Positions 1-64,000 of a DNA stretch of 64,000 nucleotides are shown one piece after another (the stretch's first letter is position 1; each line of letters starts with the position of its first letter). The notes below the pieces were generated by a model. The model was not told where the DNA came from. It worked only from the letters and a program-made list of their open reading frames with translations, and did no database searches. The stretch comes from Bacillota bacterium (GTDB taxonomy: Bacteria > Bacillota > SHA-98 > Ch115 > JABLXJ01). The stretch covers positions 62,001-126,000 of the forward strand of contig JABLXJ010000001.1 of NCBI GenBank assembly GCA_013178125.1, written 5' to 3'. The position numbers were made by a program, and so were the translations under genes.

Positions 1-2
1 GA

Positions 3-458
3 GGGGGTTGCTTCGGCGAAATGTCCCTTCTCGACGGGCTTCCCCGTTCTGCCGCTGCGCAGGCGCTCGAAGATTCAAAGCTTCTCATTCTACCTAGGGA
101 GGATTTCCTTAAGCTCCTTACGTCAAACCCGCAGATCGCCCTGAAGATCATCCGAGTCCTGACAGCGCGTCTTCGCGAGGCGGACCAGCAAATTGAATAT
201 CTCGCTTTCGGGGATGCAAGGGGCAGGGTGGCGTCCATCCTTCTCGACCTCTTTCAGAAACATGCGAAGCTCGGGCCCGATGGGTACACGATTGATATCA
301 GGCTTACGCATCAGGAACTTGCCAATCTCTCCGGAGTTACTAGGGAAACAGCAAGCCGTATCTTATCGGAATTTGAAGAAGATGGTTTAATCCGGATCCA
401 AGGAAGGAACATCCTCATCTCAAGCGAGAAGGGTCTTCGTTGCTTGATCTCTTTCTGA
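3..458 (+). CDS. Crp/Fnr family transcriptional regulator, 3' part
   Basis: C-terminal 151 residues of a Crp/Fnr-type DNA-binding regulator. The frame is open to the window edge, and the first visible residues (GGCFGEMSLLDG) match the conserved end of the cyclic-nucleotide-like beta barrel (usual form GxxFGEMSLLDG), so the true start lies upstream and the ATG at 21 is internal. Next come the dimerisation helix (around window residues 45-65) and a winged helix-turn-helix containing LTHQELANLSGVTRETASR, the Fnr-type recognition helix. No Fnr-type cysteine cluster is visible in this part, but the N-terminus is missing, so the effector cannot be inferred. About 225 bases follow before the next gene; a TATAAT-like box lies at 589-594 with no clear -35. 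Confidence 0.9.
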   Translation, partial: GGCFGEMSLLDGLPRSAAAQALEDSKLLILPREDFLKLLTSNPQIALKIIRVLTARLREADQQIEYLAFGDARGRVASILLDLFQKHAKLGPDGYTIDIRLTHQELANLSGVTRETASRILSEFEEDGLIRIQGRNILISSEKGLRCLISF

Positions 459-682
459 TTCTTTAACCTCCTATGCCCCCAGGCCTTTTATGATCCTGCG
501 CCCCTTTACCCTCCGCCCCTTCCGATCCTGTGATGAAAAACACAAATCTTCTGTGACCGGGCCCACAAACTCAGCTCCCTTTGAGACCTATAATGAAATA
601 AAGAGTTAAGGCAACCAAGGTAAAGGTCCCAAAGTCGAAAAAGGCGGGGCGCCGAAAATTATATTGAGGAGGTCGGAGGTCA

Positions 683-1525
683 ATGAAGGTAGAATGGACT
701 GAAGGGAGCATCAACTGGTTCAAAACCTTGGTGGTGTTAACAGCATTGACTTTGCTGGGTCTAACGGTGCTGTGCGGACAAGCAGCATATGCAGGTGGCT
801 TCGGGGTTAAAATTGGAGGTGGAGGTAGCGGAGGAGCCAAGATCAGCGGAGAGTCCAGTGGAGGGATAGTGACGGGAAGCGGGGGGTCTGGAGCAACCAC
901 CGCTGGGGAGGCTTCGGCAAAGGCGGAAGTGGATGTGAAGGTTGAAGTTGATGAGGATAACCCAGGGACGGAGGTTGAGGAAAATAAGGAGAACGAAGCA
1001 GCGACAAATGAAGCAGCGATAAATAAAGAGGCCATCAATAGTGAGGGTAATGAGGGCGTTTCAATAAATAACGAGTCAGGGGTAGGGACGGGCGCAGGAG
1101 CTTCAATGGAAATCAATGTTCAATCCTTGGCGACAGATACAGATATTAATAAGCAAGTGGAAGCGTTCTGTACGAGGATTCGCGCTATGAAAGAAATATC
1201 TGCGCAGGTGCGGACCAGGCTGGAAGCGCAGCTTCGAGAGGAATTGAGGGCGATATATGGAGCCCATGAATCTCTCACTCCTGTAAATGCCCGGGCCAGA
1301 ACGCAGGCTAACATTGAGGCGTGTATAAGGGCAGCGATGCGGGCGGACTATTCCGCGGAGGATGCTGCAAAGATAGCAGCGGGGGTGCAGGGCGCCGTCC
1401 TCTCGGGGGTAGATGTTGCGACTGCAGAGCAGGTCGCTCTTGAAGGTATAGCCGGGGGCCGCACTGCGGCAGAGATTCGGGCCGAGCTCGAAACCAGGGC
1501 CCGGCTTGCGGCCGGGAATAAATAG
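683..1525 (+). CDS. Secreted glycine/serine- and Glu/Asn-rich protein of unknown function
   Basis: I do not recognise a named family. The 280-residue product starts at an ATG preceded by GAGGAGG and GGAGG. Residues 1-36 form a signal peptide: a hydrophobic run near 14-30, then an Ala-x-Ala-like end at QAAYAGG. Residues 37-75 are glycine-rich and low in complexity. Residues 80-130 are rich in Glu, Asn and Val (mostly acidic). Residues 150-280 form a helical, alanine-rich region with a repeated-looking pattern and two cysteines. The layout (export signal, disordered acidic linker, helical C-terminus) suggests a cell-surface or spore-associated protein. It shares the secreted acidic style of the gene at 60368-61003, but no alignment is evident by eye. 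Confidence 0.75.
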   Translation: MKVEWTEGSINWFKTLVVLTALTLLGLTVLCGQAAYAGGFGVKIGGGGSGGAKISGESSGGIVTGSGGSGATTAGEASAKAEVDVKVEVDEDNPGTEVEENKENEAATNEAAINKEAINSEGNEGVSINNESGVGTGAGASMEINVQSLATDTDINKQVEAFCTRIRAMKEISAQVRTRLEAQLREELRAIYGAHESLTPVNARARTQANIEACIRAAMRADYSAEDAAKIAAGVQGAVLSGVDVATAEQVALEGIAGGRTAAEIRAELETRARLAAGNK

Positions 1526-1533
1526 GTATTGAC

Positions 1534-1610
1534 AGGCAGGCAGGAGAGGCAGGCAGGTGGCAGACCCCCTGGCCTGCCGTCCCTTCTCCCTCGCCTGCTA
1601 GACGCGACCT
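1534..1610 (+). repeat. Short tandem repeat with inverted-repeat potential after the secreted-protein gene
   Basis: A GGCAGGCAGG block occurs twice with a 13-base period around 1536-1558 and is followed by GGCCTGCC and GCCTGC. It can therefore fold into an imperfect G+C-rich hairpin just after the stop codon at 1525. It has no T-tract, so calling it a terminator is only an inference. Confidence 0.4.
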
Positions 1611-1805
1611 GAATGCAGAAGAGCGGGTGGGAATAAAATAATAATTATTATCCCGGGAATCTGATGTGACGATATATACGGTCCTCCAGACCGTCCCCTG
1701 AATAGCTTTGCAAATAGCCTTGCGTAGCTTGCAAATAGATAGATTGACACGGCGTCAAGAGAATGCTATAATTCAGGCATAGCAATGGTTAATCAGTTCC
1801 GCAGC

Positions 1806-1898
1806 GGAGAGGTACCCAAGCTGGCTGAAGGGGACGGTTTGCTAAACCGTTAGACGGTTAACACCCGTGCGGGGGTTCGAATCCCCCCCTCTCCGCCA
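1806..1898 (+). tRNA. tRNA-Ser (anticodon GCU)
   Basis: The acceptor stem GGAGAGG (1806-1812) pairs with CCTCTCC (1888-1894), followed by discriminator G and an encoded CCA (1896-1898). The anticodon stem ACGGT/ACCGT encloses loop TTGCTAA with anticodon GCT at 1841-1843. There is a long variable arm (TTAGACGGTTAAC region) and a T-arm with GGTTCGAATCC. The long variable arm and G73 are both expected for serine. It reads AGC/AGU codons. Confidence 0.97.
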
Positions 1899-2190
1899 GG
1901 ATATCTTCAGAGATATTGGAAGATGTCATTTGTAATTCAATTCCTGAGCGTTCACTCAGGGATTTATTTTTATCCAGGGATTTTTACCAGGCCCTTGCCC
2001 TCACATAACCTGCGCGATGCCGCTACCCTGCGCCATGCCATCGGGTGCATCAGGATGATTAAGGGCGCCGGGCAACTTGAAATCGCTGAAGAATCGAGGA
2101 ATATTTATACCCAAAGGACATGCCTGCCCGCTCCATAATGCCCAGGGGATGAAATGCCCTGACAAAAGCGCCAAGAACGTAATAAATTCG

Positions 2191-2219
2191 TTGCGTTTGA
2201 AGGAATTCTACTATATAAT
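2191..2219 (+). promoter_or_regulatory. Sigma-A-type promoter of the amino-acid ABC operon
   Basis: TTGCGT (2191-2196) and TATAAT (2214-2219) are separated by 17 bases, about 50 bases upstream of the binding-protein start. The -10 box is perfect and the -35 matches TTGACA at 4 of 6 positions. Confidence 0.6.
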
Positions 2220-2270
2220 GGAGGTGTTTATATTTACTTCCTGGACTAGCATGCGAAGGGGGCAATGGAA

Positions 2271-3014
2271 ATGGGGATGAGAGTCTTTAAACTGGTGGCC
2301 GTGGCGTTGTTGGTGTTGCTGGTGGCCGGGACAGGCTATGCAAAACCAGTCCTCAAGGTGGGGACCGACCCGACCTATGAGCCTTTTGAAAACAAGGATG
2401 ACAAGGGGAATTTCTACGGTTTTGATATCGATCTAATGAAAATGATAGGCGAGGAGCTGGACATGGAGATCCAGTTCCAGGCGGTATCGTGGGATGGTAT
2501 AATCCCCGGCCTGCAGAACGGGAATTATGATTGCCTGATATCCGCAATGACCATCACTAAAGAAAGGCAGGCCATGATCAATTTCTCCGATCCTTACTTC
2601 AGGGCCGGCCAGCTCATCTTGGTGAGAAAATCAAATACCACCATCAAGAGCGAGAAGGACCTGGCCGGGAAGGCCGTAGCTGTCCAAAATGGGACCACCG
2701 CTGACCTGGAGGTCTCAAAGATCAAGGCGACCAGGGTGAAGCGGTTTGGAACAAACCCCGAGGCTATCCTGGAGCTCAAGAATGGTGGAGCGGATGCCGC
2801 GGTCATGGATGACTTCGTTGCCCGGCGCGCTGCCCAGAGGAACCCGGATTTGAAGCTTGTCAGCGATGAGCCCTTCACCGCTGAGTATTACGGGATAGGT
2901 GTCAGGAAGGGCAATGACAAGCTCCTGGAGATGATCAACAAAGCCCTGGCCACGCTTAAGAAGAACGGAAAGCTCGATGCACTTTATGATAGTTACTTCG
3001 GCAAGGGTAAATGA
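2271..3014 (+). CDS. Polar amino-acid ABC transporter, substrate-binding protein
   Basis: Extracytoplasmic solute-binding protein, family 3 (HisJ/GlnH type). It starts with a hydrophobic export signal ending near GTGYAKP, then has the family hallmarks GTDPTYEPFE and YGFDIDLMKMIGEEL and the second-lobe pattern GKAVAVQNGTTAD; it ends with LYDSYFGKGK. At about 247 residues it has the usual length. Start choice: GAAGGGGG at 2255-2262 is well spaced for ATG 2271; ATG 2265 and 2277 are alternatives. No lipobox cysteine is seen, so anchoring is unclear. It heads an operon with the permease (3136) and ATPase (4148), with a stem-loop in between. The exact amino acid is not readable from sequence. Confidence 0.92.
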   Translation: MGMRVFKLVAVALLVLLVAGTGYAKPVLKVGTDPTYEPFENKDDKGNFYGFDIDLMKMIGEELDMEIQFQAVSWDGIIPGLQNGNYDCLISAMTITKERQAMINFSDPYFRAGQLILVRKSNTTIKSEKDLAGKAVAVQNGTTADLEVSKIKATRVKRFGTNPEAILELKNGGADAAVMDDFVARRAAQRNPDLKLVSDEPFTAEYYGIGVRKGNDKLLEMINKALATLKKNGKLDALYDSYFGKGK

Positions 3015-3037
3015 AAAATCAATTGGAAGTCCGGCAT

Positions 3038-3112
3038 AGGGGGTGGATATGCAGCGTAGCCGCGCTGGGTGCATGGCTACGCTGCGCATGGCTACGCTAC
3101 ATATGCCCCCCT
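3038..3112 (+). other. Stem-loop between binding-protein and permease genes
   Basis: Outer arms AGGGGG...ATATG (3038-3051) and CATATGCCCCCCT (3100-3112) enclose an 11-base perfect pair, GCAGCGTAGCC (3051-3061) with GGCTACGCTGC (3075-3085). GCATGGCTACGCT is repeated directly at 3071-3083 and 3086-3098, giving alternative pairings. It lies just after the binding-protein stop, a place where hairpins commonly raise binding-protein transcript over permease transcript. Confidence 0.55.
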
Positions 3113-3135
3113 GTGTGACTGCAGGTCAGGGTCGC

Positions 3136-4161
3136 ATGATGAGAATTCGCTCAATCCTGTTGCGGATTGTTGCAGTCTTATGCCTCGGTCTACTCTTTAC
3201 TCTACTCTTTGGTCTACTCCCTAGTCTATTCCCGGGTTCGTCGTTGAGCAGCGCGGCCGGGAAGGGTTCTGCCCGCCTCTCAGTGGTATCTACACCTGAA
3301 GGGGCAGAGGTCTGGATCAACGGGGAAAATACAGGATTTAAAACCCCTCACACATTTGAGAGCGTACGTCCTGGCGATTATAGGATCGAGGTCAGGATGA
3401 GGGATTACAGGCCTGAGATACGCTCAGTAAGCCTGGCTCCCGGGGATGATAGATCTATAACATTCTACCCTGCCATTCGTTCTCACATCTTTATCTGGGG
3501 AATCATACCGGCCCTGCTGGCAGGGGCAGCCATGACCTTGCTGCTCACTGTAATAGCCGTGGGCGATGGAATCATAATTGGAACACTTGTGGGCATAGGC
3601 CGGGTAATTCATAACCGGATTTTGAGGACGATCTGTGGTGCCTACGTCGATTTCTTCCGCGGTACCCCACTCCTCGTCCAGATATTCATGATACATTTCG
3701 GCCTGCCGCCCGTCCTCGGGCGCCTGCTGCATCGAGCCGAGCCTGTGCCGCTGGACCCGTTTCTTTCTGCGATAGTCGCCCTCAGTATCAACAGCGGCGC
3801 CTATGTTGCGGAGATAGTTAGGGCGGGGATCCAGTCCATAGATAAGGGCCAGATGGAGGCGGCTCGCTCCCTCGGCATGACCTATGGACAGGCGATGCGC
3901 CTCGTGATATTGCCGCAGGCCATGAAGAGGATCATACCGCCTCTCGGAAACGAGTTCATCGCCATGCTTAAAGACTCGTCACTGGTGTCCATAATCGGGA
4001 TGGAGGAGCTCGTGAGAAAGGGCCAGATCATTGTCACCAGATCTTACAGGCCCGAGGACACATGGTTTACTGTGGGATTGGTGTTCCTGTTCATGACCCT
4101 CCCCTTCACCCGGCTGGTTGCCTATTTGGAGAGGAGATTGAGAACCGGTGATCAGGCTTGA
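3136..4161 (+). CDS. Amino-acid ABC transporter permease with N-terminal PEGA domain
   Basis: A two-part membrane protein. Residues 1-35 form a hydrophobic helix. Residues about 46-112 match a PEGA domain, a small beta fold found outside the membrane: [17 protein letters not shown] is its opening and [13 protein letters not shown] its middle. Residues 116-341 are a HisM/GlnP-type permease: [12 protein letters not shown], the [17 protein letters not shown] segment, and the EAA loop [20 protein letters not shown] that contacts the ATPase. Ordinary permeases of this family are about 215-230 residues, so the first ~115 are extra. Start choice: ATG 3136 follows AGGTCAGGG; an earlier in-frame ATG at 3043 lies inside the stem-loop. 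The stop overlaps the ATPase start by 14 bases. Confidence 0.9.
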
Positions 4162-4870
4162 GAATATCCACAAGAGATTCGGCCATCTTCACGTGCTCCG
4201 GGGCATTTCAGCCAGCGTAGACCAGGGTGAGGTTGTATGCGTGATCGGGCCGAGCGGTTCAGGTAAATCCACCCTCCTGAGGTGTATAAACCTCCTCGAG
4301 AGGCCGAGCGCCGGGCAGATATTCATAGGTGGCCGGGAGATAACCGACCACTTGATCAATGTCAACGAGGTGCGACGGGACATAGGAATGGTATTCCAAC
4401 ATTTTCACCTTTTCCCTCACAGGAAGGTCATAGATAACATCGCGATGGCCCCTATTCACGTGCGCAAGCTGCCGAGAGAGGAGGCTTATGATAAGGCCAT
4501 GGCCCTCCTCGAGCGGGTGGGCCTTACCTCCAAGGCGCATGCCTACCCCGAGCAGCTATCCGGCGGGCAGCAGCAGCGCGTCGCCATCGCAAGGGCCCTG
4601 GCTATGGAGCCCAAGGTCATGCTGTTTGACGAGCCGACTTCCGCCCTCGATCCCGAAATGATCCAGGAGGTTCTCGATGTTATGAAGAACCTGGCCACAG
4701 AGGGCATGACGATGATCGTGGTCACGCACGAGATGGGCTTTGCCAGGGAAGTCGGTGACCGGGTGATCTTCATGGATGATGGCGTCATCGTGGAAGAGGG
4801 CCGCCCCGCGGAGATATTCTCGAATCCGAAGAATGAGCGGACGAAGTCATTTCTAAGCAAGATCCTCTAA
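4148..4870 (+). CDS. Polar amino-acid ABC transporter, ATP-binding protein (GlnQ/HisP type)
   Basis: Cytoplasmic ATPase that powers the importer encoded just upstream. It has Walker [11 protein letters not shown]-loop [10 protein letters not shown], signature LSGGQQQR, Walker [15 protein letters not shown] and H-loop THEMGFARE, all intact, at the usual 240 residues. It starts with GTG at 4148, inside the last codons of the permease gene, consistent with translational coupling. FQHFHLFPH is typical of polar amino-acid transporters. Confidence 0.95.
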
Positions 4871-4921
4871 ACTGTTGATGCGAACCTCCATGGTCGGAGA
4901 CGGAGACGTTGAGGGGAATCA

Positions 4922-5848
4922 ATGAGAAGAGTCACTGCAATATTCCTGCTCCTGCTTACAGCCTTCTTTTGGGGCGGGACCTTCGTTATCGTAAAGGGCG
5001 CGGTGTCGACATTTGACCCGTTTGCCTTCGTGAGCGCGAGATTCGTGGTATCCTTTGCCTTCCTCCTGCTACTGAGGTGGGGAGAGATACGGCGGCTGTG
5101 GAAGGGCCACCTCGCAAGCGGGATAATCCTCGGCATACTTCTCGGGGCGGGGTTCATCTTTCAGACTCTTGGCTTGGAACACACGAGCGCTTCATCTTCC
5201 GGCCTCATAACCGGGATGAACGTTGTATTCGTTGCGATTCTAATATCGGCGACGGCCAGAAAACTGCCGGGCCGCTTGACAGGGCTCGGCGTGGCAAGCG
5301 CTACGGCGGGCCTGTTTCTGGTGACCTGGAAGGGAATGCCCACCATGTCCTGGGGCGACGGCCTGACGCTGGTGTGTGCGATATTCTTTGCCCTTCACAT
5401 AGTAGCCACCGAGAGGCTGGCCAGTGGCAAGAGCGCAGCGGTGCTCACTGGAATCGAGTTTGCGGTGATTGCCTGCGTTTCGGGGCTAATTTCTTTGATC
5501 GTGGAGGGGCACGGGAGAATAGGGCCTCATATAGAGGCGATTATATCATCACCTTCCCTGATGGCTGCCATACTCTATTGCGGTATTCCCGCCGGAGCGC
5601 TAGCCTTCCTTTTTCAGACCCGAGCGCAGCAACGAGTAAGCTCCACCGAGACCGCAATCTGTCTCTCGGCCGAGCCGGTGCTCGCAGCGGCTATTGCGGT
5701 TGGCGTTGGCGAGGACGAGTTCACCTGGAGGATAGTGATCTCGGCCATATTGATCTTTACGGGGATGGTTTTCTCATCCCTCGAGGGCGGTCACTCTGAA
5801 GGCCGGGATACAGGCTATGTTGCTGCTGCGAGATTATCAGACAGTTGA
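4922..5848 (+). CDS. EamA/DMT-family transporter
   Basis: Integral membrane protein of the drug/metabolite transporter superfamily: about ten hydrophobic helices in two repeated EamA units (near residues 5-140 and 148-290). Family marks include the opening FFWGGTFVIVKGA, FVSARFVVSF, LEHTSASSSGLI in the first unit and LSAEPVLAAAIAV in the second. Members export amino acids or metabolites; the substrate cannot be read here. ATG 4922 follows GAGGGG. It lies 51 bases after the ABC ATPase on the same strand, so it may be co-transcribed and could balance the amino-acid importer, which is an inference from position only. Confidence 0.9.
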   Translation: MRRVTAIFLLLLTAFFWGGTFVIVKGAVSTFDPFAFVSARFVVSFAFLLLLRWGEIRRLWKGHLASGIILGILLGAGFIFQTLGLEHTSASSSGLITGMNVVFVAILISATARKLPGRLTGLGVASATAGLFLVTWKGMPTMSWGDGLTLVCAIFFALHIVATERLASGKSAAVLTGIEFAVIACVSGLISLIVEGHGRIGPHIEAIISSPSLMAAILYCGIPAGALAFLFQTRAQQRVSSTETAICLSAEPVLAAAIAVGVGEDEFTWRIVISAILIFTGMVFSSLEGGHSEGRDTGYVAAARLSDS

Positions 5849-6030
5849 CCCGAAAGACAGTTAACCCGAAAATCGGCTCTACCATGGATCTGGCCTGTGA
5901 GTCCCGGTCTCGCCCTATTCTCGTGCCGCCTTTATCCTCACTCCCGTTCTATGGAGACATCCGTCCGGGAGGTTTTTATTCATCATACATCATGGTCATC
6001 ATAGTGGCGCCGCCTGGGCGGCATGGAGGT

Positions 6031-6267
6031 CTATTCAGATTTTAAATTTTTCTCAGTTTTTCGGGCGCTCTCCCGGGCCAGCGCCTCCTCACCTGTTTTT
6101 ACCAGTTTGCGAACCATTTTGCCACCAATCTTCCCCGCCTCGCGGACGCTCAGCTCATCCGGGTCTTTGAGGTCGTCGCTCAGGCCGAGCTGCTCGGTGG
6201 TCTCCCACTTCAGCTTATCAAGGGATTTTTTTGTACGAAGCTCGTCATTGTCCTTCTTGGGTGACAT
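6031..6267 (-). CDS. Alpha/beta-type small acid-soluble spore protein (SASP)
   Basis: A 78-residue protein that coats DNA in dormant spores. The core KWETTEQLGLSDD... and REAGKIGGKMVRKLV match the SASP pattern (K-x-E-x-A-x-E-x-G-x and the N/A-G-x-x-G-G-x-M-x-x-x-x-x segment). Genes of this kind are normally made in the forespore under sigma-G. An upstream GTG at 6276 is in frame, but ATG 6267 has the better placed GGTAGGTG site. The usual GPR protease site has Glu followed by Ile/Phe-Ala; here Glu is followed by Thr-Thr, a departure. It stands alone on the minus strand between plus-strand genes. It is the strongest sign in the window of an endospore former. Confidence 0.85.
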   Translation of the reverse strand: MSPKKDNDELRTKKSLDKLKWETTEQLGLSDDLKDPDELSVREAGKIGGKMVRKLVKTGEEALARESARKTEKNLKSE

Positions 6268-6370
6268 CTCACACACCTACCCCCCGCTGGTTAACATCTA
6301 TTCTTTGCAACTGTGTTCTTTGGGCAGCTGTTCCTTGGTCTTTGGCATTATGATTTCCTTTATGTGGGGA

Positions 6371-6445
6371 GATCATACGCCTGGGGGGATCATACATCCA
6401 ATTATGGTTGACCCCTATGCGCCTGGTTGACCCCTATGGCGCCTG
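6371..6445. repeat. Short direct repeats in the intergenic region 6277-6586
   Basis: GATCATAC occurs twice (6371-6378, 6388-6395), and GGTTGACCCCTATG occurs twice with a 19-base period (6406-6419, 6425-6438). The rest of the 300-base divergent gap shows no gene or clear promoter. Confidence 0.5.
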
Positions 6446-6586
6446 CTGTGGCACCATCAGGGCGAGGCTTATCTTACGTTATATGCAGGAATTTGGGATG
6501 TGGGCGAGGAATATCCATTTCTAGCACCGCGGGTATGGTGCGGGTGCGACAAATGAAGAGGGTGTGAAGAATGTGCGAAGAAGGTG

Positions 6587-6844
6587 ATGAAGGGGATGGA
6601 GAAGAAAAGGATTCTCAAGGAGGATGGGCGTTATCTGATATATTACGAGTTTCCTCGATGCGGGTCTCCCGGAGCTCGACGCTGGACTCCCGGAGTCTCC
6701 GGAGTCCCTGGTCCCGGTCCCGATCCCGCTCATGGTCATGGCCATGGCCATGATCATGGTTCCGGGGAGCCGACAGGTGAGCGACCAGAGACTGTAATAA
6801 ATAGAACAGAGAGAACAAAACAGAACAGAGAGGTCCGAAGATAG
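6587..6844 (+). CDS. Small His-rich-tailed protein of unknown function at head of gal operon
   Basis: A product of about 85 residues. The first third (KKRILKEDGRYLIYYEFPRCG) looks like a conserved small domain. The middle is Pro/Gly/Arg-rich, and then comes a HGHGHGHDHG block (around residues 50-60) that could bind metal. It ends two bases before the galT start, so translation is likely coupled. In-frame starts are GTG 6584, ATG 6587 and ATG 6596; GAAGAAGG precedes the first two. The function is not known to me. Its place in front of a zinc-type galT makes a metal-handling role worth testing, but that is a guess. Confidence 0.6.
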   Translation: MKGMEKKRILKEDGRYLIYYEFPRCGSPGARRWTPGVSGVPGPGPDPAHGHGHGHDHGSGEPTGERPETVINRTERTKQNREVRR

Positions 6845-6846
6845 CT

Positions 6847-7827
6847 ATGTCAGAACTCAGATGGAATCCTATACTCGAGGAATGGGTAGTTACAGCAACG
6901 CACCGCCAGGAGCGGACCTATAAGCCGCCGGCAGACTTTTGTCCACTTTGCCCGACGAAGGACCCGGCCATCCCGACCGAGGTCCCGGCATCGGACTACG
7001 ATATAGTGGTCTTTGAAAACAGGTTCCCTTCGTTTAAGCCCAGCCCTCCTATCCCCGCGGTTGAGCCCACCGGGCTTTACAAAGTCGCCCCCGCGCAGGG
7101 GGTGTGCGAGGTCGTGCTTTACACGCCTGAGCATAGCACCACCCTGACGGATCAGAGCATAGAGAAAATCACCGACCTGGTGGAGGTGTGGACCGATCGT
7201 TACCGGGAGCTCGGAAGCCTGGAATATGTCAAATACGTTATGATTTTTGAAAACAAGGGGGATGTAATCGGGGTTACCCTGCATCACCCGCACGGTCAGA
7301 TATATGCCTTCCCATTTATTCCCCCGCGCCCGGCGAAGGAGCTCGAGTCGTCGGGCAGGCACATAAAAGAGACGGGCCGCTGTCTTTTCTGCGACATGAT
7401 AGGCGAGGAATTGAAGGATGGGAGGCGCCTCGTGGAGGGAAACGAGGATTTTGTCGCATTTATTCCGTTTTTTGCGCGTTACCCATATGAGGTCCACATA
7501 TTCCCGAGGCGCCACAGGAGCAGCCTCCTGGAATTCGAGGAGCCTGAGAGACGGACATTTGCACGGATGTTAAAAACGGTAATGATGGCCTACGACAATC
7601 TATTTGGGTTCTCCTTCCCTTACATGATGATAATGCACCAGGCGCCGACCGACGGTGGGGATTACGCTCACTACCACTTCCACGTGGAATTCTACCCGCC
7701 CTACAGGACCGCCACGAAGCTCAAATACCTGGCGGGGTGCGAGTCCGGTGCAGGCACGTTCATAAACGATACCCTGCCGGAGGAGAAGGCGGAGGAGCTC
7801 AGGCGAAGCAAACCACATTATTTATGA
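6847..7827 (+). CDS. galT: Galactose-1-phosphate uridylyltransferase
   Basis: Leloir pathway enzyme that swaps UMP between UDP-glucose and galactose-1-phosphate, in the cytoplasm. The HIT-type active site HPHGQIYAF holds the catalytic histidine. CPLCPTKD near the N-terminus and CLFCD in the middle look like metal or structural cysteine pairs. The C-terminal half has HYHFHVEFYPP. At 326 residues it is of normal length for the shorter bacterial form. It lies between a small His-rich gene (2-base gap) and galK (about 130-base gap with AT-rich repeats), forming a galactose operon without an epimerase in view. Confidence 0.95.
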   Translation: MSELRWNPILEEWVVTATHRQERTYKPPADFCPLCPTKDPAIPTEVPASDYDIVVFENRFPSFKPSPPIPAVEPTGLYKVAPAQGVCEVVLYTPEHSTTLTDQSIEKITDLVEVWTDRYRELGSLEYVKYVMIFENKGDVIGVTLHHPHGQIYAFPFIPPRPAKELESSGRHIKETGRCLFCDMIGEELKDGRRLVEGNEDFVAFIPFFARYPYEVHIFPRRHRSSLLEFEEPERRTFARMLKTVMMAYDNLFGFSFPYMMIMHQAPTDGGDYAHYHFHVEFYPPYRTATKLKYLAGCESGAGTFINDTLPEEKAEELRRSKPHYL

Positions 7828-7840
7828 GATTTACAAGCTA

Positions 7841-7935
7841 CATTTTAATATGGGTATTCTTTAATATGCATATTCAATTGTTTAATATGGGTATTGATGG
7901 ATATGGACTTTGATATGATATGGGTATTGATGGCA
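7841..7935. repeat. AT-rich short repeats between galT and galK
   Basis: TTTAATATGGGTATT appears twice (about 7845 and 7881), with a variant TTTAATATGCATATT between, and ATATGGGTATTGATGG appears twice (about 7886 and 7919). This repeated tract may be a regulatory or slippage-prone region; its role is not evident. Confidence 0.5.
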
Positions 7936-7955
7936 TGGAGAGGAGAGACCGTAAG

Positions 7956-9134
7956 ATGCCAGTCGCAGCCGAATCTTTACGTGCTGTTTTCTCGCGCGTT
8001 TACGGCGATGCGGTCGGCGTGCGAATCGCAAGGGCGCCTGGCCGCGTAAACCTCATCGGGGAGCACACGGACTATAATGATGGGTATGTGCTCCCGGTCG
8101 CAATAGACCGCCAGATCGTTGTTGCCGCCAAGCCCCGGCCTGACAGGCTCATAAGGCTTTATTCGCTTGACTACGATGTCCAGGTTGAGTTCGGCCTGGA
8201 CCGGATCGAGTATGATTCGGAAAACAGGTGGAGCAACTACTTCCGTGGGGTCCTGAAGATGCTGGAGGACCGCGGAATCCAGTTGAAGGGGATGAATGCC
8301 CTCGTTGCCGGGGACGTCCCCCAGGGTGCCGGTTTGAGCTCCTCAGCCGCCTTTGAGGTGGCAAGCTGCTATGCTGCCCAGCTGGTCAGCGGTTTCCCGA
8401 TGGATGCTATTGAAATGGCCTTGCTCTGCCAGCGGGCGGAGAATGAATTTGTCGGGGTGAATTGCGGAATCATGGACCAGTTCGCCTCCCGCCTGGCCCG
8501 GAAGGGACACGCCCTTTTCCTGGATTGCCGCACGCGCGCCTGGGAACAGGTCCCGATCCCGGCACGGGGCGTGAAGATTGTTATCTGCGACAGCGGCGTG
8601 CGCCGGGGCCTGGTTGATTCGGAGTATAATAATAGGAGGCGGGAGTGCGAGGCCGGTGTGGCACATCTTGAAAGGTTCCTGCCGGGCATTGCGGCCCTGC
8701 GCGACGTGTCCGTTGAGGAGTTTGAGAGATATGGCGGGGGGTTGCCGCCGGTGGTGAGGAAGAGGTGCGCCCATGTGGTATATGAAAATGCCAGGGTCGA
8801 GAGGAGCGTCGAGGCGCTCAGGTCCGGCGATGTCGGCGCTTTCGGGAGGCTGATGTATGAATCTCATGAAAGCCTGCGCGACCTCTATGAGGTCAGCTGC
8901 CCTGAGCTCGATGCCCTGGTGGATATCGCGCGCGGGCTGAGGGGCGTCCTGGGTGCGCGCATGACGGGCGCGGGGTTCGGCGGGTGCACTGTAAACCTGG
9001 TTGGGGAGGATGCCGTGGATGGTTTTTGCGCGGCCATGCTGGAAGGGTATGCCCGTGTCGCAGGGGAGGAGAGGGCCGGGAGGCTGAAGATATATGTAAC
9101 ATTAGCGGAGGATGGGGCCTCGGAGCTGTTTTGA
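7956..9134 (+). CDS. galK: Galactokinase
   Basis: GHMP-family kinase that phosphorylates galactose at C1 using ATP, feeding GalT. It shows the galactokinase signature GRVNLIGEHTDYNDGYVLP, the ATP-binding loop GDVPQGAGLSSSAAFE and the C-terminal motif GARMTGAGFGGCTVNLV. The best ribosome site, GGAGAGGAGAG at 7937-7947, points to ATG 7956, giving 392 residues, the family's usual size; ATG/TTG codons upstream lie inside the repeated tract and have no good site. It is last in the gal operon. Confidence 0.95.
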   Translation: MPVAAESLRAVFSRVYGDAVGVRIARAPGRVNLIGEHTDYNDGYVLPVAIDRQIVVAAKPRPDRLIRLYSLDYDVQVEFGLDRIEYDSENRWSNYFRGVLKMLEDRGIQLKGMNALVAGDVPQGAGLSSSAAFEVASCYAAQLVSGFPMDAIEMALLCQRAENEFVGVNCGIMDQFASRLARKGHALFLDCRTRAWEQVPIPARGVKIVICDSGVRRGLVDSEYNNRRRECEAGVAHLERFLPGIAALRDVSVEEFERYGGGLPPVVRKRCAHVVYENARVERSVEALRSGDVGAFGRLMYESHESLRDLYEVSCPELDALVDIARGLRGVLGARMTGAGFGGCTVNLVGEDAVDGFCAAMLEGYARVAGEERAGRLKIYVTLAEDGASELF

Positions 9135-9538
9135 CCCTGAGTCCAGGACCTGTTTCTTGTCTTTCTACCAGGTTAGTTGTAAAATGGTAATAGGATCGTA
9201 GAACTCCAGGATTTTCAAAATCCGCATAAAGAGGGGGCCGGATATGAGCTGTTAGTGTTAGCTGGTATGATGCGGGGGGAAAATGGGGATTACTACTATA
9301 GCTGCATCGAAAAGCTATATCGAAATGCCTAAAGTTGCATGGAAATGTCTGGTTTCGTTGCTAAAGTGACGAAGTCCGGGGTTCCGAAATCTCGCGATTT
9401 TAGTCGTGGAGAGGTTCAAATCTCCCATATGTCATGATATCGTGTCATATCTTTCGTACGGCGGGATATCGATATAACGGGTGACGAATACGGGTGACGC
9501 ATGATGTTGCATAGAATTTCTCTAGCGAGGTGAGAGTT
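9135..9538. other. Intergenic region, 404 bases, no gene seen
   Basis: No convincing coding frame or terminator. Small repeats are visible: ACGGGTGACG twice around 9477-9500 and a GTCATGATATC / GTGTCATATC pair around 9431-9450, near the next gene and possibly regulatory. Confidence 0.4.
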
Positions 9539-10936
9539 GTGCTTGGCAATGTTAACAGTGTCAAACGTTACGCTGCCGAGATGCTATTGCAACATATCGT
9601 TGAATACGTGGGACGTTCACCGGAAAGGAATTTGATGTGGCTATTTGATCTTGGTAGGAAGTTCGCCCCAAGCCCGGTACACAGGCGTCAGATTGCAGAA
9701 CTCAAGCGTGCTATTCAGCTAAACCCCGCTCTGAAGGAATACGTAGGACGGGTCTTTGCCGAGACCCACCCCAATGTTATAAGGCGCCTCCTGGTGAACT
9801 ATTTTGTCAATGCGATCCTCTTCGGGATCCCCAGGCAGAGACAGTTGGCCAGTGAGCTCGGGGTCCAGGTGCCATGGACTATTCTCATCGACCCGACCAG
9901 CGCATGCAACTTGAAATGCAAGGGGTGCTGGGCAGGGGAGTACTTCAAGCATGATACCATGAGCTTTGATCTCCTGGACCGTATAATATCCGAAGCCAAG
10001 GAGATGGGCATCTATTATATTGTGATGTCAGGCGGCGAGCCGCTACTCTACCCGTATTTGTTTGAAATCGCTGAGAAACACAGGGATGTTGCGTTTATGC
10101 TTTATACCAATGGCACGCTGATTGACGACAAAATAGCTGCCAGAATGGTCGAGCTCGGCAACATCTCTCCCGCAATAAGCATTGAGGGGGATCGCGAGCG
10201 GACTGACGCTCGCCGGGGAGCGGGGACTTTTGACCGGATTATGAGCGCTATGGATAGCTTGAAGCGCCATGGCGCCATATTCGGATTCAGCATAACGATC
10301 ACGAGCGAGAATGCCTATGAGGCCTTTAGCGATGAATTCATAGACCTTATGATTCAAAAGGGAGCCCTATATGGCTGGTCGTTTCATTACATACCTATCG
10401 GCAGAGATCCTGACCTCACGATGATGGTCACCCCCGAACAGCGGGCATACCTTGCTGAGCGTGTCCCATATATCCGGCGGACCAGGCCCATCCAGGTTGC
10501 GGATTTCTGGAATGACGGCGAACTGACCGGCGGGTGCATAGCGGGCGGCAGGCGCTATTTCCATATAACGGCAAGAGGCGACGTTGAGCCGTGCGCGTTT
10601 GTGCATTTTGCTGTGGATAATATAAAGGATAAGAGCCTGAAGGATATCCTCCTGTCCCCGTTATTCAAGTCTTACCAGCGGCATCAGCCTGTGAGCGATA
10701 ACCTGCTCCGGCCATGTCCTCTAATCGATGAGCCCAGGGCTTTGCGGGAGATCGTCAACAAGACCGGCGCTCGTCCCACCCACCCTGGCGCCGACGGGGT
10801 GTTTGATGAGAATGTGGCGAAAGCCCTCGATGAGCGGGCCGGGCGCTGGAAGGAGGTTTCCGATCCCATCTGGGAGCAGCGGGTGGCGAGGCGGCAGGGC
10901 TTGCAGGAGCGGGAGGGAGTTGCTGCCCAGCGCTAG
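9539..10936 (+). CDS. Radical SAM protein with SPASM-like C-terminal cysteines
   Basis: Radical S-adenosylmethionine enzyme of unknown substrate, about 465 residues. Residues ~1-115 form a helical N-terminal region, then the cluster motif CNLKCKGC (CxxxCxxC) near residue 120, MSGGEPLLYP (SAM-binding GGE) and YTNGTLID. The later GGCIAGGRRYFHITARGDVEPCAF and a distal PCP are typical of SPASM/twitch auxiliary-cluster ends. Start: GTG 9539 follows GCGAGGTGAG; GTG 9530 is also possible. A second radical-SAM gene follows 71 bases later, so the two probably act in one pathway. HpnH-like proteins have a related layout, but I see no hopanoid genes. Confidence 0.88.
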   Translation: MLGNVNSVKRYAAEMLLQHIVEYVGRSPERNLMWLFDLGRKFAPSPVHRRQIAELKRAIQLNPALKEYVGRVFAETHPNVIRRLLVNYFVNAILFGIPRQRQLASELGVQVPWTILIDPTSACNLKCKGCWAGEYFKHDTMSFDLLDRIISEAKEMGIYYIVMSGGEPLLYPYLFEIAEKHRDVAFMLYTNGTLIDDKIAARMVELGNISPAISIEGDRERTDARRGAGTFDRIMSAMDSLKRHGAIFGFSITITSENAYEAFSDEFIDLMIQKGALYGWSFHYIPIGRDPDLTMMVTPEQRAYLAERVPYIRRTRPIQVADFWNDGELTGGCIAGGRRYFHITARGDVEPCAFVHFAVDNIKDKSLKDILLSPLFKSYQRHQPVSDNLLRPCPLIDEPRALREIVNKTGARPTHPGADGVFDENVAKALDERAGRWKEVSDPIWEQRVARRQGLQEREGVAAQR

Positions 10937-11007
10937 ATGAGCTAGATGAGTCTGTGTGGATGGATCTGTGCGCGTAAATTCCTAATTCGGAAGGTGATCG
11001 ACAAGCT

Positions 11008-12420
11008 ATGAAAGTCTTACTTATCCAGCCGAGACAGGGAGCTGGAGTCGGGTTCAAGAGCATGTCCGTCATTGAGCCCCTGGGGCTCGAGATGATTGCG
11101 GGGGCGCTCGAGCCCGAGCATGAAGTGAGAATACTGGATCTCTTCGACAGGGGAGAGCTTATGCCAGTAGTCAGGGAGTTCTCGCCAGATGCTTGCGGGA
11201 TAAGCTGCTCATTCACCATCGATGTCTACCAGACCATATCCATCGCGCGTGCTATAAAGGATACCCTCAAACAAGTGAGCGTTTTTGTGGGGGGGCATCA
11301 CGCCTCCCTCAACCCCTTTGATTTCCTTGACCCCTCCATTGATTTCGTCGTAGTGGGTGAGGGCGAGGCCACGACGGCCGAGGCCTTGAGGTGCCTGGAG
11401 CGGGGTGAGGATATCACAGGGGTCAAAGGCCTCGTGGTCAACAAAGATGGGTGCCAGGTATCCACCGGAGACAGGGCAAGCATTACCGACATGGACAAGC
11501 TACCCAGGCCGGCGCGCGAACTCACGCGCGATTACAGAAATGCCTATTTCCTCGGTTTCCAGAAGCCGACGGCGGCTCTGGAGACGGCGCGGGGGTGTCC
11601 CTATAGATGCAACTTCTGCAGCGTGTGGAGGTTCTACAGGGGGAGGTGCCGCGCTAAGAGCGCCGGGCGCGTCGTGGAGGAGCTTTCGGAGGTTAAAGAG
11701 GAGTATGTGCTCGTAACCGACGATAACTTCCTGATGGATGTGGAGAGGGCTGAGGAGGTGGCCAGGGGGCTGAAGGGCGCCCGGATAAAGAAGAAGATTA
11801 CATTCCAGGCCCGCAGCGACACGATTGTGAAGCACCCGGATCTCATCCCCCTCTGGAAGGAGGCCGGATTATTTAAGGTCTTTATCGGTTTCGAAAAGGC
11901 AAGCGAGGAGGAGCTCAAGTCCGTAGAGAAGCGGAATAGCGTCGCAAACAACGAGAGAGCCCTGGAGATTCTGAATAAGCATAATATCGGTGTGGTGGCG
12001 TCCTTTATCGTCGATCCTCAGTATGATCAGAAGGATTTTGCCAGGTTGCGGCAGTACATAAGGGACAAGAGAATATATACCCCCTCCTTTTCGGTGTTGA
12101 CACCGCTTCCGGGGACCGAGCTCTACACCAGGATGAAAGAGAAGCTCACAACGGCCAACCTTGAGTTCTATGATTTCATGCATGCTGTCTTGCCCACGCG
12201 CCTGAAACTCGATGATTTTTATAGGGAGCTTGCCCGGCTCTACATTTCCGCTTACCGGCGGCCTGAGTATATTCTCAAGAGTGCAGGGCATCTCGTTAAA
12301 AACCTTGCCACAGGTCGTATCTCATGGAAGCACCTCTTTAAGCTTATGGAATGTGGCTGGAGCTTCATCACCCCATCCAGCTACCTTGCTCCGCAACATG
12401 GGAATCCGGCCCGGCCATAG
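11008..12420 (+). CDS. B12-binding-domain radical SAM protein
   Basis: A 470-residue radical SAM enzyme with an N-terminal cobalamin-binding-like Rossmann domain (residues 1-130; SVIEPLGLEMIAGAL, FVGGHHASLNP, VVGEGE) and a radical SAM core starting at ARGCPYRCNFCSVW (CxxxCxxC, near residue 195). The central part contains LVTDDNFLMD and FQARSD, usual in the methyltransferase/cyclase group (BchE/HpnP/HpnR-like). The usual B12 axial-ligand motif DxHxxG is not seen, so cobalamin may be bound base-off or not at all. ATG 11008 follows GGAAGGTGATCG. It pairs with the upstream radical SAM gene; the substrate is unknown. Confidence 0.88.
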   Translation: MKVLLIQPRQGAGVGFKSMSVIEPLGLEMIAGALEPEHEVRILDLFDRGELMPVVREFSPDACGISCSFTIDVYQTISIARAIKDTLKQVSVFVGGHHASLNPFDFLDPSIDFVVVGEGEATTAEALRCLERGEDITGVKGLVVNKDGCQVSTGDRASITDMDKLPRPARELTRDYRNAYFLGFQKPTAALETARGCPYRCNFCSVWRFYRGRCRAKSAGRVVEELSEVKEEYVLVTDDNFLMDVERAEEVARGLKGARIKKKITFQARSDTIVKHPDLIPLWKEAGLFKVFIGFEKASEEELKSVEKRNSVANNERALEILNKHNIGVVASFIVDPQYDQKDFARLRQYIRDKRIYTPSFSVLTPLPGTELYTRMKEKLTTANLEFYDFMHAVLPTRLKLDDFYRELARLYISAYRRPEYILKSAGHLVKNLATGRISWKHLFKLMECGWSFITPSSYLAPQHGNPARP

Positions 12421-12515
12421 CCATAAAAAATGCATCAAACTTGCGTCCGAGGCTTTAACTCCCTGTCAAGAATTGGCTGCATCACGCCGAATTAAATTAG
12501 TATATTAGTAGATGT

Positions 12516-12631
12516 CTAGGAATATACTCGGAAACCCTAACAACCTCCATATGTTGTAGCCATCCTTAGTAATTATCCCAGTATATTGTTGGATGTAGAC
12601 CCTTCGATAGAGTTTCCGAGCATATTCCTAG
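12516..12631. repeat. Long inverted repeat between radical-SAM gene and agr locus
   Basis: CTAGGAATATACTCGGAAAC (12516-12535) and GTTTCCGAGCATATTCCTAG (12612-12631) are complementary at 19 of 20 positions around a 76-base spacer. The spacer holds a smaller CATCC/GGATG pair. There is no T-tract. It could be a structured RNA leader or the ends of a small degenerate mobile element. The remainder of 12421-12947 shows no convincing gene. Confidence 0.6.
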
Positions 12632-12947
12632 CGGGTAGGGACTATGAAAACCGTTATGCAGAGGGGCGAGATTAGAGACAAGACAGAGGTCTTCCCTTGC
12701 ATCCCCCCGGGGAGAGCTCCCCACCAGGGTAAGCCCCCTGCACCAGGGAAAGCTCCCTGCCATCATAATTTCCCGTGGCTTAGCAGGAATGAAGAGAATT
12801 ACGTCGAATTTCCTCAAAAAGGCATCATACCCGAATCTAGAGACATTTTCATCCTCTGCGGTGCCGCATCGCGGCATGGAGGTCTATCGTGAGTCCCCAT
12901 TCAGCAGGTTTTGTAGGGCCTATAAGTCTATATATAAATGGTGCTCT

Positions 12948-13646
12948 ATGGAAAAGCTGATTAGAGATATTGTCCTTTATCTTGATAGAAATCTCTCGTT
13001 GAGCCAGGACCAGCGGGAGATTGCGGAGTACGCCCTGTATAACATGTTGATCACATCCGGGACTGCGCTGGGGGTATTAGTAATAGGGAGCCTGGCCGGG
13101 GTGCTGCCGGAAGCGGTGATGGCTCTTGTAACGGGCGCGGTTTTCCGGTGGAGCACAGGGGGAGCTCATCTCCACAAGCCTTACAGGTGTATGATCATCT
13201 CTATCTCGATTCCGTTAATTATGGCATATATATCACGTATATCACGGGGGCTCTGGGGGCTTATGGGAGCAAAACTCATGGGAGCATATATGGCCGGCTC
13301 GAGCCAGGGAGCTATGCTGCTTGGCCTGGTAATCATCCTGTTTGTTCTATCATTTGTGATCATACGGCTTTACGCGCCTGCGGAGACCGAGAACAAGCCT
13401 ATTTCCCCGGGCCAGCGGGCCAGGATCCGGACCTGGGCCTATCTTACTTTGCTTGCGTGGGCAGCAATCATGGTAATCATGAGCTTTTTTTATACCGGAG
13501 GGGGCATGACTTTAGTCATAGCCAGCTGTCTGGGTTTAACGTGGCAAATGCTAAGCGTGACACCGGTTGGCTACAGTATCCTATCCAGGGTTGATGGTGT
13601 TTTTGACGCTCTAGAAATGTCATTTGGGAGAAGGAGGAATAGGTGA
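12948..13646 (+). CDS. agrB: AgrB-family peptide-processing membrane protease
   Basis: Membrane cysteine protease that cuts and cyclises the AgrD signal peptide. About six hydrophobic segments in 232 residues. The catalytic pair lies in TGGAHLHKPYRC: His74 and Cys81, the H-x6-C spacing of Staphylococcus AgrB (His77/Cys84). ATG 12948 begins the conserved MEKLIRDIVLYL; the frame is open further upstream to 12789, but that stretch lacks family character and its ribosome site is poor. The stop TGA overlaps the ATG of the agrD gene by one base, a tight translational coupling. Confidence 0.88.
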   Translation: MEKLIRDIVLYLDRNLSLSQDQREIAEYALYNMLITSGTALGVLVIGSLAGVLPEAVMALVTGAVFRWSTGGAHLHKPYRCMIISISIPLIMAYISRISRGLWGLMGAKLMGAYMAGSSQGAMLLGLVIILFVLSFVIIRLYAPAETENKPISPGQRARIRTWAYLTLLAWAAIMVIMSFFYTGGGMTLVIASCLGLTWQMLSVTPVGYSILSRVDGVFDALEMSFGRRRNR

Positions 13647-13768
13647 TGAGAAGGCTCATTCTCGGCGCCATAATGACGGGTCTGACCGTTATAGGGTTCG
13701 CTTCAGCTGCGGGTGCTTGCTTCCTATTCGGATATCAACCCAAGACTCCCGCCTGCCTGAGGAAGTAG
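13646..13768 (+). CDS. agrD: AgrD-like cyclic lactone autoinducer precursor (40 aa)
   Basis: A tiny gene immediately after agrB, with AAGGAGG at 13631-13637. Residues 1-22 form a hydrophobic amphipathic leader (RRLILGAIMTGLTVIGFAS). Then come Cys25-Phe-Leu-Phe-Gly-Tyr30 and QPKTPACLRK. The C-x4-YQPKxP pattern is the hallmark of the cyclic lactone autoinducer family of Firmicutes, where AgrB cuts before the QPK tail and joins the new carboxyl end to the cysteine. The predicted signal is therefore a thiolactone ring starting at Cys25 and ending near Tyr30; ring ends are an inference. A second cysteine (Cys37) lies in the tail. Confidence 0.88.
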   Translation: MRRLILGAIMTGLTVIGFASAAGACFLFGYQPKTPACLRK

Positions 13769-13833
13769 GGCGGATTCCTATTCCGGGATATTGTAGCCAA
13801 CCTGGTGTCCCCTTTTCACGGGGGTGTTGCGAA

Positions 13834-14328
13834 TTGGTTGAGGGAGTGCTATTATGGGCGCTCTTTGCAGTTCCAGAAGGTCTGCTTATGGTTATAGCTG
13901 GCCTGGGGTTCCTGGGTGTAAGGCGTTCTCTTAGACGGGCTATTGCGGTAGGGTTGATCGTCGGCACAGCCACGGTGATTTTTAGGTCCCTCTTGCCCGG
14001 TGGGTATCATGTTCCTCTGGTATTATTATCCTATTGCGTTTCTGTGGGCCTAATCCTGAAAGTATCGGCTAAGACAGCCATCATAGCATGCTTTATTTCT
14101 TCCTTCCTTATCAACCTGGGGCAAGTGTTAATTATATCACCTGTCCTCAAGGTGCTAGGCTTGTCATTTGAGGATGCCCTGCGCAGCGTCTGGCTCCACA
14201 TAGGATTTGGTTGGCTCGGTGATGCCATACTCTTTGTGGCTGCGATGCTTGTAACTCTGAGAAAGACTACGTTGATTCGGGTCCCGGAGTCGGAGCAACT
14301 GAGGGGTGCTGATAATCATGGACAATGA
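13834..14328 (+). CDS. Agr-locus membrane protein of unknown function
   Basis: About 164 residues with four to five hydrophobic helices (PEGLLMVIAGLGFLGV, VGLIVGTATVIF, VLLSYCVSVGLIL, ACFISSFLINLGQVL, AILFVAAMLVTL). Similar membrane proteins occur beside AgrB in other Firmicutes, and the pattern resembles the membrane half of AgrC-like sensors without the kinase. The frame is open from 13624, but the part before 13834 overlaps agrD and is not membrane-like. TTG 13834 after GGGGGTG is my best start; GTG 13846 is possible. It ends inside the next gene (11-base overlap), so receptor-like coupling to the cyclic-di-GMP enzyme is plausible but not shown. Confidence 0.7.
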   Translation: MVEGVLLWALFAVPEGLLMVIAGLGFLGVRRSLRRAIAVGLIVGTATVIFRSLLPGGYHVPLVLLSYCVSVGLILKVSAKTAIIACFISSFLINLGQVLIISPVLKVLGLSFEDALRSVWLHIGFGWLGDAILFVAAMLVTLRKTTLIRVPESEQLRGADNHGQ

Positions 14329-16012
14329 AGCACCTAAGAGGAACATCTATGACCCGCCTATTGAATTTGCGTTAATTGCCGGGATCGCAGTTGCTGCTCT
14401 GGCATTCCTAAATATGCTTCTTTTTCGATTCCCTGGTATTACATCCTTGGTAAGCATTATACCTGATTCCTTGATATATGCAGTATGTCTTAGCCTATTA
14501 ACAGCCTGTTTCTTCCTAGTGGTAATAATGCGCGGGCGCATGCTCATGGAGCTCAGGAATAACCAGGAGAAGCTCATGCTCAGCAAGATGTATGAAGAGC
14601 GCTTCCGGCTGACTATTGATAATGCGCCGATCGGCATGGCCATAGTGATGACCAATGGTCGCTTTATTCATGTGAATCACGCGCTATGTGAGATGGTTGG
14701 GTATTCGCCTGGCGAATTGCTTGACCTGACCCTCCAGGACATCGTCCACCCCGACGATTTGGAGGCCGACCTCTCTTTGTGTGAAAACCTCCTTCAGGGG
14801 GAAATACCCAGATACCAGCTGGAGAAGCGCTTCACGCGCAAGGATGACAATATCATCGACGTTATGCTCAGCATGTCCGTGGTGCGAGACTCACAGGGGG
14901 TGCCTGTTCACCTCATCGCCCAGTTCGAGGACATCACCGAGCGCAGGAAGGCAGAGGAGCAGATCAGATATCTGAGCTTCCACGATAAGTTGACCGGCCT
15001 TTATAACCGGGCATATTTCGAGGAGGAATTGGACCGGTCATCACATGAACAGGGGCAGATGCCCTTGAGCCTCATCATGGGGGATGTGAACGGCCTGAAG
15101 CTGGTGAATGATATCTTTGGCCACCGGGAAGGGGATCAGCTTTTGATCAAGATAGCTCAGATATTGAAGGCTTCATGCCGGGAGGGGGATGTTATTGCCC
15201 GCTGGGGTGGGGATGAATTTGCCATCATCTTGCCCCGGACCACTGCAAAAGCTGCCACGGAGGTTGTTGCGAAGATAAGAAAGGCGTGCAACGAGGCCGG
15301 CGTGGTCCCGATACAGCCAAGCATCGCCCTGGGGGCTGCGACCCAGGAGGAGGTCGCGGAGGATATTCAGGATGTCCTCAAGGAAGCCGAGGACCGGATG
15401 TACCGCAGCAAACTGATGGAGGGCAAGAGCATACGCAGCTCCATCATATCGTCCCTCCAGCGGACGCTGGCCGAGACTACTCATGAAACGGAGGAACATG
15501 CTTGGCGCCTGCAGGACCTGGCCTTGCGGGTGGGTCATGCCCTGGGACTGACGGACAGCAAACTGGATGAGCTGGTTCTCTTAGCTGTGCTGCATGATGT
15601 AGGTAAAGTGGCAATACCTGATAGCATTCTCATGAAACCGGGGCCTTTGTCACCTGAGGAGTGGGGGATCATGCAGAAGCATCCAGAGATAGGCTATCGT
15701 ATCGCACAATCCTCCTGTGAGCTGGCCCATATAGCCGAGGGGATCCTGGCCCACCACGAGCGCTGGGATGGAATGGGTTATCCCCGGGGACTCAGGGGTG
15801 ACGAGATACCGCTTCTCTCACGCATAATAGCCATTGTCGATGCATATGACGTCATGACCCACGAGAGGCCTTACAAGGCCCCGGTGAGCCCGCAGGAGGC
15901 TCTGGAGGAGCTTAAAAGATGCGCCGGCGGGCAGTTTGACCCGAAGCTTGTCGATATATTCGCGAATGTGGTCGTATCGAAGCCAGCCTGCGCAGTAACG
16001 GTTTCAGCCTGA
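14318..16012 (+). CDS. Membrane PAS-GGDEF-HD-GYP cyclic-di-GMP turnover protein
   Basis: Bifunctional-type enzyme of 564 residues from ATG 14318 (AGGGGTG upstream). Two N-terminal membrane helices (about residues 15-35 and 50-72), a PAS domain (about 92-215: IDNAPIGMAIV ... DITERRKAEEQI), a GGDEF domain (about 218-375) and an HD-GYP domain (about 380-555). The cyclase signature RWGGDEF is intact. RxxD (REGD) lies five residues before GGDEF, the inhibitory I-site spacing. The phosphodiesterase motifs HDVGK (about 426-430) and HHERWDGMGYP (about 479-489) are intact. Overlap with the preceding agr-locus gene suggests it carries out the response to the peptide signal. Which activity dominates cannot be read. 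Confidence 0.93.
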   Translation: MDNEAPKRNIYDPPIEFALIAGIAVAALAFLNMLLFRFPGITSLVSIIPDSLIYAVCLSLLTACFFLVVIMRGRMLMELRNNQEKLMLSKMYEERFRLTIDNAPIGMAIVMTNGRFIHVNHALCEMVGYSPGELLDLTLQDIVHPDDLEADLSLCENLLQGEIPRYQLEKRFTRKDDNIIDVMLSMSVVRDSQGVPVHLIAQFEDITERRKAEEQIRYLSFHDKLTGLYNRAYFEEELDRSSHEQGQMPLSLIMGDVNGLKLVNDIFGHREGDQLLIKIAQILKASCREGDVIARWGGDEFAIILPRTTAKAATEVVAKIRKACNEAGVVPIQPSIALGAATQEEVAEDIQDVLKEAEDRMYRSKLMEGKSIRSSIISSLQRTLAETTHETEEHAWRLQDLALRVGHALGLTDSKLDELVLLAVLHDVGKVAIPDSILMKPGPLSPEEWGIMQKHPEIGYRIAQSSCELAHIAEGILAHHERWDGMGYPRGLRGDEIPLLSRIIAIVDAYDVMTHERPYKAPVSPQEALEELKRCAGGQFDPKLVDIFANVVVSKPACAVTVSA

Positions 16013-16212
16013 TCCGATCCATTTTTCGATCGAGATTCGTCTTTTTGAATTTGGGCTTGTCTACTTGTGTTTCCCCCTAATTTTTATTGTTTACTTGCTT
16101 CTCATCGAAAGGAGGTCTGTGCCGCCACCTCACGGGAGGACTATGCGTCGACTCGCGTGGACCACGCGCGGGCCACGCCCCGCGTGAATGTTCTCCCGGG
16201 CGGCGAAGAGGT

Positions 16213-17943
16213 ATGTCCGCAGTAAAAGTGATCTGTCTTGGCGAGCTCTTGATTGATTTCGTGGCCCTCGAGAAGGACGCCTCACTCGAGGAGACCTCGG
16301 GTTTTGCAAAGGCGCCGGGCGGCGCCCCGGCCAACGTGGCGGTCGGGGTGCAAAAGCTCGGCACCCCCGCCGGATTCATAGGAAGGGTGGGGGATGACCA
16401 GTTTGGAAGATTCCTTGCAGGCGTGCTTAAGACCCACGGCGTGGATGTCTCCCGGGTCACATACGACCCCTTTGCCAGGACGACCCTTTCTTTCGTGGCA
16501 AGGCGGAGCGATGGCACACGCGACTGCATGTTTTACCGCAACCCCGGGGCCGACATGATGCTGTCGAGTGATGATATGGATGAGGCCTATTTCCGCGGGG
16601 CGCGTATCTTCCATTTCGGCTCCATAAGCCTGATAGCCGGGGAGAGCAAGAAGGCAACCCTCAAGGCCCTGGAGCTCGCGCGGGCGGGCGGCCTCATCGT
16701 TTCATACGACCCGAATCTCAGAATAATGCTCTGGGACTCCCCTGAACGCGCCCGGGCCGAGATACTCGGCGGTTTCAAGTTCGCTGATATTGCAAAGGTC
16801 AGCGAGGAGGAGTGGGAGTTTATAACGGGCACGCGGGATCTCAAGGAGGGGGCGGAATTCCTTCTTGGCCTTGGCCCCAGGTTGGTTGTGGCGTCGCTCG
16901 GCGAGAGGGGATGCTACTTCAACGACGGGCGGAGGGAGGGTTACTTCCCCGCATTCAAGGTGGAGGTCCGGGATACCACCGGGGCCGGAGATGGGTTTGT
17001 GGCGGTTATATTGAGCGAGGTGACGCGTTTCCTCGAGGCCGGGGAAACCCTTGATGAGATCATAGCCAGGAGGCTCGATGACATTCTGGTGTTTGCAAAC
17101 GCCGTTGGGGCGCTTACAGCCTCCAAGATAGGCGCGATCCCCGGGCTCCCGACCCGGGAAGAGGCGATGGCGTTTATGCGAGAACGGTTGGGGGAGCAAC
17201 CATCGGAGGAGCGGTCGCTGGGGCAGCGCTCCGGGGAACAGCGACCTGGAGCGGAACAGCGGCCCGGGCCCGGGGCATCTGAGTTTTCGCCGGAGGAGCT
17301 TGCCGGCATGATAGACCACACGCTCCTCAACCCCCAGGCCACCCTGGGGGATGTCGATCGGCTCTGCGAGGAGGCCCGCCGGTATGGTTTTGCTGCAGTG
17401 GCGGTGAACCCGGCGATGGTTGAATTCTGCGCCCGGCGGCTTGCAGGGAGCCGGGTTGGTATCTCGGCCGCTGTTGGATTCCCGCTCGGCCAGGCTACGA
17501 CGGAGGCGAAGGTCTTCGAGGCCAGGGATGCCATAGCAAAGGGGGCATCCGAGGTGGACTTCGTCATAAATATCGGCAGGCTCAAATCCGGAGACCTGGA
17601 TTATGTAGAGAGGGAGATCAAGGCGGTCGTCGAGGCCTGCAGGGGCCACATAACCAAGGTCATCCTCGAGACCTTTTACCTTACGGATGAGGAAAAGGCC
17701 GCCGTGGTGGATATGGCCATCCGGGCGGGTGCAGATTTTGTGAAGACGTCTACGGGCTTTGGTCCCGGAGGGGCCACCCTCGAAGATGTGGCCCTGATGA
17801 AGCGGATTGCCGGCGATAGAATAGGCATAAAGGCATCCGGCGGCATAAGGACCCGCGAGGATGCCTTGAGGTTCATCGCGGCTGGAGCTACCCGGATCGG
17901 GACGAGCAGGGGGGTCGCGCTGGTCGCGCCGACGGAGGGGTAG
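16213..17943 (+). CDS. Fusion of PfkB-family sugar kinase and deoxyribose-phosphate aldolase
   Basis: A 576-residue two-enzyme protein. Residues 1-325 are a PfkB/ribokinase-family kinase: CLGELLIDFVALE, PGGAPANVAVGVQKLG and the catalytic loop TTGAGDGF. A Gln/Gly/Arg-rich linker (about 326-352) joins it to DeoC: MIDHTLL, EVDFVINIG, Schiff-base lysine in FVKTSTGF (about Lys511) and the second lysine in KASGGIR (about Lys540). Both domains look complete. A kinase making deoxyribose 5-phosphate and an aldolase splitting it to glyceraldehyde 3-phosphate and acetaldehyde would be consecutive steps, but the kinase substrate is inferred; its sequence is fructokinase-like. ATG 16213 follows GAAGAGG; the frame is open from 16087. 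Confidence 0.92.
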   Translation: MSAVKVICLGELLIDFVALEKDASLEETSGFAKAPGGAPANVAVGVQKLGTPAGFIGRVGDDQFGRFLAGVLKTHGVDVSRVTYDPFARTTLSFVARRSDGTRDCMFYRNPGADMMLSSDDMDEAYFRGARIFHFGSISLIAGESKKATLKALELARAGGLIVSYDPNLRIMLWDSPERARAEILGGFKFADIAKVSEEEWEFITGTRDLKEGAEFLLGLGPRLVVASLGERGCYFNDGRREGYFPAFKVEVRDTTGAGDGFVAVILSEVTRFLEAGETLDEIIARRLDDILVFANAVGALTASKIGAIPGLPTREEAMAFMRERLGEQPSEERSLGQRSGEQRPGAEQRPGPGASEFSPEELAGMIDHTLLNPQATLGDVDRLCEEARRYGFAAVAVNPAMVEFCARRLAGSRVGISAAVGFPLGQATTEAKVFEARDAIAKGASEVDFVINIGRLKSGDLDYVEREIKAVVEACRGHITKVILETFYLTDEEKAAVVDMAIRAGADFVKTSTGFGPGGATLEDVALMKRIAGDRIGIKASGGIRTREDALRFIAAGATRIGTSRGVALVAPTEG

Positions 17944-17995
17944 GGGTGACTCCCCCCTGGCCCCTGTTTCTGGCCATGGACCTCCAGCGGTGGCA

Positions 17996-18310
17996 TCAAT
18001 ATCGTCCAATGCCGCAGGCCTTGAAAGCCAGGGCCGCCACCCGCTCCCCGATCCTTGGCTTTAGAGCCGGGCTACCGGCATCTACAATGACCCCGGCGAA
18101 CTCATGCCCTAAAATCATGTCAGGCGGATTCGGTTTATCATAGCCGAGGGTCTGCTTGGCCCATGGGTTTTCCCCGTTGAAGTAACGGAGATCGCTGCCG
18201 CATATCCCGCACGCCTTGACCTCAATTAAAACCTCGTCCCCGGCCAGCACGGGACGCGGTATGTCTTCAACCACGAGAGAGCGCGGTTCCTTGAGCACTA
18301 CTGCCCTCAT
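17996..18310 (-). pseudogene. Truncated zinc-type alcohol dehydrogenase (N-terminal fragment)
   Basis: It begins normally as MRAVVLKEPRSLVVED and carries the GroES-like domain with the catalytic zinc motif GHEFAGVIV and CGICGSDLRYF, but stops after about 104 residues at ACGIGRY, just where the structural zinc loop (usually ACGxCxxCxxG) should start. Full proteins have about 340-350 residues, and no Rossmann domain follows downstream (toward 17944). It converges on the kinase-aldolase fusion and is probably a deletion remnant. Confidence 0.8.
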
Positions 18311-18630
18311 CGAAAATCCCCCCAATTCCCTATGACACATGTGCCGCATGAACATGATATGACTTCGATGACCGATCGGGTTTTCCTGCTATATGGGCGA
18401 TCCAAGATGGTCGATCGAAGTGGCAGGAATGATGGACTTGAAGGCACAAGCTCCGGTCAAAACTGCCGTACGTAAGAGCGAGGCGACGTCGACTAACATA
18501 AAGGCCTAAGAAAACATGGAGATTCACCTTATGCATATTTGAGTTTGAGGAAATCTATCCCCTCGCGGAATTCCGCTATGAACCAGAAAGCTTTTTCGAT
18601 TTAAGTTCATACAGAATTTTTGAAGTCTAT

Positions 18631-18665
18631 TAGGAGGAATTAAGGAATCAATGTCGAATTATTAA
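18631..18665 (+). other. Leader element with AGGAGG and minimal ORF MSNY-stop
   Basis: AGGAGG (18632-18637) is followed 13 bases later by ATG TCG AAT TAT TAA (18651-18665). A near-copy, AGGAGG then ATG TCG AAC TAA, lies at 40997-41027 upstream of the SorC regulator. Both precede a regulator that opens a catabolic cassette. It may be a leader peptide or a vestige of a shared ancestral leader. Confidence 0.4.
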
Positions 18666-18747
18666 AGTAGCAACCTGAGGAACGATGTTCCACAATGTGC
18701 AACATATCAAAAGATAACAAATTGGATGATAGGGGAGACAGGGTCTA

Positions 18748-19515
18748 TTGACATTACATCGGATTGAATCAGTGGCAAAGGCACTACAGATATTAACATT
18801 GTTTGGAATAGATAAACCTAAGTGGAGAGTTACCGAAATTGCACGCGAATTAGGAATGCAAAAAAGCACAGTCCACCGATTGTTGGCCACAATGCAAGAA
18901 TATGGTTTCGTTCGTAAAGACACTGAAGGGGCCCATTACAGTCTTGGCTTGAGAATTTTTGAGCTGGGGAGTCTGGTATTTAGTACCTTAGACTTGCGTA
19001 ATATAGCAGTATCTTATTTACATAAATTGTCAAATCAATGTGGAGAGACTGTACATATCGGTGTTTTGAATGAAGTTGAGGTCATGTCAATCGAGAGCGT
19101 GGAGACTCAAAGCGGATTAAAGTCAACAATAATTGTGGGAAAACGAGCGCCCCTTTATTGTACCGGTGTAGGTAAAGCCTTACTGGCTTTTCTACCGGCT
19201 GATGAACGTAATAAGATAATTGATCGTCTTCAGTTTCAGAAGTTTACAGCTAATACGATCATTGATAAAGAGGTGTTAACTAAAGAGCTAGATGATATTC
19301 GTTCCCGCGGCTATGCTGTAGATAATATGGAACATGAGGTTGGGGTGCGTTGTATTGCTGCACCAATTTGGGATCGAACGGGTAAAGTTGTAGCCTCATT
19401 GAGTGTTTCGGGTCCAAGCATTCGTATTACTGAGGAGCGTATACCAGAACTTGCCAGACTGGTAGTGTCAACTACGAAAGATATATCAGCGGAGCTCGGA
19501 GCCCATGGCGTGTAG
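18748..19515 (+). CDS. IclR-family transcriptional regulator
   Basis: 255 residues from TTG 18748 (AGGGG/AGGG upstream). The N-terminal winged helix-turn-helix (RVTEIARELGMQKSTVHRLLATM, residues ~28-50) and the C-terminal effector domain (LSNQCGETVHIGVLNE, LYCTGVGKALLAFLP, RGYAVDNMEHEVGVRCIAAPIWD) match IclR over their full length. Such proteins bind small acids or sugars and control adjacent catabolic genes. The following seven-gene amino-acid cassette on the same strand is the likely target. The palindrome ACCATATATGGT just before the first structural gene is a candidate operator. Confidence 0.95.
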   Translation: MTLHRIESVAKALQILTLFGIDKPKWRVTEIARELGMQKSTVHRLLATMQEYGFVRKDTEGAHYSLGLRIFELGSLVFSTLDLRNIAVSYLHKLSNQCGETVHIGVLNEVEVMSIESVETQSGLKSTIIVGKRAPLYCTGVGKALLAFLPADERNKIIDRLQFQKFTANTIIDKEVLTKELDDIRSRGYAVDNMEHEVGVRCIAAPIWDRTGKVVASLSVSGPSIRITEERIPELARLVVSTTKDISAELGAHGV

Positions 19516-19591
19516 ATGCTGTCGCTATAGCGAAATCGAGGGGGCGAGGAAGGGGAGGTAAGTAAGGATTACAGTAGCGGAGGAACTCTCG

Positions 19592-19608
19592 ACCATATAT
19601 GGTATAAT
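19592..19608 (+). promoter_or_regulatory. Palindrome overlapping a TATAAT box upstream of the lyase gene
   Basis: ACCATATATGGT (19592-19603) is a perfect 12-base palindrome sharing its last T with TATAAT (19603-19608), 50 bases before ATG 19658. No good -35 is seen. The arrangement fits a regulator that blocks or recruits polymerase; IclR (18748) is the nearest candidate. Confidence 0.5.
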
Positions 19609-19657
19609 GTAAAAGTCTCAATACCAAAACAATACAAAATATCTAGGAGGATAAAAG

Positions 19658-20575
19658 ATGTCCAAATTAAATGACGTTCTGGGCGAAGTATTACTCCCCT
19701 TGGTTACACCATTCGATTCCAGTGGGAAGTTGAATCTCGAGGCAACCGAGAGGCTCATTAATTACCTTATCGATAAGAACTACATGGATTCCCTGATCGT
19801 CACTGGAACCACAGGAGAGTTCTACGCACTTACCTTTGACGAGAGAATTCAGATGTTAAAAGCTGTGAAGGAGATAGTAAACGGGAGAGTGCCAATCATA
19901 GCCGGCACCGGGTCCGCCTATACACTCGAGACGATAGAGCTCACGAAGAGAGCCGAAGAACTCGGATACGACTGCGTTATGGTAGTCTCGCCTTACTACC
20001 AGAAGGCTACTCAAGAGGGATTATACCAGCATTTTAAAGCAGTTGCTGAGTCCACTAGGCTTCCCGTTATGCTGTATAATATTCCGCTCTTCACCGGGGT
20101 GAATATTGAAGCCGAAACATTAGCCAGGTTAGTGGAAATACCTAACATCAAGGCCATCAAGGAGGAAGCTGGAATAAATCCTATACAGACGACGGATTTC
20201 CGAACTGTTGCTCCCCCGGACTTTACGATATATTGCGGCGATGATACTATGGTCCTCCAGACCTTACCACAAGGAGCTGTAGGAGTAGTTAGTGGGGGAT
20301 CGCATGTTATAGGGGATATGATGAGACAAATGATTCGATCATACAAGAATGGAGAAAATACCATGGCATCAGAACTATATTTTAGAATGATGCCATTCTT
20401 TAAGGCTCTAAATCAGAATGACCGAGTAAATCCGATACCTTTATTGAAAGACGCCGTTACAATCTCCTCGGGCATAGATGTTGGTAAACCACGACTCCCT
20501 TCACTCGGTGCCACTGACGCTGAAAAATCCCTATTGAAACGTGTTCTATCTGACATTGGTAGGCTATCGGAGTAG
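19658..20575 (+). CDS. DapA-family lyase/aldolase (first copy)
   Basis: 305-residue (beta/alpha)8 protein of the dihydrodipicolinate synthase/N-acetylneuraminate lyase family. GTTGEFYAL (phosphate/carboxylate loop), Tyr140 in MLYNIP and Schiff-base Lys168 in AIKEEAG are present. Such enzymes make or break C-C bonds with pyruvate. TAGGAGG sits 7 bases before ATG 19658. It is the first structural gene after the IclR regulator, in a cassette with an aminotransferase and alanine dehydrogenase, which favours a degradative aldolase releasing pyruvate over lysine synthesis. Exact substrate unknown; a perfect hairpin follows the stop. Confidence 0.92.
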   Translation: MSKLNDVLGEVLLPLVTPFDSSGKLNLEATERLINYLIDKNYMDSLIVTGTTGEFYALTFDERIQMLKAVKEIVNGRVPIIAGTGSAYTLETIELTKRAEELGYDCVMVVSPYYQKATQEGLYQHFKAVAESTRLPVMLYNIPLFTGVNIEAETLARLVEIPNIKAIKEEAGINPIQTTDFRTVAPPDFTIYCGDDTMVLQTLPQGAVGVVSGGSHVIGDMMRQMIRSYKNGENTMASELYFRMMPFFKALNQNDRVNPIPLLKDAVTISSGIDVGKPRLPSLGATDAEKSLLKRVLSDIGRLSE

Positions 20576-20592
20576 GCGCTTTTGTTATTCTT

Positions 20593-20622
20593 AGGCGCCT
20601 CAGTGGTAGATCTGAGGCGCCT
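20593..20622 (+). terminator. Strong perfect hairpin after the first DapA-family gene
   Basis: AGGCGCCTCAG (20593-20603) and CTGAGGCGCCT (20612-20622) pair over 11 bases with an 8-base loop, 17 bases after the stop. No T-tract follows, but TTTTGTTATT precedes it, so it may terminate leftward transcription or attenuate or stabilise the operon transcript. Confidence 0.55.
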
Positions 20623-20949
20623 GGCAGTGATCACAGGACTTGGAGCATTTTTGAAGTCGTTAGTCTAGGGGTACACCAGCTTTTGCGCGTCAAATTATGC
20701 ATAATTCGTGGCATTTCCTCATGGCATACTGATGTCATCGCCTGGTCGATGGTTACATCATGTTAGATAACATGAAAAGGTCCGGGTGTATCAAGGGTTT
20801 CCGGCCTTCTGTAGACGTAACTAGGAAACTCCCGCTAGCGCCTATGTTGTGACCTACAGCGCCACGGATCATCGTCGGACACATAACTACATGCGACCAG
20901 CTTACACTGTCTATATACTAATATCTAAACATCACAAGGAGATAAAGTT
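20623..20949. other. Intergenic region, no gene seen
   Basis: 327 bases without a convincing coding frame. AAGGAGAT at 20937-20944 is the ribosome site of the next gene. An independent promoter here is possible, but none is clear. Confidence 0.4.
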
Positions 20950-22116
20950 ATGGGCGAATATCAGTTAATGATACCTGGTCCAGTAGAAGTGAATTACGAA
21001 GTGTTATCTCAGATGAGTATCCCCGTTAGGTGCCATTACGGCGAGGATTGGGCAAAAATATATAATGAAACCGTAGAGTTATGCAAGAAAGTTGTAGGGA
21101 CGCAAGAGGACCTTTTCATATACGTGGGCTCTGGCCATGCAGGATTAGACGCAGCCATAGGGAGCCTTTTAGAAGAAGGCGATAAAGTACTTATCCCCGT
21201 AAACGGCTTTTTCGGATACAGACTGGCTGAGATTGCCGCTTCATACATGGCTAGGGTTTCTCTTAAGGAAATCGAATGGGGGAAGCCTATTTCCACTGAT
21301 GAAATTGAATCCGAACTGATAAATGATACAGGCATTAAAGCAGTCTTAATTGTTCATCATGAAACCTCTACCGGGGTCGTAAATCCAATTCGAGAAATTG
21401 CGGCGATCTGCCAGAAGAAAGACGTGCTTCTAATCGTGGATACAGTATCCTCTCTGGGCGGTCTCGAGGTCAATATGGATGAATGGGGTATAGATATATG
21501 TGTGTCCGCCTCGCAGAAATGTCTAGCCGCCCCCCCGGGCCTCATGTTAGTTGCAGTAGGCCGACGCGCCTGGGAAAAAATGCAGAAGCGTAGGTCTCCA
21601 GTAAGAGGATGGTACCTAAATCTCTTGAAGTGGAGGGAATATGCTGATAATCAACGGATGGTCCAACCGTATTTTATAACAATGGCGGTCAATAACGTTC
21701 TCGCTCTGAGAAAAAGTGTTGAGCAGATTTTGGAGGAAGGCCTTGAGCGACGTTTCGAGAGGCACAGAGCTATTGGTGCAATGGTACGGACGCGGATCCG
21801 CCATCTCGGTTTGGAAGTCCTGGCAGATGAAAGCGCGGCCTCGGGGTTGGTTACCGCAGTGAAGCTCCCACCGGATTTAAGTGCAATCGATCTAATGGAA
21901 TTCTTGAGATCTCGATATAACATCCTGGTAAGTAACGGATTAGGGCCTTACGTGAATAAAGCTATTCGAATAGGGCATATGGCGAGGGGGGCAGCGCCGG
22001 ATCGTGTTATACCTCTTTTATTTGCAATAGAGGAATGGTTAAAACAGGTTCGTTCATATAAGGCGCAAGCCGTTATGGATAGTTCGTCTATACATATGGA
22101 CCTCTATAATCATTAA
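20950..22116 (+). CDS. Class-V aminotransferase (alanine-glyoxylate aminotransferase-like)
   Basis: 388-residue PLP enzyme. It begins MIPGPVEVNYEVL as in alanine-glyoxylate/serine-pyruvate and phosphonoacetaldehyde-type aminotransferases. It has the cofactor-anchoring Asp in LLIVDTVSSLGGLE and Lys190 in SASQKCLAAPPGL as Schiff-base residue, and ends with the usual RIGHMG-like RIGHMARGAAP. It would move an amino group from the imported amino acid to pyruvate or glyoxylate; the alanine formed could be recycled by the next gene. AAGGAGAT precedes ATG 20950. Confidence 0.92.
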   Translation: MGEYQLMIPGPVEVNYEVLSQMSIPVRCHYGEDWAKIYNETVELCKKVVGTQEDLFIYVGSGHAGLDAAIGSLLEEGDKVLIPVNGFFGYRLAEIAASYMARVSLKEIEWGKPISTDEIESELINDTGIKAVLIVHHETSTGVVNPIREIAAICQKKDVLLIVDTVSSLGGLEVNMDEWGIDICVSASQKCLAAPPGLMLVAVGRRAWEKMQKRRSPVRGWYLNLLKWREYADNQRMVQPYFITMAVNNVLALRKSVEQILEEGLERRFERHRAIGAMVRTRIRHLGLEVLADESAASGLVTAVKLPPDLSAIDLMEFLRSRYNILVSNGLGPYVNKAIRIGHMARGAAPDRVIPLLFAIEEWLKQVRSYKAQAVMDSSSIHMDLYNH

Positions 22117-22177
22117 CACGATGTCTCAGAAGATGAAAATGATCGAGGGAGGACATAGAAAGGGGCAATATATCCTC

Positions 22178-23314
22178 ATGGTTATTGGGATTCCAAAGGA
22201 AATTAAAGATAATGAAGATCGCGTAGCTGTGACCCCCGCTGGCGTGAGGGAACTGGTACGTCATGGGCATAAGGTTCTTATAGAAATGTCCGCTGGCGAA
22301 GGAAGTGGTATCCCAGATGAAGAGTATCGGGCATCAGGAGCGGAGATATTGGCAACAGGCGCTGATGTATATGAACGTGCGGACATGATTGTAAAAGTCA
22401 AAGAGCCTTTGCCTTCAGAATATGGATATATCCAGTCCGAGCAGATTCTTTTCACCTATCTTCATTTAGCTGCCTCAAAGGATATGACTATCAAGCTTTT
22501 AAGGGAAAATGTCGTCGGTATCGCCTATGAGACGATCCAGATGCCGGACGGATTCCTACCGCTTTTGACCCCAATGAGTGAGATCGCCGGCCGGATGTCT
22601 GTGCAGATTGGGGCGCATCATCTAGAGAGGGCTTTTGGGGGGCGGGGAGTCCTGCTGGGCGGGGTCCCAGGGGTTCCTCCAGCGGAAGTAGTCATTATCG
22701 GAGGTGGTATGGTTGGAACTAATGCTGCCAGAATAGCGCTGGGAATGGGGGCACACGTTACTATTCTAGACAAAAATCTTCAGAGGTTGCGGTTTTTAGA
22801 TGACATCTTTCTCGGGAAAGTTGTCACCATGGTATCAAACTCATATAACATCGAAAGGGTAGTCCCCAATGCCGATTTGCTTATTGGTGCCGTCCTGATT
22901 CCTGGGGCAAGGGCCCCACGGGTTGTCTCAGAAGAGATAGTGAAAACTATGAAGTCTGGTTCGGTTATAGTTGATGTAGCTGTTGATCAGGGCGGATGTG
23001 TGGAGACGATTGATCGGGTCACGACACATAGCGAACCCACATATATGAAATACAATGTTGTTCATTATGCTGTTTCAAATATTCCAGGGGCTGTTGCCCG
23101 CACGTCTACATATGCGTTAACAAATGCCACCTTACCATACATATTACATATCGCAAATAAAGGATTTAGACAGGCAGCTTTAGAGGACGGGGCTTTAGCT
23201 CGGGGTCTTAATGTGATTAATGGTAAAGTGGTTCATAAGGGCGTGGCCGAGGCACATAATCTATCTTACACTGCGTTGGAGGAGGTTTTCTCCAGCACCG
23301 CCATAGCTATTTAA
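22178..23314 (+). CDS. ald: Alanine dehydrogenase
   Basis: NAD-dependent enzyme that converts L-alanine to pyruvate and ammonia. MVIGIPKEIKDNEDRVAVTPAG is the family start, with substrate residues Arg and Lys in EDRVAVTP and VKVKEP; the NAD-binding GGGMVGTNAARIALGMGA and the active-site segment SNIPGAVARTST are present. From ATG 22178 the protein is 378 residues, close to the usual ~370; the frame opens at 22121, but that extension is not family-like. In this operon it would regenerate pyruvate for the aminotransferase and release ammonia. Confidence 0.95.
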   Translation: MVIGIPKEIKDNEDRVAVTPAGVRELVRHGHKVLIEMSAGEGSGIPDEEYRASGAEILATGADVYERADMIVKVKEPLPSEYGYIQSEQILFTYLHLAASKDMTIKLLRENVVGIAYETIQMPDGFLPLLTPMSEIAGRMSVQIGAHHLERAFGGRGVLLGGVPGVPPAEVVIIGGGMVGTNAARIALGMGAHVTILDKNLQRLRFLDDIFLGKVVTMVSNSYNIERVVPNADLLIGAVLIPGARAPRVVSEEIVKTMKSGSVIVDVAVDQGGCVETIDRVTTHSEPTYMKYNVVHYAVSNIPGAVARTSTYALTNATLPYILHIANKGFRQAALEDGALARGLNVINGKVVHKGVAEAHNLSYTALEEVFSSTAIAI

Positions 23315-23385
23315 TTCTGAGACCTACTCACGCTGAGATAAATCTGGACGCAATCCAACACAATTTGAGGAGATGAGAAAGAGTA

Positions 23386-24369
23386 ATGAAACCAGCAGAG
23401 TTGAGATCAAAAATCAAGGGCGTTATAAACATAATGCCCACCCCGTTCAGCGCCGATGGGAGTCTGGATAAAGAGGGGTTGCGCAAAAATGCCCGGTTCC
23501 TGGTGGAGAGATTCAGGGGAGAAGACGCAGTAATAGTAACTACTGGAAGCACAAGTGAGTTCTATGCTATGAGTGATGAAGAGTGCAAGACCGTTGCTAA
23601 GATAGTGGTGGAAGAGGTAAATCACGAGTTACCCGTAATTGTGGGTTCCGCCAGAGCGGGCACGGAACCTACCATAGAAATGAGCAAGTACGCTCAGGAA
23701 ATTGGGGCAGATGGGGTAATGATAGTTCTGCCATACTATCATATTCCCTCACGAGAAGGGCTTTACCGCCACTACAAGCGTGTAGCGGAGAGCATTGATA
23801 TCGGGATAATGATCTATGATAACCCGTTCACCAGCAAACTCTGGGTAGACCCTGACTTGATGCAGATGCTATCCAAAATCGATAACATTGTGGCCTGTAA
23901 GGAAAACACTACTGACATGGGACAGTTCTATAGCATGCTGAAGAAGGTATCCCCCGAGGATATGATAATTGTCACTGGATTGAGTGAACTGTATTACTCC
24001 TTTCTGTGGATTTGGGGGTGCCGTGGCTTTATCAGTAGCACGATTTCCAACTTTTCTCCCGAACTAGCGCTCAGTGTTTACAAGGCGGGAGCAGCCGGGG
24101 ATATTGAAAAGCTCAGAGAGTCGGTGGATAGACTGATGCCATTCAACGAGCTTATGGTCAAGATAGGCAAACGGCGGGGGCCTCTACCCACCATATTGTC
24201 ACCGGCAACTACTCCGGTCGAGCAACCGATCTACATTGCCTTAACAAAACAAGCAATGAATCTTGTGGGGTTGGCAGGAGGTTATCCGCGTGACCCGATG
24301 GACCGGCTGATCGAAGATGAAGTTGATGAACTGAGAGTTGCTCTTAAAGAAATGGGATTGGTCAGTTAA
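23386..24369 (+). CDS. DapA-family lyase/aldolase (second copy)
   Basis: 327-residue protein of the same superfamily as 19658 but clearly divergent. TTGSTSEFYAM replaces the GTTGE loop, Tyr144 lies in IMIYDNPFT and the Schiff-base Lys172 in VACKENTTD. There is a Trp-rich segment (YYSFLWIWGCRGF) and a longer C-terminus. Two different DapA-type enzymes in one operon suggest two consecutive or parallel steps on related oxo acids rather than duplicates. GGAGATGAGAAAGAG precedes ATG 23386. Confidence 0.9.
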   Translation: MKPAELRSKIKGVINIMPTPFSADGSLDKEGLRKNARFLVERFRGEDAVIVTTGSTSEFYAMSDEECKTVAKIVVEEVNHELPVIVGSARAGTEPTIEMSKYAQEIGADGVMIVLPYYHIPSREGLYRHYKRVAESIDIGIMIYDNPFTSKLWVDPDLMQMLSKIDNIVACKENTTDMGQFYSMLKKVSPEDMIIVTGLSELYYSFLWIWGCRGFISSTISNFSPELALSVYKAGAAGDIEKLRESVDRLMPFNELMVKIGKRRGPLPTILSPATTPVEQPIYIALTKQAMNLVGLAGGYPRDPMDRLIEDEVDELRVALKEMGLVS

Positions 24370-24391
24370 TAAGAGTCAAGGGATAGAAGAC

Positions 24392-24431
24392 TACCGCACA
24401 AGTGAATCCTGATCGGTCGATCGGTGCGGTA
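24392..24431 (+). other. Inverted repeat between lyase and ABC genes
   Basis: TACCGCAC (24392-24399) and GTGCGGTA (24424-24431) pair perfectly over 8 bases; the loop contains GATCGGTCGATCGG. No T-tract follows. It may be a partial terminator or processing site before the transporter genes. Confidence 0.45.
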
Positions 24432-24615
24432 AGGTGGAGACTTATCTAGTACTGAGATCGCCAGTTATCTTCAACTTGGAAGCCAAATATGCCCCACGGG
24501 AGGTGAAATCCTATAAGGCTGTTTTTCTTGGGTGATCAGCTCGAGTCCTAATAAAGTTCAAATATGGATTTTGGGAAGCAAATTATTTAGGAGAAATTTC
24601 TAGGAGGGAGATACT

Positions 24616-25425
24616 ATGAGAAAACATCTTCATGCACGTGGTCGCCTAGTTGTTATTATGTTGCTTGTGACCTGTATACTAGGCTTAAGCAGTCTGGCAA
24701 CGGCCCAAGATCTGCTAGATAAAATCATGACGCGGGGGAAATTAATCGTTGGTGTCTCACTGACTTCTCCAATTGTGGCATTTAAGGAACCTAATGGTAC
24801 GCCTGCAGGTTTTACCGTTGATCTGGCTAAGCTCATAGCTGAGGAACTAGGCGTAAAAATTGAATTCCAGGACTATGAGTGGCAAGGCTTAATACCTGCT
24901 CTGCTTACGGACAAGGTAGACATCATCACAGCTCAGATGTCGGCCACGTTACAACGGGCCATCAAAGTTACATTTAGTCAGCCGTGGCTTTATACGGGAA
25001 CTTGTGCGGTAGTTCGTAGGGATTCTCCCTACAAACACTGGTACGATCTGAACAAGCCCGGTATTGCAATAGGGGCGAACGCGGGTTCCGTGGGGGCCGC
25101 TGTTGTAAAGGAGTTTTTACCTAAGGCTACCTTGGTCACCTTCCCAACGGACGCTGATTTCCTTGCGGCACTTAAAGCTAAACGCGTAGAGGCAGTCATG
25201 ACCGATCAGCTCATCGGGGTGGCGTATGGCAAGGAGCCAGGGCTTCGGTTCATCAACGAGATCATCAAGCCAGACTTTTATGCCTTTACTCTGCGTCCGG
25301 AGGATGTTCATATGTGGCAATGGTTGAACCTTTTCTTCGATGTAATAAAGGCAGATGGTCGATATGCAGCTATTTACAAGAAGTGGATGGGTGAGAGCTG
25401 GAAACCAGAGCCGAGACCATGGTAA
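24616..25425 (+). CDS. Amino-acid ABC transporter, substrate-binding protein
   Basis: Family-3 extracytoplasmic binding protein, 269 residues. The signal peptide (residues 1-31) ends at LATAQDLL, then GKLIVGVSLTSPIVAFK, AGFTVDLAKLIAEELGV, DIITAQMSATLQRA and a second-lobe start IAIGANAGSVG. No lipobox is seen. CTAGGAGGGAG precedes ATG 24616. Belonging to the same run as the lyases and aminotransferase, it likely delivers the amino acid they degrade. A stem-loop separates it from the permease gene. Confidence 0.93.
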   Translation: MRKHLHARGRLVVIMLLVTCILGLSSLATAQDLLDKIMTRGKLIVGVSLTSPIVAFKEPNGTPAGFTVDLAKLIAEELGVKIEFQDYEWQGLIPALLTDKVDIITAQMSATLQRAIKVTFSQPWLYTGTCAVVRRDSPYKHWYDLNKPGIAIGANAGSVGAAVVKEFLPKATLVTFPTDADFLAALKAKRVEAVMTDQLIGVAYGKEPGLRFINEIIKPDFYAFTLRPEDVHMWQWLNLFFDVIKADGRYAAIYKKWMGESWKPEPRPW

Positions 25426-25448
25426 TTCCCGTTAAAGTGTAGCAACTG

Positions 25449-25482
25449 GGGGCAGGGGGTAAAGATGCCATACCTCTGCCCC
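25449..25482 (+). other. Stem-loop between binding-protein and permease genes
   Basis: GGGGCAG-GGGGTA (25449-25461) pairs with TACCTCTGCCCC (25471-25482), 24 bases after the binding-protein stop. Position and form match the other operons' stem-loops at 3038, 31700 and 46734. Confidence 0.5.
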
Positions 25483-25523
25483 GATGCTTTGCTATATTTG
25501 CAGGTGTAAGAGGAGAGGATCGC

Positions 25524-26174
25524 GTGAATTGGCATTTCATTATATCTCACTTACCGGATTTCGGTGAGGGACTTAAAGTGACATTATATGTGAGTCTCGT
25601 CAGTATGGGGTTTGCTTTTGTGACAGGCGGACTTGCAGGTACGGTACGTGCTCTTCGTATTCCGGTCTTATCTAGCTTATCAGGGGGTTACGTGGCGTTC
25701 ATTCGATCCACCCCCCTTCTAGTTCAGCTCTATATAATTTTCTATGGACTTCCTTCTTTACATATTATATTAACGCCATTTTGGGCTAGCGTTATAGCCC
25801 TTACATTAAATAGCGGAGCATACATAGCAGAGATTGTAAGGGGAGCTATTGAATCGATACAACGTGGACAATGGGAGGCGGCTATGAGTCTTGGGATGAA
25901 CCGACTCCAGCAAGTTCGACTAGTCATCATCCCACAGGCAGCCCGGAATGTTATCCCCCCTCTTGTGGGTCAATTCTCGTATCTTATTAAGGATACGAGT
26001 ATATTAGGCGTAGTCTCATTAGTTGAATTGACACAAGTATCTGCGAACCTTCAGGCGACTAGTTTCTTACCGCTAGAGTCTTTTATACCAAGTTTATTCC
26101 TTTATGAGGTCTTGATTATCACTTTGCTCATAATCTTTCAAAGACTTGAAAGACGTTTCGGTTTTGAAACCTGA
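25524..26174 (+). CDS. Amino-acid ABC transporter permease (first)
   Basis: 216-residue HisM/GlnP-type inner-membrane permease with about five helices: FIRSTPLLVQLYIIFYGLP, NSGAYIAEIVRGAIESI and EAA loop EAAMSLGMNRLQQVRLVIIP. GTG 25524 follows AGAGGAGAGG. With the second permease (26295) it would form the heterodimeric channel served by the ATPase at 27027. No PEGA domain is present, unlike the permease at 3136. Confidence 0.94.
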   Translation: MNWHFIISHLPDFGEGLKVTLYVSLVSMGFAFVTGGLAGTVRALRIPVLSSLSGGYVAFIRSTPLLVQLYIIFYGLPSLHIILTPFWASVIALTLNSGAYIAEIVRGAIESIQRGQWEAAMSLGMNRLQQVRLVIIPQAARNVIPPLVGQFSYLIKDTSILGVVSLVELTQVSANLQATSFLPLESFIPSLFLYEVLIITLLIIFQRLERRFGFET

Positions 26175-26175
26175 A

Positions 26176-26210
26176 ATTGAAATTGATATTGATATTGATA
26201 TTGATAATGA
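26176..26210 (+). repeat. ATTGAT/GATATT microsatellite between the permease genes
   Basis: A simple hexanucleotide-type repeat (GAAATT twice, then GATATT about four times) spans roughly 26173-26210 just after the first permease stop. It could vary in length by slippage; any effect on coupling of the two permease genes is speculative. Confidence 0.6.
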
Positions 26211-26294
26211 AGTCTATGCTTATCTCGAGAATCTGAGGATACATGGAGGTTGGAGAACATTTTGTCGGGAATATAAGGTGGGTGAATAGATAAA

Positions 26295-26957
26295 ATGATT
26301 GAATTAATAAGGAGTATAGGCTGGACCCTCTGTCATGGCTTTGTCTATACCGTCTTGCTGAGTATAATATCCTTAATATTCGCTTTGCTGGTAGGATTAA
26401 TTGGGGGTATCATCAGGGCTGAGAAAGTCCCGTTTTTAGAACGTGTGGTGTTTTCATACGTATATGTAGCCCGGGCCACGCCGTTCCCAATGATTCTTTT
26501 TACCGTATATTTTGTATTGCCAGCGTTTGGGATACAGCTTTCGAATATCCAGACGGCTATAATTTGTCTAGTATTTCATAGTGGGGGTTATATCACTGAA
26601 ATTATCCGTCGATCTATCCAGTCTATTACAAAGGGCCAAAGGGAAGCGGCCATGGCACTTGGAATGAATAGCTACCAGCGATTACGTCTTGTTATCCTTC
26701 CGCAAGCGTTGAGGGTGATGTTGCCTCCCCTAGCGGGCCAGTTGATTCTTCTTGTTAAAGATACCTCGGTTATATCACTTATAGGGGTCACTGAAGTAAC
26801 CCGGGTTGCGCGGCAAATGATGCAGACAATCTATCAACCATTGGGGATTTTAGCTTTAACTGCGATATTTTACTTTATTGTATGTTATCCGCTTGGACTT
26901 TATTCTAGTTATGCGGAACGTCGGCTATTGTCTAAGGGCTTTGGGAACCTCAATTAA
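26295..26957 (+). CDS. Amino-acid ABC transporter permease (second)
   Basis: 220-residue HisQ/GlnP-type permease, paralogous to 25524: VARATPFPMILFTVYFVLP, HSGGYITEIIRRSIQSI and EAA loop EAAMALGMNSYQRLRLVILP. ATG 26295 follows AAGGTGGGTG at some distance. It is separated from its partner by a 120-base AT-rich gap containing a microsatellite. Confidence 0.93.
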   Translation: MIELIRSIGWTLCHGFVYTVLLSIISLIFALLVGLIGGIIRAEKVPFLERVVFSYVYVARATPFPMILFTVYFVLPAFGIQLSNIQTAIICLVFHSGGYITEIIRRSIQSITKGQREAAMALGMNSYQRLRLVILPQALRVMLPPLAGQLILLVKDTSVISLIGVTEVTRVARQMMQTIYQPLGILALTAIFYFIVCYPLGLYSSYAERRLLSKGFGNLN

Positions 26958-27026
26958 CGAAATACCAATTATCGGCCATTTATCCCTGGAACTCAGGGTA
27001 TGACATTACGCGAGGTGTGAATCAGG

Positions 27027-27761
27027 ATGGCAGTATTAGAACTTAAAGAGGTTACTAAGAAATTCGGTAATTTGCAAGTGCTCCGAGGGATTAACTTAAC
27101 CGTGGAGGAGGGGGAAACGGTAGTAATATGCGGAGCAAGCGGAGGCGGTAAAAGCACCCTTCTCAGGTGTATCAACAGGATCGAGAGAATAGATTCAGGG
27201 GAGATTATTTTTGAGGGGATGTCTATCTACGCCTCAGACCAAGATATACATAAGCTCCGGCAACGTATAGGTATGGTATTCCAGCATTTTAACCTTTTCC
27301 CTCATCTTACGGCGCTTGAGAACGTTACCTTGGGTCCTGTTCATGTATTACGAATGCCTAAAGATAAAGCTATCGAAAAGGCTATCGGGCTTTTGCAAAC
27401 AGTCGGTCTCAGTGATAAGGCTAATTGTTACCCAGCGGCCTTATCGGGTGGCCAACAACAGCGTGTCGCTATAGCACGAGCTCTAGCAATGGACCCACAT
27501 CTTATATTATTTGATGAGCCAACCTCTGCCCTTGACCCGGAGATGATCAAGGGGGTATTGGATATTATGGTTTCTCTTGCAGAAGAGGGTAGAACAATGA
27601 TTGTAGTCACTCATGAAATGGGATTTGCGCGGGAAGCGGCAGACCGGATAGTATTTGTTGATGGGGGTTATGTTTTAGAGGAAGCCCCACCAGAGGAATT
27701 CTTTAGTCACCCTCGACATGAGAGAACCAAGAAATTTCTCTCGGAAATCCTTTCGATTTAG
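27027..27761 (+). CDS. Amino-acid ABC transporter, ATP-binding protein
   Basis: 244-residue GlnQ-type ATPase with intact Walker [11 protein letters not shown]-loop [18 protein letters not shown], Walker [15 protein letters not shown] and THEMGFARE. It differs slightly from the copy at 4148 (GASGGGKS versus GPSGSGKS). GCGAGGTG precedes ATG 27027. It is the last gene of the IclR-headed amino-acid cassette; a hairpin lies 80 bases downstream. Confidence 0.95.
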
Positions 27762-27840
27762 TGATGTCTGGCAGCATTGGACTTACACCTGGTTTGTGAT
27801 GGTTTTGAACAGTTATTGGTGGTATGGATCCAGCCCATGT

Positions 27841-27863
27841 GGGGAGGGCCCATAGTCCTCCCC
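27841..27863 (+). terminator. Hairpin after the amino-acid cassette
   Basis: GGGGAGG (27841-27847) and CCTCCCC (27857-27863) with a 9-base loop, 80 bases after the ATPase stop. It is followed by TACTTAACTT rather than a strong T-tract, so it is a weak terminator candidate. Confidence 0.45.
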
Positions 27864-27889
27864 TACTTAACTTGAGCGAGTGATAGATG

Positions 27890-27934
27890 AGCTTGTCCTT
27901 TAACGGACGCCTACCAATTTCCCCAGGACAAGCT
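27890..27934. repeat. Perfect 10-base inverted repeat in 27762-28273 gap
   Basis: AGCTTGTCCT (27890-27899) and AGGACAAGCT (27925-27934) are perfect complements around 25 bases. The 510-base gap between the amino-acid and sugar cassettes shows no gene; this repeat may be a terminator for either side or an operator for the GntR regulator. Confidence 0.5.
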
Positions 27935-28273
27935 AGGAGATGCTACTAAACCCCCGGCCCAACTCAATGCCAGGGCTATTTCTTCCCACTACTGACATTT
28001 CTTCCGGCATTTCCGACGACATTTTTCGCGTAAGAGGCCTAACCCTTACAGGCGTGCCTGACTAAGAATGGAGCCTGGCACTTTATGGGAGGCGCTATTA
28101 ATTTTTTTGGACACTCGTTAGTATTAAGGCAGGAGATTTACTACTGATATAGAATATATAGATATATCAATATGCAGAGTATAACTATATAATTACTATC
28201 AACGTGATTGCTGTCGCCAGTAAAGCATGTACACAGATACAAGGCGTGTAGTTAGTCGAGCTTCTATAGGGCG

Positions 28274-29035
28274 GTGTTATTCTTGCAGCATGTAAACAGG
28301 GATAATCCAATTCCGTTATACGTTCAAATCAAGGATTTTTGGAAAAGGCGAATTGAGAGTGGCGAGTTGCAACCCGGGGATCAACTCCCTGCAGAGCAGG
28401 ATTTATGCGAGCAACACGGGGTAAGCCGCATAACCGTGAAACAGGCCATAAATGCATTAGCATCCGAAGGTCTAGTGATCCGTCACCAGGGGCGCGGGAC
28501 CTTTGTCGCGAGTCGAAAATTTCAACAGGACCTCCTCAGGTTGACGAGCTTCACCGAGGATATGTCCCAACGCGGTTTGATGGCAGGCGCGCGGTTGCTT
28601 AGCAAGCAAATAGTTCCTGCAACGTCAGAGCTGGTAAAAAACCTCGGTGTGCTTGAAGGTGGAAAGCTGCTTTGCATAGAGCGTGTCCGACTTGCGAATA
28701 ACGAACCGTTAGCGCTTGAGACTGTATACTTCCCATACGACCTGTGTCCGGGATTATTGGACGAGGATTTGCAAAGCCAATCAGTTTATAATTTGCTCGA
28801 ACAAAAATACGGTTTAACCCTTTACAGGGCTGAACAATTCCTGGAGCCAGGTCTCGCCACGGCCCGGGAAGCCCGCCTTTTACAAATCTCCAAAGGGGAT
28901 GCCGTGCTATTGATCGAGCGTGTCACTTACTTAAAAGATGGACGGCGGGTAGAATTCGCAAAATCAGTCTACCGTGGTGATAAATATAGATTCCACGTCA
29001 TGTTAGAAAGGCCGACACTGAACCCGTCTAGATAA
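28274..29035 (+). CDS. GntR-family (HutC/UTRA type) transcriptional regulator
   Basis: About 250 residues: N-terminal GntR winged helix-turn-helix (PLYVQIKDFWKRRIESGELQ, LCEQHGVSRITVKQAINAL, VIRHQGRGTFVA) and a C-terminal UTRA effector domain (LLCIERVRLANNEPLALETVYFP, GDAVLLIERVTYLKDGRRVE, SVYRGDKYRF). Such regulators usually respond to sugar phosphates and control neighbouring transport genes, here the sugar cassette that follows. Starts GTG 28274 and TTG 28283 are both possible; TTG has the better spacing from AGGGCGG. Confidence 0.94.
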   Translation: MLFLQHVNRDNPIPLYVQIKDFWKRRIESGELQPGDQLPAEQDLCEQHGVSRITVKQAINALASEGLVIRHQGRGTFVASRKFQQDLLRLTSFTEDMSQRGLMAGARLLSKQIVPATSELVKNLGVLEGGKLLCIERVRLANNEPLALETVYFPYDLCPGLLDEDLQSQSVYNLLEQKYGLTLYRAEQFLEPGLATAREARLLQISKGDAVLLIERVTYLKDGRRVEFAKSVYRGDKYRFHVMLERPTLNPSR

Positions 29036-29279
29036 TAACTTATGGGAGTTATTATTTTTCTCTATCTCTAGTCTAGATTATGGAGGGTACTTGAAAGGGC
29101 TGCCTCAAAAACATTGAGATACGAGGTGAGATTTAATGGGATATCCCGAATAGATGAAGTAGGCTTATCATGTAGGCTTATCATACTGTCAGGGGAACAG
29201 GGTTGTAAAGCCGTAAAAGAAGACTTATGTCCAATGTATATCAGACTGTTAATCTATCAACTTGCGAGGTGTTTACTTT

Positions 29280-30194
29280 ATGAAGCTATCATTCGAGATT
29301 TGGCCCAATGATCCATACGCTGAGATGGGAATAGTGGGGGTGCCGATTAACTCTTGGGGGGACAAGCCCATAGAATGGTGCGTCGCAAAGGTCGCTGAAT
29401 ATGGTTATAAGGGCGTCGATTTCTTCTATGATAAGTTCCTGGAGCTGCCACCCGATGAGTACGACAGGGTATCCAAAACGCTCGGGGATTTCGCGGCATC
29501 TAAAGGTCTTGAAATCCCGTCAATCGGCGCCCACCATCTGGTTTTAAGTCCACGTGCATGGGAAAGGAAACCGCGAATTCAAACCGTGAAAAGGGCCATA
29601 GACCTTGCGGCGTCGATTCGAGCAAAGACCGTCGTTGCCTACATAGCAGGGTATTATAATCCACCGACTTATATGCTTATGTCCCGTAAAGAAGCGACGC
29701 GCATATTTGTGGAAATGGTGAAGGAGTGTGCCGAGTATGCAGGTGAGCGCGGACTCACATTTAGCATTGAGCCGCACCAGGAGACCCTTATTAATACACC
29801 GGATGCTACGCTTGAGATTATTGATCAGATAGGGCTCGATAACATCAGAGTCACCATAGATTTTGGCGGGCTTGAGCTGGGGATGAAGCCACATATGCCG
29901 ATACGCGAGGCTTTGTCCAAATTCGGGAAGCTCATTAACCACGTCCACGCCAAGGATATTACCGGTGTCATAGGACGTTGGAATATGTGCTGGTTTGGTG
30001 GCGGAATGGTCAACTTTAAGGAATATGCTGATGCGTTTAGAGCGATAGGCTATGATGGATATATTTGTGTAGAGTGGGAGGGTTGGTTCAGAGGAGGGCT
30101 CGAAGGCGTCGGTGACATGGCCGGGCACGGCCTCGGGGATTTTGATCGGGTAGCTGTGGAGGCGAAGGAGTTCTTGGAAAGGTATTTTGCGTAG
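29280..30194 (+). CDS. Sugar phosphate isomerase/epimerase (xylose isomerase-like TIM barrel)
   Basis: 304-residue AP-endonuclease-2/xylose-isomerase-like barrel. Metal-binding-type acidic and histidine residues appear in IEPHQETLINTP, ITIDFGGLELGMKPH (VTIDFGG), NHVHAKDI and CVEWEGWF. ATG 29280 follows GAGGTG; an in-frame codon at 29262 has no site. It sits between the GntR regulator and the sugar ABC genes and probably epimerises or isomerises the imported ketose or its precursor. Exact reaction unknown. Confidence 0.9.
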   Translation: MKLSFEIWPNDPYAEMGIVGVPINSWGDKPIEWCVAKVAEYGYKGVDFFYDKFLELPPDEYDRVSKTLGDFAASKGLEIPSIGAHHLVLSPRAWERKPRIQTVKRAIDLAASIRAKTVVAYIAGYYNPPTYMLMSRKEATRIFVEMVKECAEYAGERGLTFSIEPHQETLINTPDATLEIIDQIGLDNIRVTIDFGGLELGMKPHMPIREALSKFGKLINHVHAKDITGVIGRWNMCWFGGGMVNFKEYADAFRAIGYDGYICVEWEGWFRGGLEGVGDMAGHGLGDFDRVAVEAKEFLERYFA

Positions 30195-30332
30195 AAAAGC
30201 TCTCCCGCACGGGATATATGGATTGAAGGCGGGGTGAGAATGGCATCAGTGGAGGGTAATTTGGCGGTGAATTCGGTTATTGCAACTAAATTAATTTAAA
30301 AAGGAGATAACATTCGGGGAGGTAAGCCTAAA

Positions 30333-31649
30333 ATGAAAAGCCTTACAAGGCTAATTACCGTTGTGGTCGCTTGCGTGTTACTGTTGGGGGCCGCCAGCTC
30401 TTTAGGGTTTGCCGCCAGTAAGCCCGTTGAGATCACCATCTGGCACATGGAGCAGCCCCCACATAGGGTCAAGCAGTTCCAGGCAACCATCGACAGATTT
30501 AACAAAGAAAATCCCGATATCTTTGTCCGGCAACAGGTAATAGACTGGATGGAGGCCTACACCAAAGCCATGGCAGCGATCCAGTCCGGCAATCAACCGG
30601 AGCTGCTTTTCACTATCCCGGATTTCACGACAGTTATTAAGCAGTCCGGGGCTGTTCAACCCGTTGATGATATCATCCAAGAACTCAACAAGAAGTATCA
30701 TTTTATCCAGGCAACCTTGGATCCTTATCACTATGATGGGCACTACTGGGCGGTCCCAACTTATGGAATGGTTCATATGTTGTGGTACCGAAAGGACCTG
30801 TTTAAGAAGGCGGGTCTTGATCCGAATTCCCCGCCGAAAACATGGAACGATTTAAAGGCTGCGGCTGCCAAATTAACTAAGGGCAAGATTTACGGCATTG
30901 GACTTCCTGCCAGCAAACATATGTATACAGATCAGGCTATATATAGCTTTATGATAACTAACAAAGCTGAGCATATATTCGGACCGGATGGGAAGGTTAT
31001 TTTCGATAATCCTAGAACTGTGGAGACGTTCGAGTTTTATAAAGAACTCTCCGCATATTCTCCCCCTGATAGCACCAGCTGGAGCTGGGCAGAGCCTCAG
31101 CTGGCATTCAATAACGGCACCCTCGCGATGGCCATAGAGAAGGGGCAATTCCTTGGCCCATTCGAGAAGGAATCCGGTGTTTCCTGGGAGAATTTAGGTG
31201 GGGCCCCTGTGCCGTGGCCAGCCGACGGACAACGTGGGAGCATATTCTATTCTAATGGGGTAATGCTGCTAACCAAGAACAAGGCTAAGGTAGAAGCCGT
31301 GAAGCGTTTCCTCAGCTACTTGTTTGAGCCGGAGGTCAATGGAGAGTGGCTTACGGGAATGGAACCCGGTCTTTTCCTTCCTGTTACTGAAGCAACAAGT
31401 GACTCCAAAGCCTTCTGGAAGAACGCGATCGTTGCTAAATACCCTAAGCTTGTAAAGTTGATGATCGAGCAGTCCAGCTATGGGAGGCTATTTGGATTCA
31501 CACGTGACAAAGTTGATCCCAATATTGGGAAGATATCGGGGCAGAATATTTTAGCTCAAGTAGTCCAAAAGGTGATAGTTGAAAAGATGAGCCCTGATAA
31601 AGCGGTGAAATGGGGAGCCGACCAGATGAGGGCGGCAGTAGGACAATAA
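30333..31649 (+). CDS. Sugar ABC transporter, extracellular solute-binding protein (family 1)
   Basis: 438 residues. Signal peptide residues 1-28 (VVACVLLLGAASSLGFAAS), then KPVEITIWHMEQPPHRV, the opening strand of UgpB/MalE-type proteins, with MAAIQSGNQPELLFT, WYRKDLFKKAGLDP.P and TWNDLKAAAAKL. There is no lipobox cysteine at the cleavage point, so retention at the cell surface is unexplained. GGGGAGGT precedes ATG 30333. It partners the two permeases downstream; no dedicated ATPase is encoded nearby, so it probably uses a shared MsmK/UgpC-type ATPase. Confidence 0.94.
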   Translation: MKSLTRLITVVVACVLLLGAASSLGFAASKPVEITIWHMEQPPHRVKQFQATIDRFNKENPDIFVRQQVIDWMEAYTKAMAAIQSGNQPELLFTIPDFTTVIKQSGAVQPVDDIIQELNKKYHFIQATLDPYHYDGHYWAVPTYGMVHMLWYRKDLFKKAGLDPNSPPKTWNDLKAAAAKLTKGKIYGIGLPASKHMYTDQAIYSFMITNKAEHIFGPDGKVIFDNPRTVETFEFYKELSAYSPPDSTSWSWAEPQLAFNNGTLAMAIEKGQFLGPFEKESGVSWENLGGAPVPWPADGQRGSIFYSNGVMLLTKNKAKVEAVKRFLSYLFEPEVNGEWLTGMEPGLFLPVTEATSDSKAFWKNAIVAKYPKLVKLMIEQSSYGRLFGFTRDKVDPNIGKISGQNILAQVVQKVIVEKMSPDKAVKWGADQMRAAVGQ

Positions 31650-31699
31650 TAAATAGACGCTAGTGCTAGATAACTGCTATGGGATAACCCTATAGCCTG

Positions 31700-31731
31700 C
31701 GGAGGGAGAGACCCCGGGGTATCTCCCTCCG
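31700..31731 (+). other. Stem-loop between binding-protein and permease genes
   Basis: CGGAGGGAGA (31700-31709) pairs perfectly with TCTCCCTCCG (31722-31731); the 12-base loop itself contains ACCCCGGGGT. It lies 50 bases after the binding-protein stop, like the equivalents in three other operons here. Confidence 0.6.
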
Positions 31732-31847
31732 TGTCCATCATACGGGAGCACTTTTGAGTTTAGCTGTTTTGTTGGATATAGCGCTGTTTTGGATATAGCG
31801 AAGATAGGTATTTCGCGTTTTTATGCTGCAGAGAAGAGGTGACTTTT

Positions 31848-32777
31848 ATGCCCCAAAATAGAAAGATGGCGGGACGTGGCTTTATAAAGACTCTTACCTC
31901 TGATCCAGTCTTCGGTTACCTTCTTGTCCTTCCGATTCTCCTCTGGGTGATTGCTACGGTAGGCTACCCTCTTATTAGCGCTATTTATACAAGTTTTACA
32001 AATTTGGGATTCTTAGGCGCTAGTGCTGATTTTATAGGGATCCGCAATTACGCGAGAGTTTTTCAAGATACGAGATTTTGGTCTGCATTTAGTAGAAGCA
32101 TTGTCTGGACCCTGAGCAATGCTTTGCTCCAGACTATCCTCGGCTTTATGACAGCGCTTATTCTCAATCAGAGGTTTAAAGGTCAGGGATTTGCGAGGAT
32201 GTGGATTATATTATCGTGGATAGTTCCAACCGTTGTGGTTGCAATAATTTGGCGATGGGTTTTAAGCGGAACCTTTGGGGTTCTAAACTATATTCTTGAA
32301 AATTTTGGTCTTGTATCGGATCCTATTAATTTTCTTGGGTCTATTAAATACGCAATGGTTACTTTGATAGGTATAAATTCGTGGCGATGGTTCCCATTTC
32401 TATCCATAATAATATTAGCAACCCTCCAAACTATTCCGGAAGATCAGTATGAGGCCGCAGACATCGATGGTGCAGGAGCGCTTCAAAAATTCCTTTATAT
32501 AACCTTTCCATTTCTCAAACCTACGTTGACGGTTTTGGGCCTGATCGGGACCTTATGGTCTATTAACGTTTTCGATATAATATGGATGCTTACCCAAGGG
32601 GGTCCATCGGGTGTGACGACAACCCTTCCTGTTTATATTTACGAAAAAGGATTTAAAGCCTTCGCAATGGGCGAAGCGGCAACGGCGTCGGCGATAATGT
32701 TTATCTTTCTTGTTGTCTTTTCTCTGTTATATGTCAGAATTAATAAAATGGGAAAAGAAGAAGCTGCTTGGTGGTAG
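31848..32777 (+). CDS. Sugar ABC transporter permease (MalF/UgpA type)
   Basis: 309 residues with six hydrophobic helices. LLVLPILLWVIATVGYPLISAIYTSF (first helix region) and the EAA loop EAADIDGAGALQKFLYITFPFL are typical. ATG 31848 follows AGAAGAGG. The next gene starts 10 bases after its stop. Confidence 0.94.
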   Translation: MPQNRKMAGRGFIKTLTSDPVFGYLLVLPILLWVIATVGYPLISAIYTSFTNLGFLGASADFIGIRNYARVFQDTRFWSAFSRSIVWTLSNALLQTILGFMTALILNQRFKGQGFARMWIILSWIVPTVVVAIIWRWVLSGTFGVLNYILENFGLVSDPINFLGSIKYAMVTLIGINSWRWFPFLSIIILATLQTIPEDQYEAADIDGAGALQKFLYITFPFLKPTLTVLGLIGTLWSINVFDIIWMLTQGGPSGVTTTLPVYIYEKGFKAFAMGEAATASAIMFIFLVVFSLLYVRINKMGKEEAAWW

Positions 32778-32787
32778 GTGAGAAATA

Positions 32788-33630
32788 ATGGCGAACGGGG
32801 TTAATATAACTCGAATTGTCCGGGAGATCATTAAATATGCTCTGGTCGTAATCATCCTTGTTCTGATTATCGCCCCTTTTTACTGGATTTTTATATCGTC
32901 AGTTAAGCCTACGGAGGAATTAATTAGGGCGAAGCCTACATTTATCCCCGAGATTTTTACCTTATCGCATTATCAGGATCTATTCGCTGCTTCTGATTAT
33001 ATTGGTTATCTTCTAAATAGCACTTATGTTGCTCTCGGTACTATGATGATTACCGTTGTCCTAGCTTCTCTGGCGGCGTATAGCGTGTACCGGTGCAAGT
33101 ATCGCGGAAGGGATCTAATTTTGATGAGCCTCCTTATCTCCTATGTCTTTCCCGGGGCTTTGCTCGTAGTTCCATTGTACAGGATGATGACCAGTTTTCA
33201 TCTTGTCAATAGCCTTGCAAGCCTCGTTATAGTAAACGTAACCTTCACAGCGCCCTTTAGTGTCTGGCTTCTTCGCAGCTTTTTTCGAACGATACCACAG
33301 GAAATAGAGGAAGCGGCCACCATTGATGGAGCTGGAAGATTGAGGGTCTTGTTCAGCATTTTCTTTCCGCTAGCTGCTCCGGGCATCGGGACGGTTGCTA
33401 TTTATACATTTCTTACTTCATGGACGGAGTATCTATTTGCTAATATCCTGATAGTTGATGACCTGAAGAAGACACTACCAGTAGGGTTGGCACGATTTAT
33501 AACTCAATATAATGTCGATTGGGGGCTTTTGACTGCTGGAGCTATCGCAACCGCTGTTCCTCCTATAATAGTCTTTGCTATGGTGGGCCGCAACTTTATT
33601 AAGGGTCTCACTGCTGGCTCTCTAAAATAG
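32788..33630 (+). CDS. Sugar ABC transporter permease (MalG/UgpE type)
   Basis: 280 residues, six helices. The family marks are FYWIFISSVKPTEEL after the first helix, NSTYVALGTM and EAA loop EAATIDGAGRLRVLFSIFFPL. It forms the channel with the preceding permease. TAGGTGAGAA precedes ATG 32788. Confidence 0.94.
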   Translation: MANGVNITRIVREIIKYALVVIILVLIIAPFYWIFISSVKPTEELIRAKPTFIPEIFTLSHYQDLFAASDYIGYLLNSTYVALGTMMITVVLASLAAYSVYRCKYRGRDLILMSLLISYVFPGALLVVPLYRMMTSFHLVNSLASLVIVNVTFTAPFSVWLLRSFFRTIPQEIEEAATIDGAGRLRVLFSIFFPLAAPGIGTVAIYTFLTSWTEYLFANILIVDDLKKTLPVGLARFITQYNVDWGLLTAGAIATAVPPIIVFAMVGRNFIKGLTAGSLK

Positions 33631-33694
33631 CCTAATCCCAATGTCATCAATATTTCAATTTTCACACTCACGGGAGAGACTGGAGGTATTAGGA

Positions 33695-34432
33695 GTGTCC
33701 TCACTTACCCGATATTTTGAATCAATCGCAGCCGTATTAGAAAAGGTAGCGCGTACCCAGGAACAAAACATGATAAGAGCTGCTGAGCTTATAACTCAAA
33801 CGATTATTGCGGGTGGTATGGTTCATATTTTTGGTACTGGTCACTCTCACATCCTTGCGGAGGAATGTTTCTATCGTGCCGGGGGAATCGTTCCAGTGAA
33901 TGCAATGTTAGAAGAATCCCTCATGCTTCACACGGGTGCACTTCAAAGTAGTAGAATTGAGCGCCTAGAAGGTTATGCCAAGATCATTATGGACAAGTAT
34001 GATATATCAAACGAAGATACAATCATTATTGTTTCAAACTCAGGGAAAAATGCCGTCCCGGTGGAAATGGCTTTAGAGGCCAAAAAGAGGGGTTTGACGG
34101 TAATAGCTTTAACATCCCTGGCCCAATCAATCGAAAGTGAACCGAGCCATCCGAGCGGTAAGCGGTTGTTTGACTTAGCGGATGTTATTTTAGATAATTG
34201 TGGAGTCTTCGGAGACGCTCTTATGGAGATTGATGGTTTCCCGGGGAAGGTGGGTCCAACTTCAACGATAACAGGGGCCGCAATTCTTCATGGTATTATG
34301 TACCTGGCTGTCAAGGAGCTTATGGCTCGCGGGATCACACCGCCTATATTTATGAGTGGGAATATTCCAGGTGGGGATGAGCACAACGAGAAGCTTCTCA
34401 AGAAATACAGATTACGCATGAGGCATTTGTAA
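33695..34432 (+). CDS. SIS-domain phosphosugar-binding protein
   Basis: 245 residues related to uncharacterised phosphosugar-binding SIS proteins (COG4821 type): FGTGHSHILAEECFYRAGG (sugar-phosphate loop), IIVSNSGKNAVPVEMALEAK and TGAAILHGIMYLAVKEL. Start: GTG 33695 follows GGAGG at good spacing and begins with the conserved SSLTRYF; an in-frame ATG at 33641 lacks a ribosome site. In sugar operons such proteins isomerise or sense sugar phosphates. It lies between the permeases and the kinase. Confidence 0.9.
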   Translation: MSSLTRYFESIAAVLEKVARTQEQNMIRAAELITQTIIAGGMVHIFGTGHSHILAEECFYRAGGIVPVNAMLEESLMLHTGALQSSRIERLEGYAKIIMDKYDISNEDTIIIVSNSGKNAVPVEMALEAKKRGLTVIALTSLAQSIESEPSHPSGKRLFDLADVILDNCGVFGDALMEIDGFPGKVGPTSTITGAAILHGIMYLAVKELMARGITPPIFMSGNIPGGDEHNEKLLKKYRLRMRHL

Positions 34433-34445
34433 GGAAGGGACCTCG

Positions 34446-35969
34446 ATGTCAATGCTATTAGGGTTAGATCTCGGCACTCAGGGAGCCAAAGGTTTGCTTA
34501 TAGATGGTTCCGGGCGTATAAAGGCTTCGAATTTTGCACCTTTCAGTATGGTTACCCCTCATCCTGGTTGGGCCGAGCAGGATCCCCAAGATTGGTGGCG
34601 GGCGCTGGTGCAAGTTATAAGGGGGATAATAAGTGAGTCGGGGGAGGACCCTAGCGCGATTGCAGCTATAGGGCTTTCCGGTCACATGCATGGTCCTGCA
34701 TTGATCGATGAGTCAGGAGCGCCTCTGTGCCCTTGTGTTTTATGGCTTGACACGAGGAGCGAAAAGGAATCGGATTTTATCCTTAAGACTATGGGGCAGG
34801 ATATCGTGAGAATAACTGGCAATCCTGTGATCTCAGCATATACAGCTCCTAAGCTCCTATGGATAAAAAAGAATTGGCATTCAACCTTCGAGCGTATTAA
34901 TAAGGTGCTTTTCTCCAAGGATTATGTACGTTTGCACCTCACCGGCGATGTGGCCACGGATTATTCAGATGCCTCGGGCAGCCTATTGTTTGACATTCAA
35001 AAGCGTTGCTGGTCACACGACATCCTTGATACCCTGGGAATCCCATACGAGTATATGCCCGATATTAAGGAATCGTTAAACATTGCCGGCAGGGTAAGCG
35101 ATCGGGCTGCCGCTGAGACGGGGCTTGCCGCCGGGACCCCTGTTGTAGTCGGCGCTGGAGATCTCGCGTGTGGTCTGATCGGGAGCGGGGCGATTGATAC
35201 AGGCGTTGTCTCTTTAATTATCGGCACTGCTGGCCAGATAATGGCGGTCTCCGATGTGCCCAGCGAAGAGGGTTTCGGGAAGGTATATCATTTCTGCCAT
35301 GCCGTTCCGGATAAGTACTTCGTGTTGGGGGCACTGCTTTCTGGGGGTATATGCCTGCGATGGTTTAGGGATGTCCTTGGGGTTGGGGAGAAACTGGTTT
35401 CAGAATTTGCAGGCCTCGATGCTTATGACCTTTTATCAAAAGAGGCCTCACAAGCGAGACCTGGATCGGAAGGCCTCATATTTATGCCCTATCTTGCCGG
35501 AACGGGGACCCCTTATCTTGATTCCAGAGCTCGGGGCGGGTTTATTGGACTCACGCTTCGCCACGGACGGCCTGAGATGGTTCGATCGATAATGGAGGGA
35601 ATAGCTTATGGGCTTAGGGATTCAATACAGCTTTTCCGGGATGTGGGGTTCTCCATCTCGCAAGTTCGCGTCGCAGGGGGCGGGATCAAGAGCAGACTTT
35701 GGAGGCAGATTCTCGCCGAGGTTTTCGCATCGCCCGTGATTCCCCTTGAGACCGTAGATGCTTCTCCCCTTGGCGCTGCGCTGCTTGCGGGCGTGGGGAT
35801 CGGAATGTATAGATCCTTAGATGAGGCCTCTCAAGCAGTAGTAAGAGTGGGCGAACCTCTGGATCCGATCCCCCGCAATGTAGAGGTTTACGAATCATGT
35901 TACAACATATATACATCGCTTTATAGTGCATTGAGGGATTCATTCGCCAGGTGGCCTTCCCCGAGCTAG
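34446..35969 (+). CDS. FGGY-family carbohydrate kinase (xylulokinase-like)
   Basis: 507 residues. LLGLDLGTQGAKGLLID is the N-terminal phosphate loop, GLSGHMHGPALID and VLWLDTRS follow, and the C-terminal FGGY-type motif region reads VRVAGGGIKSRLWRQILAEV with SPLGAALLAG. The closest style is xylulokinase (XylB), which phosphorylates D-xylulose, but related kinases act on other ketoses and polyols. AAGGAAGGGACC precedes ATG 34446. It is the last gene of the GntR-headed sugar cassette. Confidence 0.93.
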   Translation: MSMLLGLDLGTQGAKGLLIDGSGRIKASNFAPFSMVTPHPGWAEQDPQDWWRALVQVIRGIISESGEDPSAIAAIGLSGHMHGPALIDESGAPLCPCVLWLDTRSEKESDFILKTMGQDIVRITGNPVISAYTAPKLLWIKKNWHSTFERINKVLFSKDYVRLHLTGDVATDYSDASGSLLFDIQKRCWSHDILDTLGIPYEYMPDIKESLNIAGRVSDRAAAETGLAAGTPVVVGAGDLACGLIGSGAIDTGVVSLIIGTAGQIMAVSDVPSEEGFGKVYHFCHAVPDKYFVLGALLSGGICLRWFRDVLGVGEKLVSEFAGLDAYDLLSKEASQARPGSEGLIFMPYLAGTGTPYLDSRARGGFIGLTLRHGRPEMVRSIMEGIAYGLRDSIQLFRDVGFSISQVRVAGGGIKSRLWRQILAEVFASPVIPLETVDASPLGAALLAGVGIGMYRSLDEASQAVVRVGEPLDPIPRNVEVYESCYNIYTSLYSALRDSFARWPSPS

Positions 35970-36480
35970 CCGCGACACATGTGGTAAGAAATACCCGGTC
36001 GTGGTGAAGAGGAGTGGACGACGGGGCACCGATAGATACCTTGACGATATCGTGATGTAACCGAATATGGAGCATGAAGACAAGGCCCTTCAAAACAGGG
36101 AGAGGTCAAAAGAGAGGAAGATATGCACTTAGAAGCAGCTTAGCACAGTAGATTGGGAAGCGACAGCTACCAGAGGGGAATTTACACATAGAATCGGATT
36201 TGACCGCATTGACAGCATTCTTCTGTGGGTGGTAGAATTCATTCAAATAAAACATAAGTAAATTGCTAATGATTTGTGGGGGCCGGATGTGTGCTGGGAC
36301 TCTCGACAAGGGCTAGGTGGCGAGGTAGGGTGTCCAAGCAATTCAACGCCTGACACGGAGGATGAGGCATGGTATATCATCGAAAAGCGAATAGATCTCA
36401 CCAGGTCATACCTGAGGATTACGACTTGGCTTAGATAGGCTCGGCCGGAGACTAAAAATGAGGCTGGATAATGGAGTAGG
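35970..36480. other. Intergenic region, about 510 bases, no gene seen
   Basis: No convincing coding frame on either strand. GGATAATGG near 36466-36474 may be the -10 region of the riboswitch transcript, though no clear -35 is evident. Confidence 0.4.
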
Positions 36481-36594
36481 TCTTCTTATCTAGAGAAGGG
36501 GAGGGACAGGCCTGATGAACCTTCGGCAACCTTTGGATCCATGATCCAAAAGGTGCCAATTCCTGCCGGCAAGAACGCCGGAGAGATAAGAAGA
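36481..36594 (+). promoter_or_regulatory. SAM-I riboswitch (S-box)
   Basis: P1 arms TCTTCTTATC (36481-36490) and GATAAGAAGA (36585-36594) pair over 10 bases. Between them lie AGAG...GGAGGGAC, the TGATGAAC and CGGCAACC core, the TTGGATC-ATGATCCAAAAGGTGCCAATTCC arm and GCCGGCAAGAACGCCGG, all S-box hallmarks. The 3' P1 strand overlaps TAAGAAGAGG (36587-36596), which is exactly complementary to CCTCTTCTTA of the terminator, so S-adenosylmethionine binding frees the terminator and stops transcription of metY-metX-metW. Confidence 0.96.
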
Positions 36595-36606
36595 GGTGGT
36601 TCGTTT

Positions 36607-38055
<1,449 letters not shown>

Positions 38056-38102
38056 CGGGTAAGAGACGGGTAAGAGATAAGAGGAAGCGGAGGTGATGCC
38101 AA

Positions 38103-39317
38103 ATGAGCGATCCCTTAAACGCCCTTGTCGGCAAGAAACCTAAGCGGTATGATGGCCCCGATTCCCCGCGCTCGGTGGGCTGGACCGAGCCCCTCAGGGT
38201 TCGGTTGGCCGATGAGGGTAATCCACTTCCTCTGGACTGTGGGGAGACGATTGCCCCAGTTGATGTTGAATGCGAAATCTACGGGGAGATGAACGAGAAT
38301 CGTGATAATGTGATACTCATCCTACATGCGCTTTCGGGAGACGCTCATGCGGCAGGCTGGGATGCCAAGGCCGAGGAATACAGCCGCCTGTGGCGTAAGA
38401 CCCGCCCAGGATGGTGGGATTCAATGGTCGGCCCTGGCAAGGCTTTTGATACCCGAAAATATTGCGTGATATGTTCTAATGTCCTGGGGAGCTGCTATGG
38501 GACGACCGGCCCTTCTTCAATAGATCCGGCGACCGGTCGCCCATATGGGCTCCGATTTCCAGTCGTTACTGTGGGAGACTGGGTCAGGCTTCAAGAGCGG
38601 CTGGTTACCTATCTAGGGATAGAGCGCCTGTTTGCTGTGGCCGGAGGCTCCCTCGGTGGCCAGCAGGCTCTGGAATGGACTCTCGTATATCCTGGAAGGG
38701 CGAGACTGGCCATAATCCTCGCGTCCTCTGCACGGTTAAGCGACCAGGGCCTTGCTTTCAATATGGTAGGACGGCATGCCATCATAAGCGATCCCAGTTT
38801 CAATGGCGGTGACTATTACGGAGGGCCAGCTCCAGATCGAGGGCTTGCCATAGCCCGCATGCTGGGCCATATAACTTACCTCTCGGAGGTGTCTATGCAC
38901 CAGAAGTTCGGACGTCGATACCGGAACGGCAACAACACACCCGGGTTCCACCTGGGGATCGACTTTGAGGTGGAAAGCTACCTCCAGCACCAAGGAGAGG
39001 CTTTTGTCGAGAGATTTGACGCCAACAGTTACCTCTATCTAAGCCGGGCCATGGATTACTATGATGCCGCTACATGGGGGGATGGGGATCTCGACAAGGC
39101 ATGCAGTAGAGCAGATTCGAAGTTCCTCCTGGTATCCTTTTCCTCCGATTGGCTTTATACCCCTGAACAAATGAAGGAATTGGCCCTTGCCCTATGTCGT
39201 AACAGAAAACCAGTAACCTATGTCAACATCTCCTCATCATACGGGCATGATGCCTTCCTCCTAGAAGTTGAAAAGCTGGAACCATTAGTGCAGCGCTTTC
39301 TCGAGGGGAGGCGGTAA
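38103..39317 (+). CDS. metX: Homoserine O-acetyltransferase
   Basis: 404-residue alpha/beta hydrolase that acetylates homoserine with acetyl-CoA for MetY. Nucleophile serine in AGGSLGGQQALEW, catalytic aspartate in FSSDWLYTPEQ and histidine in SSYGHDAFL are all present; the cap helices LYLSRAMDYYDA and GSCYGTTGPSSI are typical MetX signatures. Some family members use succinyl-CoA; acetyl use is inferred. GGAGGTGATG precedes ATG 38103. It lies 47 bases after metY and 1 base before metW. Confidence 0.95.
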   Translation: MSDPLNALVGKKPKRYDGPDSPRSVGWTEPLRVRLADEGNPLPLDCGETIAPVDVECEIYGEMNENRDNVILILHALSGDAHAAGWDAKAEEYSRLWRKTRPGWWDSMVGPGKAFDTRKYCVICSNVLGSCYGTTGPSSIDPATGRPYGLRFPVVTVGDWVRLQERLVTYLGIERLFAVAGGSLGGQQALEWTLVYPGRARLAIILASSARLSDQGLAFNMVGRHAIISDPSFNGGDYYGGPAPDRGLAIARMLGHITYLSEVSMHQKFGRRYRNGNNTPGFHLGIDFEVESYLQHQGEAFVERFDANSYLYLSRAMDYYDAATWGDGDLDKACSRADSKFLLVSFSSDWLYTPEQMKELALALCRNRKPVTYVNISSSYGHDAFLLEVEKLEPLVQRFLEGRR

Positions 39318-39318
39318 G

Positions 39319-39957
39319 ATGAGCACCAGCACCCGATGGGATCACCAGGTGATTTACGAGATAATCCACGCTGGCTCGTCGGTCCTCGATTTGGGGTGTG
39401 GAGACGGGGAACTTCTCTCCAGGCTCATTAATGATAAAGGCGTGCAGGGTCAAGGCGTTGAAAAGGATGTTGAGCGCGTCATGGAATGTGTTGTCAAGGG
39501 GGTGCCCGTATATCACGCTGATCTCGATGAGGGCCTAGCGGGATTTCCGGACGGGTTTTTTGACTATGTAGTTCTCGAGAAGACCCTCCAAGTGGTCCAT
39601 AAGCCGCTTTTCGTCCTCGAGGAGATGCTGCGGGTTGGAAGGGCCGGTATAGTCTGTTTTCCCAATTTCGGTCACCGCGACATCGTGGAGTCCCTTGTGC
39701 ACACCGGTCGAATGCCGATAACGCCGGTCCTTCCGTACCAGTGGTATGATACCCCCAATATACATCTTTTTACCGTTAATGATTTTCTCGATTGGGCGAG
39801 GACAAAGGGCGTTACGGTAGAGCGCGGCCTTTCATGGGCAAACGGAAGAATCCGTCCCTTTGAGGAGAGGGATGCCCTAGAGGCTGAAGAGGTTTTATTT
39901 GTGATCTCGCACCTGCGATCAGACAAACCCCACCTATGCGCACCAAGGGGAATTTAA
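39319..39957 (+). CDS. metW: Methionine biosynthesis protein MetW
   Basis: 212-residue methyltransferase-fold protein: SVLDLGCGDGELLSRL (SAM-binding loop), GQGVEKDVERV, DYVVLEKTLQVVHKP, FPNFGHRDIV and YQWYDTPNIHLFTVNDF are MetW hallmarks. It works with MetX in homoserine acylation in several bacteria; its own chemistry is not settled. It completes a SAM-riboswitch-controlled metY-metX-metW operon. Confidence 0.94.
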   Translation: MSTSTRWDHQVIYEIIHAGSSVLDLGCGDGELLSRLINDKGVQGQGVEKDVERVMECVVKGVPVYHADLDEGLAGFPDGFFDYVVLEKTLQVVHKPLFVLEEMLRVGRAGIVCFPNFGHRDIVESLVHTGRMPITPVLPYQWYDTPNIHLFTVNDFLDWARTKGVTVERGLSWANGRIRPFEERDALEAEEVLFVISHLRSDKPHLCAPRGI

Positions 39958-40039
39958 ACCGCGCAGAAATTGGAAGAAAATCCAGGGGGAGAGGGGGAGA
40001 GGGGCGGACGTCGGGACTCCTTGGCCAAAGAGATGCACA

Positions 40040-40108
40040 TTGACTCCAATTCCTTGCTGGCGATATAATGTAAGCAACTAAATATAATCAAATTACTAAC
40101 GATTATAT
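40040..40108 (+). promoter_or_regulatory. Promoter and palindromic operator of Rrf2-type gene
   Basis: TTGACT (40040-40045) and TATAAT (40064-40069) are 18 bases apart. Downstream, ATATAATC (40082-40089) and GATTATAT (40101-40108) form a perfect 8-base inverted repeat with an 11-base spacer, between the -10 box and the start codon, a position suited to autorepression. Confidence 0.65.
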
Positions 40109-40120
40109 GGAGGCCATATA

Positions 40121-40579
40121 ATGAGACTCTCTACGAAGGCAAGATATGGCGTCCGTGCATTGTGTGCGCTGGCACTCATGTCCAAAGACGGCAGCCCTGT
40201 TTCGTTGGCTCGCCTCTCGGAACAAGAGAACATATCAAAGGATTACCTTAACCTCATATTCCACAAACTCAGGAAATCCGGGTTCGTCGAGGCGGAAAGG
40301 GGGCTCAACGGTGGATTCAAGTTAGCGAAGAGCCCCACCGAGATAACGGTGGCCGCGGTAATTCGTGCCTTAGACGGCCCCATCGCCCCTGTCGGGTGCC
40401 TCCTTCCTCCAGGAAAGAGCGCTGCGAGTCGATGCAAGAGGAAAAGCGGGTGTCTGAGTAGGCCGGCGTGGGTGCGTCTTCAACGCCAGATTGAGACTAC
40501 TTTAGACTCGATTACGATATACTCGCTTATAACGGGTGAAGATCCGACTCCTGCAGGTTTTGATGGATTTAGTATATGA
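40121..40579 (+). CDS. Rrf2-family transcriptional regulator
   Basis: 152 residues. MRLSTKARYGVRALCALALM and ISKDYLNLIFHKLRKSGFVE are the Rrf2 winged helix; RGLNGGFKLAKSP is the wing. Three cysteines (93, 105, 111) lie where IscR-like members bind an iron-sulfur cluster, with a longer gap between the first two than in the second Rrf2 protein at 58505. Coming just after the methionine operon, it could sense cysteine or sulfur status like CymR, but this is inference from position. It has its own promoter and a palindrome ahead of ATG 40121. Confidence 0.93.
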   Translation: MRLSTKARYGVRALCALALMSKDGSPVSLARLSEQENISKDYLNLIFHKLRKSGFVEAERGLNGGFKLAKSPTEITVAAVIRALDGPIAPVGCLLPPGKSAASRCKRKSGCLSRPAWVRLQRQIETTLDSITIYSLITGEDPTPAGFDGFSI

Positions 40580-40995
40580 AAAATCAGGTATTTTCACCGA
40601 TCTTTGTCTCTAACAAGAATCTTTTATCTGAAAGGGGGAAGTGGGTTAGCACCCAATTCCGGAGATTATGTAACAAAGGATCCAACGTTCACAATATTGC
40701 TTATAATTGCTCCTAAATGCTTCATGAAAGACCTCGGGGACCATGTGCCTCTACCGGTTTCTACCGGTTCATCCTCGGATTCATCCTCCTCAAAGTTCCT
40801 ACAGATCACAAGGCGTACCTCCTCGTGCGGAATATGGGCTAATAACTTTCGAGTCATCAAGGCGACAAAAGTTAGAATTGAAGAACTGACGAGAGAACGG
40901 TGAACAGGGTGGACATCAGATCGGCTAAGCAGCTATTTTTATGCATTCCTTAAGTCTATAGACTACGGAATTTTTAATTGACAAAACGGGATAGA
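40580..40995. other. Intergenic region, no supported gene
   Basis: About 415 bases. A 64-codon minus-strand frame (40666-40860) encodes an acidic-rich stretch (NFEEDESEDEPVETGRG) and a plus-strand frame overlaps it. Neither has a convincing ribosome site or family, so I leave both unassigned. Confidence 0.35.
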
Positions 40996-40996
40996 A

Positions 40997-41027
40997 AGGA
41001 GGAATATTAGGATCGATGTCGAACTAA
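40997..41027 (+). other. Leader element with AGGAGG and minimal ORF MSN-stop
   Basis: AAAGGAGGAATATTAGGATCG leads to ATG TCG AAC TAA (41016-41027). The same layout (AGGAGG, 13 bases, ATGTCGAA) occurs at 18632-18665 before the IclR gene. Confidence 0.4.
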
Positions 41028-41066
41028 AGTTTCATAAGAAGATCAAAAGTCCATGAGGTAACATTA

Positions 41067-42050
41067 ATGAAGAGTTTACTCACAGAAGACATGCTTATGA
41101 TGCGCATCGCTTGGTTGTACTATAACCAGGGGTTGACACAGCGGGAGATCGGTGATCAACTCAATCTTTCGCGAATCAAAGTTCTCCGCTATCTGGCCAA
41201 GGCACGGAGACAGGGCGTAATCCAAATCAGGCTTGTGAGCCCACTTTTCAATTGCCTAGCCATCGAAGGTAAGGTCAAAGAAGTGTTCAATTTGAAAGAT
41301 GTAATGGTTGTTCCTACTCCCAAAGAACGTGATGGACTCAGGAAAGCACTTGGGCTTGCTGGTGCCGTTTATTTGGATAAACTGCTAAAACCAAATATGA
41401 GCTTAGGGACGACCTGGGGTTCAACGGTATATGAGGTAGGTATAAATTTAGAGCTAAAGCAATGGCCAGAATTCCGAGTAGTTCAAATGGTAGGGGGTCT
41501 AGCCAAAAGTGGTATAGGAATTAATGCCTTCGATATCGCAAAGAACATTGCCGATGCGCTCGGAGGACAATGTATCTATTTACAGGCGCCACTCCTTACC
41601 GACACATCGGATACGCGCGCAGTTTTACTAAAAGAGAGTGCTGTACAAAGAACACTAGCCCTCGCACGTACGGTCGATGTAGCTCTAGTCGGGTTAGGGA
41701 CGGTTTCAAATGAGTCCCCTCTGGTGAAGTCTGGGTTTATTGACTCACTTCAGTTAGATATTCTACGGACTCGCGGTGCGGTAGGAGACACGCTTGGACG
41801 ATACTTTGATATCCATGGGAACGCAGTTGATAGCGAACTCAACGACCGGATTATCGGATTGGATCTCGAGGATCTGCGAAAGATCAAGTGCGTGACTGCC
41901 GTGGCAGGCGGGCCAGATAAAATCGAGACAATTCTAGGAGGCCTACGGGGTGGTTTCATCGACGTACTTATTACTGATGAACAAACCGCTCAGAGTGTTT
42001 TAGACATAGAGGGAGCTGGTCTTCACCCCGCATTGAATGGAGGAAGATAA
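41067..42050 (+). CDS. SorC/DeoR-type sugar-binding transcriptional regulator
   Basis: 327 residues. The N-terminal helix-turn-helix (RIAWLYYNQGLTQREIGDQLNLSRIKVLRYLAKAR) and a C-terminal phosphosugar-binding SorC domain (SLGTTWGSTVYEV, VVQMVGGL, DVALVGLGTV, IIGLDLEDLRKIKCVTAVAGG) are the LsrR/SorC/DeoR layout. Such proteins release DNA on binding a phosphorylated sugar, here presumably the product of the FGGY kinase at 43392. Its stop lies 2 bases from the next start. A broken copy of its N-terminal part lies at 52541-52737. Confidence 0.94.
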   Translation: MKSLLTEDMLMMRIAWLYYNQGLTQREIGDQLNLSRIKVLRYLAKARRQGVIQIRLVSPLFNCLAIEGKVKEVFNLKDVMVVPTPKERDGLRKALGLAGAVYLDKLLKPNMSLGTTWGSTVYEVGINLELKQWPEFRVVQMVGGLAKSGIGINAFDIAKNIADALGGQCIYLQAPLLTDTSDTRAVLLKESAVQRTLALARTVDVALVGLGTVSNESPLVKSGFIDSLQLDILRTRGAVGDTLGRYFDIHGNAVDSELNDRIIGLDLEDLRKIKCVTAVAGGPDKIETILGGLRGGFIDVLITDEQTAQSVLDIEGAGLHPALNGGR

Positions 42051-42052
42051 TC

Positions 42053-43192
42053 ATGGAAGGCCTATCACACCGTGAAAGAGTTCTATATGCCCTTGAACAT
42101 AAAAGACCTGACCGAGTACCTATGGACTTAGGCGGCTCGGTGACATTACTTAATGATGCAGCTTACTTTAGATTGATCGAGTTTTTGAAACTGGGAGAAC
42201 CTGTTAAACCATACCGGCGGGGGAGAACAGCCAATTACTACGATGAGCGAATTTTAGATTACTTAGATATTGATTTCCGTCATGTGTGGCTTCATTCACC
42301 AAAGAACTTCATCCCCCAAGTCGATCCAGATGGGACAGTTTATGATGAATGGGGAATTCCATGGCGCCGGGATGTTAAGGGTTTCATAACTATCGCTAGA
42401 GCAGTACTTGGAAATGCGAGTTTTGATGAGGTCATAAGACACCCATGGCCTGATGCCTATGGTTATGTCAGGGATGAGGGTGTAAAAGAACGAGCAGACT
42501 GGATACGCCAGAACACGGATTATGCTCTGGTAGCAAAACATGTGATTTCCGGAGGCGCCTTAGATTATGGTTGTTTCTTAAGGGGAACCGAACAATTCCT
42601 AATTGATCTGTTGATCAATCTTGATATAGTTGAATATATAGTTTCAAAGGTAGTAGAGGTACAGATTGCTCTCTATGATATCCTTCTTTCATCGACAGGT
42701 CCTCAAGTGGATATTGTAGAAATGTCGCAAGACTACGGTACCCAGAATGGTCCGCTCATTTCCCCAAAGCTATATCGCCTGGTATTCAAGAAGAGCGATG
42801 CCCGAGTAGTTGATTTCATCAAAAGTAAGGCCCCCCAGTCTAAGGTGCTGTTACATAGTTGTGGTTCAATTGTTGATCTAATTGATGATTTCATAGACGT
42901 CGGAATCGATATCATTAATCCTGTACAACCGTTTGCAGCTGGAATGGACCATGCCAACCTAAAGAAACGCTATGGCAATCGTATTTGTTTTCACGGCGGC
43001 ATTGATATCCAGAGAATTCTACCGGGCGACATCTCCGTTCTTCGGCGGTTTGTTGCTGAAACGATTAACACATTAGGAAGTGGTGGGGGCTACATATTAG
43101 CCCCGGCCAATAATATCCAAGGGGATACGCCACCCGAAAATATCGTATCTATGTATAGGACAGCCAAGGAAATGCGTTTGGGGAAAGACTGA
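42053..43192 (+). CDS. Uroporphyrinogen decarboxylase-family protein
   Basis: 379-residue URO-D-fold TIM barrel. It begins SHRERVLYALEHKRPDRVPMDLGG, the common opening of methyltransferase-like URO-D relatives (MtaA/CmuA group), and has LLHSCGSIVDLIDDFIDVGIDIINPVQP with a Cys-containing metal-type motif near His, and FHGGIDIQRILP. Heme-making HemE sequences differ. In a sugar-type cassette its reaction is unknown; such proteins are seen in many carbohydrate loci. ATCATGG start 2 bases after the regulator stop. Confidence 0.9.
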   Translation: MEGLSHRERVLYALEHKRPDRVPMDLGGSVTLLNDAAYFRLIEFLKLGEPVKPYRRGRTANYYDERILDYLDIDFRHVWLHSPKNFIPQVDPDGTVYDEWGIPWRRDVKGFITIARAVLGNASFDEVIRHPWPDAYGYVRDEGVKERADWIRQNTDYALVAKHVISGGALDYGCFLRGTEQFLIDLLINLDIVEYIVSKVVEVQIALYDILLSSTGPQVDIVEMSQDYGTQNGPLISPKLYRLVFKKSDARVVDFIKSKAPQSKVLLHSCGSIVDLIDDFIDVGIDIINPVQPFAAGMDHANLKKRYGNRICFHGGIDIQRILPGDISVLRRFVAETINTLGSGGGYILAPANNIQGDTPPENIVSMYRTAKEMRLGKD

Positions 43193-43391
43193 TATTCCTA
43201 CTATTGTGTTGGAATACATATCTTTTGTTTAGACCTACCTGTTACGGCATTAGTTAACCGCTAGGAGGTGATTCCCTCAGGGAGTGCTCAAATCACTATA
43301 ATACAAATATATGACGCCTATGGGGTCCAGGTTGAGAGGTATTAAGATTCTGGACGAAAGCGGTTGAGGATGATGCTGGTTCGGGAGATTT

Positions 43392-44984
43392 ATGGGAGGG
43401 AGCAGGTTGCATAATTTCGAAAGGCCTTTCGTTCTGGCGGTTGATGCAGGTACTGAGAGTGTTCGAGCATCGATATTTGATGTAACCGGACAGCTTGTTA
43501 TTTTTCATGTGAGTGAGTATCCGGTTAATTTCCCTAGGCCTGGCTGGGCAGAGCAAAGCCCAGATGACTGGTGGCGGGCCATGGTTTGGGCTGTAAGGGG
43601 AGCAATAAACAAGAGCGGGCTAAAAGCTGAAGATATAGCTGCGCTGGGTCTTGATACCACTTGTTGTAGCGTCGTCTTTATGGATTCAAAGCGCAAAAGA
43701 GTTCTGAGACCGTCTTTAATCTGGATGGACGTCAGAGCAACCGAGCAAGCAAAAAGGATAGCCGCCACCGGTAACCAGGCACTCAAGTATAATGGCTGGA
43801 CTGGTGTATCGCCCGAATGGATGCCGTGTAAGGTACTGTGGGTCAAGGAGAATGAGCCAGACATCTATACACAAGCTGATACTATCTTTGAATACCTTGA
43901 CTGGATGATCTATCGCTTGACCGGCAGAATAACTGCTAGTATCAATAATACCACTGTTCGCTGGTATTATAACCGGAGGGAAGGAGGCTGGCCTGAGGAT
44001 TTTTATGAGGAGATTGGTCTGCTCGACGCCTTAGATAGGTTCCCTGGAGTTATTCTTAATATGGGCGAACCTGTAGGTGAGCTGCTTCCTGAAGTGGCCG
44101 AAGAACTAGGGTTGAAAGCGGGTATCCCGGTGGCAGAAGGCGGGGCTGATGCCTATGTGGCCACGTTGGGCCTTAACATAGTTCAGCCGGGACGACTGGC
44201 CCTTATCACTGGCTCTTCACATATGCAGCTAGGCCTGACAAGAGAACAGTCGCATCATAAGGGTATTTTTGGGGCCTTTCCAGATGCGACTATTCCGGGT
44301 TATTCAGTAGTAGAGGGTGGGCAGATTTCGTCAGGTTCTATCCTAAAGTGGTTTCGTCAGAATTTCCTAGGCGCGCAGGAGGCCGAAGCCCGAGCAGCGG
44401 GGATTTCTGTATATAGAATGCTCGATGAACAAGCGGCTCAACTTCCGCCGGGGTCAGAAGGGATAATCGTTCTCGATTATTGGCAAGGCAATCGTACCCC
44501 ATGGGTTGATCCTGAGGCCAGAGGGGTATTCTGGGGTTTAAGCTTGAAGCATAAACCGGCCAACCTATACAGGGCGATCATGGAAGGGGTGGCTTACGGG
44601 ACACACCACATTCTCTCTACGTGGAGGACAGCAGGTTTTGAAATTGGAGAGGTTTACGCTTGCGGTGGCGCTACACAAAGTCCACTCTGGCTGCAGATAC
44701 ATGCTGATGTGGCTAACGTGCCAATTCACTTGACCCGTGTTCAAGAGGCTGCTTCACTTGGTTCTGCTGTGCTCGCAGCGGTAGCGGCTGGGATATATCC
44801 AAGTACAACTGAAGCTGCCGACAAAATGGTGACAGTCGTTCGAACGGTTTATCCCGATGCCCAAAGACACGAGGAATATCAGTTTTTCTATGAGCAGTAT
44901 GTCCAAACCTATTTACAGCTAAAAGGCTTAATGCATAGCGTAACAAGGTATGTGGCGAAGACCAAGGAAAACGCACAAGAGTGA
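43392..44984 (+). CDS. FGGY-family carbohydrate kinase
   Basis: 530 residues. FVLAVDAGTESVRASIFDV is the N-terminal phosphate loop, GLDTTCCSVVFMD and IWMDVRATEQA follow, and the C-terminal part has GSEGIIVLDYWQGNRTPWVDPEARG and VYACGGATQSPLWLQIHADV. The GNRTPWVDP segment is typical of ribulokinase/erythrulose-type kinases and related FGGY groups. It would phosphorylate the sugar imported by the ABC system at 45741-50502. ATG 43392 and TTG 43407 (after GGGAGGGAG) are both possible starts. Confidence 0.92.
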   Translation: MGGSRLHNFERPFVLAVDAGTESVRASIFDVTGQLVIFHVSEYPVNFPRPGWAEQSPDDWWRAMVWAVRGAINKSGLKAEDIAALGLDTTCCSVVFMDSKRKRVLRPSLIWMDVRATEQAKRIAATGNQALKYNGWTGVSPEWMPCKVLWVKENEPDIYTQADTIFEYLDWMIYRLTGRITASINNTTVRWYYNRREGGWPEDFYEEIGLLDALDRFPGVILNMGEPVGELLPEVAEELGLKAGIPVAEGGADAYVATLGLNIVQPGRLALITGSSHMQLGLTREQSHHKGIFGAFPDATIPGYSVVEGGQISSGSILKWFRQNFLGAQEAEARAAGISVYRMLDEQAAQLPPGSEGIIVLDYWQGNRTPWVDPEARGVFWGLSLKHKPANLYRAIMEGVAYGTHHILSTWRTAGFEIGEVYACGGATQSPLWLQIHADVANVPIHLTRVQEAASLGSAVLAAVAAGIYPSTTEAADKMVTVVRTVYPDAQRHEEYQFFYEQYVQTYLQLKGLMHSVTRYVAKTKENAQE

Positions 44985-45021
44985 GGGTTATCAATTACCT
45001 TTACGAGGGGGGATTAATCAA

Positions 45022-45531
45022 ATGATAAAGGTGGAGGAACTAACTGAGCGTTCGTTCGAAGAGTTTGGTACATTTTTTAACCCTGGCGACTGTGGTCCAG
45101 CCCTTGGAGATCAGCTCGGACCAATTAAGTTTTATCCTGACAGAATCGTTCAGCAGTTTGTTCCCTCAAACTATATCGCAATAAGCTCACTGGTTATAGA
45201 ACCTAGGCCTTTCGAAATAACCCTTGCTGAAATTCATGAAAACACGGAAGAAGTATTCGGGGGTTTCGCGCAAGACGTCTATTTCTTCGTAGGTGCGCCC
45301 GATAGGAAAGAGCCATCAGCAAGAGATCTGAGAGCATTTCGATTGCCTACTGGTTGGTGGGTGCGGCTAAAGCGGCATGTATGGCATCACGCTCCATTTG
45401 TGGCTGGGAGAGAGCCCGCCGTTGGGATAGTCATTTTACCGCCTTGGACATATTCCAACGATTGCATTGTTGTCCAACTTGACGAACCGGTTACGTTGAG
45501 TTTGGGTGACTATCGTCGCCCCACCATATAG
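45022..45531 (+). CDS. AllA-like (ureidoglycolate lyase-family) cupin protein
   Basis: 169 residues from ATG 45022 (GAGGGGGG upstream). EIHENTEEVFGGFAQDVYFFVG, DLRAFRLPTGWWVRLKRHVWHHAPF match the cupin core of AllA-type proteins, including the metal-site-like His residues in HVWHHAPF. True ureidoglycolate lyases act in purine breakdown; no allantoin genes are present here, so a sugar-acid or lyase/isomerase role on a similar hydroxy acid is more likely. It lies between the kinase and the transporter genes. Confidence 0.85.
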   Translation: MIKVEELTERSFEEFGTFFNPGDCGPALGDQLGPIKFYPDRIVQQFVPSNYIAISSLVIEPRPFEITLAEIHENTEEVFGGFAQDVYFFVGAPDRKEPSARDLRAFRLPTGWWVRLKRHVWHHAPFVAGREPAVGIVILPPWTYSNDCIVVQLDEPVTLSLGDYRRPTI

Positions 45532-45740
45532 GGCCTTCTGCTGCTTAAGTAGCCCTTATTGATCACCTCTTTAACATAATCTTACATGTAGGCCTGTTGC
45601 ACTGGGCTGCCACGGATCGAGCATATTCCTAGGGTCTAATAGACCATAACCAACTGGAAGTGAGGTGGTTTAGGGACCGATTTCAGAGGAGAGAAGATCT
45701 CTATCCATACGACAGTTGGATTCAGAAAGGAGTGTTATTT

Positions 45741-46724
45741 ATGAAGAAGTCGATTTCAATCCTGATCATTGTGGCTTTACTAGCGATTTCTGTGGTTCAG
45801 GTCGGATTAGCTGAGAAAAAATATACCATCGCCACCGTCGTTAAGCTTAGCGGTGTTCAGTGGTTTGATCGCATGGAAATGGGTGTTAAAAGATTTGCTA
45901 AGGATACGGGACACCGAGCTTTTCAGGTCGGCCCGCAAAAGGCAGATGCCGCTTTACAAGTACAAGTAATTGAAGATCTAATTGCTCAACGCGTCGATGC
46001 AATCTGTGTCGTTCCTGTTTCTACAGAAGCTTTGGAGCCAGTCTTAAAAAAAGCTCGAGAGAATGGGATTGTTGTTATTAGCCATGAGGCTTCCGACTTG
46101 AAAAACATCGATTATGATATTGAGGCATTTGATAATGCTGCGTATGGTGCTCACCTAATGGATCAGCTAGCCTTACGTATGGGCAAGAAAGGGGAATATG
46201 CTGTCTTCGTAGGGGGGCTAACTGCGAAAACGCATAACGAGTGGGTCGACGCCGCAATAGAGCGCCAAAAGAAGATGTACCCTCAAATGAAACTTGCAAC
46301 GGGAAAGGTTGAATCATTTGAAGACCAACAGAATGCTAATGCGAGGATGAAAGAACTGATTAAAGCATATCCAAATCTAAGAGGTGTCCAGGGTAGTTCT
46401 TCAAATGATGCTCCGGGAGCTGGGCTTGCCGTAGAGGAGATGGGGTTACAAGATAAGATCACCGTGGTCGGAACGAGCTTAGTATCCATTTGTAGGCAAT
46501 ATCTGAAAAGCGGTGCGGTGGATTTAATTAGTTTCTGGGATCCAGCGGATGCTGGCTATGCTATGAATAAACTCGCGGTGATGGTATTGGAGGGCAAGAA
46601 GGTAACTAATGGTTATGATCTCGGCATTCCGGGATATAACAAAGTCAAGGTGAACGGGAAGGTTATATACGGTCAAGCCTGGATAGACGTGACTAAAGAT
46701 AATATGAATGAGTATAATTTCTAG
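45741..46724 (+). CDS. Sugar ABC transporter, substrate-binding protein (LsrB/RhaS-like)
   Basis: 327-residue periplasmic-binding-protein-family-4 type. Signal peptide 1-24 (ISILIIVALLAISVVQVGLA), then KKYTIATVVKLSGVQWFDRMEMGVKRF, QVIEDLIAQRVDAICVVPVSTEALEPVLKKARENGIVV, SHEAS, AFDNAAYG and FWDPADAGYAMNKLAV. The combination SGVQWFDRM, SHE and FWDPADAGYA resembles the LsrB/rhamnose-binding group more than RbsB. AAAGGAGTG precedes ATG 45741. No lipobox is evident. A stem-loop separates it from the ATPase gene. Confidence 0.93.
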   Translation: MKKSISILIIVALLAISVVQVGLAEKKYTIATVVKLSGVQWFDRMEMGVKRFAKDTGHRAFQVGPQKADAALQVQVIEDLIAQRVDAICVVPVSTEALEPVLKKARENGIVVISHEASDLKNIDYDIEAFDNAAYGAHLMDQLALRMGKKGEYAVFVGGLTAKTHNEWVDAAIERQKKMYPQMKLATGKVESFEDQQNANARMKELIKAYPNLRGVQGSSSNDAPGAGLAVEEMGLQDKITVVGTSLVSICRQYLKSGAVDLISFWDPADAGYAMNKLAVMVLEGKKVTNGYDLGIPGYNKVKVNGKVIYGQAWIDVTKDNMNEYNF

Positions 46725-46733
46725 ATAAGTCAC

Positions 46734-46782
46734 GGGTAGGTAGTTAAGATGAGAACCAACAGAGCGTCCTAACTGCCTACCC
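46734..46782 (+). other. Stem-loop between binding-protein and ATPase genes
   Basis: GGGTAGGTAGTTA (46734-46746) pairs with TAACTGCCTACCC (46770-46782) at 12 of 13 positions plus one G-T pair, starting 9 bases after the binding-protein stop. Confidence 0.6.
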
Positions 46783-46830
46783 CGACCCTCCAGGGAGGCA
46801 CCCGGGAAGTGGGGAAGGATAAGGGGAGTT

Positions 46831-48327
46831 ATGAGTGAACAATTCTTATTAGTTAGAGACATATGCAAATCATTTTCTGGAGTTGAAGCCCTAAAAGGGG
46901 TCAGTCTTACAATAAACCGGGGCGAAGTTCAATGCTTGATAGGGGAGAACGGTTCTGGTAAATCAACTCTCATTAAAGTAATTGCGGGCGTGGTGACTCC
47001 GGATCATGGAGAAGTCATAATTAATGGGAAATCGTATAGGCAATTGCGTCCTATCGATTCGATTCGAGAAGGCATCCAGGTTATCTATCAAGATTTTTCC
47101 CTATTCCCCAACCTCACAGTAGCTGAAAATATCGCATTAAGCCATGAGCTGGAGTTAAATAAGCATTTCGTCAATTGGAAAGAAGTCTACAGAATCTCAG
47201 AAAATGCCATTCAAAGAATAGATGTTGAACTAGATCCAGTCGCAAGGGTAGAAAATCTCTCGGTTGCAGATAAACAATTAATTGCCATCGCAAGGGCCCT
47301 CACACAGAACGCTAAGCTCATCATAATGGATGAACCTACAAGCACTTTAACCCGACGGGAGGTAGAGTCTCTTTTTAGAGTTATCAAGAATTTGAAAACA
47401 ACAGGTGTATCAGTGTTATTTGTTAGTCATAAACTAAACGAAGTGTTGGAGATCGCTGATCGAATATGCGTCTTGAGAAATGGAACTAAAGTTGCTGATG
47501 GAGCGGCTCAGGATTTTGATAGGATTAAGCTTATATACTTTATGACCGGGCGTCAGATAAGGGAGGTTGCATACGAATATAAAAAAGATCGGGAAAGGGA
47601 AGGCAGTGTACTGAGGGTGCAGGGTCTTACTAGTAAAGGTCGGTTCGCCGATGTTTCATTTGAGTTGTGGCCAGGCGAAATCGTCGGAATTACTGGTCTC
47701 CTTGGTTCCGGGCGCACAGAGGTTGCAATGGCGTTATTTGGATTGCAGCCCGCCGATGCCGGGGATATCTATGTTAATGGTAGACTCCAGAGAATTAAAA
47801 ACGTTCAGGACGCAATAAACAGTGGAATTGCCTATGTCCCTGAAGACCGGCTAACGCAAGGTCTTTTTCTTGAGCAGCCAATTGGTAGAAACATCATTGT
47901 CTGTATTCTTCATAAGCTGATGACAAGGCTAAAGCTTATTGATGAGAGAAGGGTGGATATTGAAATCCATAAATGGATAGAAAAGTTAAGGATCTCAACT
48001 CGTTCTACATATCTACCCGTCAAAACCCTATCTGGTGGCAACCAACAGCGTGTACTTTTAGCCAAATGGCTTGCAACCACGCCCCAGATTCTTATTCTAA
48101 ACAGCCCAACAGTTGGGGTTGATGTGGGTTCAAAGGAGGCGATCTATAATATTATCAAACAGCTAGCTGACCAGGGTATAAGTATTCTAATAATCTCAGA
48201 CGACATTCCTGAGATTCTGCAGAATTGCAATCGTGTTCTATTAATGCGGAAGGGCCGCATTATTGAGGAGTTCCCGGCAAGTAGCGTTAACGAAAACGAA
48301 CTAGCTCAAAAACTTCTCGACGCTTAA
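46831..48327 (+). CDS. Sugar ABC transporter ATP-binding protein (RbsA/LsrA type, two ATPase domains)
   Basis: 498 residues with two ABC domains in one chain. N-terminal half: GENGSGKST, VIYQDFSLFPNLTVAENIA, LSVADKQLIAIARAL, LIIMDEPTSTLT and SHKLNEVLEIADRI. C-terminal half: the usual degenerate Walker A GLLGSGRTEVAMALFG, EDRLTQGLF, LSGGNQQRVLLAKWLAT and ILNSPTVGVDVGSKEAIY; its Walker B region reads LILNSPTVG instead of LILDEPTRG, so both Asp and Glu are lost (Asn-Ser). In this family the second site is often weak, but this is a stronger loss. Partners are the two permeases downstream. Confidence 0.95.
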   Translation: MSEQFLLVRDICKSFSGVEALKGVSLTINRGEVQCLIGENGSGKSTLIKVIAGVVTPDHGEVIINGKSYRQLRPIDSIREGIQVIYQDFSLFPNLTVAENIALSHELELNKHFVNWKEVYRISENAIQRIDVELDPVARVENLSVADKQLIAIARALTQNAKLIIMDEPTSTLTRREVESLFRVIKNLKTTGVSVLFVSHKLNEVLEIADRICVLRNGTKVADGAAQDFDRIKLIYFMTGRQIREVAYEYKKDREREGSVLRVQGLTSKGRFADVSFELWPGEIVGITGLLGSGRTEVAMALFGLQPADAGDIYVNGRLQRIKNVQDAINSGIAYVPEDRLTQGLFLEQPIGRNIIVCILHKLMTRLKLIDERRVDIEIHKWIEKLRISTRSTYLPVKTLSGGNQQRVLLAKWLATTPQILILNSPTVGVDVGSKEAIYNIIKQLADQGISILIISDDIPEILQNCNRVLLMRKGRIIEEFPASSVNENELAQKLLDA

Positions 48328-48394
48328 AAGGATGTGACTACATAGTAGTGAATGAGAGGCCGTTTGCGGCGGTGAAAACACGGGGGAAGTTATA

Positions 48395-49396
48395 ATGGTA
48401 AAGAAGGCTTTCATGGAGAATGAATTCCTCGTTGCTCTAGTAATAATTGGAGTTTCATTGGCAATCGGGATATCCAATAGGGCATTTTTCACGGTGGCCA
48501 ACTTATTCGACCTCCTAAAGAACAGCGTTATAATGGGTATATTTGCCATTGGTGTATTTATTGTCATCGTCTCCGGGGGAATTGATGTATCATTTACTGC
48601 CATTGCTGTATTTTCCCTATATGTCACTAATAAGGTTCTCGTTGGGCTAAATTATCAAGGAACGATCCTATTAGCCTTTTTGATTTCAGCGGGTATCGGA
48701 ACATTGCTAGGGATATTCAATGCGATATTCATTTCTCTTTATAAGATTCCTACACTGATCGTCACCCTTGGTACACAAAGTATATATAGAGGTTTCTTGC
48801 TAGCCTTTATAGGGACTACCTTAATTCAGGACCTTCCATCCGGATTAATCGGGTTTTCTAAAACCTACATTCTTAAGGCTACCACGCCAAACGGTGGAAT
48901 TATGGGTTTGCCTATCGCTATAATTCTACTGATATCTATCGTTTTCCTCTGCTGGTTATTACTTGATTATACTATGCTAGGAAGAGGCATTTACGCTCTT
49001 GGAGGTGATCGTACCGCCGCGGAAAGGGCGGGATTTAATGTAAGGACGATCGAGTTCTTTATCTATGGCTTCGTCGGCTTCCTATGTGGTATAGCGGGAA
49101 TAATCCATTCTTCTTTTGCAAGAGTGGCTAACCCCTTTGATCTTGTAGGGAATGAGCTAAACGTCATAGCTGCTGTTGTACTAGGAGGAACAAAGATCAC
49201 GGGTGGCCATGGTACGGTATTGGGAACAGTATTAGGGGTATTTTTAGTTGTTTTAGTCAATAATAGTCTGATCCTGCTTGGGGTGCCCTCTTATTGGCAG
49301 AAGGCAGTTATTGGGCTACTAATTCTTATAGGGACAGCGCTTCCAGCTTATAAATTTAATAGAAGTACTAGCCGGCTCGGAATAGAAGTCCACTGA
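48395..49396 (+). CDS. Sugar ABC transporter permease (RbsC/LsrC type)
   Basis: 333 residues, eight to ten hydrophobic helices. IVSGGIDVSFTAIAVFS, FNAIFISLYKIPTLIVTLGTQSIYRG, ALGGDRTAAERAGFNVRTIEFFIYG and AAVVLGGTKITGGHGTVLGTVLGV are the hallmarks of BPD_transp_2 permeases. GGGGGAAGTT precedes ATG 48395. It pairs with the next permease. Confidence 0.94.
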   Translation: MVKKAFMENEFLVALVIIGVSLAIGISNRAFFTVANLFDLLKNSVIMGIFAIGVFIVIVSGGIDVSFTAIAVFSLYVTNKVLVGLNYQGTILLAFLISAGIGTLLGIFNAIFISLYKIPTLIVTLGTQSIYRGFLLAFIGTTLIQDLPSGLIGFSKTYILKATTPNGGIMGLPIAIILLISIVFLCWLLLDYTMLGRGIYALGGDRTAAERAGFNVRTIEFFIYGFVGFLCGIAGIIHSSFARVANPFDLVGNELNVIAAVVLGGTKITGGHGTVLGTVLGVFLVVLVNNSLILLGVPSYWQKAVIGLLILIGTALPAYKFNRSTSRLGIEVH

Positions 49397-49431
49397 AGTT
49401 TATTTATTATCATAGAGGGGATTGCTTACCC

Positions 49432-50502
49432 ATGAATAAATATTTAGCGAGAAATCTCTTGAAAGACAATTGTTTGCCTGGGCAGTTTAACATATTCAGT
49501 TTGACAAGGAGGGATGGTAATCTTAGACGACTATTATTAATTACAGTTATCATTTTCATATCGATGAGTGTTCTTAGTCCAAAGTTATTTCTTACCCTAC
49601 GGAACTTCACTTCAATGTCATTTCAGTTTCCAGAGTTGGGCATTCTAGCAATGGCAATGATGGTCACGATGCTTACTGGGGGAATTGATCTTTCAGCGGT
49701 TGGGATAGCAAATCTATCGGGTATCATTGCTGCGTTGATTTTGACATCAGACTCTGTTACCGGAGCCTTCGGTAATAGTGCTATCGCTACAATTATATTA
49801 TTGGCAATTATTGTGTCTGCTATCATGGGGGTAGTATGTGGTTTGCTGAATGGGTTATGTATTTCAAAGATCGGTATCACGCCGATCCTGGCGACATTGG
49901 GGAGCATGCAGATTTTTACGGGTATTGCTATAGTTATTACAAGGGGAAGCGCCATTTATGGTTTTCCCGATCAATTCTCGTTTGTCGGCAACGGAAATAT
50001 TTGGATTTTTCCTATGCCTTTGATCATTTTTGTAATATTATCGGCCTTGTTTGCGATTATGTTAAATAAAACGACGTTCGGGCGCAAGCTATACATGATG
50101 GGGAGCAATCCGGTTGCGGCGGTTTTTTCGGGAATTAATAATACCCAGATGTTAATTAGGACTTACATCCTGAGTGGATTTCTGTCTGCCATGGCTGGCA
50201 TTGTTATGATTGCCCGGACTAATTCTGCTAAAGCCGATTACGGTACTTCATATGTCTTGCAGGCTATACTCGTTGTTGTGTTAGGAGGAGTAAATCCGAG
50301 TGGAGGTTTCGGAACAGTTTCAGGGTTAGTGTTAGCAATGCTTTGCCTCCAATTTCTGTCAAGCGGTTTCAATATGTTGCACTTTAGCAATTTCTTCAAG
50401 GAATTTGTATGGGGGGCCGTTCTAGTTGCGGTGATGGTACTTAATTATTATAGCAATACTGGGAGATCCAGTTTCAGGCGCATAACCAAGGGTCTAAAGT
50501 GA
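49432..50502 (+). CDS. Sugar ABC transporter permease (RbsC/LsrD type)
   Basis: 356 residues with a 30-residue hydrophilic N-terminal extension, then BPD_transp_2 helices: LTGGIDLSAVGIANLSG, GLLNGLCISKIGITPILATLGSMQIFTGIAIVIT, MMGSNPVAAVFSGINNTQMLIRTYILSG and AILVVVLGGVNPSGGFGTVSGLVLA. AGAGGGG precedes ATG 49432. It is the last gene of the SorC-headed cassette and converges with a broken minus-strand gene (28-base overlap). Confidence 0.93.
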   Translation: MNKYLARNLLKDNCLPGQFNIFSLTRRDGNLRRLLLITVIIFISMSVLSPKLFLTLRNFTSMSFQFPELGILAMAMMVTMLTGGIDLSAVGIANLSGIIAALILTSDSVTGAFGNSAIATIILLAIIVSAIMGVVCGLLNGLCISKIGITPILATLGSMQIFTGIAIVITRGSAIYGFPDQFSFVGNGNIWIFPMPLIIFVILSALFAIMLNKTTFGRKLYMMGSNPVAAVFSGINNTQMLIRTYILSGFLSAMAGIVMIARTNSAKADYGTSYVLQAILVVVLGGVNPSGGFGTVSGLVLAMLCLQFLSSGFNMLHFSNFFKEFVWGAVLVAVMVLNYYSNTGRSSFRRITKGLK

Positions 50503-51093
50503 TCTCCCGCAACCGGTGTAGTTGGGTGAAAACCTTAGCATACTTGTCGTGCTCACCAGTCAGAAACTCGCAATACCTCTGGATAAAATCGCGAATGACG
50601 TTCTCGGCACCCCGCCCGGCGCCGCTTGATTTAAGGAGTTCCCCTGCTATGCGGATTTGCGCGTTCCCGAACGCGATCACCGTGGATGATGGGGATACCT
50701 GCATTTCAACTTTGGCTGGTATGAGAAAGCGCCTGACTTCAGCTTCCGTACTAGCTGGCACAGCTACACCTTTCCGCACTGACTGCTCGTACAGGAATTC
50801 CTGCTGCGTTAGATGCTTTTGTACCCGATCCTTGACCTCCGGTCCGGGCTGGTGCAGATAGCCTTCAGTGCATAATCGGCTTCGAAAAGCACTTTACCCA
50901 AAACCGACTCCCGCGGCACGTCCATGAACTTTAGGTCCATCTGCGGGGTTGGAACATTGTATAGCTTTTGCAGGAGTTCATGGGAAAAGGTGAGCATGTG
51001 GAAGAGCTTCGTTCCCATGGCATTGGCGATGAAAGCCGATCTCTGGTCCTCTACATAATGGGGTTGTAGGGCCGCAGCTCGATACAAGAGCAA
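50474..51093 (-). pseudogene. Frameshifted gene of unknown family
   Basis: Two minus-strand reading frames join into one protein if a single base is added near 50843-50850: the upstream frame runs ...KVLFEADYALKAICTSP and the other continues with PEVKDRVQKHLTQQEFLYEQSVRKG and RFLIPAKVEMQVSPSSTVIAFG. The downstream part ends ...LDPWLCA at 50474. The joined product (about 205 residues) begins at TTG 51093 just after the CBS-GGDEF stop, in the same frame. It resembles C-terminal portions of large proteins I recall from other bacteria but cannot name. Either a pseudogene or a sequencing error in a run of G and C. Confidence 0.6.
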
Positions 51094-51117
51094 CGGGCCT
51101 GTTCGTTTTCGGACAAG

Positions 51118-51987
51118 TTATATGCAGCCCGCCTCTCTCAACCCTATCTCTCCTGCTATCACTACTTGCCTCCCTTCCTTCTTTGCCCTGGTCGAAGCCA
51201 GGCTTGACATGTTGATCAGATCGCTGACTGTATATGGCTCAAAATCTCCCTGCCGAGGAGAAGCCCGCCGACCCCCGGCCACACCTGCAGAAGCTGCCAC
51301 TTTAATTCCAAGGGGCCATTTTTCTTCAGAAATCGCATTTACCATTCGCAAGGCGAGCTTCCTGGCTTCTTCTAGAGATTTCACGGTTACAACTACAAAT
51401 TCATCACCTGCGTACCGAAATAGATAATCGAAGCCCTCTTCAACTAGGCTACCCAAAACCTTCGCCACCCTGCACAGGATCTCATCGCCCACCACATGCC
51501 CCAGTTCCTTGTCAACTGCACCGAAGTTGTCCAGATCCAAAAAGATAATTGCAATCTCCTTCCCATCCTGCAGAAGTTCCAGGGCTTTCCGCTGGATAAA
51601 CTCTGCTTTATGCAGTCCCGTAAGAGCATCTATGTACTTTCCGAGCTCAGCGTAAAGGAGTGATTTCGTCACTACCCCAACCGGATAGTCTCCATCCACC
51701 ACCACGAGTCGCTCGATACAGTGTCGCTCAACTAGCTCCTTTGCCTCCCAAAGCGAGCACGTGTGGGGTATAGTCACCACTTCCTTAGTCATCGCATCCG
51801 CTATAAGCCGATTGGGATGACAACGTCTTATATCGCGTGAGGTTATAATCCCCACAAGCCGCCTGCCTTCTACAACCGGAAGCCCTCCGATTTTGGTCCT
51901 CTCCATAAGATTGGCTACTCGTGCCACTGAATCCTCAGGCTTAACCGTTACAAGCTCTTTAGTCATGATCTCTCCTACGGTCTGCAT
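51118..51987 (-). CDS. CBS-domain diguanylate cyclase-like protein (CBS-CBS-GGDEF)
   Basis: 289 residues. Two CBS motifs (residues ~1-115: VGEIMTKELVTVKPEDSV, GGLPVVEGRRLVGIITSRDI, DAMTKEVVTIPHTCSL, ERLVVVDGDYPVGVVTKS) are followed by a GGDEF domain (~120-285) with DALTGLHK, IFLDLDNFGAVDKELGHVVGDE and the active-site loop RYAGDEFVVV (AGDEF, a functional variant in known cyclases). No RxxD inhibitory site lies five residues before it. CBS pairs often bind adenine nucleotides, so cyclase activity may follow energy state. It is cytoplasmic and shares 1 base with the upstream 123-residue gene. Confidence 0.92.
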   Translation of the reverse strand: MQTVGEIMTKELVTVKPEDSVARVANLMERTKIGGLPVVEGRRLVGIITSRDIRRCHPNRLIADAMTKEVVTIPHTCSLWEAKELVERHCIERLVVVDGDYPVGVVTKSLLYAELGKYIDALTGLHKAEFIQRKALELLQDGKEIAIIFLDLDNFGAVDKELGHVVGDEILCRVAKVLGSLVEEGFDYLFRYAGDEFVVVTVKSLEEARKLALRMVNAISEEKWPLGIKVAASAGVAGGRRASPRQGDFEPYTVSDLINMSSLASTRAKKEGRQVVIAGEIGLREAGCI

Positions 51988-52358
51988 TACAAATCCACCG
52001 CCCGGTTTACCTGAATTACGATATTCACCTGAGCCTTTACAACCGCCTGTTCATCAGATACGCGTTCACATTCCTCCAAGAGGATGGGCAGGAGCTTCTC
52101 CGCCGGTAACAACTTCAAAAGAGATCTTTTCAATACGGCAGCTTCAAACACGTGGTGCTCGATCCTGATGATTTCATACTGTTCTGGGGAGAGGGCGTCT
52201 ACCATCCTGCGCACGGCTTCGGGCCCGATGGGGGCCTTTTTCCCTACAAGTAAGGCGTCCTGCATGGGTGGGATCTCGAATTCTGACAACCTTATGGTCA
52301 TCTCCGCTTTGCGGAGAGGTTCCGAACCACGCAAATAGGATCCTGTCTTGGAAGACAT
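51987..52358 (-). CDS. Small protein of unknown function, partner of CBS-GGDEF gene
   Basis: 123 residues, no membrane segment. Charged and helical with a run LLKLLPAEKLLPILLEECERV and a C-terminal beta-like KAQVNIVIQVNRAVDL. I recognise no domain. Its stop overlaps the ATG of the CBS-GGDEF gene by one base, so the two are translated together and may form a complex or a sensing pair. GGGAGGCG precedes ATG 52358. Confidence 0.7.
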   Translation of the reverse strand: MSSKTGSYLRGSEPLRKAEMTIRLSEFEIPPMQDALLVGKKAPIGPEAVRRMVDALSPEQYEIIRIEHHVFEAAVLKRSLLKLLPAEKLLPILLEECERVSDEQAVVKAQVNIVIQVNRAVDL

Positions 52359-52540
52359 ACATCAATCGCCTCCCTCTTGAATCTAAACAAAGCTTAACCT
52401 AACCGCTTCAACAATTTATACTATATGTCTAGCTAATTGAGGTTTAAAAAGAAGAACGCGCTTCCAAATGATAGCCCGAGTCCCTATATCGCCTTCGTAA
52501 CCAGTTTTTTTTTATTTTATCACATATACCGTTGACATGC

Positions 52541-52737
52541 TACCTACTACAACAACCAGGGGTTGATACAGCGCGAGATGGGTGATCAACTTAATCTTTC
52601 GTGAATCAAAGTTCTCCGCTATCTGGTTAAGGTACGGAAACAGGGTGTAATCCAAATCAGGCTTGTGAGCCCACCTTTCAATTGCTTAGCCATCGAAGGT
52701 AAAATCAAAGAATTGTTCAATTTGAGAGATACGTAGA
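52541..52737 (+). pseudogene. Degenerate duplicate of SorC regulator N-terminus
   Basis: About 195 bases nearly identical to 41115-41312 of the SorC gene: the GGGTTGA-ACAGCG-GAGAT-GGTGATCAACT series and AAAGTTCTCCGCTATCTGG are retained, but TCGCGAATC has become TCGTGAATC, creating a stop, and the copy ends at GATACGTAG. It covers only the helix-turn-helix region. The change pattern (mostly C to T) indicates decay after duplication. Confidence 0.9.
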
Positions 52738-52818
52738 ATTTTTTATAATGGTGTTGGTAGAAAGGGAGAGAGCACCTTATTAACGTAATCAAGGAGTTAA
52801 GGCCCAAGATGGCCTGAT

Positions 52819-52962
52819 ATGAAGGAATGGGGGTGTACCGCGAATTTGCACATCTTTGTTGTCCCATCGCCAAGCGGACTAAACCGCATTTCCTATGCAG
52901 ATCAGTTGAGATGGCATATCAAACTAAGGGAATTAAAAGAAAAGGTATGCGCGCGGTGTTAG
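52819..52962 (+). pseudogene. C-terminal remnant of mismatch-specific uracil-DNA glycosylase-like gene
   Basis: A 47-codon frame with LHIFVVPSPSGLNRISYADQ and LRWHIKLRELKE, close to the C-terminal motif of MUG/TDG-type glycosylases (xFVLPSPSGLNxxY). The N-terminal catalytic part is missing. Together with the SorC fragment it marks a region of broken genes in front of the tRNA-Arg gene. Confidence 0.55.
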
Positions 52963-52989
52963 CGGCTCTCTAATTTCTTGATTTTATTT

Positions 52990-53067
52990 TGGCGCGCCCG
53001 GAGGGACTCGAACCCCCGACAACCAGATCCGTAGTCTGGTGCTCTAATCCAACTGAGCTACGGGCGC
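52990..53067 (-). tRNA. tRNA-Arg (anticodon ACG)
   Basis: On the minus strand GCGCCCG (5' end at 53067) pairs with CGGGCGC, then discriminator G and encoded CCA (52992-52990). The D-arm reads TAGCTCAGTTGGATTAGAGC; the anticodon stem CCAGA/TCTGG holds loop CTACGGA with anticodon ACG; T-arm GGGTTCGAGTCC. It reads CGU-type arginine codons. Confidence 0.97.
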
Positions 53068-53193
53068 ACTGCAACTATAATAATACTCTGCCCGGCCCAA
53101 AATGTCAAGATTTCGAATTGCCTCATCAAAAATGTGCTTGAAATCGATTCGTTGCCTCATATCAAAAATGTGCATGAAAGGAGTGAGTGACAA

Positions 53194-54474
53194 ATGTCTA
53201 GAACCCTAGAGTACCTGTTAGGAAAGGGTGAACAACATATGCCGCTCGCTTTATGCGAAAAGCAGGCCGTAATACGGGAATTTGCGACCAAGTACAAATC
53301 CGCCGGCAAGAAGGAAAGGAGCCAGATTATCACCCAACTCATAGAGCTTACAGGATACTCGCGCTCCCACGCAGCTAGAGTCCTTAAGAGACCGCCCAAA
53401 CCTGGCCGACTGCGGCAGCCTCACAGGAAACGCGGGCTGCTATATGGCCCACTGGTTATACAGGCCTTAAGAAAGGTCTGGCTTATCTTAAACTGCATCT
53501 CAGGAAAGCGCTTGGCACCGTTTATGCCTGAGATAGTCCCGATACTCGAACGTTACGGTGAATTGCAAATTGGTGATGATACAAGAAAAAAGCTACTATC
53601 CATGAGCCCAGCTACCATCGACAGGAGACTGGCTCCAGAACGGCGGCAGATGGCTACTAAGGGTCGATCTGGAACAAAGCCTGGCACATTACTTAAGCAT
53701 AATATCCCTGTTAGGACCTTTGCAGAATGGAATGGCGCTGAAACTGGTTTTGTTGAGATAGATCTGGTCGCCCATGACGGTGGGAATGCCTGTGGGGAGT
53801 ATGCACAGACCCTTGATGTGGTAGACGTAGCAACGAGATGGACGGAAACTCGCGCGGTGAAGAACAAGGTGCAAAGGTGGGTCTTCATGGCTCTCAATCA
53901 CATCATCGCCAAGTTTCCCTTCCCCATCAGGGGGATAGACTCAGATAACGGCTCTGAGTTTATCAATGCCCACATGGTCAGGTTTTGCACCCAGAACGGC
54001 ATAACATTCACTAGGTCAAGGGCCTACAAGAAAAACGACAGTTGCTATGTGGAGCAGAAAAACTGGACTACCGTGCGTAAGACAGTTGGGTATTTGCGTT
54101 ATGATACTGATGCCCAGGTATGTCTCTTAAACGAGATATACGAAGTCATGCGCCTATACACCAACTACTTTCAGCCGGTGATGACGCTTACCGGAAAGGA
54201 GCGTAGGGGAAGTAAGGTCACCAAGCATTACGACATTCCTAAGACTCCTTACCAGCGGGTCATGGCTTCTCCATGCATCTCACAGGAAGCCAAAGAGCAT
54301 CTAGCAAGTGAATATCAGGCCCTCAATCCTGCCAGCCTTCGACGTAAGATACTAGCATTGACAAGGCTATTACTACGATCGAGCATGCGTAACTTAGAGG
54401 GCAACGCGAAAGAACAGAGTCACGCAAGATCTGAGCATGGTACAAGTGGAATAACCCTGGCACGATACCTGTAG
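53194..54474 (+). CDS. DDE-type transposase/integrase of the insertion sequence
   Basis: 426 residues. An N-terminal helix-turn-helix region (RSQIITQLIELTGYSRSHAARVL), a basic linker with GRLRQPHRKRG, then an RNase-H-like integrase core: Asp190 in VEIDLVAHDGG, Asp251 in GIDSDNGSEFIN and Glu287 in NDSCYVEQKNW, the DDE triad. The C-terminal part is positively charged. The frame is intact, so it may be active. ATG 53194 follows AAAGGAG. I do not assign it to a named IS family. Confidence 0.92.
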   Translation: MSRTLEYLLGKGEQHMPLALCEKQAVIREFATKYKSAGKKERSQIITQLIELTGYSRSHAARVLKRPPKPGRLRQPHRKRGLLYGPLVIQALRKVWLILNCISGKRLAPFMPEIVPILERYGELQIGDDTRKKLLSMSPATIDRRLAPERRQMATKGRSGTKPGTLLKHNIPVRTFAEWNGAETGFVEIDLVAHDGGNACGEYAQTLDVVDVATRWTETRAVKNKVQRWVFMALNHIIAKFPFPIRGIDSDNGSEFINAHMVRFCTQNGITFTRSRAYKKNDSCYVEQKNWTTVRKTVGYLRYDTDAQVCLLNEIYEVMRLYTNYFQPVMTLTGKERRGSKVTKHYDIPKTPYQRVMASPCISQEAKEHLASEYQALNPASLRRKILALTRLLLRSSMRNLEGNAKEQSHARSEHGTSGITLARYL

Positions 54475-54566
54475 CTGCCTCTAGTGAAGTGATACACGGT
54501 CATCAGGATTTTATGATGGAGGAGGAATGCATGATAATGTGGCGAACTAAGCATGAAAAGGCCTTC

Positions 54567-54595
54567 GCGGGGTACCGGCTCTGGTTGTACCCCGC
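54567..54595 (+). terminator. Hairpin downstream of transposase inside the IS
   Basis: GCGGGGTAC (54567-54575) and GTACCCCGC (54587-54595) form a perfect 9-base stem with an 11-base loop. There is no strong T-tract. It could end the transposase transcript. Confidence 0.5.
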
Positions 54596-54844
54596 GGTAC
54601 CCTTCTCTTATTCGCCCTCCCTCGTACGGAAGTCAGGGGTACCTATAAGCACATTTTCCCGTGAGGCAACGATACCCCTTTCAAGCATATTTTTACGTGA
54701 GGCAACGGGGATTTCTCCCCCACCCTGGCTCTGGCCTCACTTGACATATATCTCTGAAAGTGAGAATATAGGTATAAAAATCGCTTAAGGTATGGTAAAT
54801 GGTAAATAAGGCCGCGTCGCCAGGGAGGGTAGGAGGATAGTCTA

Positions 54845-55330
54845 ATGCTTCGAAAGCGACTTCTCGAAATTTTGCAGGATAGCGACCGCTACACCCCAGC
54901 ACAGCTTGCCACGATGTTAGGTGTTACGGAGGAAGAGGTCAAGGCTACGCTCAAGGAGCTCGAGGACTCAGGGGTGATCATAAAGTACCACGCCGTGATC
55001 GACTGGGAGAAATCAGGCGAGGAGATCGTTACCGCCCTCATAGAGGTAAAGGTTACTCCCCAGCGCGAGGTCGGCTTTGACGATGTGGCCAGACGCATAT
55101 ACCTCTTCCCGGAGGTCAGGTCCGTTTTCTTGATATCAGGGGACTATGACCTCTCTGTCGTCATAGAGGGTAAGAGCATGCGCGAGGTTGCATTTTTTGT
55201 GGCCGAAAAACTCGCCACCATTGAGCATGTCCAGAGTACTGCAACGCACTTTGTGCTGAAGAAATATAAGCAGAACGGGGTAATAATCGGGGAGCCCGAG
55301 CAAAATCACCGCCTGGAGGTATCACCATGA
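54845..55330 (+). CDS. Lrp/AsnC-family transcriptional regulator
   Basis: 161 residues. The N-terminal helix-turn-helix (YTPAQLATMLGVTEEEVKATLKELEDSGVI) is followed by the RAM-type amino-acid-sensing domain (VTALIEVKVTPQREVGFDDVARRI, SVFLISGDYDLSVVIEG). It shares 4 bases with the aminotransferase gene that follows, the usual AsnC-aminotransferase pairing in clostridial genomes. Likely regulates its partner and itself in response to an amino acid. AGGGTAGGAGG precedes ATG 54845. Confidence 0.95.
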   Translation: MLRKRLLEILQDSDRYTPAQLATMLGVTEEEVKATLKELEDSGVIIKYHAVIDWEKSGEEIVTALIEVKVTPQREVGFDDVARRIYLFPEVRSVFLISGDYDLSVVIEGKSMREVAFFVAEKLATIEHVQSTATHFVLKKYKQNGVIIGEPEQNHRLEVSP

Positions 55331-56616
55331 ACGTAGCCGCCCTTAAATCTACCCTCAAGTCTGCTGTTGGGCCTGCCAAGCCATTTGATGATAATGCATT
55401 TGATAATGATAGTGGAAGCGATCCCGATTTTGTGACTCAGATGCGTCCCGCCAGGGAACGTATTTCGCCTGTAGTCAGGTCGCTCCCACCCTCGGGGATC
55501 AGGAGGTTCTTCGATCTCGTAGCCGAAATGAAGGGTGTAGTTTCACTGGGCGTAGGCGAGCCCGATTTCGTTACGCCTCAGCATATACGCGACATGGCTA
55601 TGTATTCCCTCGAGCAGGGCTATACGTCGTATACCTCCAACTACGGCATCCTCGAGCTACGCGAAGCGATCTCCGATTACCTGGAGCACTTCATCGGCAA
55701 CGTGTATGACCCGCGAAGGGAGATACTCGTCACCGTCGGTGTCAGCGAGGCTGTTGATCTCGCCCTGAGGGCCATTCTGGAGCCCGGCGATGAAGTCATA
55801 ATCCCGGAGCCCTGTTATGTCTCATATAAACCATGCACCGTCCTGGCGGGGGGAGTGCCGGTCGTCGTCTCCACCACAGTTCAGAATGGTTTTCAGCTGA
55901 CAGCGCGCGATCTCGAACCGCACATAACCGAGCGCACCAAGGCTATTCTCCTGTGCTATCCAAATAACCCGACGGGGGCTACGCTGAGTTATGAGAACCT
56001 CGAGGGCATAGCCAGCATAGCAGCTAAGCACGACCTCCTCGTCATATCCGATGAAATATACGGTGAGCTGACATATTCAGGGAGGCATGTAAGCATAGCC
56101 TCTTTCCCGGATATGCAGGAAAGAACCATAGTCTTGAACGGCTTTTCCAAGGCGCATGCGATGACTGGGTGGCGCATCGGCTACGCAGCCGGGCCCAGCG
56201 ATATCATAGCGGCTATGGTGAAAATACACCAGTACGTTGCGCTCTGCGCGCCGATAACTGCCCAAAAAGCCGCCCGTGAGGCCCTCCTTCATGGTGACCA
56301 TGAAAAGGAACGCATGAAGAATCGCTACGATGAGCGCAGGAGGCTGATTGTGCGAGGGCTGAATGAGATAGGCCTGGCCTGCTTCGAGCCCAAAGGGGCA
56401 TTCTATGCCTTTCCCTCGATAGCGGTCACGGGCATGTCGTCTGAGGAGTTCGCTGAGCGGCTGCTTCAGGAGGAAAAGGTAGCGGTCGTTCCGGGCAACG
56501 CCTTCGGCCAGAGCGGGGAGGGCTATGTCCGCTGCTCGTACGCGGCTTCCGTGGATAATATACTAATAGCCCTCGAAAGAATGGCTCGATTCGTGGAGCG
56601 GCACAGGAGGATCTAG
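55327..56616 (+). CDS. Class I/II aminotransferase (PatA/aspartate aminotransferase-like)
   Basis: 429-residue PLP enzyme. GVVSLGVGEPDFVTPQHI, YTSNYGILELREAI, CYPNNPTGATLS, ISDEIYGELTY and the cofactor lysine in NGFSKAHAMTGWRIGYAAG are intact, as is RCSYAAS near the end (substrate-carboxylate Arg). About 45 residues at the N-terminus (Asp/Asn-rich) exceed the usual ~385-residue core, so a later start inside the frame is possible. Amino donor specificity is not readable. Confidence 0.94.
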   Translation: MNVAALKSTLKSAVGPAKPFDDNAFDNDSGSDPDFVTQMRPARERISPVVRSLPPSGIRRFFDLVAEMKGVVSLGVGEPDFVTPQHIRDMAMYSLEQGYTSYTSNYGILELREAISDYLEHFIGNVYDPRREILVTVGVSEAVDLALRAILEPGDEVIIPEPCYVSYKPCTVLAGGVPVVVSTTVQNGFQLTARDLEPHITERTKAILLCYPNNPTGATLSYENLEGIASIAAKHDLLVISDEIYGELTYSGRHVSIASFPDMQERTIVLNGFSKAHAMTGWRIGYAAGPSDIIAAMVKIHQYVALCAPITAQKAAREALLHGDHEKERMKNRYDERRRLIVRGLNEIGLACFEPKGAFYAFPSIAVTGMSSEEFAERLLQEEKVAVVPGNAFGQSGEGYVRCSYAASVDNILIALERMARFVERHRRI

Positions 56617-56646
56617 CCAACATCCTCGGGCCCGAGGATGTTGGCT
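56615..56646. terminator. Perfect 32-base palindrome between convergent genes
   Basis: AGCCAACATCCTCGGG (56615-56630) is followed directly by its exact reverse complement CCCGAGGATGTTGGCT (56631-56646), starting inside the aminotransferase stop codon and lying 17 bases before the end of the minus-strand suf gene. It probably acts as a two-way terminator. Confidence 0.8.
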
Positions 56647-56663
56647 CGGTAAGTGTTAGTTTG

Positions 56664-57629
56664 TTAGCTCAGAAAGCCCGTGAGAATGGTATCGACGGCT
56701 TCCTTCTCGGTCAAGCCCATTGTCATGAGTTTAATAAGCTGATCACCGGCGATCTTGCCTATGGCCGCCTCATGGGTGAGCTCTGCCTCGGGGTGGAGGG
56801 CATGGAGCTCCGGCAGGGAGCCTATTTCCGCGGAATCCATGATGATGGAGTCGCATGCCACGTGCCCCCGGGATCGCGCCTTCCCGATGAGTGAGGCCTT
56901 GAACACCTGCTTCGAGCGATCCTGCGCCACCGACCGGGCCAGCACCTCCGCGCTCGCATCATCCCCGGCCAGCTCGACGGTGATGATGGAATCTGCACGC
57001 TGCGCGCCATGCGTGAGGAGCCTCTCGCTTATTATGAGCTTCCCGCCGGGGCCGACCCTGCCCTCAGTCGCCCGGTTTGTGCTATCTATGCCCCGGATCT
57101 GGACCAGCTCGATCTCGGCGCTGGCCCCTTCCTCCAGGGTTATGATGGTCTTGGGATTAAGGATACGGCCTCCCGTTCCCTCCCCCTGGCCGTAGTGTTT
57201 TTCAACGTAGCGGATGTGCGCGCCTTTCCTGACGATGAATTCATGGATCCCGTCGTGCTGGGCGACGCTTGCGCCCGGGTTGTGTATGCCGCAACCCGCT
57301 ACGATTAGGATATCGGCACCCTCCCCGATATCGAATGTGTTATAGACGAGATCGCGCATCCCCGAAGCGGTCACAAGAACGGGGATGTGGACGGATTCGT
57401 TCTTCGTCCCGGGCTTCACGATCACATCTATGCCCGGCTTGTCTTGCTTGGAAGCGATCTCGATATTGGCGGATGACATGCGCGACAGGAGATCGCCATT
57501 CTTGCGGATGTTGTATGCGCCCTGCGGGATCCCGTGCAGGTCCGCGATGGTTTCAAGCAATTTCTCGTCAATAGTATCAAGCTCTCTGACATTATCTTCT
57601 CTGATATTATCTATAGCACTCAGCTTCAT
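56664..57629 (-). CDS. SufB/SufD-family iron-sulfur cluster assembly scaffold protein
   Basis: 321 residues from ATG 57629 (GGAGGGGAG upstream; the frame is open to 57674). VHIPVLVTASGMRDLVYNTFDIGEGADILIVAGCGIHN, HDGIHEFIVRKGAHIRYVEKHYGQG and SEIIMD-type stretches with HEAAIGKI near the end are the SufBD beta-helix core. This short form without a large N-terminal domain is typical of clostridia and archaea with a two-gene system. It forms the scaffold complex with SufC encoded by the overlapping gene. Confidence 0.9.
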   Translation of the reverse strand: MKLSAIDNIREDNVRELDTIDEKLLETIADLHGIPQGAYNIRKNGDLLSRMSSANIEIASKQDKPGIDVIVKPGTKNESVHIPVLVTASGMRDLVYNTFDIGEGADILIVAGCGIHNPGASVAQHDGIHEFIVRKGAHIRYVEKHYGQGEGTGGRILNPKTIITLEEGASAEIELVQIRGIDSTNRATEGRVGPGGKLIISERLLTHGAQRADSIITVELAGDDASAEVLARSVAQDRSKQVFKASLIGKARSRGHVACDSIIMDSAEIGSLPELHALHPEAELTHEAAIGKIAGDQLIKLMTMGLTEKEAVDTILTGFLS

Positions 57630-58362
57630 CCAGCTCCCCTCCGCACGTGGTTCTCCAGCGACAGGCGATATCATCCTCGATCATCGGCCAGATAGCCTCG
57701 ACGCTCCCCCGCTCCTTGACCTCGCCTTCGGCCATAAGCAATATCTCGTCGGCCGCCCTCAGGAACTTCTCATTGTGTGTTATGACCACCGTGGTTGATG
57801 ATGCGTTGGCCCTGTGCCGCCCTGCAATGACCCTGAGGAGCTGTTCGAATGTCCACAGGTCCACGCCGGCCTCGGGCTCATCGTAGATCACAAAACGCGG
57901 GTTTCGAGCCAGGAGCATAGCTATCTCGAGGCGTTTGAATTCCCCGCCCGATAGCCGGGCATCAGCCTCCCTCTCGATATAATCCCGCGGGCAGAGCCCC
58001 ACGACCCTCAGCAGCCCTTCGATGTTTCTTTGATCACGGTTTGATGCTGCGATGGCGAGAAGGTCCTTCACCTTGAGCCCCTTGAACCTGGGGGGATTCT
58101 GAAACGCGTAACCGATCCCCATCAAAGCGCGTTCGGTGATATTGGCGCCGGTGATATCCCTGCCATCCAAATACAGCCGGCCGCTGGTTGGCTGGTAGAT
58201 GCCCATAATCACCTTTGCCAGGGATGACTTGCCCCCGCCGTTGGGGCCGGTTATCGCATACATCTTGCCCGTCTCGAAGCTTATATTGACATTGTCCAGT
58301 ATCTCGAGTTCCTCTCCCTCTCCATTGTTCGTGGCGACGGTGATATTCTCCAGCTTCAGCAA
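57607..58362 (-). CDS. sufC: Fe-S cluster assembly ATPase SufC
   Basis: 251 residues. Walker A GPNGGGKSS, Q-loop AFQNPPRFKG, signature RLSGGEFKRLEIAMLLARNP, Walker B FVIYDEPEAGVDLWTFEQL and H-loop VVITHNEKFLR; GVDLWTFEQL is SufC-like. The frame opens at ATG 58386, but GGGAGG (about 8 bases upstream) favours TTG 58362, giving the usual start LKLENITV. It drives scaffold remodelling. It overlaps the SufB/D gene by 23 bases, and no sufS, sufU or sufD-like third gene lies in this operon. Confidence 0.94.
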   Translation of the reverse strand: MLKLENITVATNNGEGEELEILDNVNISFETGKMYAITGPNGGGKSSLAKVIMGIYQPTSGRLYLDGRDITGANITERALMGIGYAFQNPPRFKGLKVKDLLAIAASNRDQRNIEGLLRVVGLCPRDYIEREADARLSGGEFKRLEIAMLLARNPRFVIYDEPEAGVDLWTFEQLLRVIAGRHRANASSTTVVITHNEKFLRAADEILLMAEGEVKERGSVEAIWPMIEDDIACRWRTTCGGELDEAECYR

Positions 58363-58504
58363 CTGGTCTCCCTCCCTATCCCGCATCCCTTAGCCTTGAT
58401 CCCGCGTCCCTTAGCCTCGGCCTCAACCTTAACCTCAATCTACTCAACCTACCACGTGCCTTCTCATTCGCATTCTATTGCCACGCACATTGTCATTTCC
58501 ATTG

Positions 58505-58984
58505 TCATTCCCTCGCGCCCGATTCGCCCTTTCCGCCTAATTCGCCGGGCCTGCCACTTAACTCGGCAGGCTTGCACAGGTCAGCGAGGTTGATTGAATC
58601 GAGCGTCTCGACCATGCTGTCGCGGAGTCGAACCCACGCTTCCCTGGTCATGCAATAATCCTTGCGCTCACAGCACTCATCCACGCAATCACTCCCAACG
58701 CATTCCACGGGGGCTATAGGGCCTTCAACGGCCCTCAGAATGTCGGCCACGGAAATATCCTCTGGTGGCCTCGCAAGCGTGTAGCCGCCCTTAGCCCCGC
58801 GCACGCTCTCGACGAGCCCGGCGCCACGCAAACCCCTGAAGAGCTGCTCGAGATATTGGGAAGATATATTCTCCTTCTCCGCTATATCGCGGAGGGATAC
58901 GGGCGCACCGTCCCCGGCTCGCTGCAATACTACAAGCCGGCACATGGCGCGCAGGCCATACTGTCCTCGAGTTGATATTCTCAT
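58505..58984 (-). CDS. Rrf2/IscR-family regulator of iron-sulfur genes
   Basis: 159 residues from ATG 58984. MRISTRGQYGLRAMCRLVVL and YLEQLFRGLRGAGLVESVRGAKGGYTLARP form the Rrf2 winged helix. Cysteines 95, 100, 104, 105 and 111 lie in VECVGSDCVDECCERKDYC, close to the Cys spacing of IscR cluster ligands. Directly upstream of and co-directional with sufC-sufB/D, it likely adjusts their expression to cluster supply. A tandem palindromic repeat at 59127-59162 upstream is its probable operator. It ends in a Gly/Pro-rich tail. Confidence 0.93.
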   Translation of the reverse strand: MRISTRGQYGLRAMCRLVVLQRAGDGAPVSLRDIAEKENISSQYLEQLFRGLRGAGLVESVRGAKGGYTLARPPEDISVADILRAVEGPIAPVECVGSDCVDECCERKDYCMTREAWVRLRDSMVETLDSINLADLCKPAELSGRPGELGGKGESGARE

Positions 58985-59126
58985 ATCGTATCGCTCCAAA
59001 CCCCTGCCTGGCAACGGGCCCGACTACAATCCTACAATCGGTCGGTACCTGGCCAGGATGGCCAGTATCAGGCGCCGGAAATCCTGGAGTAGCTAAATAA
59101 CTAAAATAGCTGAAAACAAGCGCCGA

Positions 59127-59162
59127 ATCCGTTCGGATAAAACTAAATCCGTTCCGATAAAT
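59127..59162 (-). promoter_or_regulatory. Tandem palindromic operator upstream of Rrf2-suf operon
   Basis: AATCCGTTCGGATAAA (59127-59142) and AATCCGTTCCGATAAA (59147-59162) repeat with a 20-base period, two helical turns; each contains an ATCCG/CGGAT-type palindrome. They lie 143-178 bases upstream of the Rrf2 start and downstream of azlD, in a gap of about 250 bases. Confidence 0.6.
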
Positions 59163-59231
59163 ATGACTATTTTACTCAGATATCTACCACTATCAATTTA
59201 TCACTCCGGCCAGGCCCTGTCAACGTAAAAA

Positions 59232-59555
59232 TTAATAGAGCCTTTGCAAGAGGACCATGATTCCCACCCCAACTGCAACAGACAGCGCGAGGCTCCTGGT
59301 CCTTATGGCAACCAGCATAGTGGGGATAGCGGCTATGAGGTAATCATTATGTAGACTTAGATCAATGTGCCGGTGGGGCATGAGGAGGCCTGGCGCTAGC
59401 AACGCGGCAAGCACAGCACTGGGGACAAACTCCAGCCACTCCACAACCCATTGAGGCATCTTCACCCTGCTTAGGGCCACCAGCGGTAAAGCGCGGGGAA
59501 CATATGTGGCTGCAAACATCCCCGCAAGTACCACTAGGAATGTCGTTTTGTCCAT
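59232..59555 (-). CDS. azlD: AzlD-family branched-chain amino-acid export subunit
   Basis: 107 residues, four hydrophobic segments: TTFLVVLAGMFAATYVPRALPLVAL, WLEFVPSAVLAALLAPGLL, YLIAAIPTMLVAIRTRSLALSV. It partners AzlC in exporting branched-chain amino acids (and the toxic analogue azaleucine). ATG 59555 follows GGGGGTG; the frame starts at 59564. It overlaps azlC by 22 bases. Confidence 0.92.
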   Translation of the reverse strand: MDKTTFLVVLAGMFAATYVPRALPLVALSRVKMPQWVVEWLEFVPSAVLAALLAPGLLMPHRHIDLSLHNDYLIAAIPTMLVAIRTRSLALSVAVGVGIMVLLQRLY

Positions 59556-60295
59556 AGGTTCCAAAACACCCCCAGGGTGGCGCTAATCACTGTGGCTACG
59601 ATTACGTTTAAGGTGTTCCACCCAAGCATTGATACGCCTAACGAGATAAACCCCGATAGCACCGCTACGAGGATAGTAGTCTTATTCTTTAGCTGTGAAA
59701 TGAGAAGAGCAATAAACATCGCCGGGAGTGCAAAATCAAGACCCAGGTCTGATGCACTCCCGACCAGGGAAGAAACGGATGCCCCGACTAGCGAGGCAAC
59801 CACCCACGAGAGGTAAGATGCTAGGTGCAAGCCCAGGACCGTAGAAAACCGGGGCTTCTCGCGTGAATACTGGCCGATTCCCGCTGCATAAGTCTCATCG
59901 GTGATTCCAAATGAGAGAATCGCCAGGGCGGGTATGGAAAAACGACGAAAATAGGGCACCATGGAGGCGCTGAAAAGCAGGTGCCGCAGATTCACCAGAA
60001 AAGTCGTTGAGACGATCGCGGTCGCGCCGGCGCCAGAGGTGAGCATTGCGACGGCAATGAACTGCGATGATCCCGCATATACTGCGAGAGACATGGCTGT
60101 TGCCTGAATCACAGATAACCCTGCCTGACGGGCCAGTACGCCATATGCGAATCCTATCGGAACATAACCCAGCATAATGGGGATGGCAATCTTGACCCCT
60201 GAAAGGAACCCACCAGCGACGGCCTTGGTTAGGGTAGTTAGAACTGCAGATGTAGATGTGGATGATAGCGTTGACGGCTTCGTATCAAGCTTCAT
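59534..60295 (-). CDS. azlC: AzlC-family branched-chain amino-acid exporter
   Basis: 253 residues with about seven membrane helices. IPIMLGYVPIGFAYGVLARQAGLS, YAGSSQFIAVAMLTSG, LVNLRHLLFSASMVPYFRRF and FGITDETYA are the AzlC/YgaZ marks. It forms the exporter with AzlD. It is the first gene of the pair, with a Ser/Thr-rich N-terminus before the first helix. Confidence 0.94.
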   Translation of the reverse strand: MKLDTKPSTLSSTSTSAVLTTLTKAVAGGFLSGVKIAIPIMLGYVPIGFAYGVLARQAGLSVIQATAMSLAVYAGSSQFIAVAMLTSGAGATAIVSTTFLVNLRHLLFSASMVPYFRRFSIPALAILSFGITDETYAAGIGQYSREKPRFSTVLGLHLASYLSWVVASLVGASVSSLVGSASDLGLDFALPAMFIALLISQLKNKTTILVAVLSGFISLGVSMLGWNTLNVIVATVISATLGVFWNLWTKRHS

Positions 60296-60367
60296 ATCAA
60301 CTTAATTTTACCGCATCCGGGCCGGCCAGGGAAGAGATTTTTATCTCTCTTATTGCGCTTCTCCTTC

Positions 60368-61003
60368 TTAATCATGCTGGCCTTTCCCGCTCTTGCCGTG
60401 ACCGGCGGCGCCTGCATCCTTGCCGCTATCTTTGCGACTCTCATGCTTCTCTTCTAGCTTCTGACCACCCTTATTATCATTATCGTTGCGGTCATTATCG
60501 TTGTCGTCCTCGTCATTCTTAACATTCTCTTGCTCCTGTGCCTCATTGTTGTTGTCTTCATCTATATTCTCATCTATATTCTCATCCTTTTTGGGACCTT
60601 TCTGCCATTCCTTTTTTGGACTTCCAATGACCTCACTTACCGCATGGCCGAGGGACTTTGGTTCCACGCCAAGGATCTTCGCTATCTCACCCCAGCCGAG
60701 CCCCGAGTCAGCCATGGCCATAACCTCATCCAGCGTTTTGCCAGAAGCGGACGCAAGGCTTGCGGCGATTGTGATCTCGCCCCAGCCAGCGCCTGTGGAT
60801 CGAAGTTTCTGAATAGCCTCGGCCGAAAGATTAAGGTTCGGGAAAGCGGTTATTATGTTTGAGGTGAAAACAGCGTCATATGTATGAGTTGCTGTACCAG
60901 CTGCGTCATCGGACCCCTGAATTGCAAGACACGTACTCGCAACGCTCAGCATTAAGGTTAGTAAACATACCACTCCCGCCATTAAAGCCACAATTCGATT
61001 CAT
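60368..61003 (-). CDS. Secreted protein with acidic Asp/Asn/Glu-rich tail, unknown function
   Basis: 211 residues. Signal peptide 1-27 (GVVCLLTLMLSVASTCLA). The middle (about 50-125) has LNLSAEAIQKLRSTGAGWGEITIAASLA and SGLGWGEIAKILG, an internal repeat of a GWGEI helix-type unit. The last third (about 140-211) is Asp/Asn/Glu/Lys low complexity and likely disordered. GGGGAGG precedes ATG 61003. It stands alone, probably surface-exposed; it shares style with the secreted protein at 683. I know no function for it. Confidence 0.75.
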   Translation of the reverse strand: MNRIVALMAGVVCLLTLMLSVASTCLAIQGSDDAAGTATHTYDAVFTSNIITAFPNLNLSAEAIQKLRSTGAGWGEITIAASLASASGKTLDEVMAMADSGLGWGEIAKILGVEPKSLGHAVSEVIGSPKKEWQKGPKKDENIDENIDEDNNNEAQEQENVKNDEDDNDNDRNDNDNKGGQKLEEKHESRKDSGKDAGAAGHGKSGKGQHD

Positions 61004-61343
61004 TTTCGCGCCTGACCTCCCCGTCCGCAGTGTTCTTTATGCTTTACTTGGCCTCGTACTTATATATTTCGGTATAACGCAACCAATCTTTAGACCAATT
61101 TTGAACTAATCCTTAAGGGCCTGAGGATCGCTGAGATCGGTACATCCCAAATGTAGGCTGGTAGCAAAACTGTTGGGGTAAACCCCACTCGACTGCTGGC
61201 AATAATATGGATGAAACTCTATATTAGAAAAAGCGATAAACAAATATGATACTCTATTGACTGGGAAAAGGTCCGCGAGATATAGTAAATATGTCTCTCA
61301 GACCCGATTTCATGCCTACTTCCTATCACAGGGAGGGTGTCCA

Positions 61344-61623
61344 ATTATAAAGGCTTATAAGACCACTCTCGAAGGCAAAACGGAAGAGACCACATTGTTG
61401 TCTGATAAAGGGATATGGATCAATATCACGCGTCCCAGTGAAGAGGAAATCTTGAGGGTAAACAGAGAGACCAGCCTCCCCCTGGATTTTTTTACGTGCC
61501 CCCTTAGATGAAGAGGAACGTTCCAGGATCGAGGCTGATGGGGGTCGGGTCACCAGGGTATCAGTCTGGGGACCCGGGGCATGGAGTTCTACAAATTTCA
61601 AGGGATTTCGGTGGAGTCGGTGA
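61344..61623 (+). pseudogene. Broken CorA-type magnesium transporter (N-terminal remnant)
   Basis: The frame reads IKAYKTTLEGKTEETTLLSDK and IWINITRPSEEEILRVNRE, typical of the soluble N-terminal part of CorA transporters, then LPLDFFTCPL followed by a stop; removing one C from the CCCCC run near 61500 restores DEEERSRIEADGGRVTRVSVW. The start position holds ATT (61344) seven bases after GGGAGG, so the start codon also seems lost, and the protein ends at 61623 without the membrane part. About 95 residues of roughly 300 remain. Confidence 0.8.
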
Positions 61624-61668
61624 AGATACGTCGGATCCGGTGAGAATATATTGGGGGAGCTGGGAGAT

Positions 61669-62145
61669 ATGAACCTGCGAAAAGAAGAAAACTGTGGGAA
61701 GAAGAAAAGGGTAATGTTTCTTTGTACCGGCAACTCATGTCGAAGCCAGATGGCTGAGGGGTTTGCCAGGGTATTGTTCGGGGATAACTGGGAGGTTTAT
61801 AGCACAGGGATCGAGCCTGCCGGCCTCAATCGCAGGGCTATTGAGGTTATGCGTGAGGTAGGGATTGACATCTCGATGCAGACCTCGGACCCCATCGAAC
61901 CTGAGCTTCTCAAAAAGATGGACCTGGTTGTGACCCTTTGTGGTGGCGCAGAGGAGAGGTGCCCTATGACACCTCCCGCGGTGAGACGCATCCACTGGCC
62001 CCTACCGGACCCCGCCAAGGCAAAGGGCCGGGAGGAGGAAATCATGGCCCAATTTCGCCGGGTAAGGGATGATATAAGAAGGCGAGTCGAGGAATTGCTG
62101 GGTCTCAGTGATTCCTGTTGTTCGGGGGAGGGGCATATGGTATAA
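61669..62145 (+). CDS. arsC: Arsenate reductase (thioredoxin-coupled, LMW phosphatase fold)
   Basis: 158 residues. The phosphate loop [13 protein letters not shown] gives the nucleophile Cys19 and Arg25; redox cysteines Cys91 and Cys98 lie in [10 protein letters not shown] and the acid DP appears in [10 protein letters not shown]. These three cysteines are the pattern of the thioredoxin-linked ArsC of Gram-positive bacteria, which reduces arsenate to arsenite. ATG 61669 follows GGGAG; a GTG-type start at 61651 is possible. No arsB/acr3 or arsR is next to it in this window. Confidence 0.92.
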
Positions 62146-62269
62146 TAAAAGTACTGCTGGTGGAACAGCAGGCTCAATCCGGATTGGCCTAAGGTATCGC
62201 ATCAACGACAGGGATTTCGAAGCAGAGCTTCTGATATCTGATAGCTTTAGGTTTCTGGTGGGGGGAACA

Positions 62270-64000
62270 ATGCAACCTTTACTCGAGATCAGGGGCTTGG
62301 CAGCAGAAGGTCCGGCAAATGGTCAGGGGCTAAGTGATATAGACTTCGACCTTCACCCGAATGAAATCCATGCGATTATAGGCGAAAGTGGTAGTGGAAA
62401 GTCCACTTTTGCAAGAGTATTATCAGGTTTACATCCATATTCGGCAGGAAGCCTATGCATAAAGGGTAGAAAGATTGAAATCAGGTCACTGAAAGATGCA
62501 AGGAGGTACGGGATAAGCACTGTATACGAGGAACCCCCACTTCACCCGTTTCTCTCGGTAGAAGAGAATATATATTTGGGTTTGTTGCCGATTACTTTGC
62601 CCACCAGAATTATTTCAGCGAAAAAGCTTAGAACCGACTGTCGAAAACTTCTTGATAATTTAGAGATAGACATTAATCCTGCTAAGCTAGTCAAAGAGCT
62701 CAAATTGGGAGACAGACAACTCATCGCGATTGCGAAAGCATTAGCCTCCGACCCATCTATCTTAGTCATGGATGAACCATGTAATGGATTGGATGAAACT
62801 CAAAAGGCTAAGCTTTTTCAATTGATACGAGGATGCGCTAACAAAGGATTAGGTGTTATCTATTTATCGCAGAGATTGGAAGAAGTGCTTCAGGTAGCTA
62901 ATAGGGTTAGTGTTTTAAAGAATGGAATGCTGCGCGGGACATTGTCAGCAGCCGAGGCCCAGAGACATCCCGAGAGAATATTCCGAGTCATGCTCGACAA
63001 AAATCGGAGTGTTGTTCTCGATGATGATTATATGCAGCAAATGTTGCCCGAAAAGATGGGAGGGGTGGTCGACACTTTCTTTCGTACCACAGAGCTTCTT
63101 GCGTCGGAATATGAACTTCAGGATGTTCTAAATTTTATCTCAAAAAGAGCGATGTCCATAATGAATTCAGATTCATGCGTGATTCAGATTATAGATGAGG
63201 AAACGGGGAGTATAGTCAATAGGCGTAAATATGATGAAGGTAAATCTATTGAGGTTCAACTCAAGGAAAGTTTGATAAAGACCGTGATTGAAAACGGAAC
63301 TCCTTTTTACATTACCAACCTGGGTGGTAAAGATGATGCGGCTAGATATTTCATCGAAGAACCCGAAAGTTCCATCGGTGCCTTTTTATGTGTGCCCATA
63401 AAGATAAGATCCAGAATCGCTGGTGTCATAGAGGTTTTCTATACTTCTCTACACCAATTTACTCCCAGGGAAATTGAGGTCATATCGACCTTCGCTAACC
63501 AGGCAGCTCTTGCCATTGAAAATACTCGTTTACTGGGACGATCAGCCCTTTTACAGGAAGCACACCATAGAATAAAGAACAATCTTCAGTCGATAATTAG
63601 CCTACTCTCCCTCCAGCTCGATTTTATGGAATGTAAGTCTATTGAATCTGCAATCAACGATACTATATCTCGTATAAAGGCAATCGCCTTGGTACATGAT
63701 TTGCTTTCCAAAGATGAAAAAGGGATAGGCGTCATCAATGTAAAGAAAATCCTGGAGACGGTGATTTCGTCCCTTAAACATCCATTTTTGGAAAGCGGTA
63801 AAGTTAATTTGATCGTATCCGGGGAGGGTTCAATGCTTTCATATAGAAAAGCGGCCTCCCTTTCGTTGGTGGTCAATGAACTTGTATCTAATTGCTTGAA
63901 GCATGCTTTCCCGGACGGAAGGGGGGGTGAGATCATCGTGAGTACGTTTGTTATGAATAATAAGTTCATAATTGAAATCCGGGATAATGGTGTAGGTCTC
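62270..64000 (+). CDS. ABC ATPase domain-GAF-HisKA_2 histidine kinase fusion, 3' end outside window
   Basis: 577 codons open to the window edge, ATG 62270 after GGTGGGGGGA. Residues 1-245: sugar-type ABC ATPase (Walker A GESGSGKST 38-46; Walker B ILVMDEP 164-170). Key residues are altered: Q-loop VYEEP (Gln to Glu87), signature LKLGDRQ in place of LSxGQQQ (144-150), H-loop YLSQRLEE (His to Gln201). Residues ~265-425: GAF domain (SKRAMSIMNSDSCVIQIID, AFLCVPIKIRSRIAGVIEVFY). Residues ~426-480: HisKA_2 dimerisation region with HHRIKNNLQ (His433). Residues ~510-577: HATPase domain with NELVSN (Asn536 box) and RDNGVGL. Cytoplasmic, no membrane segment. I know of no standard family with this order; it may sense transporter or nucleotide state and signal to a response regulator beyond the window. 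Confidence 0.93.
   Translation, partial: MQPLLEIRGLAAEGPANGQGLSDIDFDLHPNEIHAIIGESGSGKSTFARVLSGLHPYSAGSLCIKGRKIEIRSLKDARRYGISTVYEEPPLHPFLSVEENIYLGLLPITLPTRIISAKKLRTDCRKLLDNLEIDINPAKLVKELKLGDRQLIAIAKALASDPSILVMDEPCNGLDETQKAKLFQLIRGCANKGLGVIYLSQRLEEVLQVANRVSVLKNGMLRGTLSAAEAQRHPERIFRVMLDKNRSVVLDDDYMQQMLPEKMGGVVDTFFRTTELLASEYELQDVLNFISKRAMSIMNSDSCVIQIIDEETGSIVNRRKYDEGKSIEVQLKESLIKTVIENGTPFYITNLGGKDDAARYFIEEPESSIGAFLCVPIKIRSRIAGVIEVFYTSLHQFTPREIEVISTFANQAALAIENTRLLGRSALLQEAHHRIKNNLQSIISLLSLQLDFMECKSIESAINDTISRIKAIALVHDLLSKDEKGIGVINVKKILETVISSLKHPFLESGKVNLIVSGEGSMLSYRKAASLSLVVNELVSNCLKHAFPDGRGGEIIVSTFVMNNKFIIEIRDNGVGL

Follow-up and report, generated by a model that had tools for sequence, protein, structure and literature searches.

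An Agr locus in a Bacillota bacterium with a detached AgrC-type sensor and a cyclic-di-GMP enzyme very likely in place of the kinase

The stretch of Bacillota DNA analysed here (64,000 nucleotides, hereafter the window) carries a real, conserved and recurrent variant of the Agr system that appears to be undescribed: the AgrC sensor stands apart as a protein of its own, and a c-di-GMP enzyme takes over the position of the kinase. Direct control of this enzyme by the Agr peptide is inferred.

Results

A four-gene agr locus ends in a c-di-GMP enzyme

Translation and profile searches resolved four genes at positions 12948-16012 of the window, namely agrB, agrD, a gene for a stand-alone five-helix membrane protein that we label REC, and a gene for a PAS-GGDEF-HD-GYP effector:

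12948..13646, + strand: agrB, membrane peptidase that cuts and cyclises AgrD (PF04647, E 1.7e-31)
13646..13768, + strand: agrD, 40-aa pro-peptide MRRLILGAIMTGLTVIGFASAAGACFLFGYQPKTPACLRK (TIGR04223, E 1.1e-9, above the cut-off)
13834..14328, + strand: REC, hydrophobic five-helix membrane protein of 164 aa, TTG start
14318..16012, + strand: effector of 564 aa with two transmembrane helices, PAS, GGDEF with RxxD, and HD-GYP

AgrB met the family test for PF04647 with 109.5 bits against a cut-off of 23, and its H-x6-C active site is intact in the translation (GGAHLHKPYRC, read as GGAH-LHKPYR-C). It is the sole AgrB of the genome. AgrD, judged by a short leader, a Cys/Ser ring segment and a charged (Y/H)QPxxP tail, met the TIGR04223 test with 38.1 bits against a cut-off of 19. 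Its ring is predicted to be a thiolactone of C-F-L-F-G released by cleavage before Y (C-FLFG-YQPKTP), and production of the peptide is inferred. The TTG start of REC at 13834 aligns its N-terminus with the start of the REC of a related locus, L062. The effector matched PF00990 (E 2.5e-38), PF13487 (E 1.5e-36) and PAS_9 (E 1.2e-16), has hydrophobic helices at residues 17-35 and 52-70, and keeps the motifs RWGGDEF, HDVGK and HHERWDGMGYP as well as the inhibitory RxxD site. It is a GGDEF plus HD-GYP c-di-GMP enzyme with complete signatures, of which the motifs are observed and the cyclase and phosphodiesterase activities are inferred. An alternative GTG start of this gene lies at 14306.

agrB and agrD overlap by 1 base (TGATG) and REC and the effector gene by 11 bases, while 65 bases separate agrD from REC, so that the locus consists of two coupled pairs and not of one unbroken coupled unit. 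No histidine kinase or LytTR gene was present in the locus, no c-di-GMP riboswitch was found in the window, and no promoter or terminator near the operon exceeded shuffled sequences. A preliminary description of the locus had listed agrB with its H-x6-C site, agrD, the membrane protein and the PAS-GGDEF-HD-GYP protein, overlaps of 1 and 11 bases, and the lack of a histidine kinase and LytTR regulator, all of which was confirmed by reading of the genes, their coupling and their intact motifs. Its further claim of one translational unit held only in part, given the 65-base gap.

The genome has no recognisable agrCA

Searches of the whole genome (3.48 Mb, 98.4% complete) returned zero matches to the SPOB_a domain of Spo0B-type, AgrC-like kinases and zero matches to LytTR. 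There were only two HATPase_c_5 matches, both weak, and sequence inspection identified both as ordinary HisKA-type kinases, neither of which has an AgrC-like sensor. With no SPOB_a, no LytTR and ordinary HisKA kinases only, there is no recognisable agrCA elsewhere in this genome. Tested against canonical agrBDCA, the locus did not meet the definition of AgrA, a LytTR response regulator, nor that of AgrC, the sensor domain being present as REC and the kinase missing from the locus. The earlier wording 'without AgrC/AgrA' was thus partly right: AgrA and the AgrC kinase are missing, and the sensor half of AgrC is present.

REC is an AgrC-type sensor domain

Searched singly or together with its relatives as a 46-member family, REC matched no Pfam or NCBIfam family, and a sequence search of PDB chains gave no match. 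Relatives were found in 73 of 299 genomes of the phylum by homology search and in 156 of 398 genomes by profile search, and 140 REC neighbourhoods were retrieved and annotated with purpose-built HMMs. agrB lay within 3 kb of 135 of the 154 REC copies. REC was not found in viral contigs, nor AgrB in phages. A scan of genome contigs gave matches limited to the UBA5449 MAG and one contig of an Ignavibacterium MAG.

Most REC copies were stand-alone proteins of 150-200 aa, and some formed the N-terminus of proteins of 441-496 aa with the layout REC-2TM-SPOB_a-HATPase; the protein of locus L079, for example, continues into SPOB_a and HATPase by Pfam. The fused RECs of L079 and L093 adjoin agrB, agrD and a receiver-LytTR regulator, which is the content of a canonical agrBDCA locus. 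More often, REC had its own gene, with that of a 2TM-SPOB_a-HATPase kinase next downstream. Exactly two helices preceded SPOB_a in 58 of 60 split-form kinases, and two helices stood at the same place in all 19 fused proteins. The hairpins of the split and fused forms were homologous (hhalign 98.9%, E 3.5e-17), indicating that a natural five-plus-two division of the helices exists. On this evidence, REC is identified as an AgrC-type sensor domain. It meets the test for such a domain by its sequence homology to the N-terminal part of AgrC-type kinases that other Bacillota encode beside agr genes, and the AgrC-type sensor domain is often a separate gene in this phylum.

A structure predicted for the window REC from a three-sequence alignment (window, L104 and L105) comprised five long helices (pLDDT 81, pTM 0.77). 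No usable PDB fold match to this model was obtained, the best hits having E 1.0 with Foldseek and Z 5.4 with VIA, the latter to a helical protein. Positive residues concentrate in loop 1 and at the C-terminal end, which is consistent with an N-out, C-in topology; together with a two-helix hairpin, this topology would give seven helices with the catalytic part inside. Residues R51, G57 and H59, kept in at least 90% of the REC family, are located within or next to the short loop that joins helices 2 and 3. We infer that this loop is extracellular and a candidate ligand-facing site, for which there are no binding data.

The gene order is conserved within the class

Among 17 sampled genomes of the class, REC occurred in three, and AgrB in the same three and no others. 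All three agr-bearing genomes (the window, L062, and L063, which is the UBA5449 MAG of the same class) had the order agrB-agrD-REC-PAS-GGDEF-HD-GYP, with REC/effector overlaps of 11, 4 and 4 bases. The effector orthologues were 62% (L062) and 57% (L063) identical to that of the window. The predicted rings were CFLFG (window), CWLWG and CFLWG, and the tail YQPKTPAC was common to all; the rings differ and the tail is kept, and hence the signal varies between species while the machinery is conserved, as is usual for agr. The window architecture was missing from the same-genus genome G001, and the GGDEF-HD-GYP proteins of agr-less genomes of the class aligned to the catalytic or PAS part only, not to the hairpin. 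Chance adjacency was considered and rejected, as the genome holds merely 10 HD_5 genes in 3.48 Mb, against an order found in three of three class members.

c-di-GMP enzymes replace the kinase in several arrangements

For 109 of the 154 REC copies the nearest effector was a kinase (19 fused, 79 downstream, 11 upstream). A c-di-GMP enzyme took this position in 37, and the remaining 8 had no recognised effector. The c-di-GMP-linked copies had mainly three architectures:

(a) agrB-agrD-REC-2TM-PAS(1-2)-GGDEF-HD-GYP: window, L062 and L063; seen in three genomes only
(b) agrB-REC-2TM-HD-GYP: L077 and L094; no GGDEF
(c) REC-agrB-agrD-(5/6TM)-GGDEF-HD-GYP: 28 surveyed loci in 13 families

Homology to the kinase hairpin was found for the two-helix hairpin of architecture (b) (93%, E 3e-7). 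For the window-type effector hairpin, represented by 3 sequences, similarity to kinase hairpins did not reach significance (probabilities of 34% and 6%). Among kinase-linked loci, L064 and L082 hold the closest relatives of the window REC, in the same gene order ending in a 2TM-PAS-HisKA kinase, that is, a window-like front end with a kinase in place of GGDEF-HD-GYP. The HD motif was kept in 33 of the 34 GGDEF-HD-GYP proteins found, as was the GYP motif (33/34), whereas the GGDEF signature was degenerate or missing in 12 of the 34; it is intact in the window type. This pattern favours hydrolysis as the main output. GGDEF is possibly regulatory and the window enzyme may still be bifunctional, these activities being inferred.

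The REC tree separated the window type from the widespread type (c) by a branch with 100/98 support, and the AU test did not formally reject a single clade of GGDEF-HD-GYP-linked RECs (p-AU 0.07). The catalytic domains of the window type formed a fully supported group with GGDEF-HD-GYP proteins from the same class that are not agr-linked, to one of which the window-type effectors were 53% identical. Those of type (c) formed another fully supported group (30-38% identity). The wiring of agr to c-di-GMP thus recurs. Judged mainly by the catalytic-domain tree, and also by the differences in membrane region and gene order, at least two separate recruitments are likely.

Discussion

We consider it likely that the locus encodes a rewired form of Agr quorum sensing, in which the peptide acts on a REC-effector complex and thereby directly changes c-di-GMP turnover, although no biochemistry supports this yet. 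AgrB would cut and cyclise AgrD into a five-residue thiolactone around C-F-L-F-G, a step inferred from the homology of both proteins. REC, the sensor half of AgrC as a protein of its own, would sense this peptide, and would associate with the effector's pair of transmembrane helices, rebuilding the five-plus-two layout of the fused receptor kinases; both the binding and the contact are inferred. The PAS-GGDEF-HD-GYP enzyme, held by REC in the place of the kinase, would then alter net synthesis and hydrolysis of c-di-GMP by a route without a phosphorelay or AgrA. Such direct control is inferred without an assay, and so is the sign of the response; our guess, held with only a slight leaning, is that high cell density lowers net c-di-GMP. 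Since the homology of the window hairpin was not significant, the five-plus-two pairing at this locus rests on position, coupling and analogy. In Staphylococcus aureus AgrC, the last two helices and the cytoplasmic domain form a module that is active alone (PMC3841183), so that a receptor in two parts is plausible on mechanical grounds. The PAS domain of the effector could bring a separate signal of its own.

The preliminary description had proposed the membrane protein as receptor and the peptide as a direct modulator of c-di-GMP. The former proposal is strengthened, since REC is homologous to the sensor domain of AgrC, peptide binding remaining inferred; the latter is supported, yet is still an inference without an assay. 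A cognate agrCA elsewhere, or a lack of conserved adjacency in relatives, had been named as refutations. The search for agrCA found none, and the adjacency was seen in three of three agr-bearing class genomes, with other agr-GGDEF-HD-GYP and agr-HD-GYP arrangements across the phylum, so that neither refuted the claim.

An unlikely alternative is that the peptide is sensed by a distant histidine kinase, with or without REC, and that the c-di-GMP enzyme is merely co-transcribed and answers a PAS ligand. The effector does have a PAS domain, the two HisKA-type kinases with weak HATPase_c_5 matches lie elsewhere in the genome, and clostridial agrCA can be a separate operon or lacking (PMC12312760). 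However, those kinases are without an AgrC-like sensor and the genome is without SPOB_a and LytTR, the REC/effector translational overlap is kept in all three class members, and c-di-GMP enzymes replace the kinase repeatedly. Similarly improbable is the view that REC is no receptor but an accessory of AgrB in processing, export or immunity, with information running from c-di-GMP to peptide production. In its favour, REC and agrBD are immediate neighbours in most loci, and REC of the widespread type (c) precedes agrB, often overlapping it; against it, SPOB_a-HATPase kinases next to LytTR regulators have the REC domain as their N-terminal half, a place that marks the domain as a sensor.

Least probable of all, the adjacency might have been inherited in one small class, the c-di-GMP neighbour being incidental and without a functional link. 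The restriction of the window architecture to three genomes of one class and the failure to reject a single-clade origin would fit this reading. It is opposed by the two separate, fully supported groups of catalytic domains, by the well-supported split of the REC branches, and by the differing gene orders and the existence of a third type that has HD-GYP alone. Without a function, one would not expect the same chemistry to be recruited repeatedly. Direct control of c-di-GMP turnover through REC is the preferred reading.

The agr systems described in the open-access papers searched end in AgrC/AgrA or are without a known receptor (PMC12312760). The window shares with canonical agrBDCA of Staphylococcus and Listeria (PMC12312760) the AgrB peptidase, AgrD and a polytopic sensor protein with relatives among the agr-linked AgrC-type kinases of other Bacillota, and its predicted five-residue Cys ring, CFLFG, resembles the CFMFV of Listeria. 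It differs in that the sensor is a separate gene, the kinase and LytTR regulator are missing, and the output is PAS-GGDEF-HD-GYP. In Clostridioides difficile, agr mutation alters the expression of c-di-GMP turnover genes (PMC3754575); that link is transcriptional, via AgrA, whereas in the window the enzyme itself is encoded in the agr operon, at the position of the kinase.

By analogy, the closest functional counterpart is RpfR/RpfF (BDSF) of Burkholderia (PMC9684580), where a quorum signal also directly controls one bifunctional PAS c-di-GMP protein. RpfR works with the synthase of the signal, and binding of the fatty-acid signal stimulates hydrolysis by its PAS-GGDEF-EAL protein (PMC9684580). 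That Gram-negative system joins receptor and enzyme in one protein, whereas in the window the signal would be a ribosomally made cyclic peptide, the membrane receptor would be a protein apart, and the enzyme would carry HD-GYP. The window does not meet the test for an RpfR-type receptor, having HD-GYP instead of EAL and agrBD as signal genes; the logic alone is similar. In the Xanthomonas RpfC/RpfG (DSF) system, a quorum signal controls an HD-GYP phosphodiesterase, as proposed for the window. RpfG, however, is a response regulator that receives phosphotransfer from the kinase RpfC, and the window has neither receiver nor kinase. In the open-access literature searched, we met no account of c-di-GMP enzymes encoded in agr loci; subscription papers and preprints were outside the scope of this search, and priority therefore cannot be claimed firmly.

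The known Gram-positive peptide quorum routes lead either to a kinase or to a cytoplasmic regulator that binds the peptide. In a bolder reading, towards which the evidence tilts without deciding the matter, the detachable AgrC sensor is a general adaptor for kinases, HD-GYP and GGDEF-HD-GYP enzymes, and a whole branch of Gram-positive peptide signalling acts directly through c-di-GMP and not through phosphorylation. Many environmental Bacillota have the arrangement, and neither Pfam nor NCBIfam had an entry for the REC family. If the proposed mechanism is true, cell density would be coupled to the motile or sessile decision in one step via c-di-GMP, and the locus would be a Gram-positive counterpart of RpfR. 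The AgrC sensor would be a separable subunit, and transmembrane signalling by AgrC, a long-standing question, would become testable with two small proteins.

Variation in agr loci and other features of the window

All three window-type loci, in which agrB, agrD, REC (the stand-alone five-helix membrane protein homologous to the AgrC sensor domain) and a PAS-GGDEF-HD-GYP gene follow one another (the window, L062 and L063), carried a second cysteine in the AgrD tail (YQPKTPAC), which was absent from most other AgrD tails. At L074 (2648-5614), a GGDEF-HD-GYP gene was divergent from agrB-agrD-REC; the catalytic part of its product was 55% identical to the window effector, and its N-terminus was multi-helix and of a different kind. 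Other features of the window were as follows:

16213-17940, single 576-aa fusion protein that joins a PfkB carbohydrate kinase and a DeoC-type aldolase
Farther downstream of the fusion gene, IclR regulator
36483-36592, SAM riboswitch (RF00162, 93.8 bits)

Records filed outside Bacillota

On an Ignavibacterium MAG contig (L105, 83-812), a REC homologue overlapped by 8 bases the ORF that came after it, which encoded an 82-aa two-helix hairpin without a catalytic domain. This might represent a receptor pair that occurs outside Bacillota in truncated form, or the contig may have been misbinned. At 14469-15068 of NZ_CP061968.1, an unannotated 27-kb plasmid record filed under Klebsiella, there was a reading frame resembling AgrB (28% identity); this sequence is probably foreign or misassigned.

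Multiple REC genes

In L189 (3997-9500), a REC-agrBD-GGDEF-HD-GYP set shared its contig with another REC, after which came the gene for a 693-aa histidine kinase. Tandem REC pairs within a single agr locus were observed in L080, L089, L090, L191, L236 and L245, and heteromeric receptors or two signals are conceivable for such genes.
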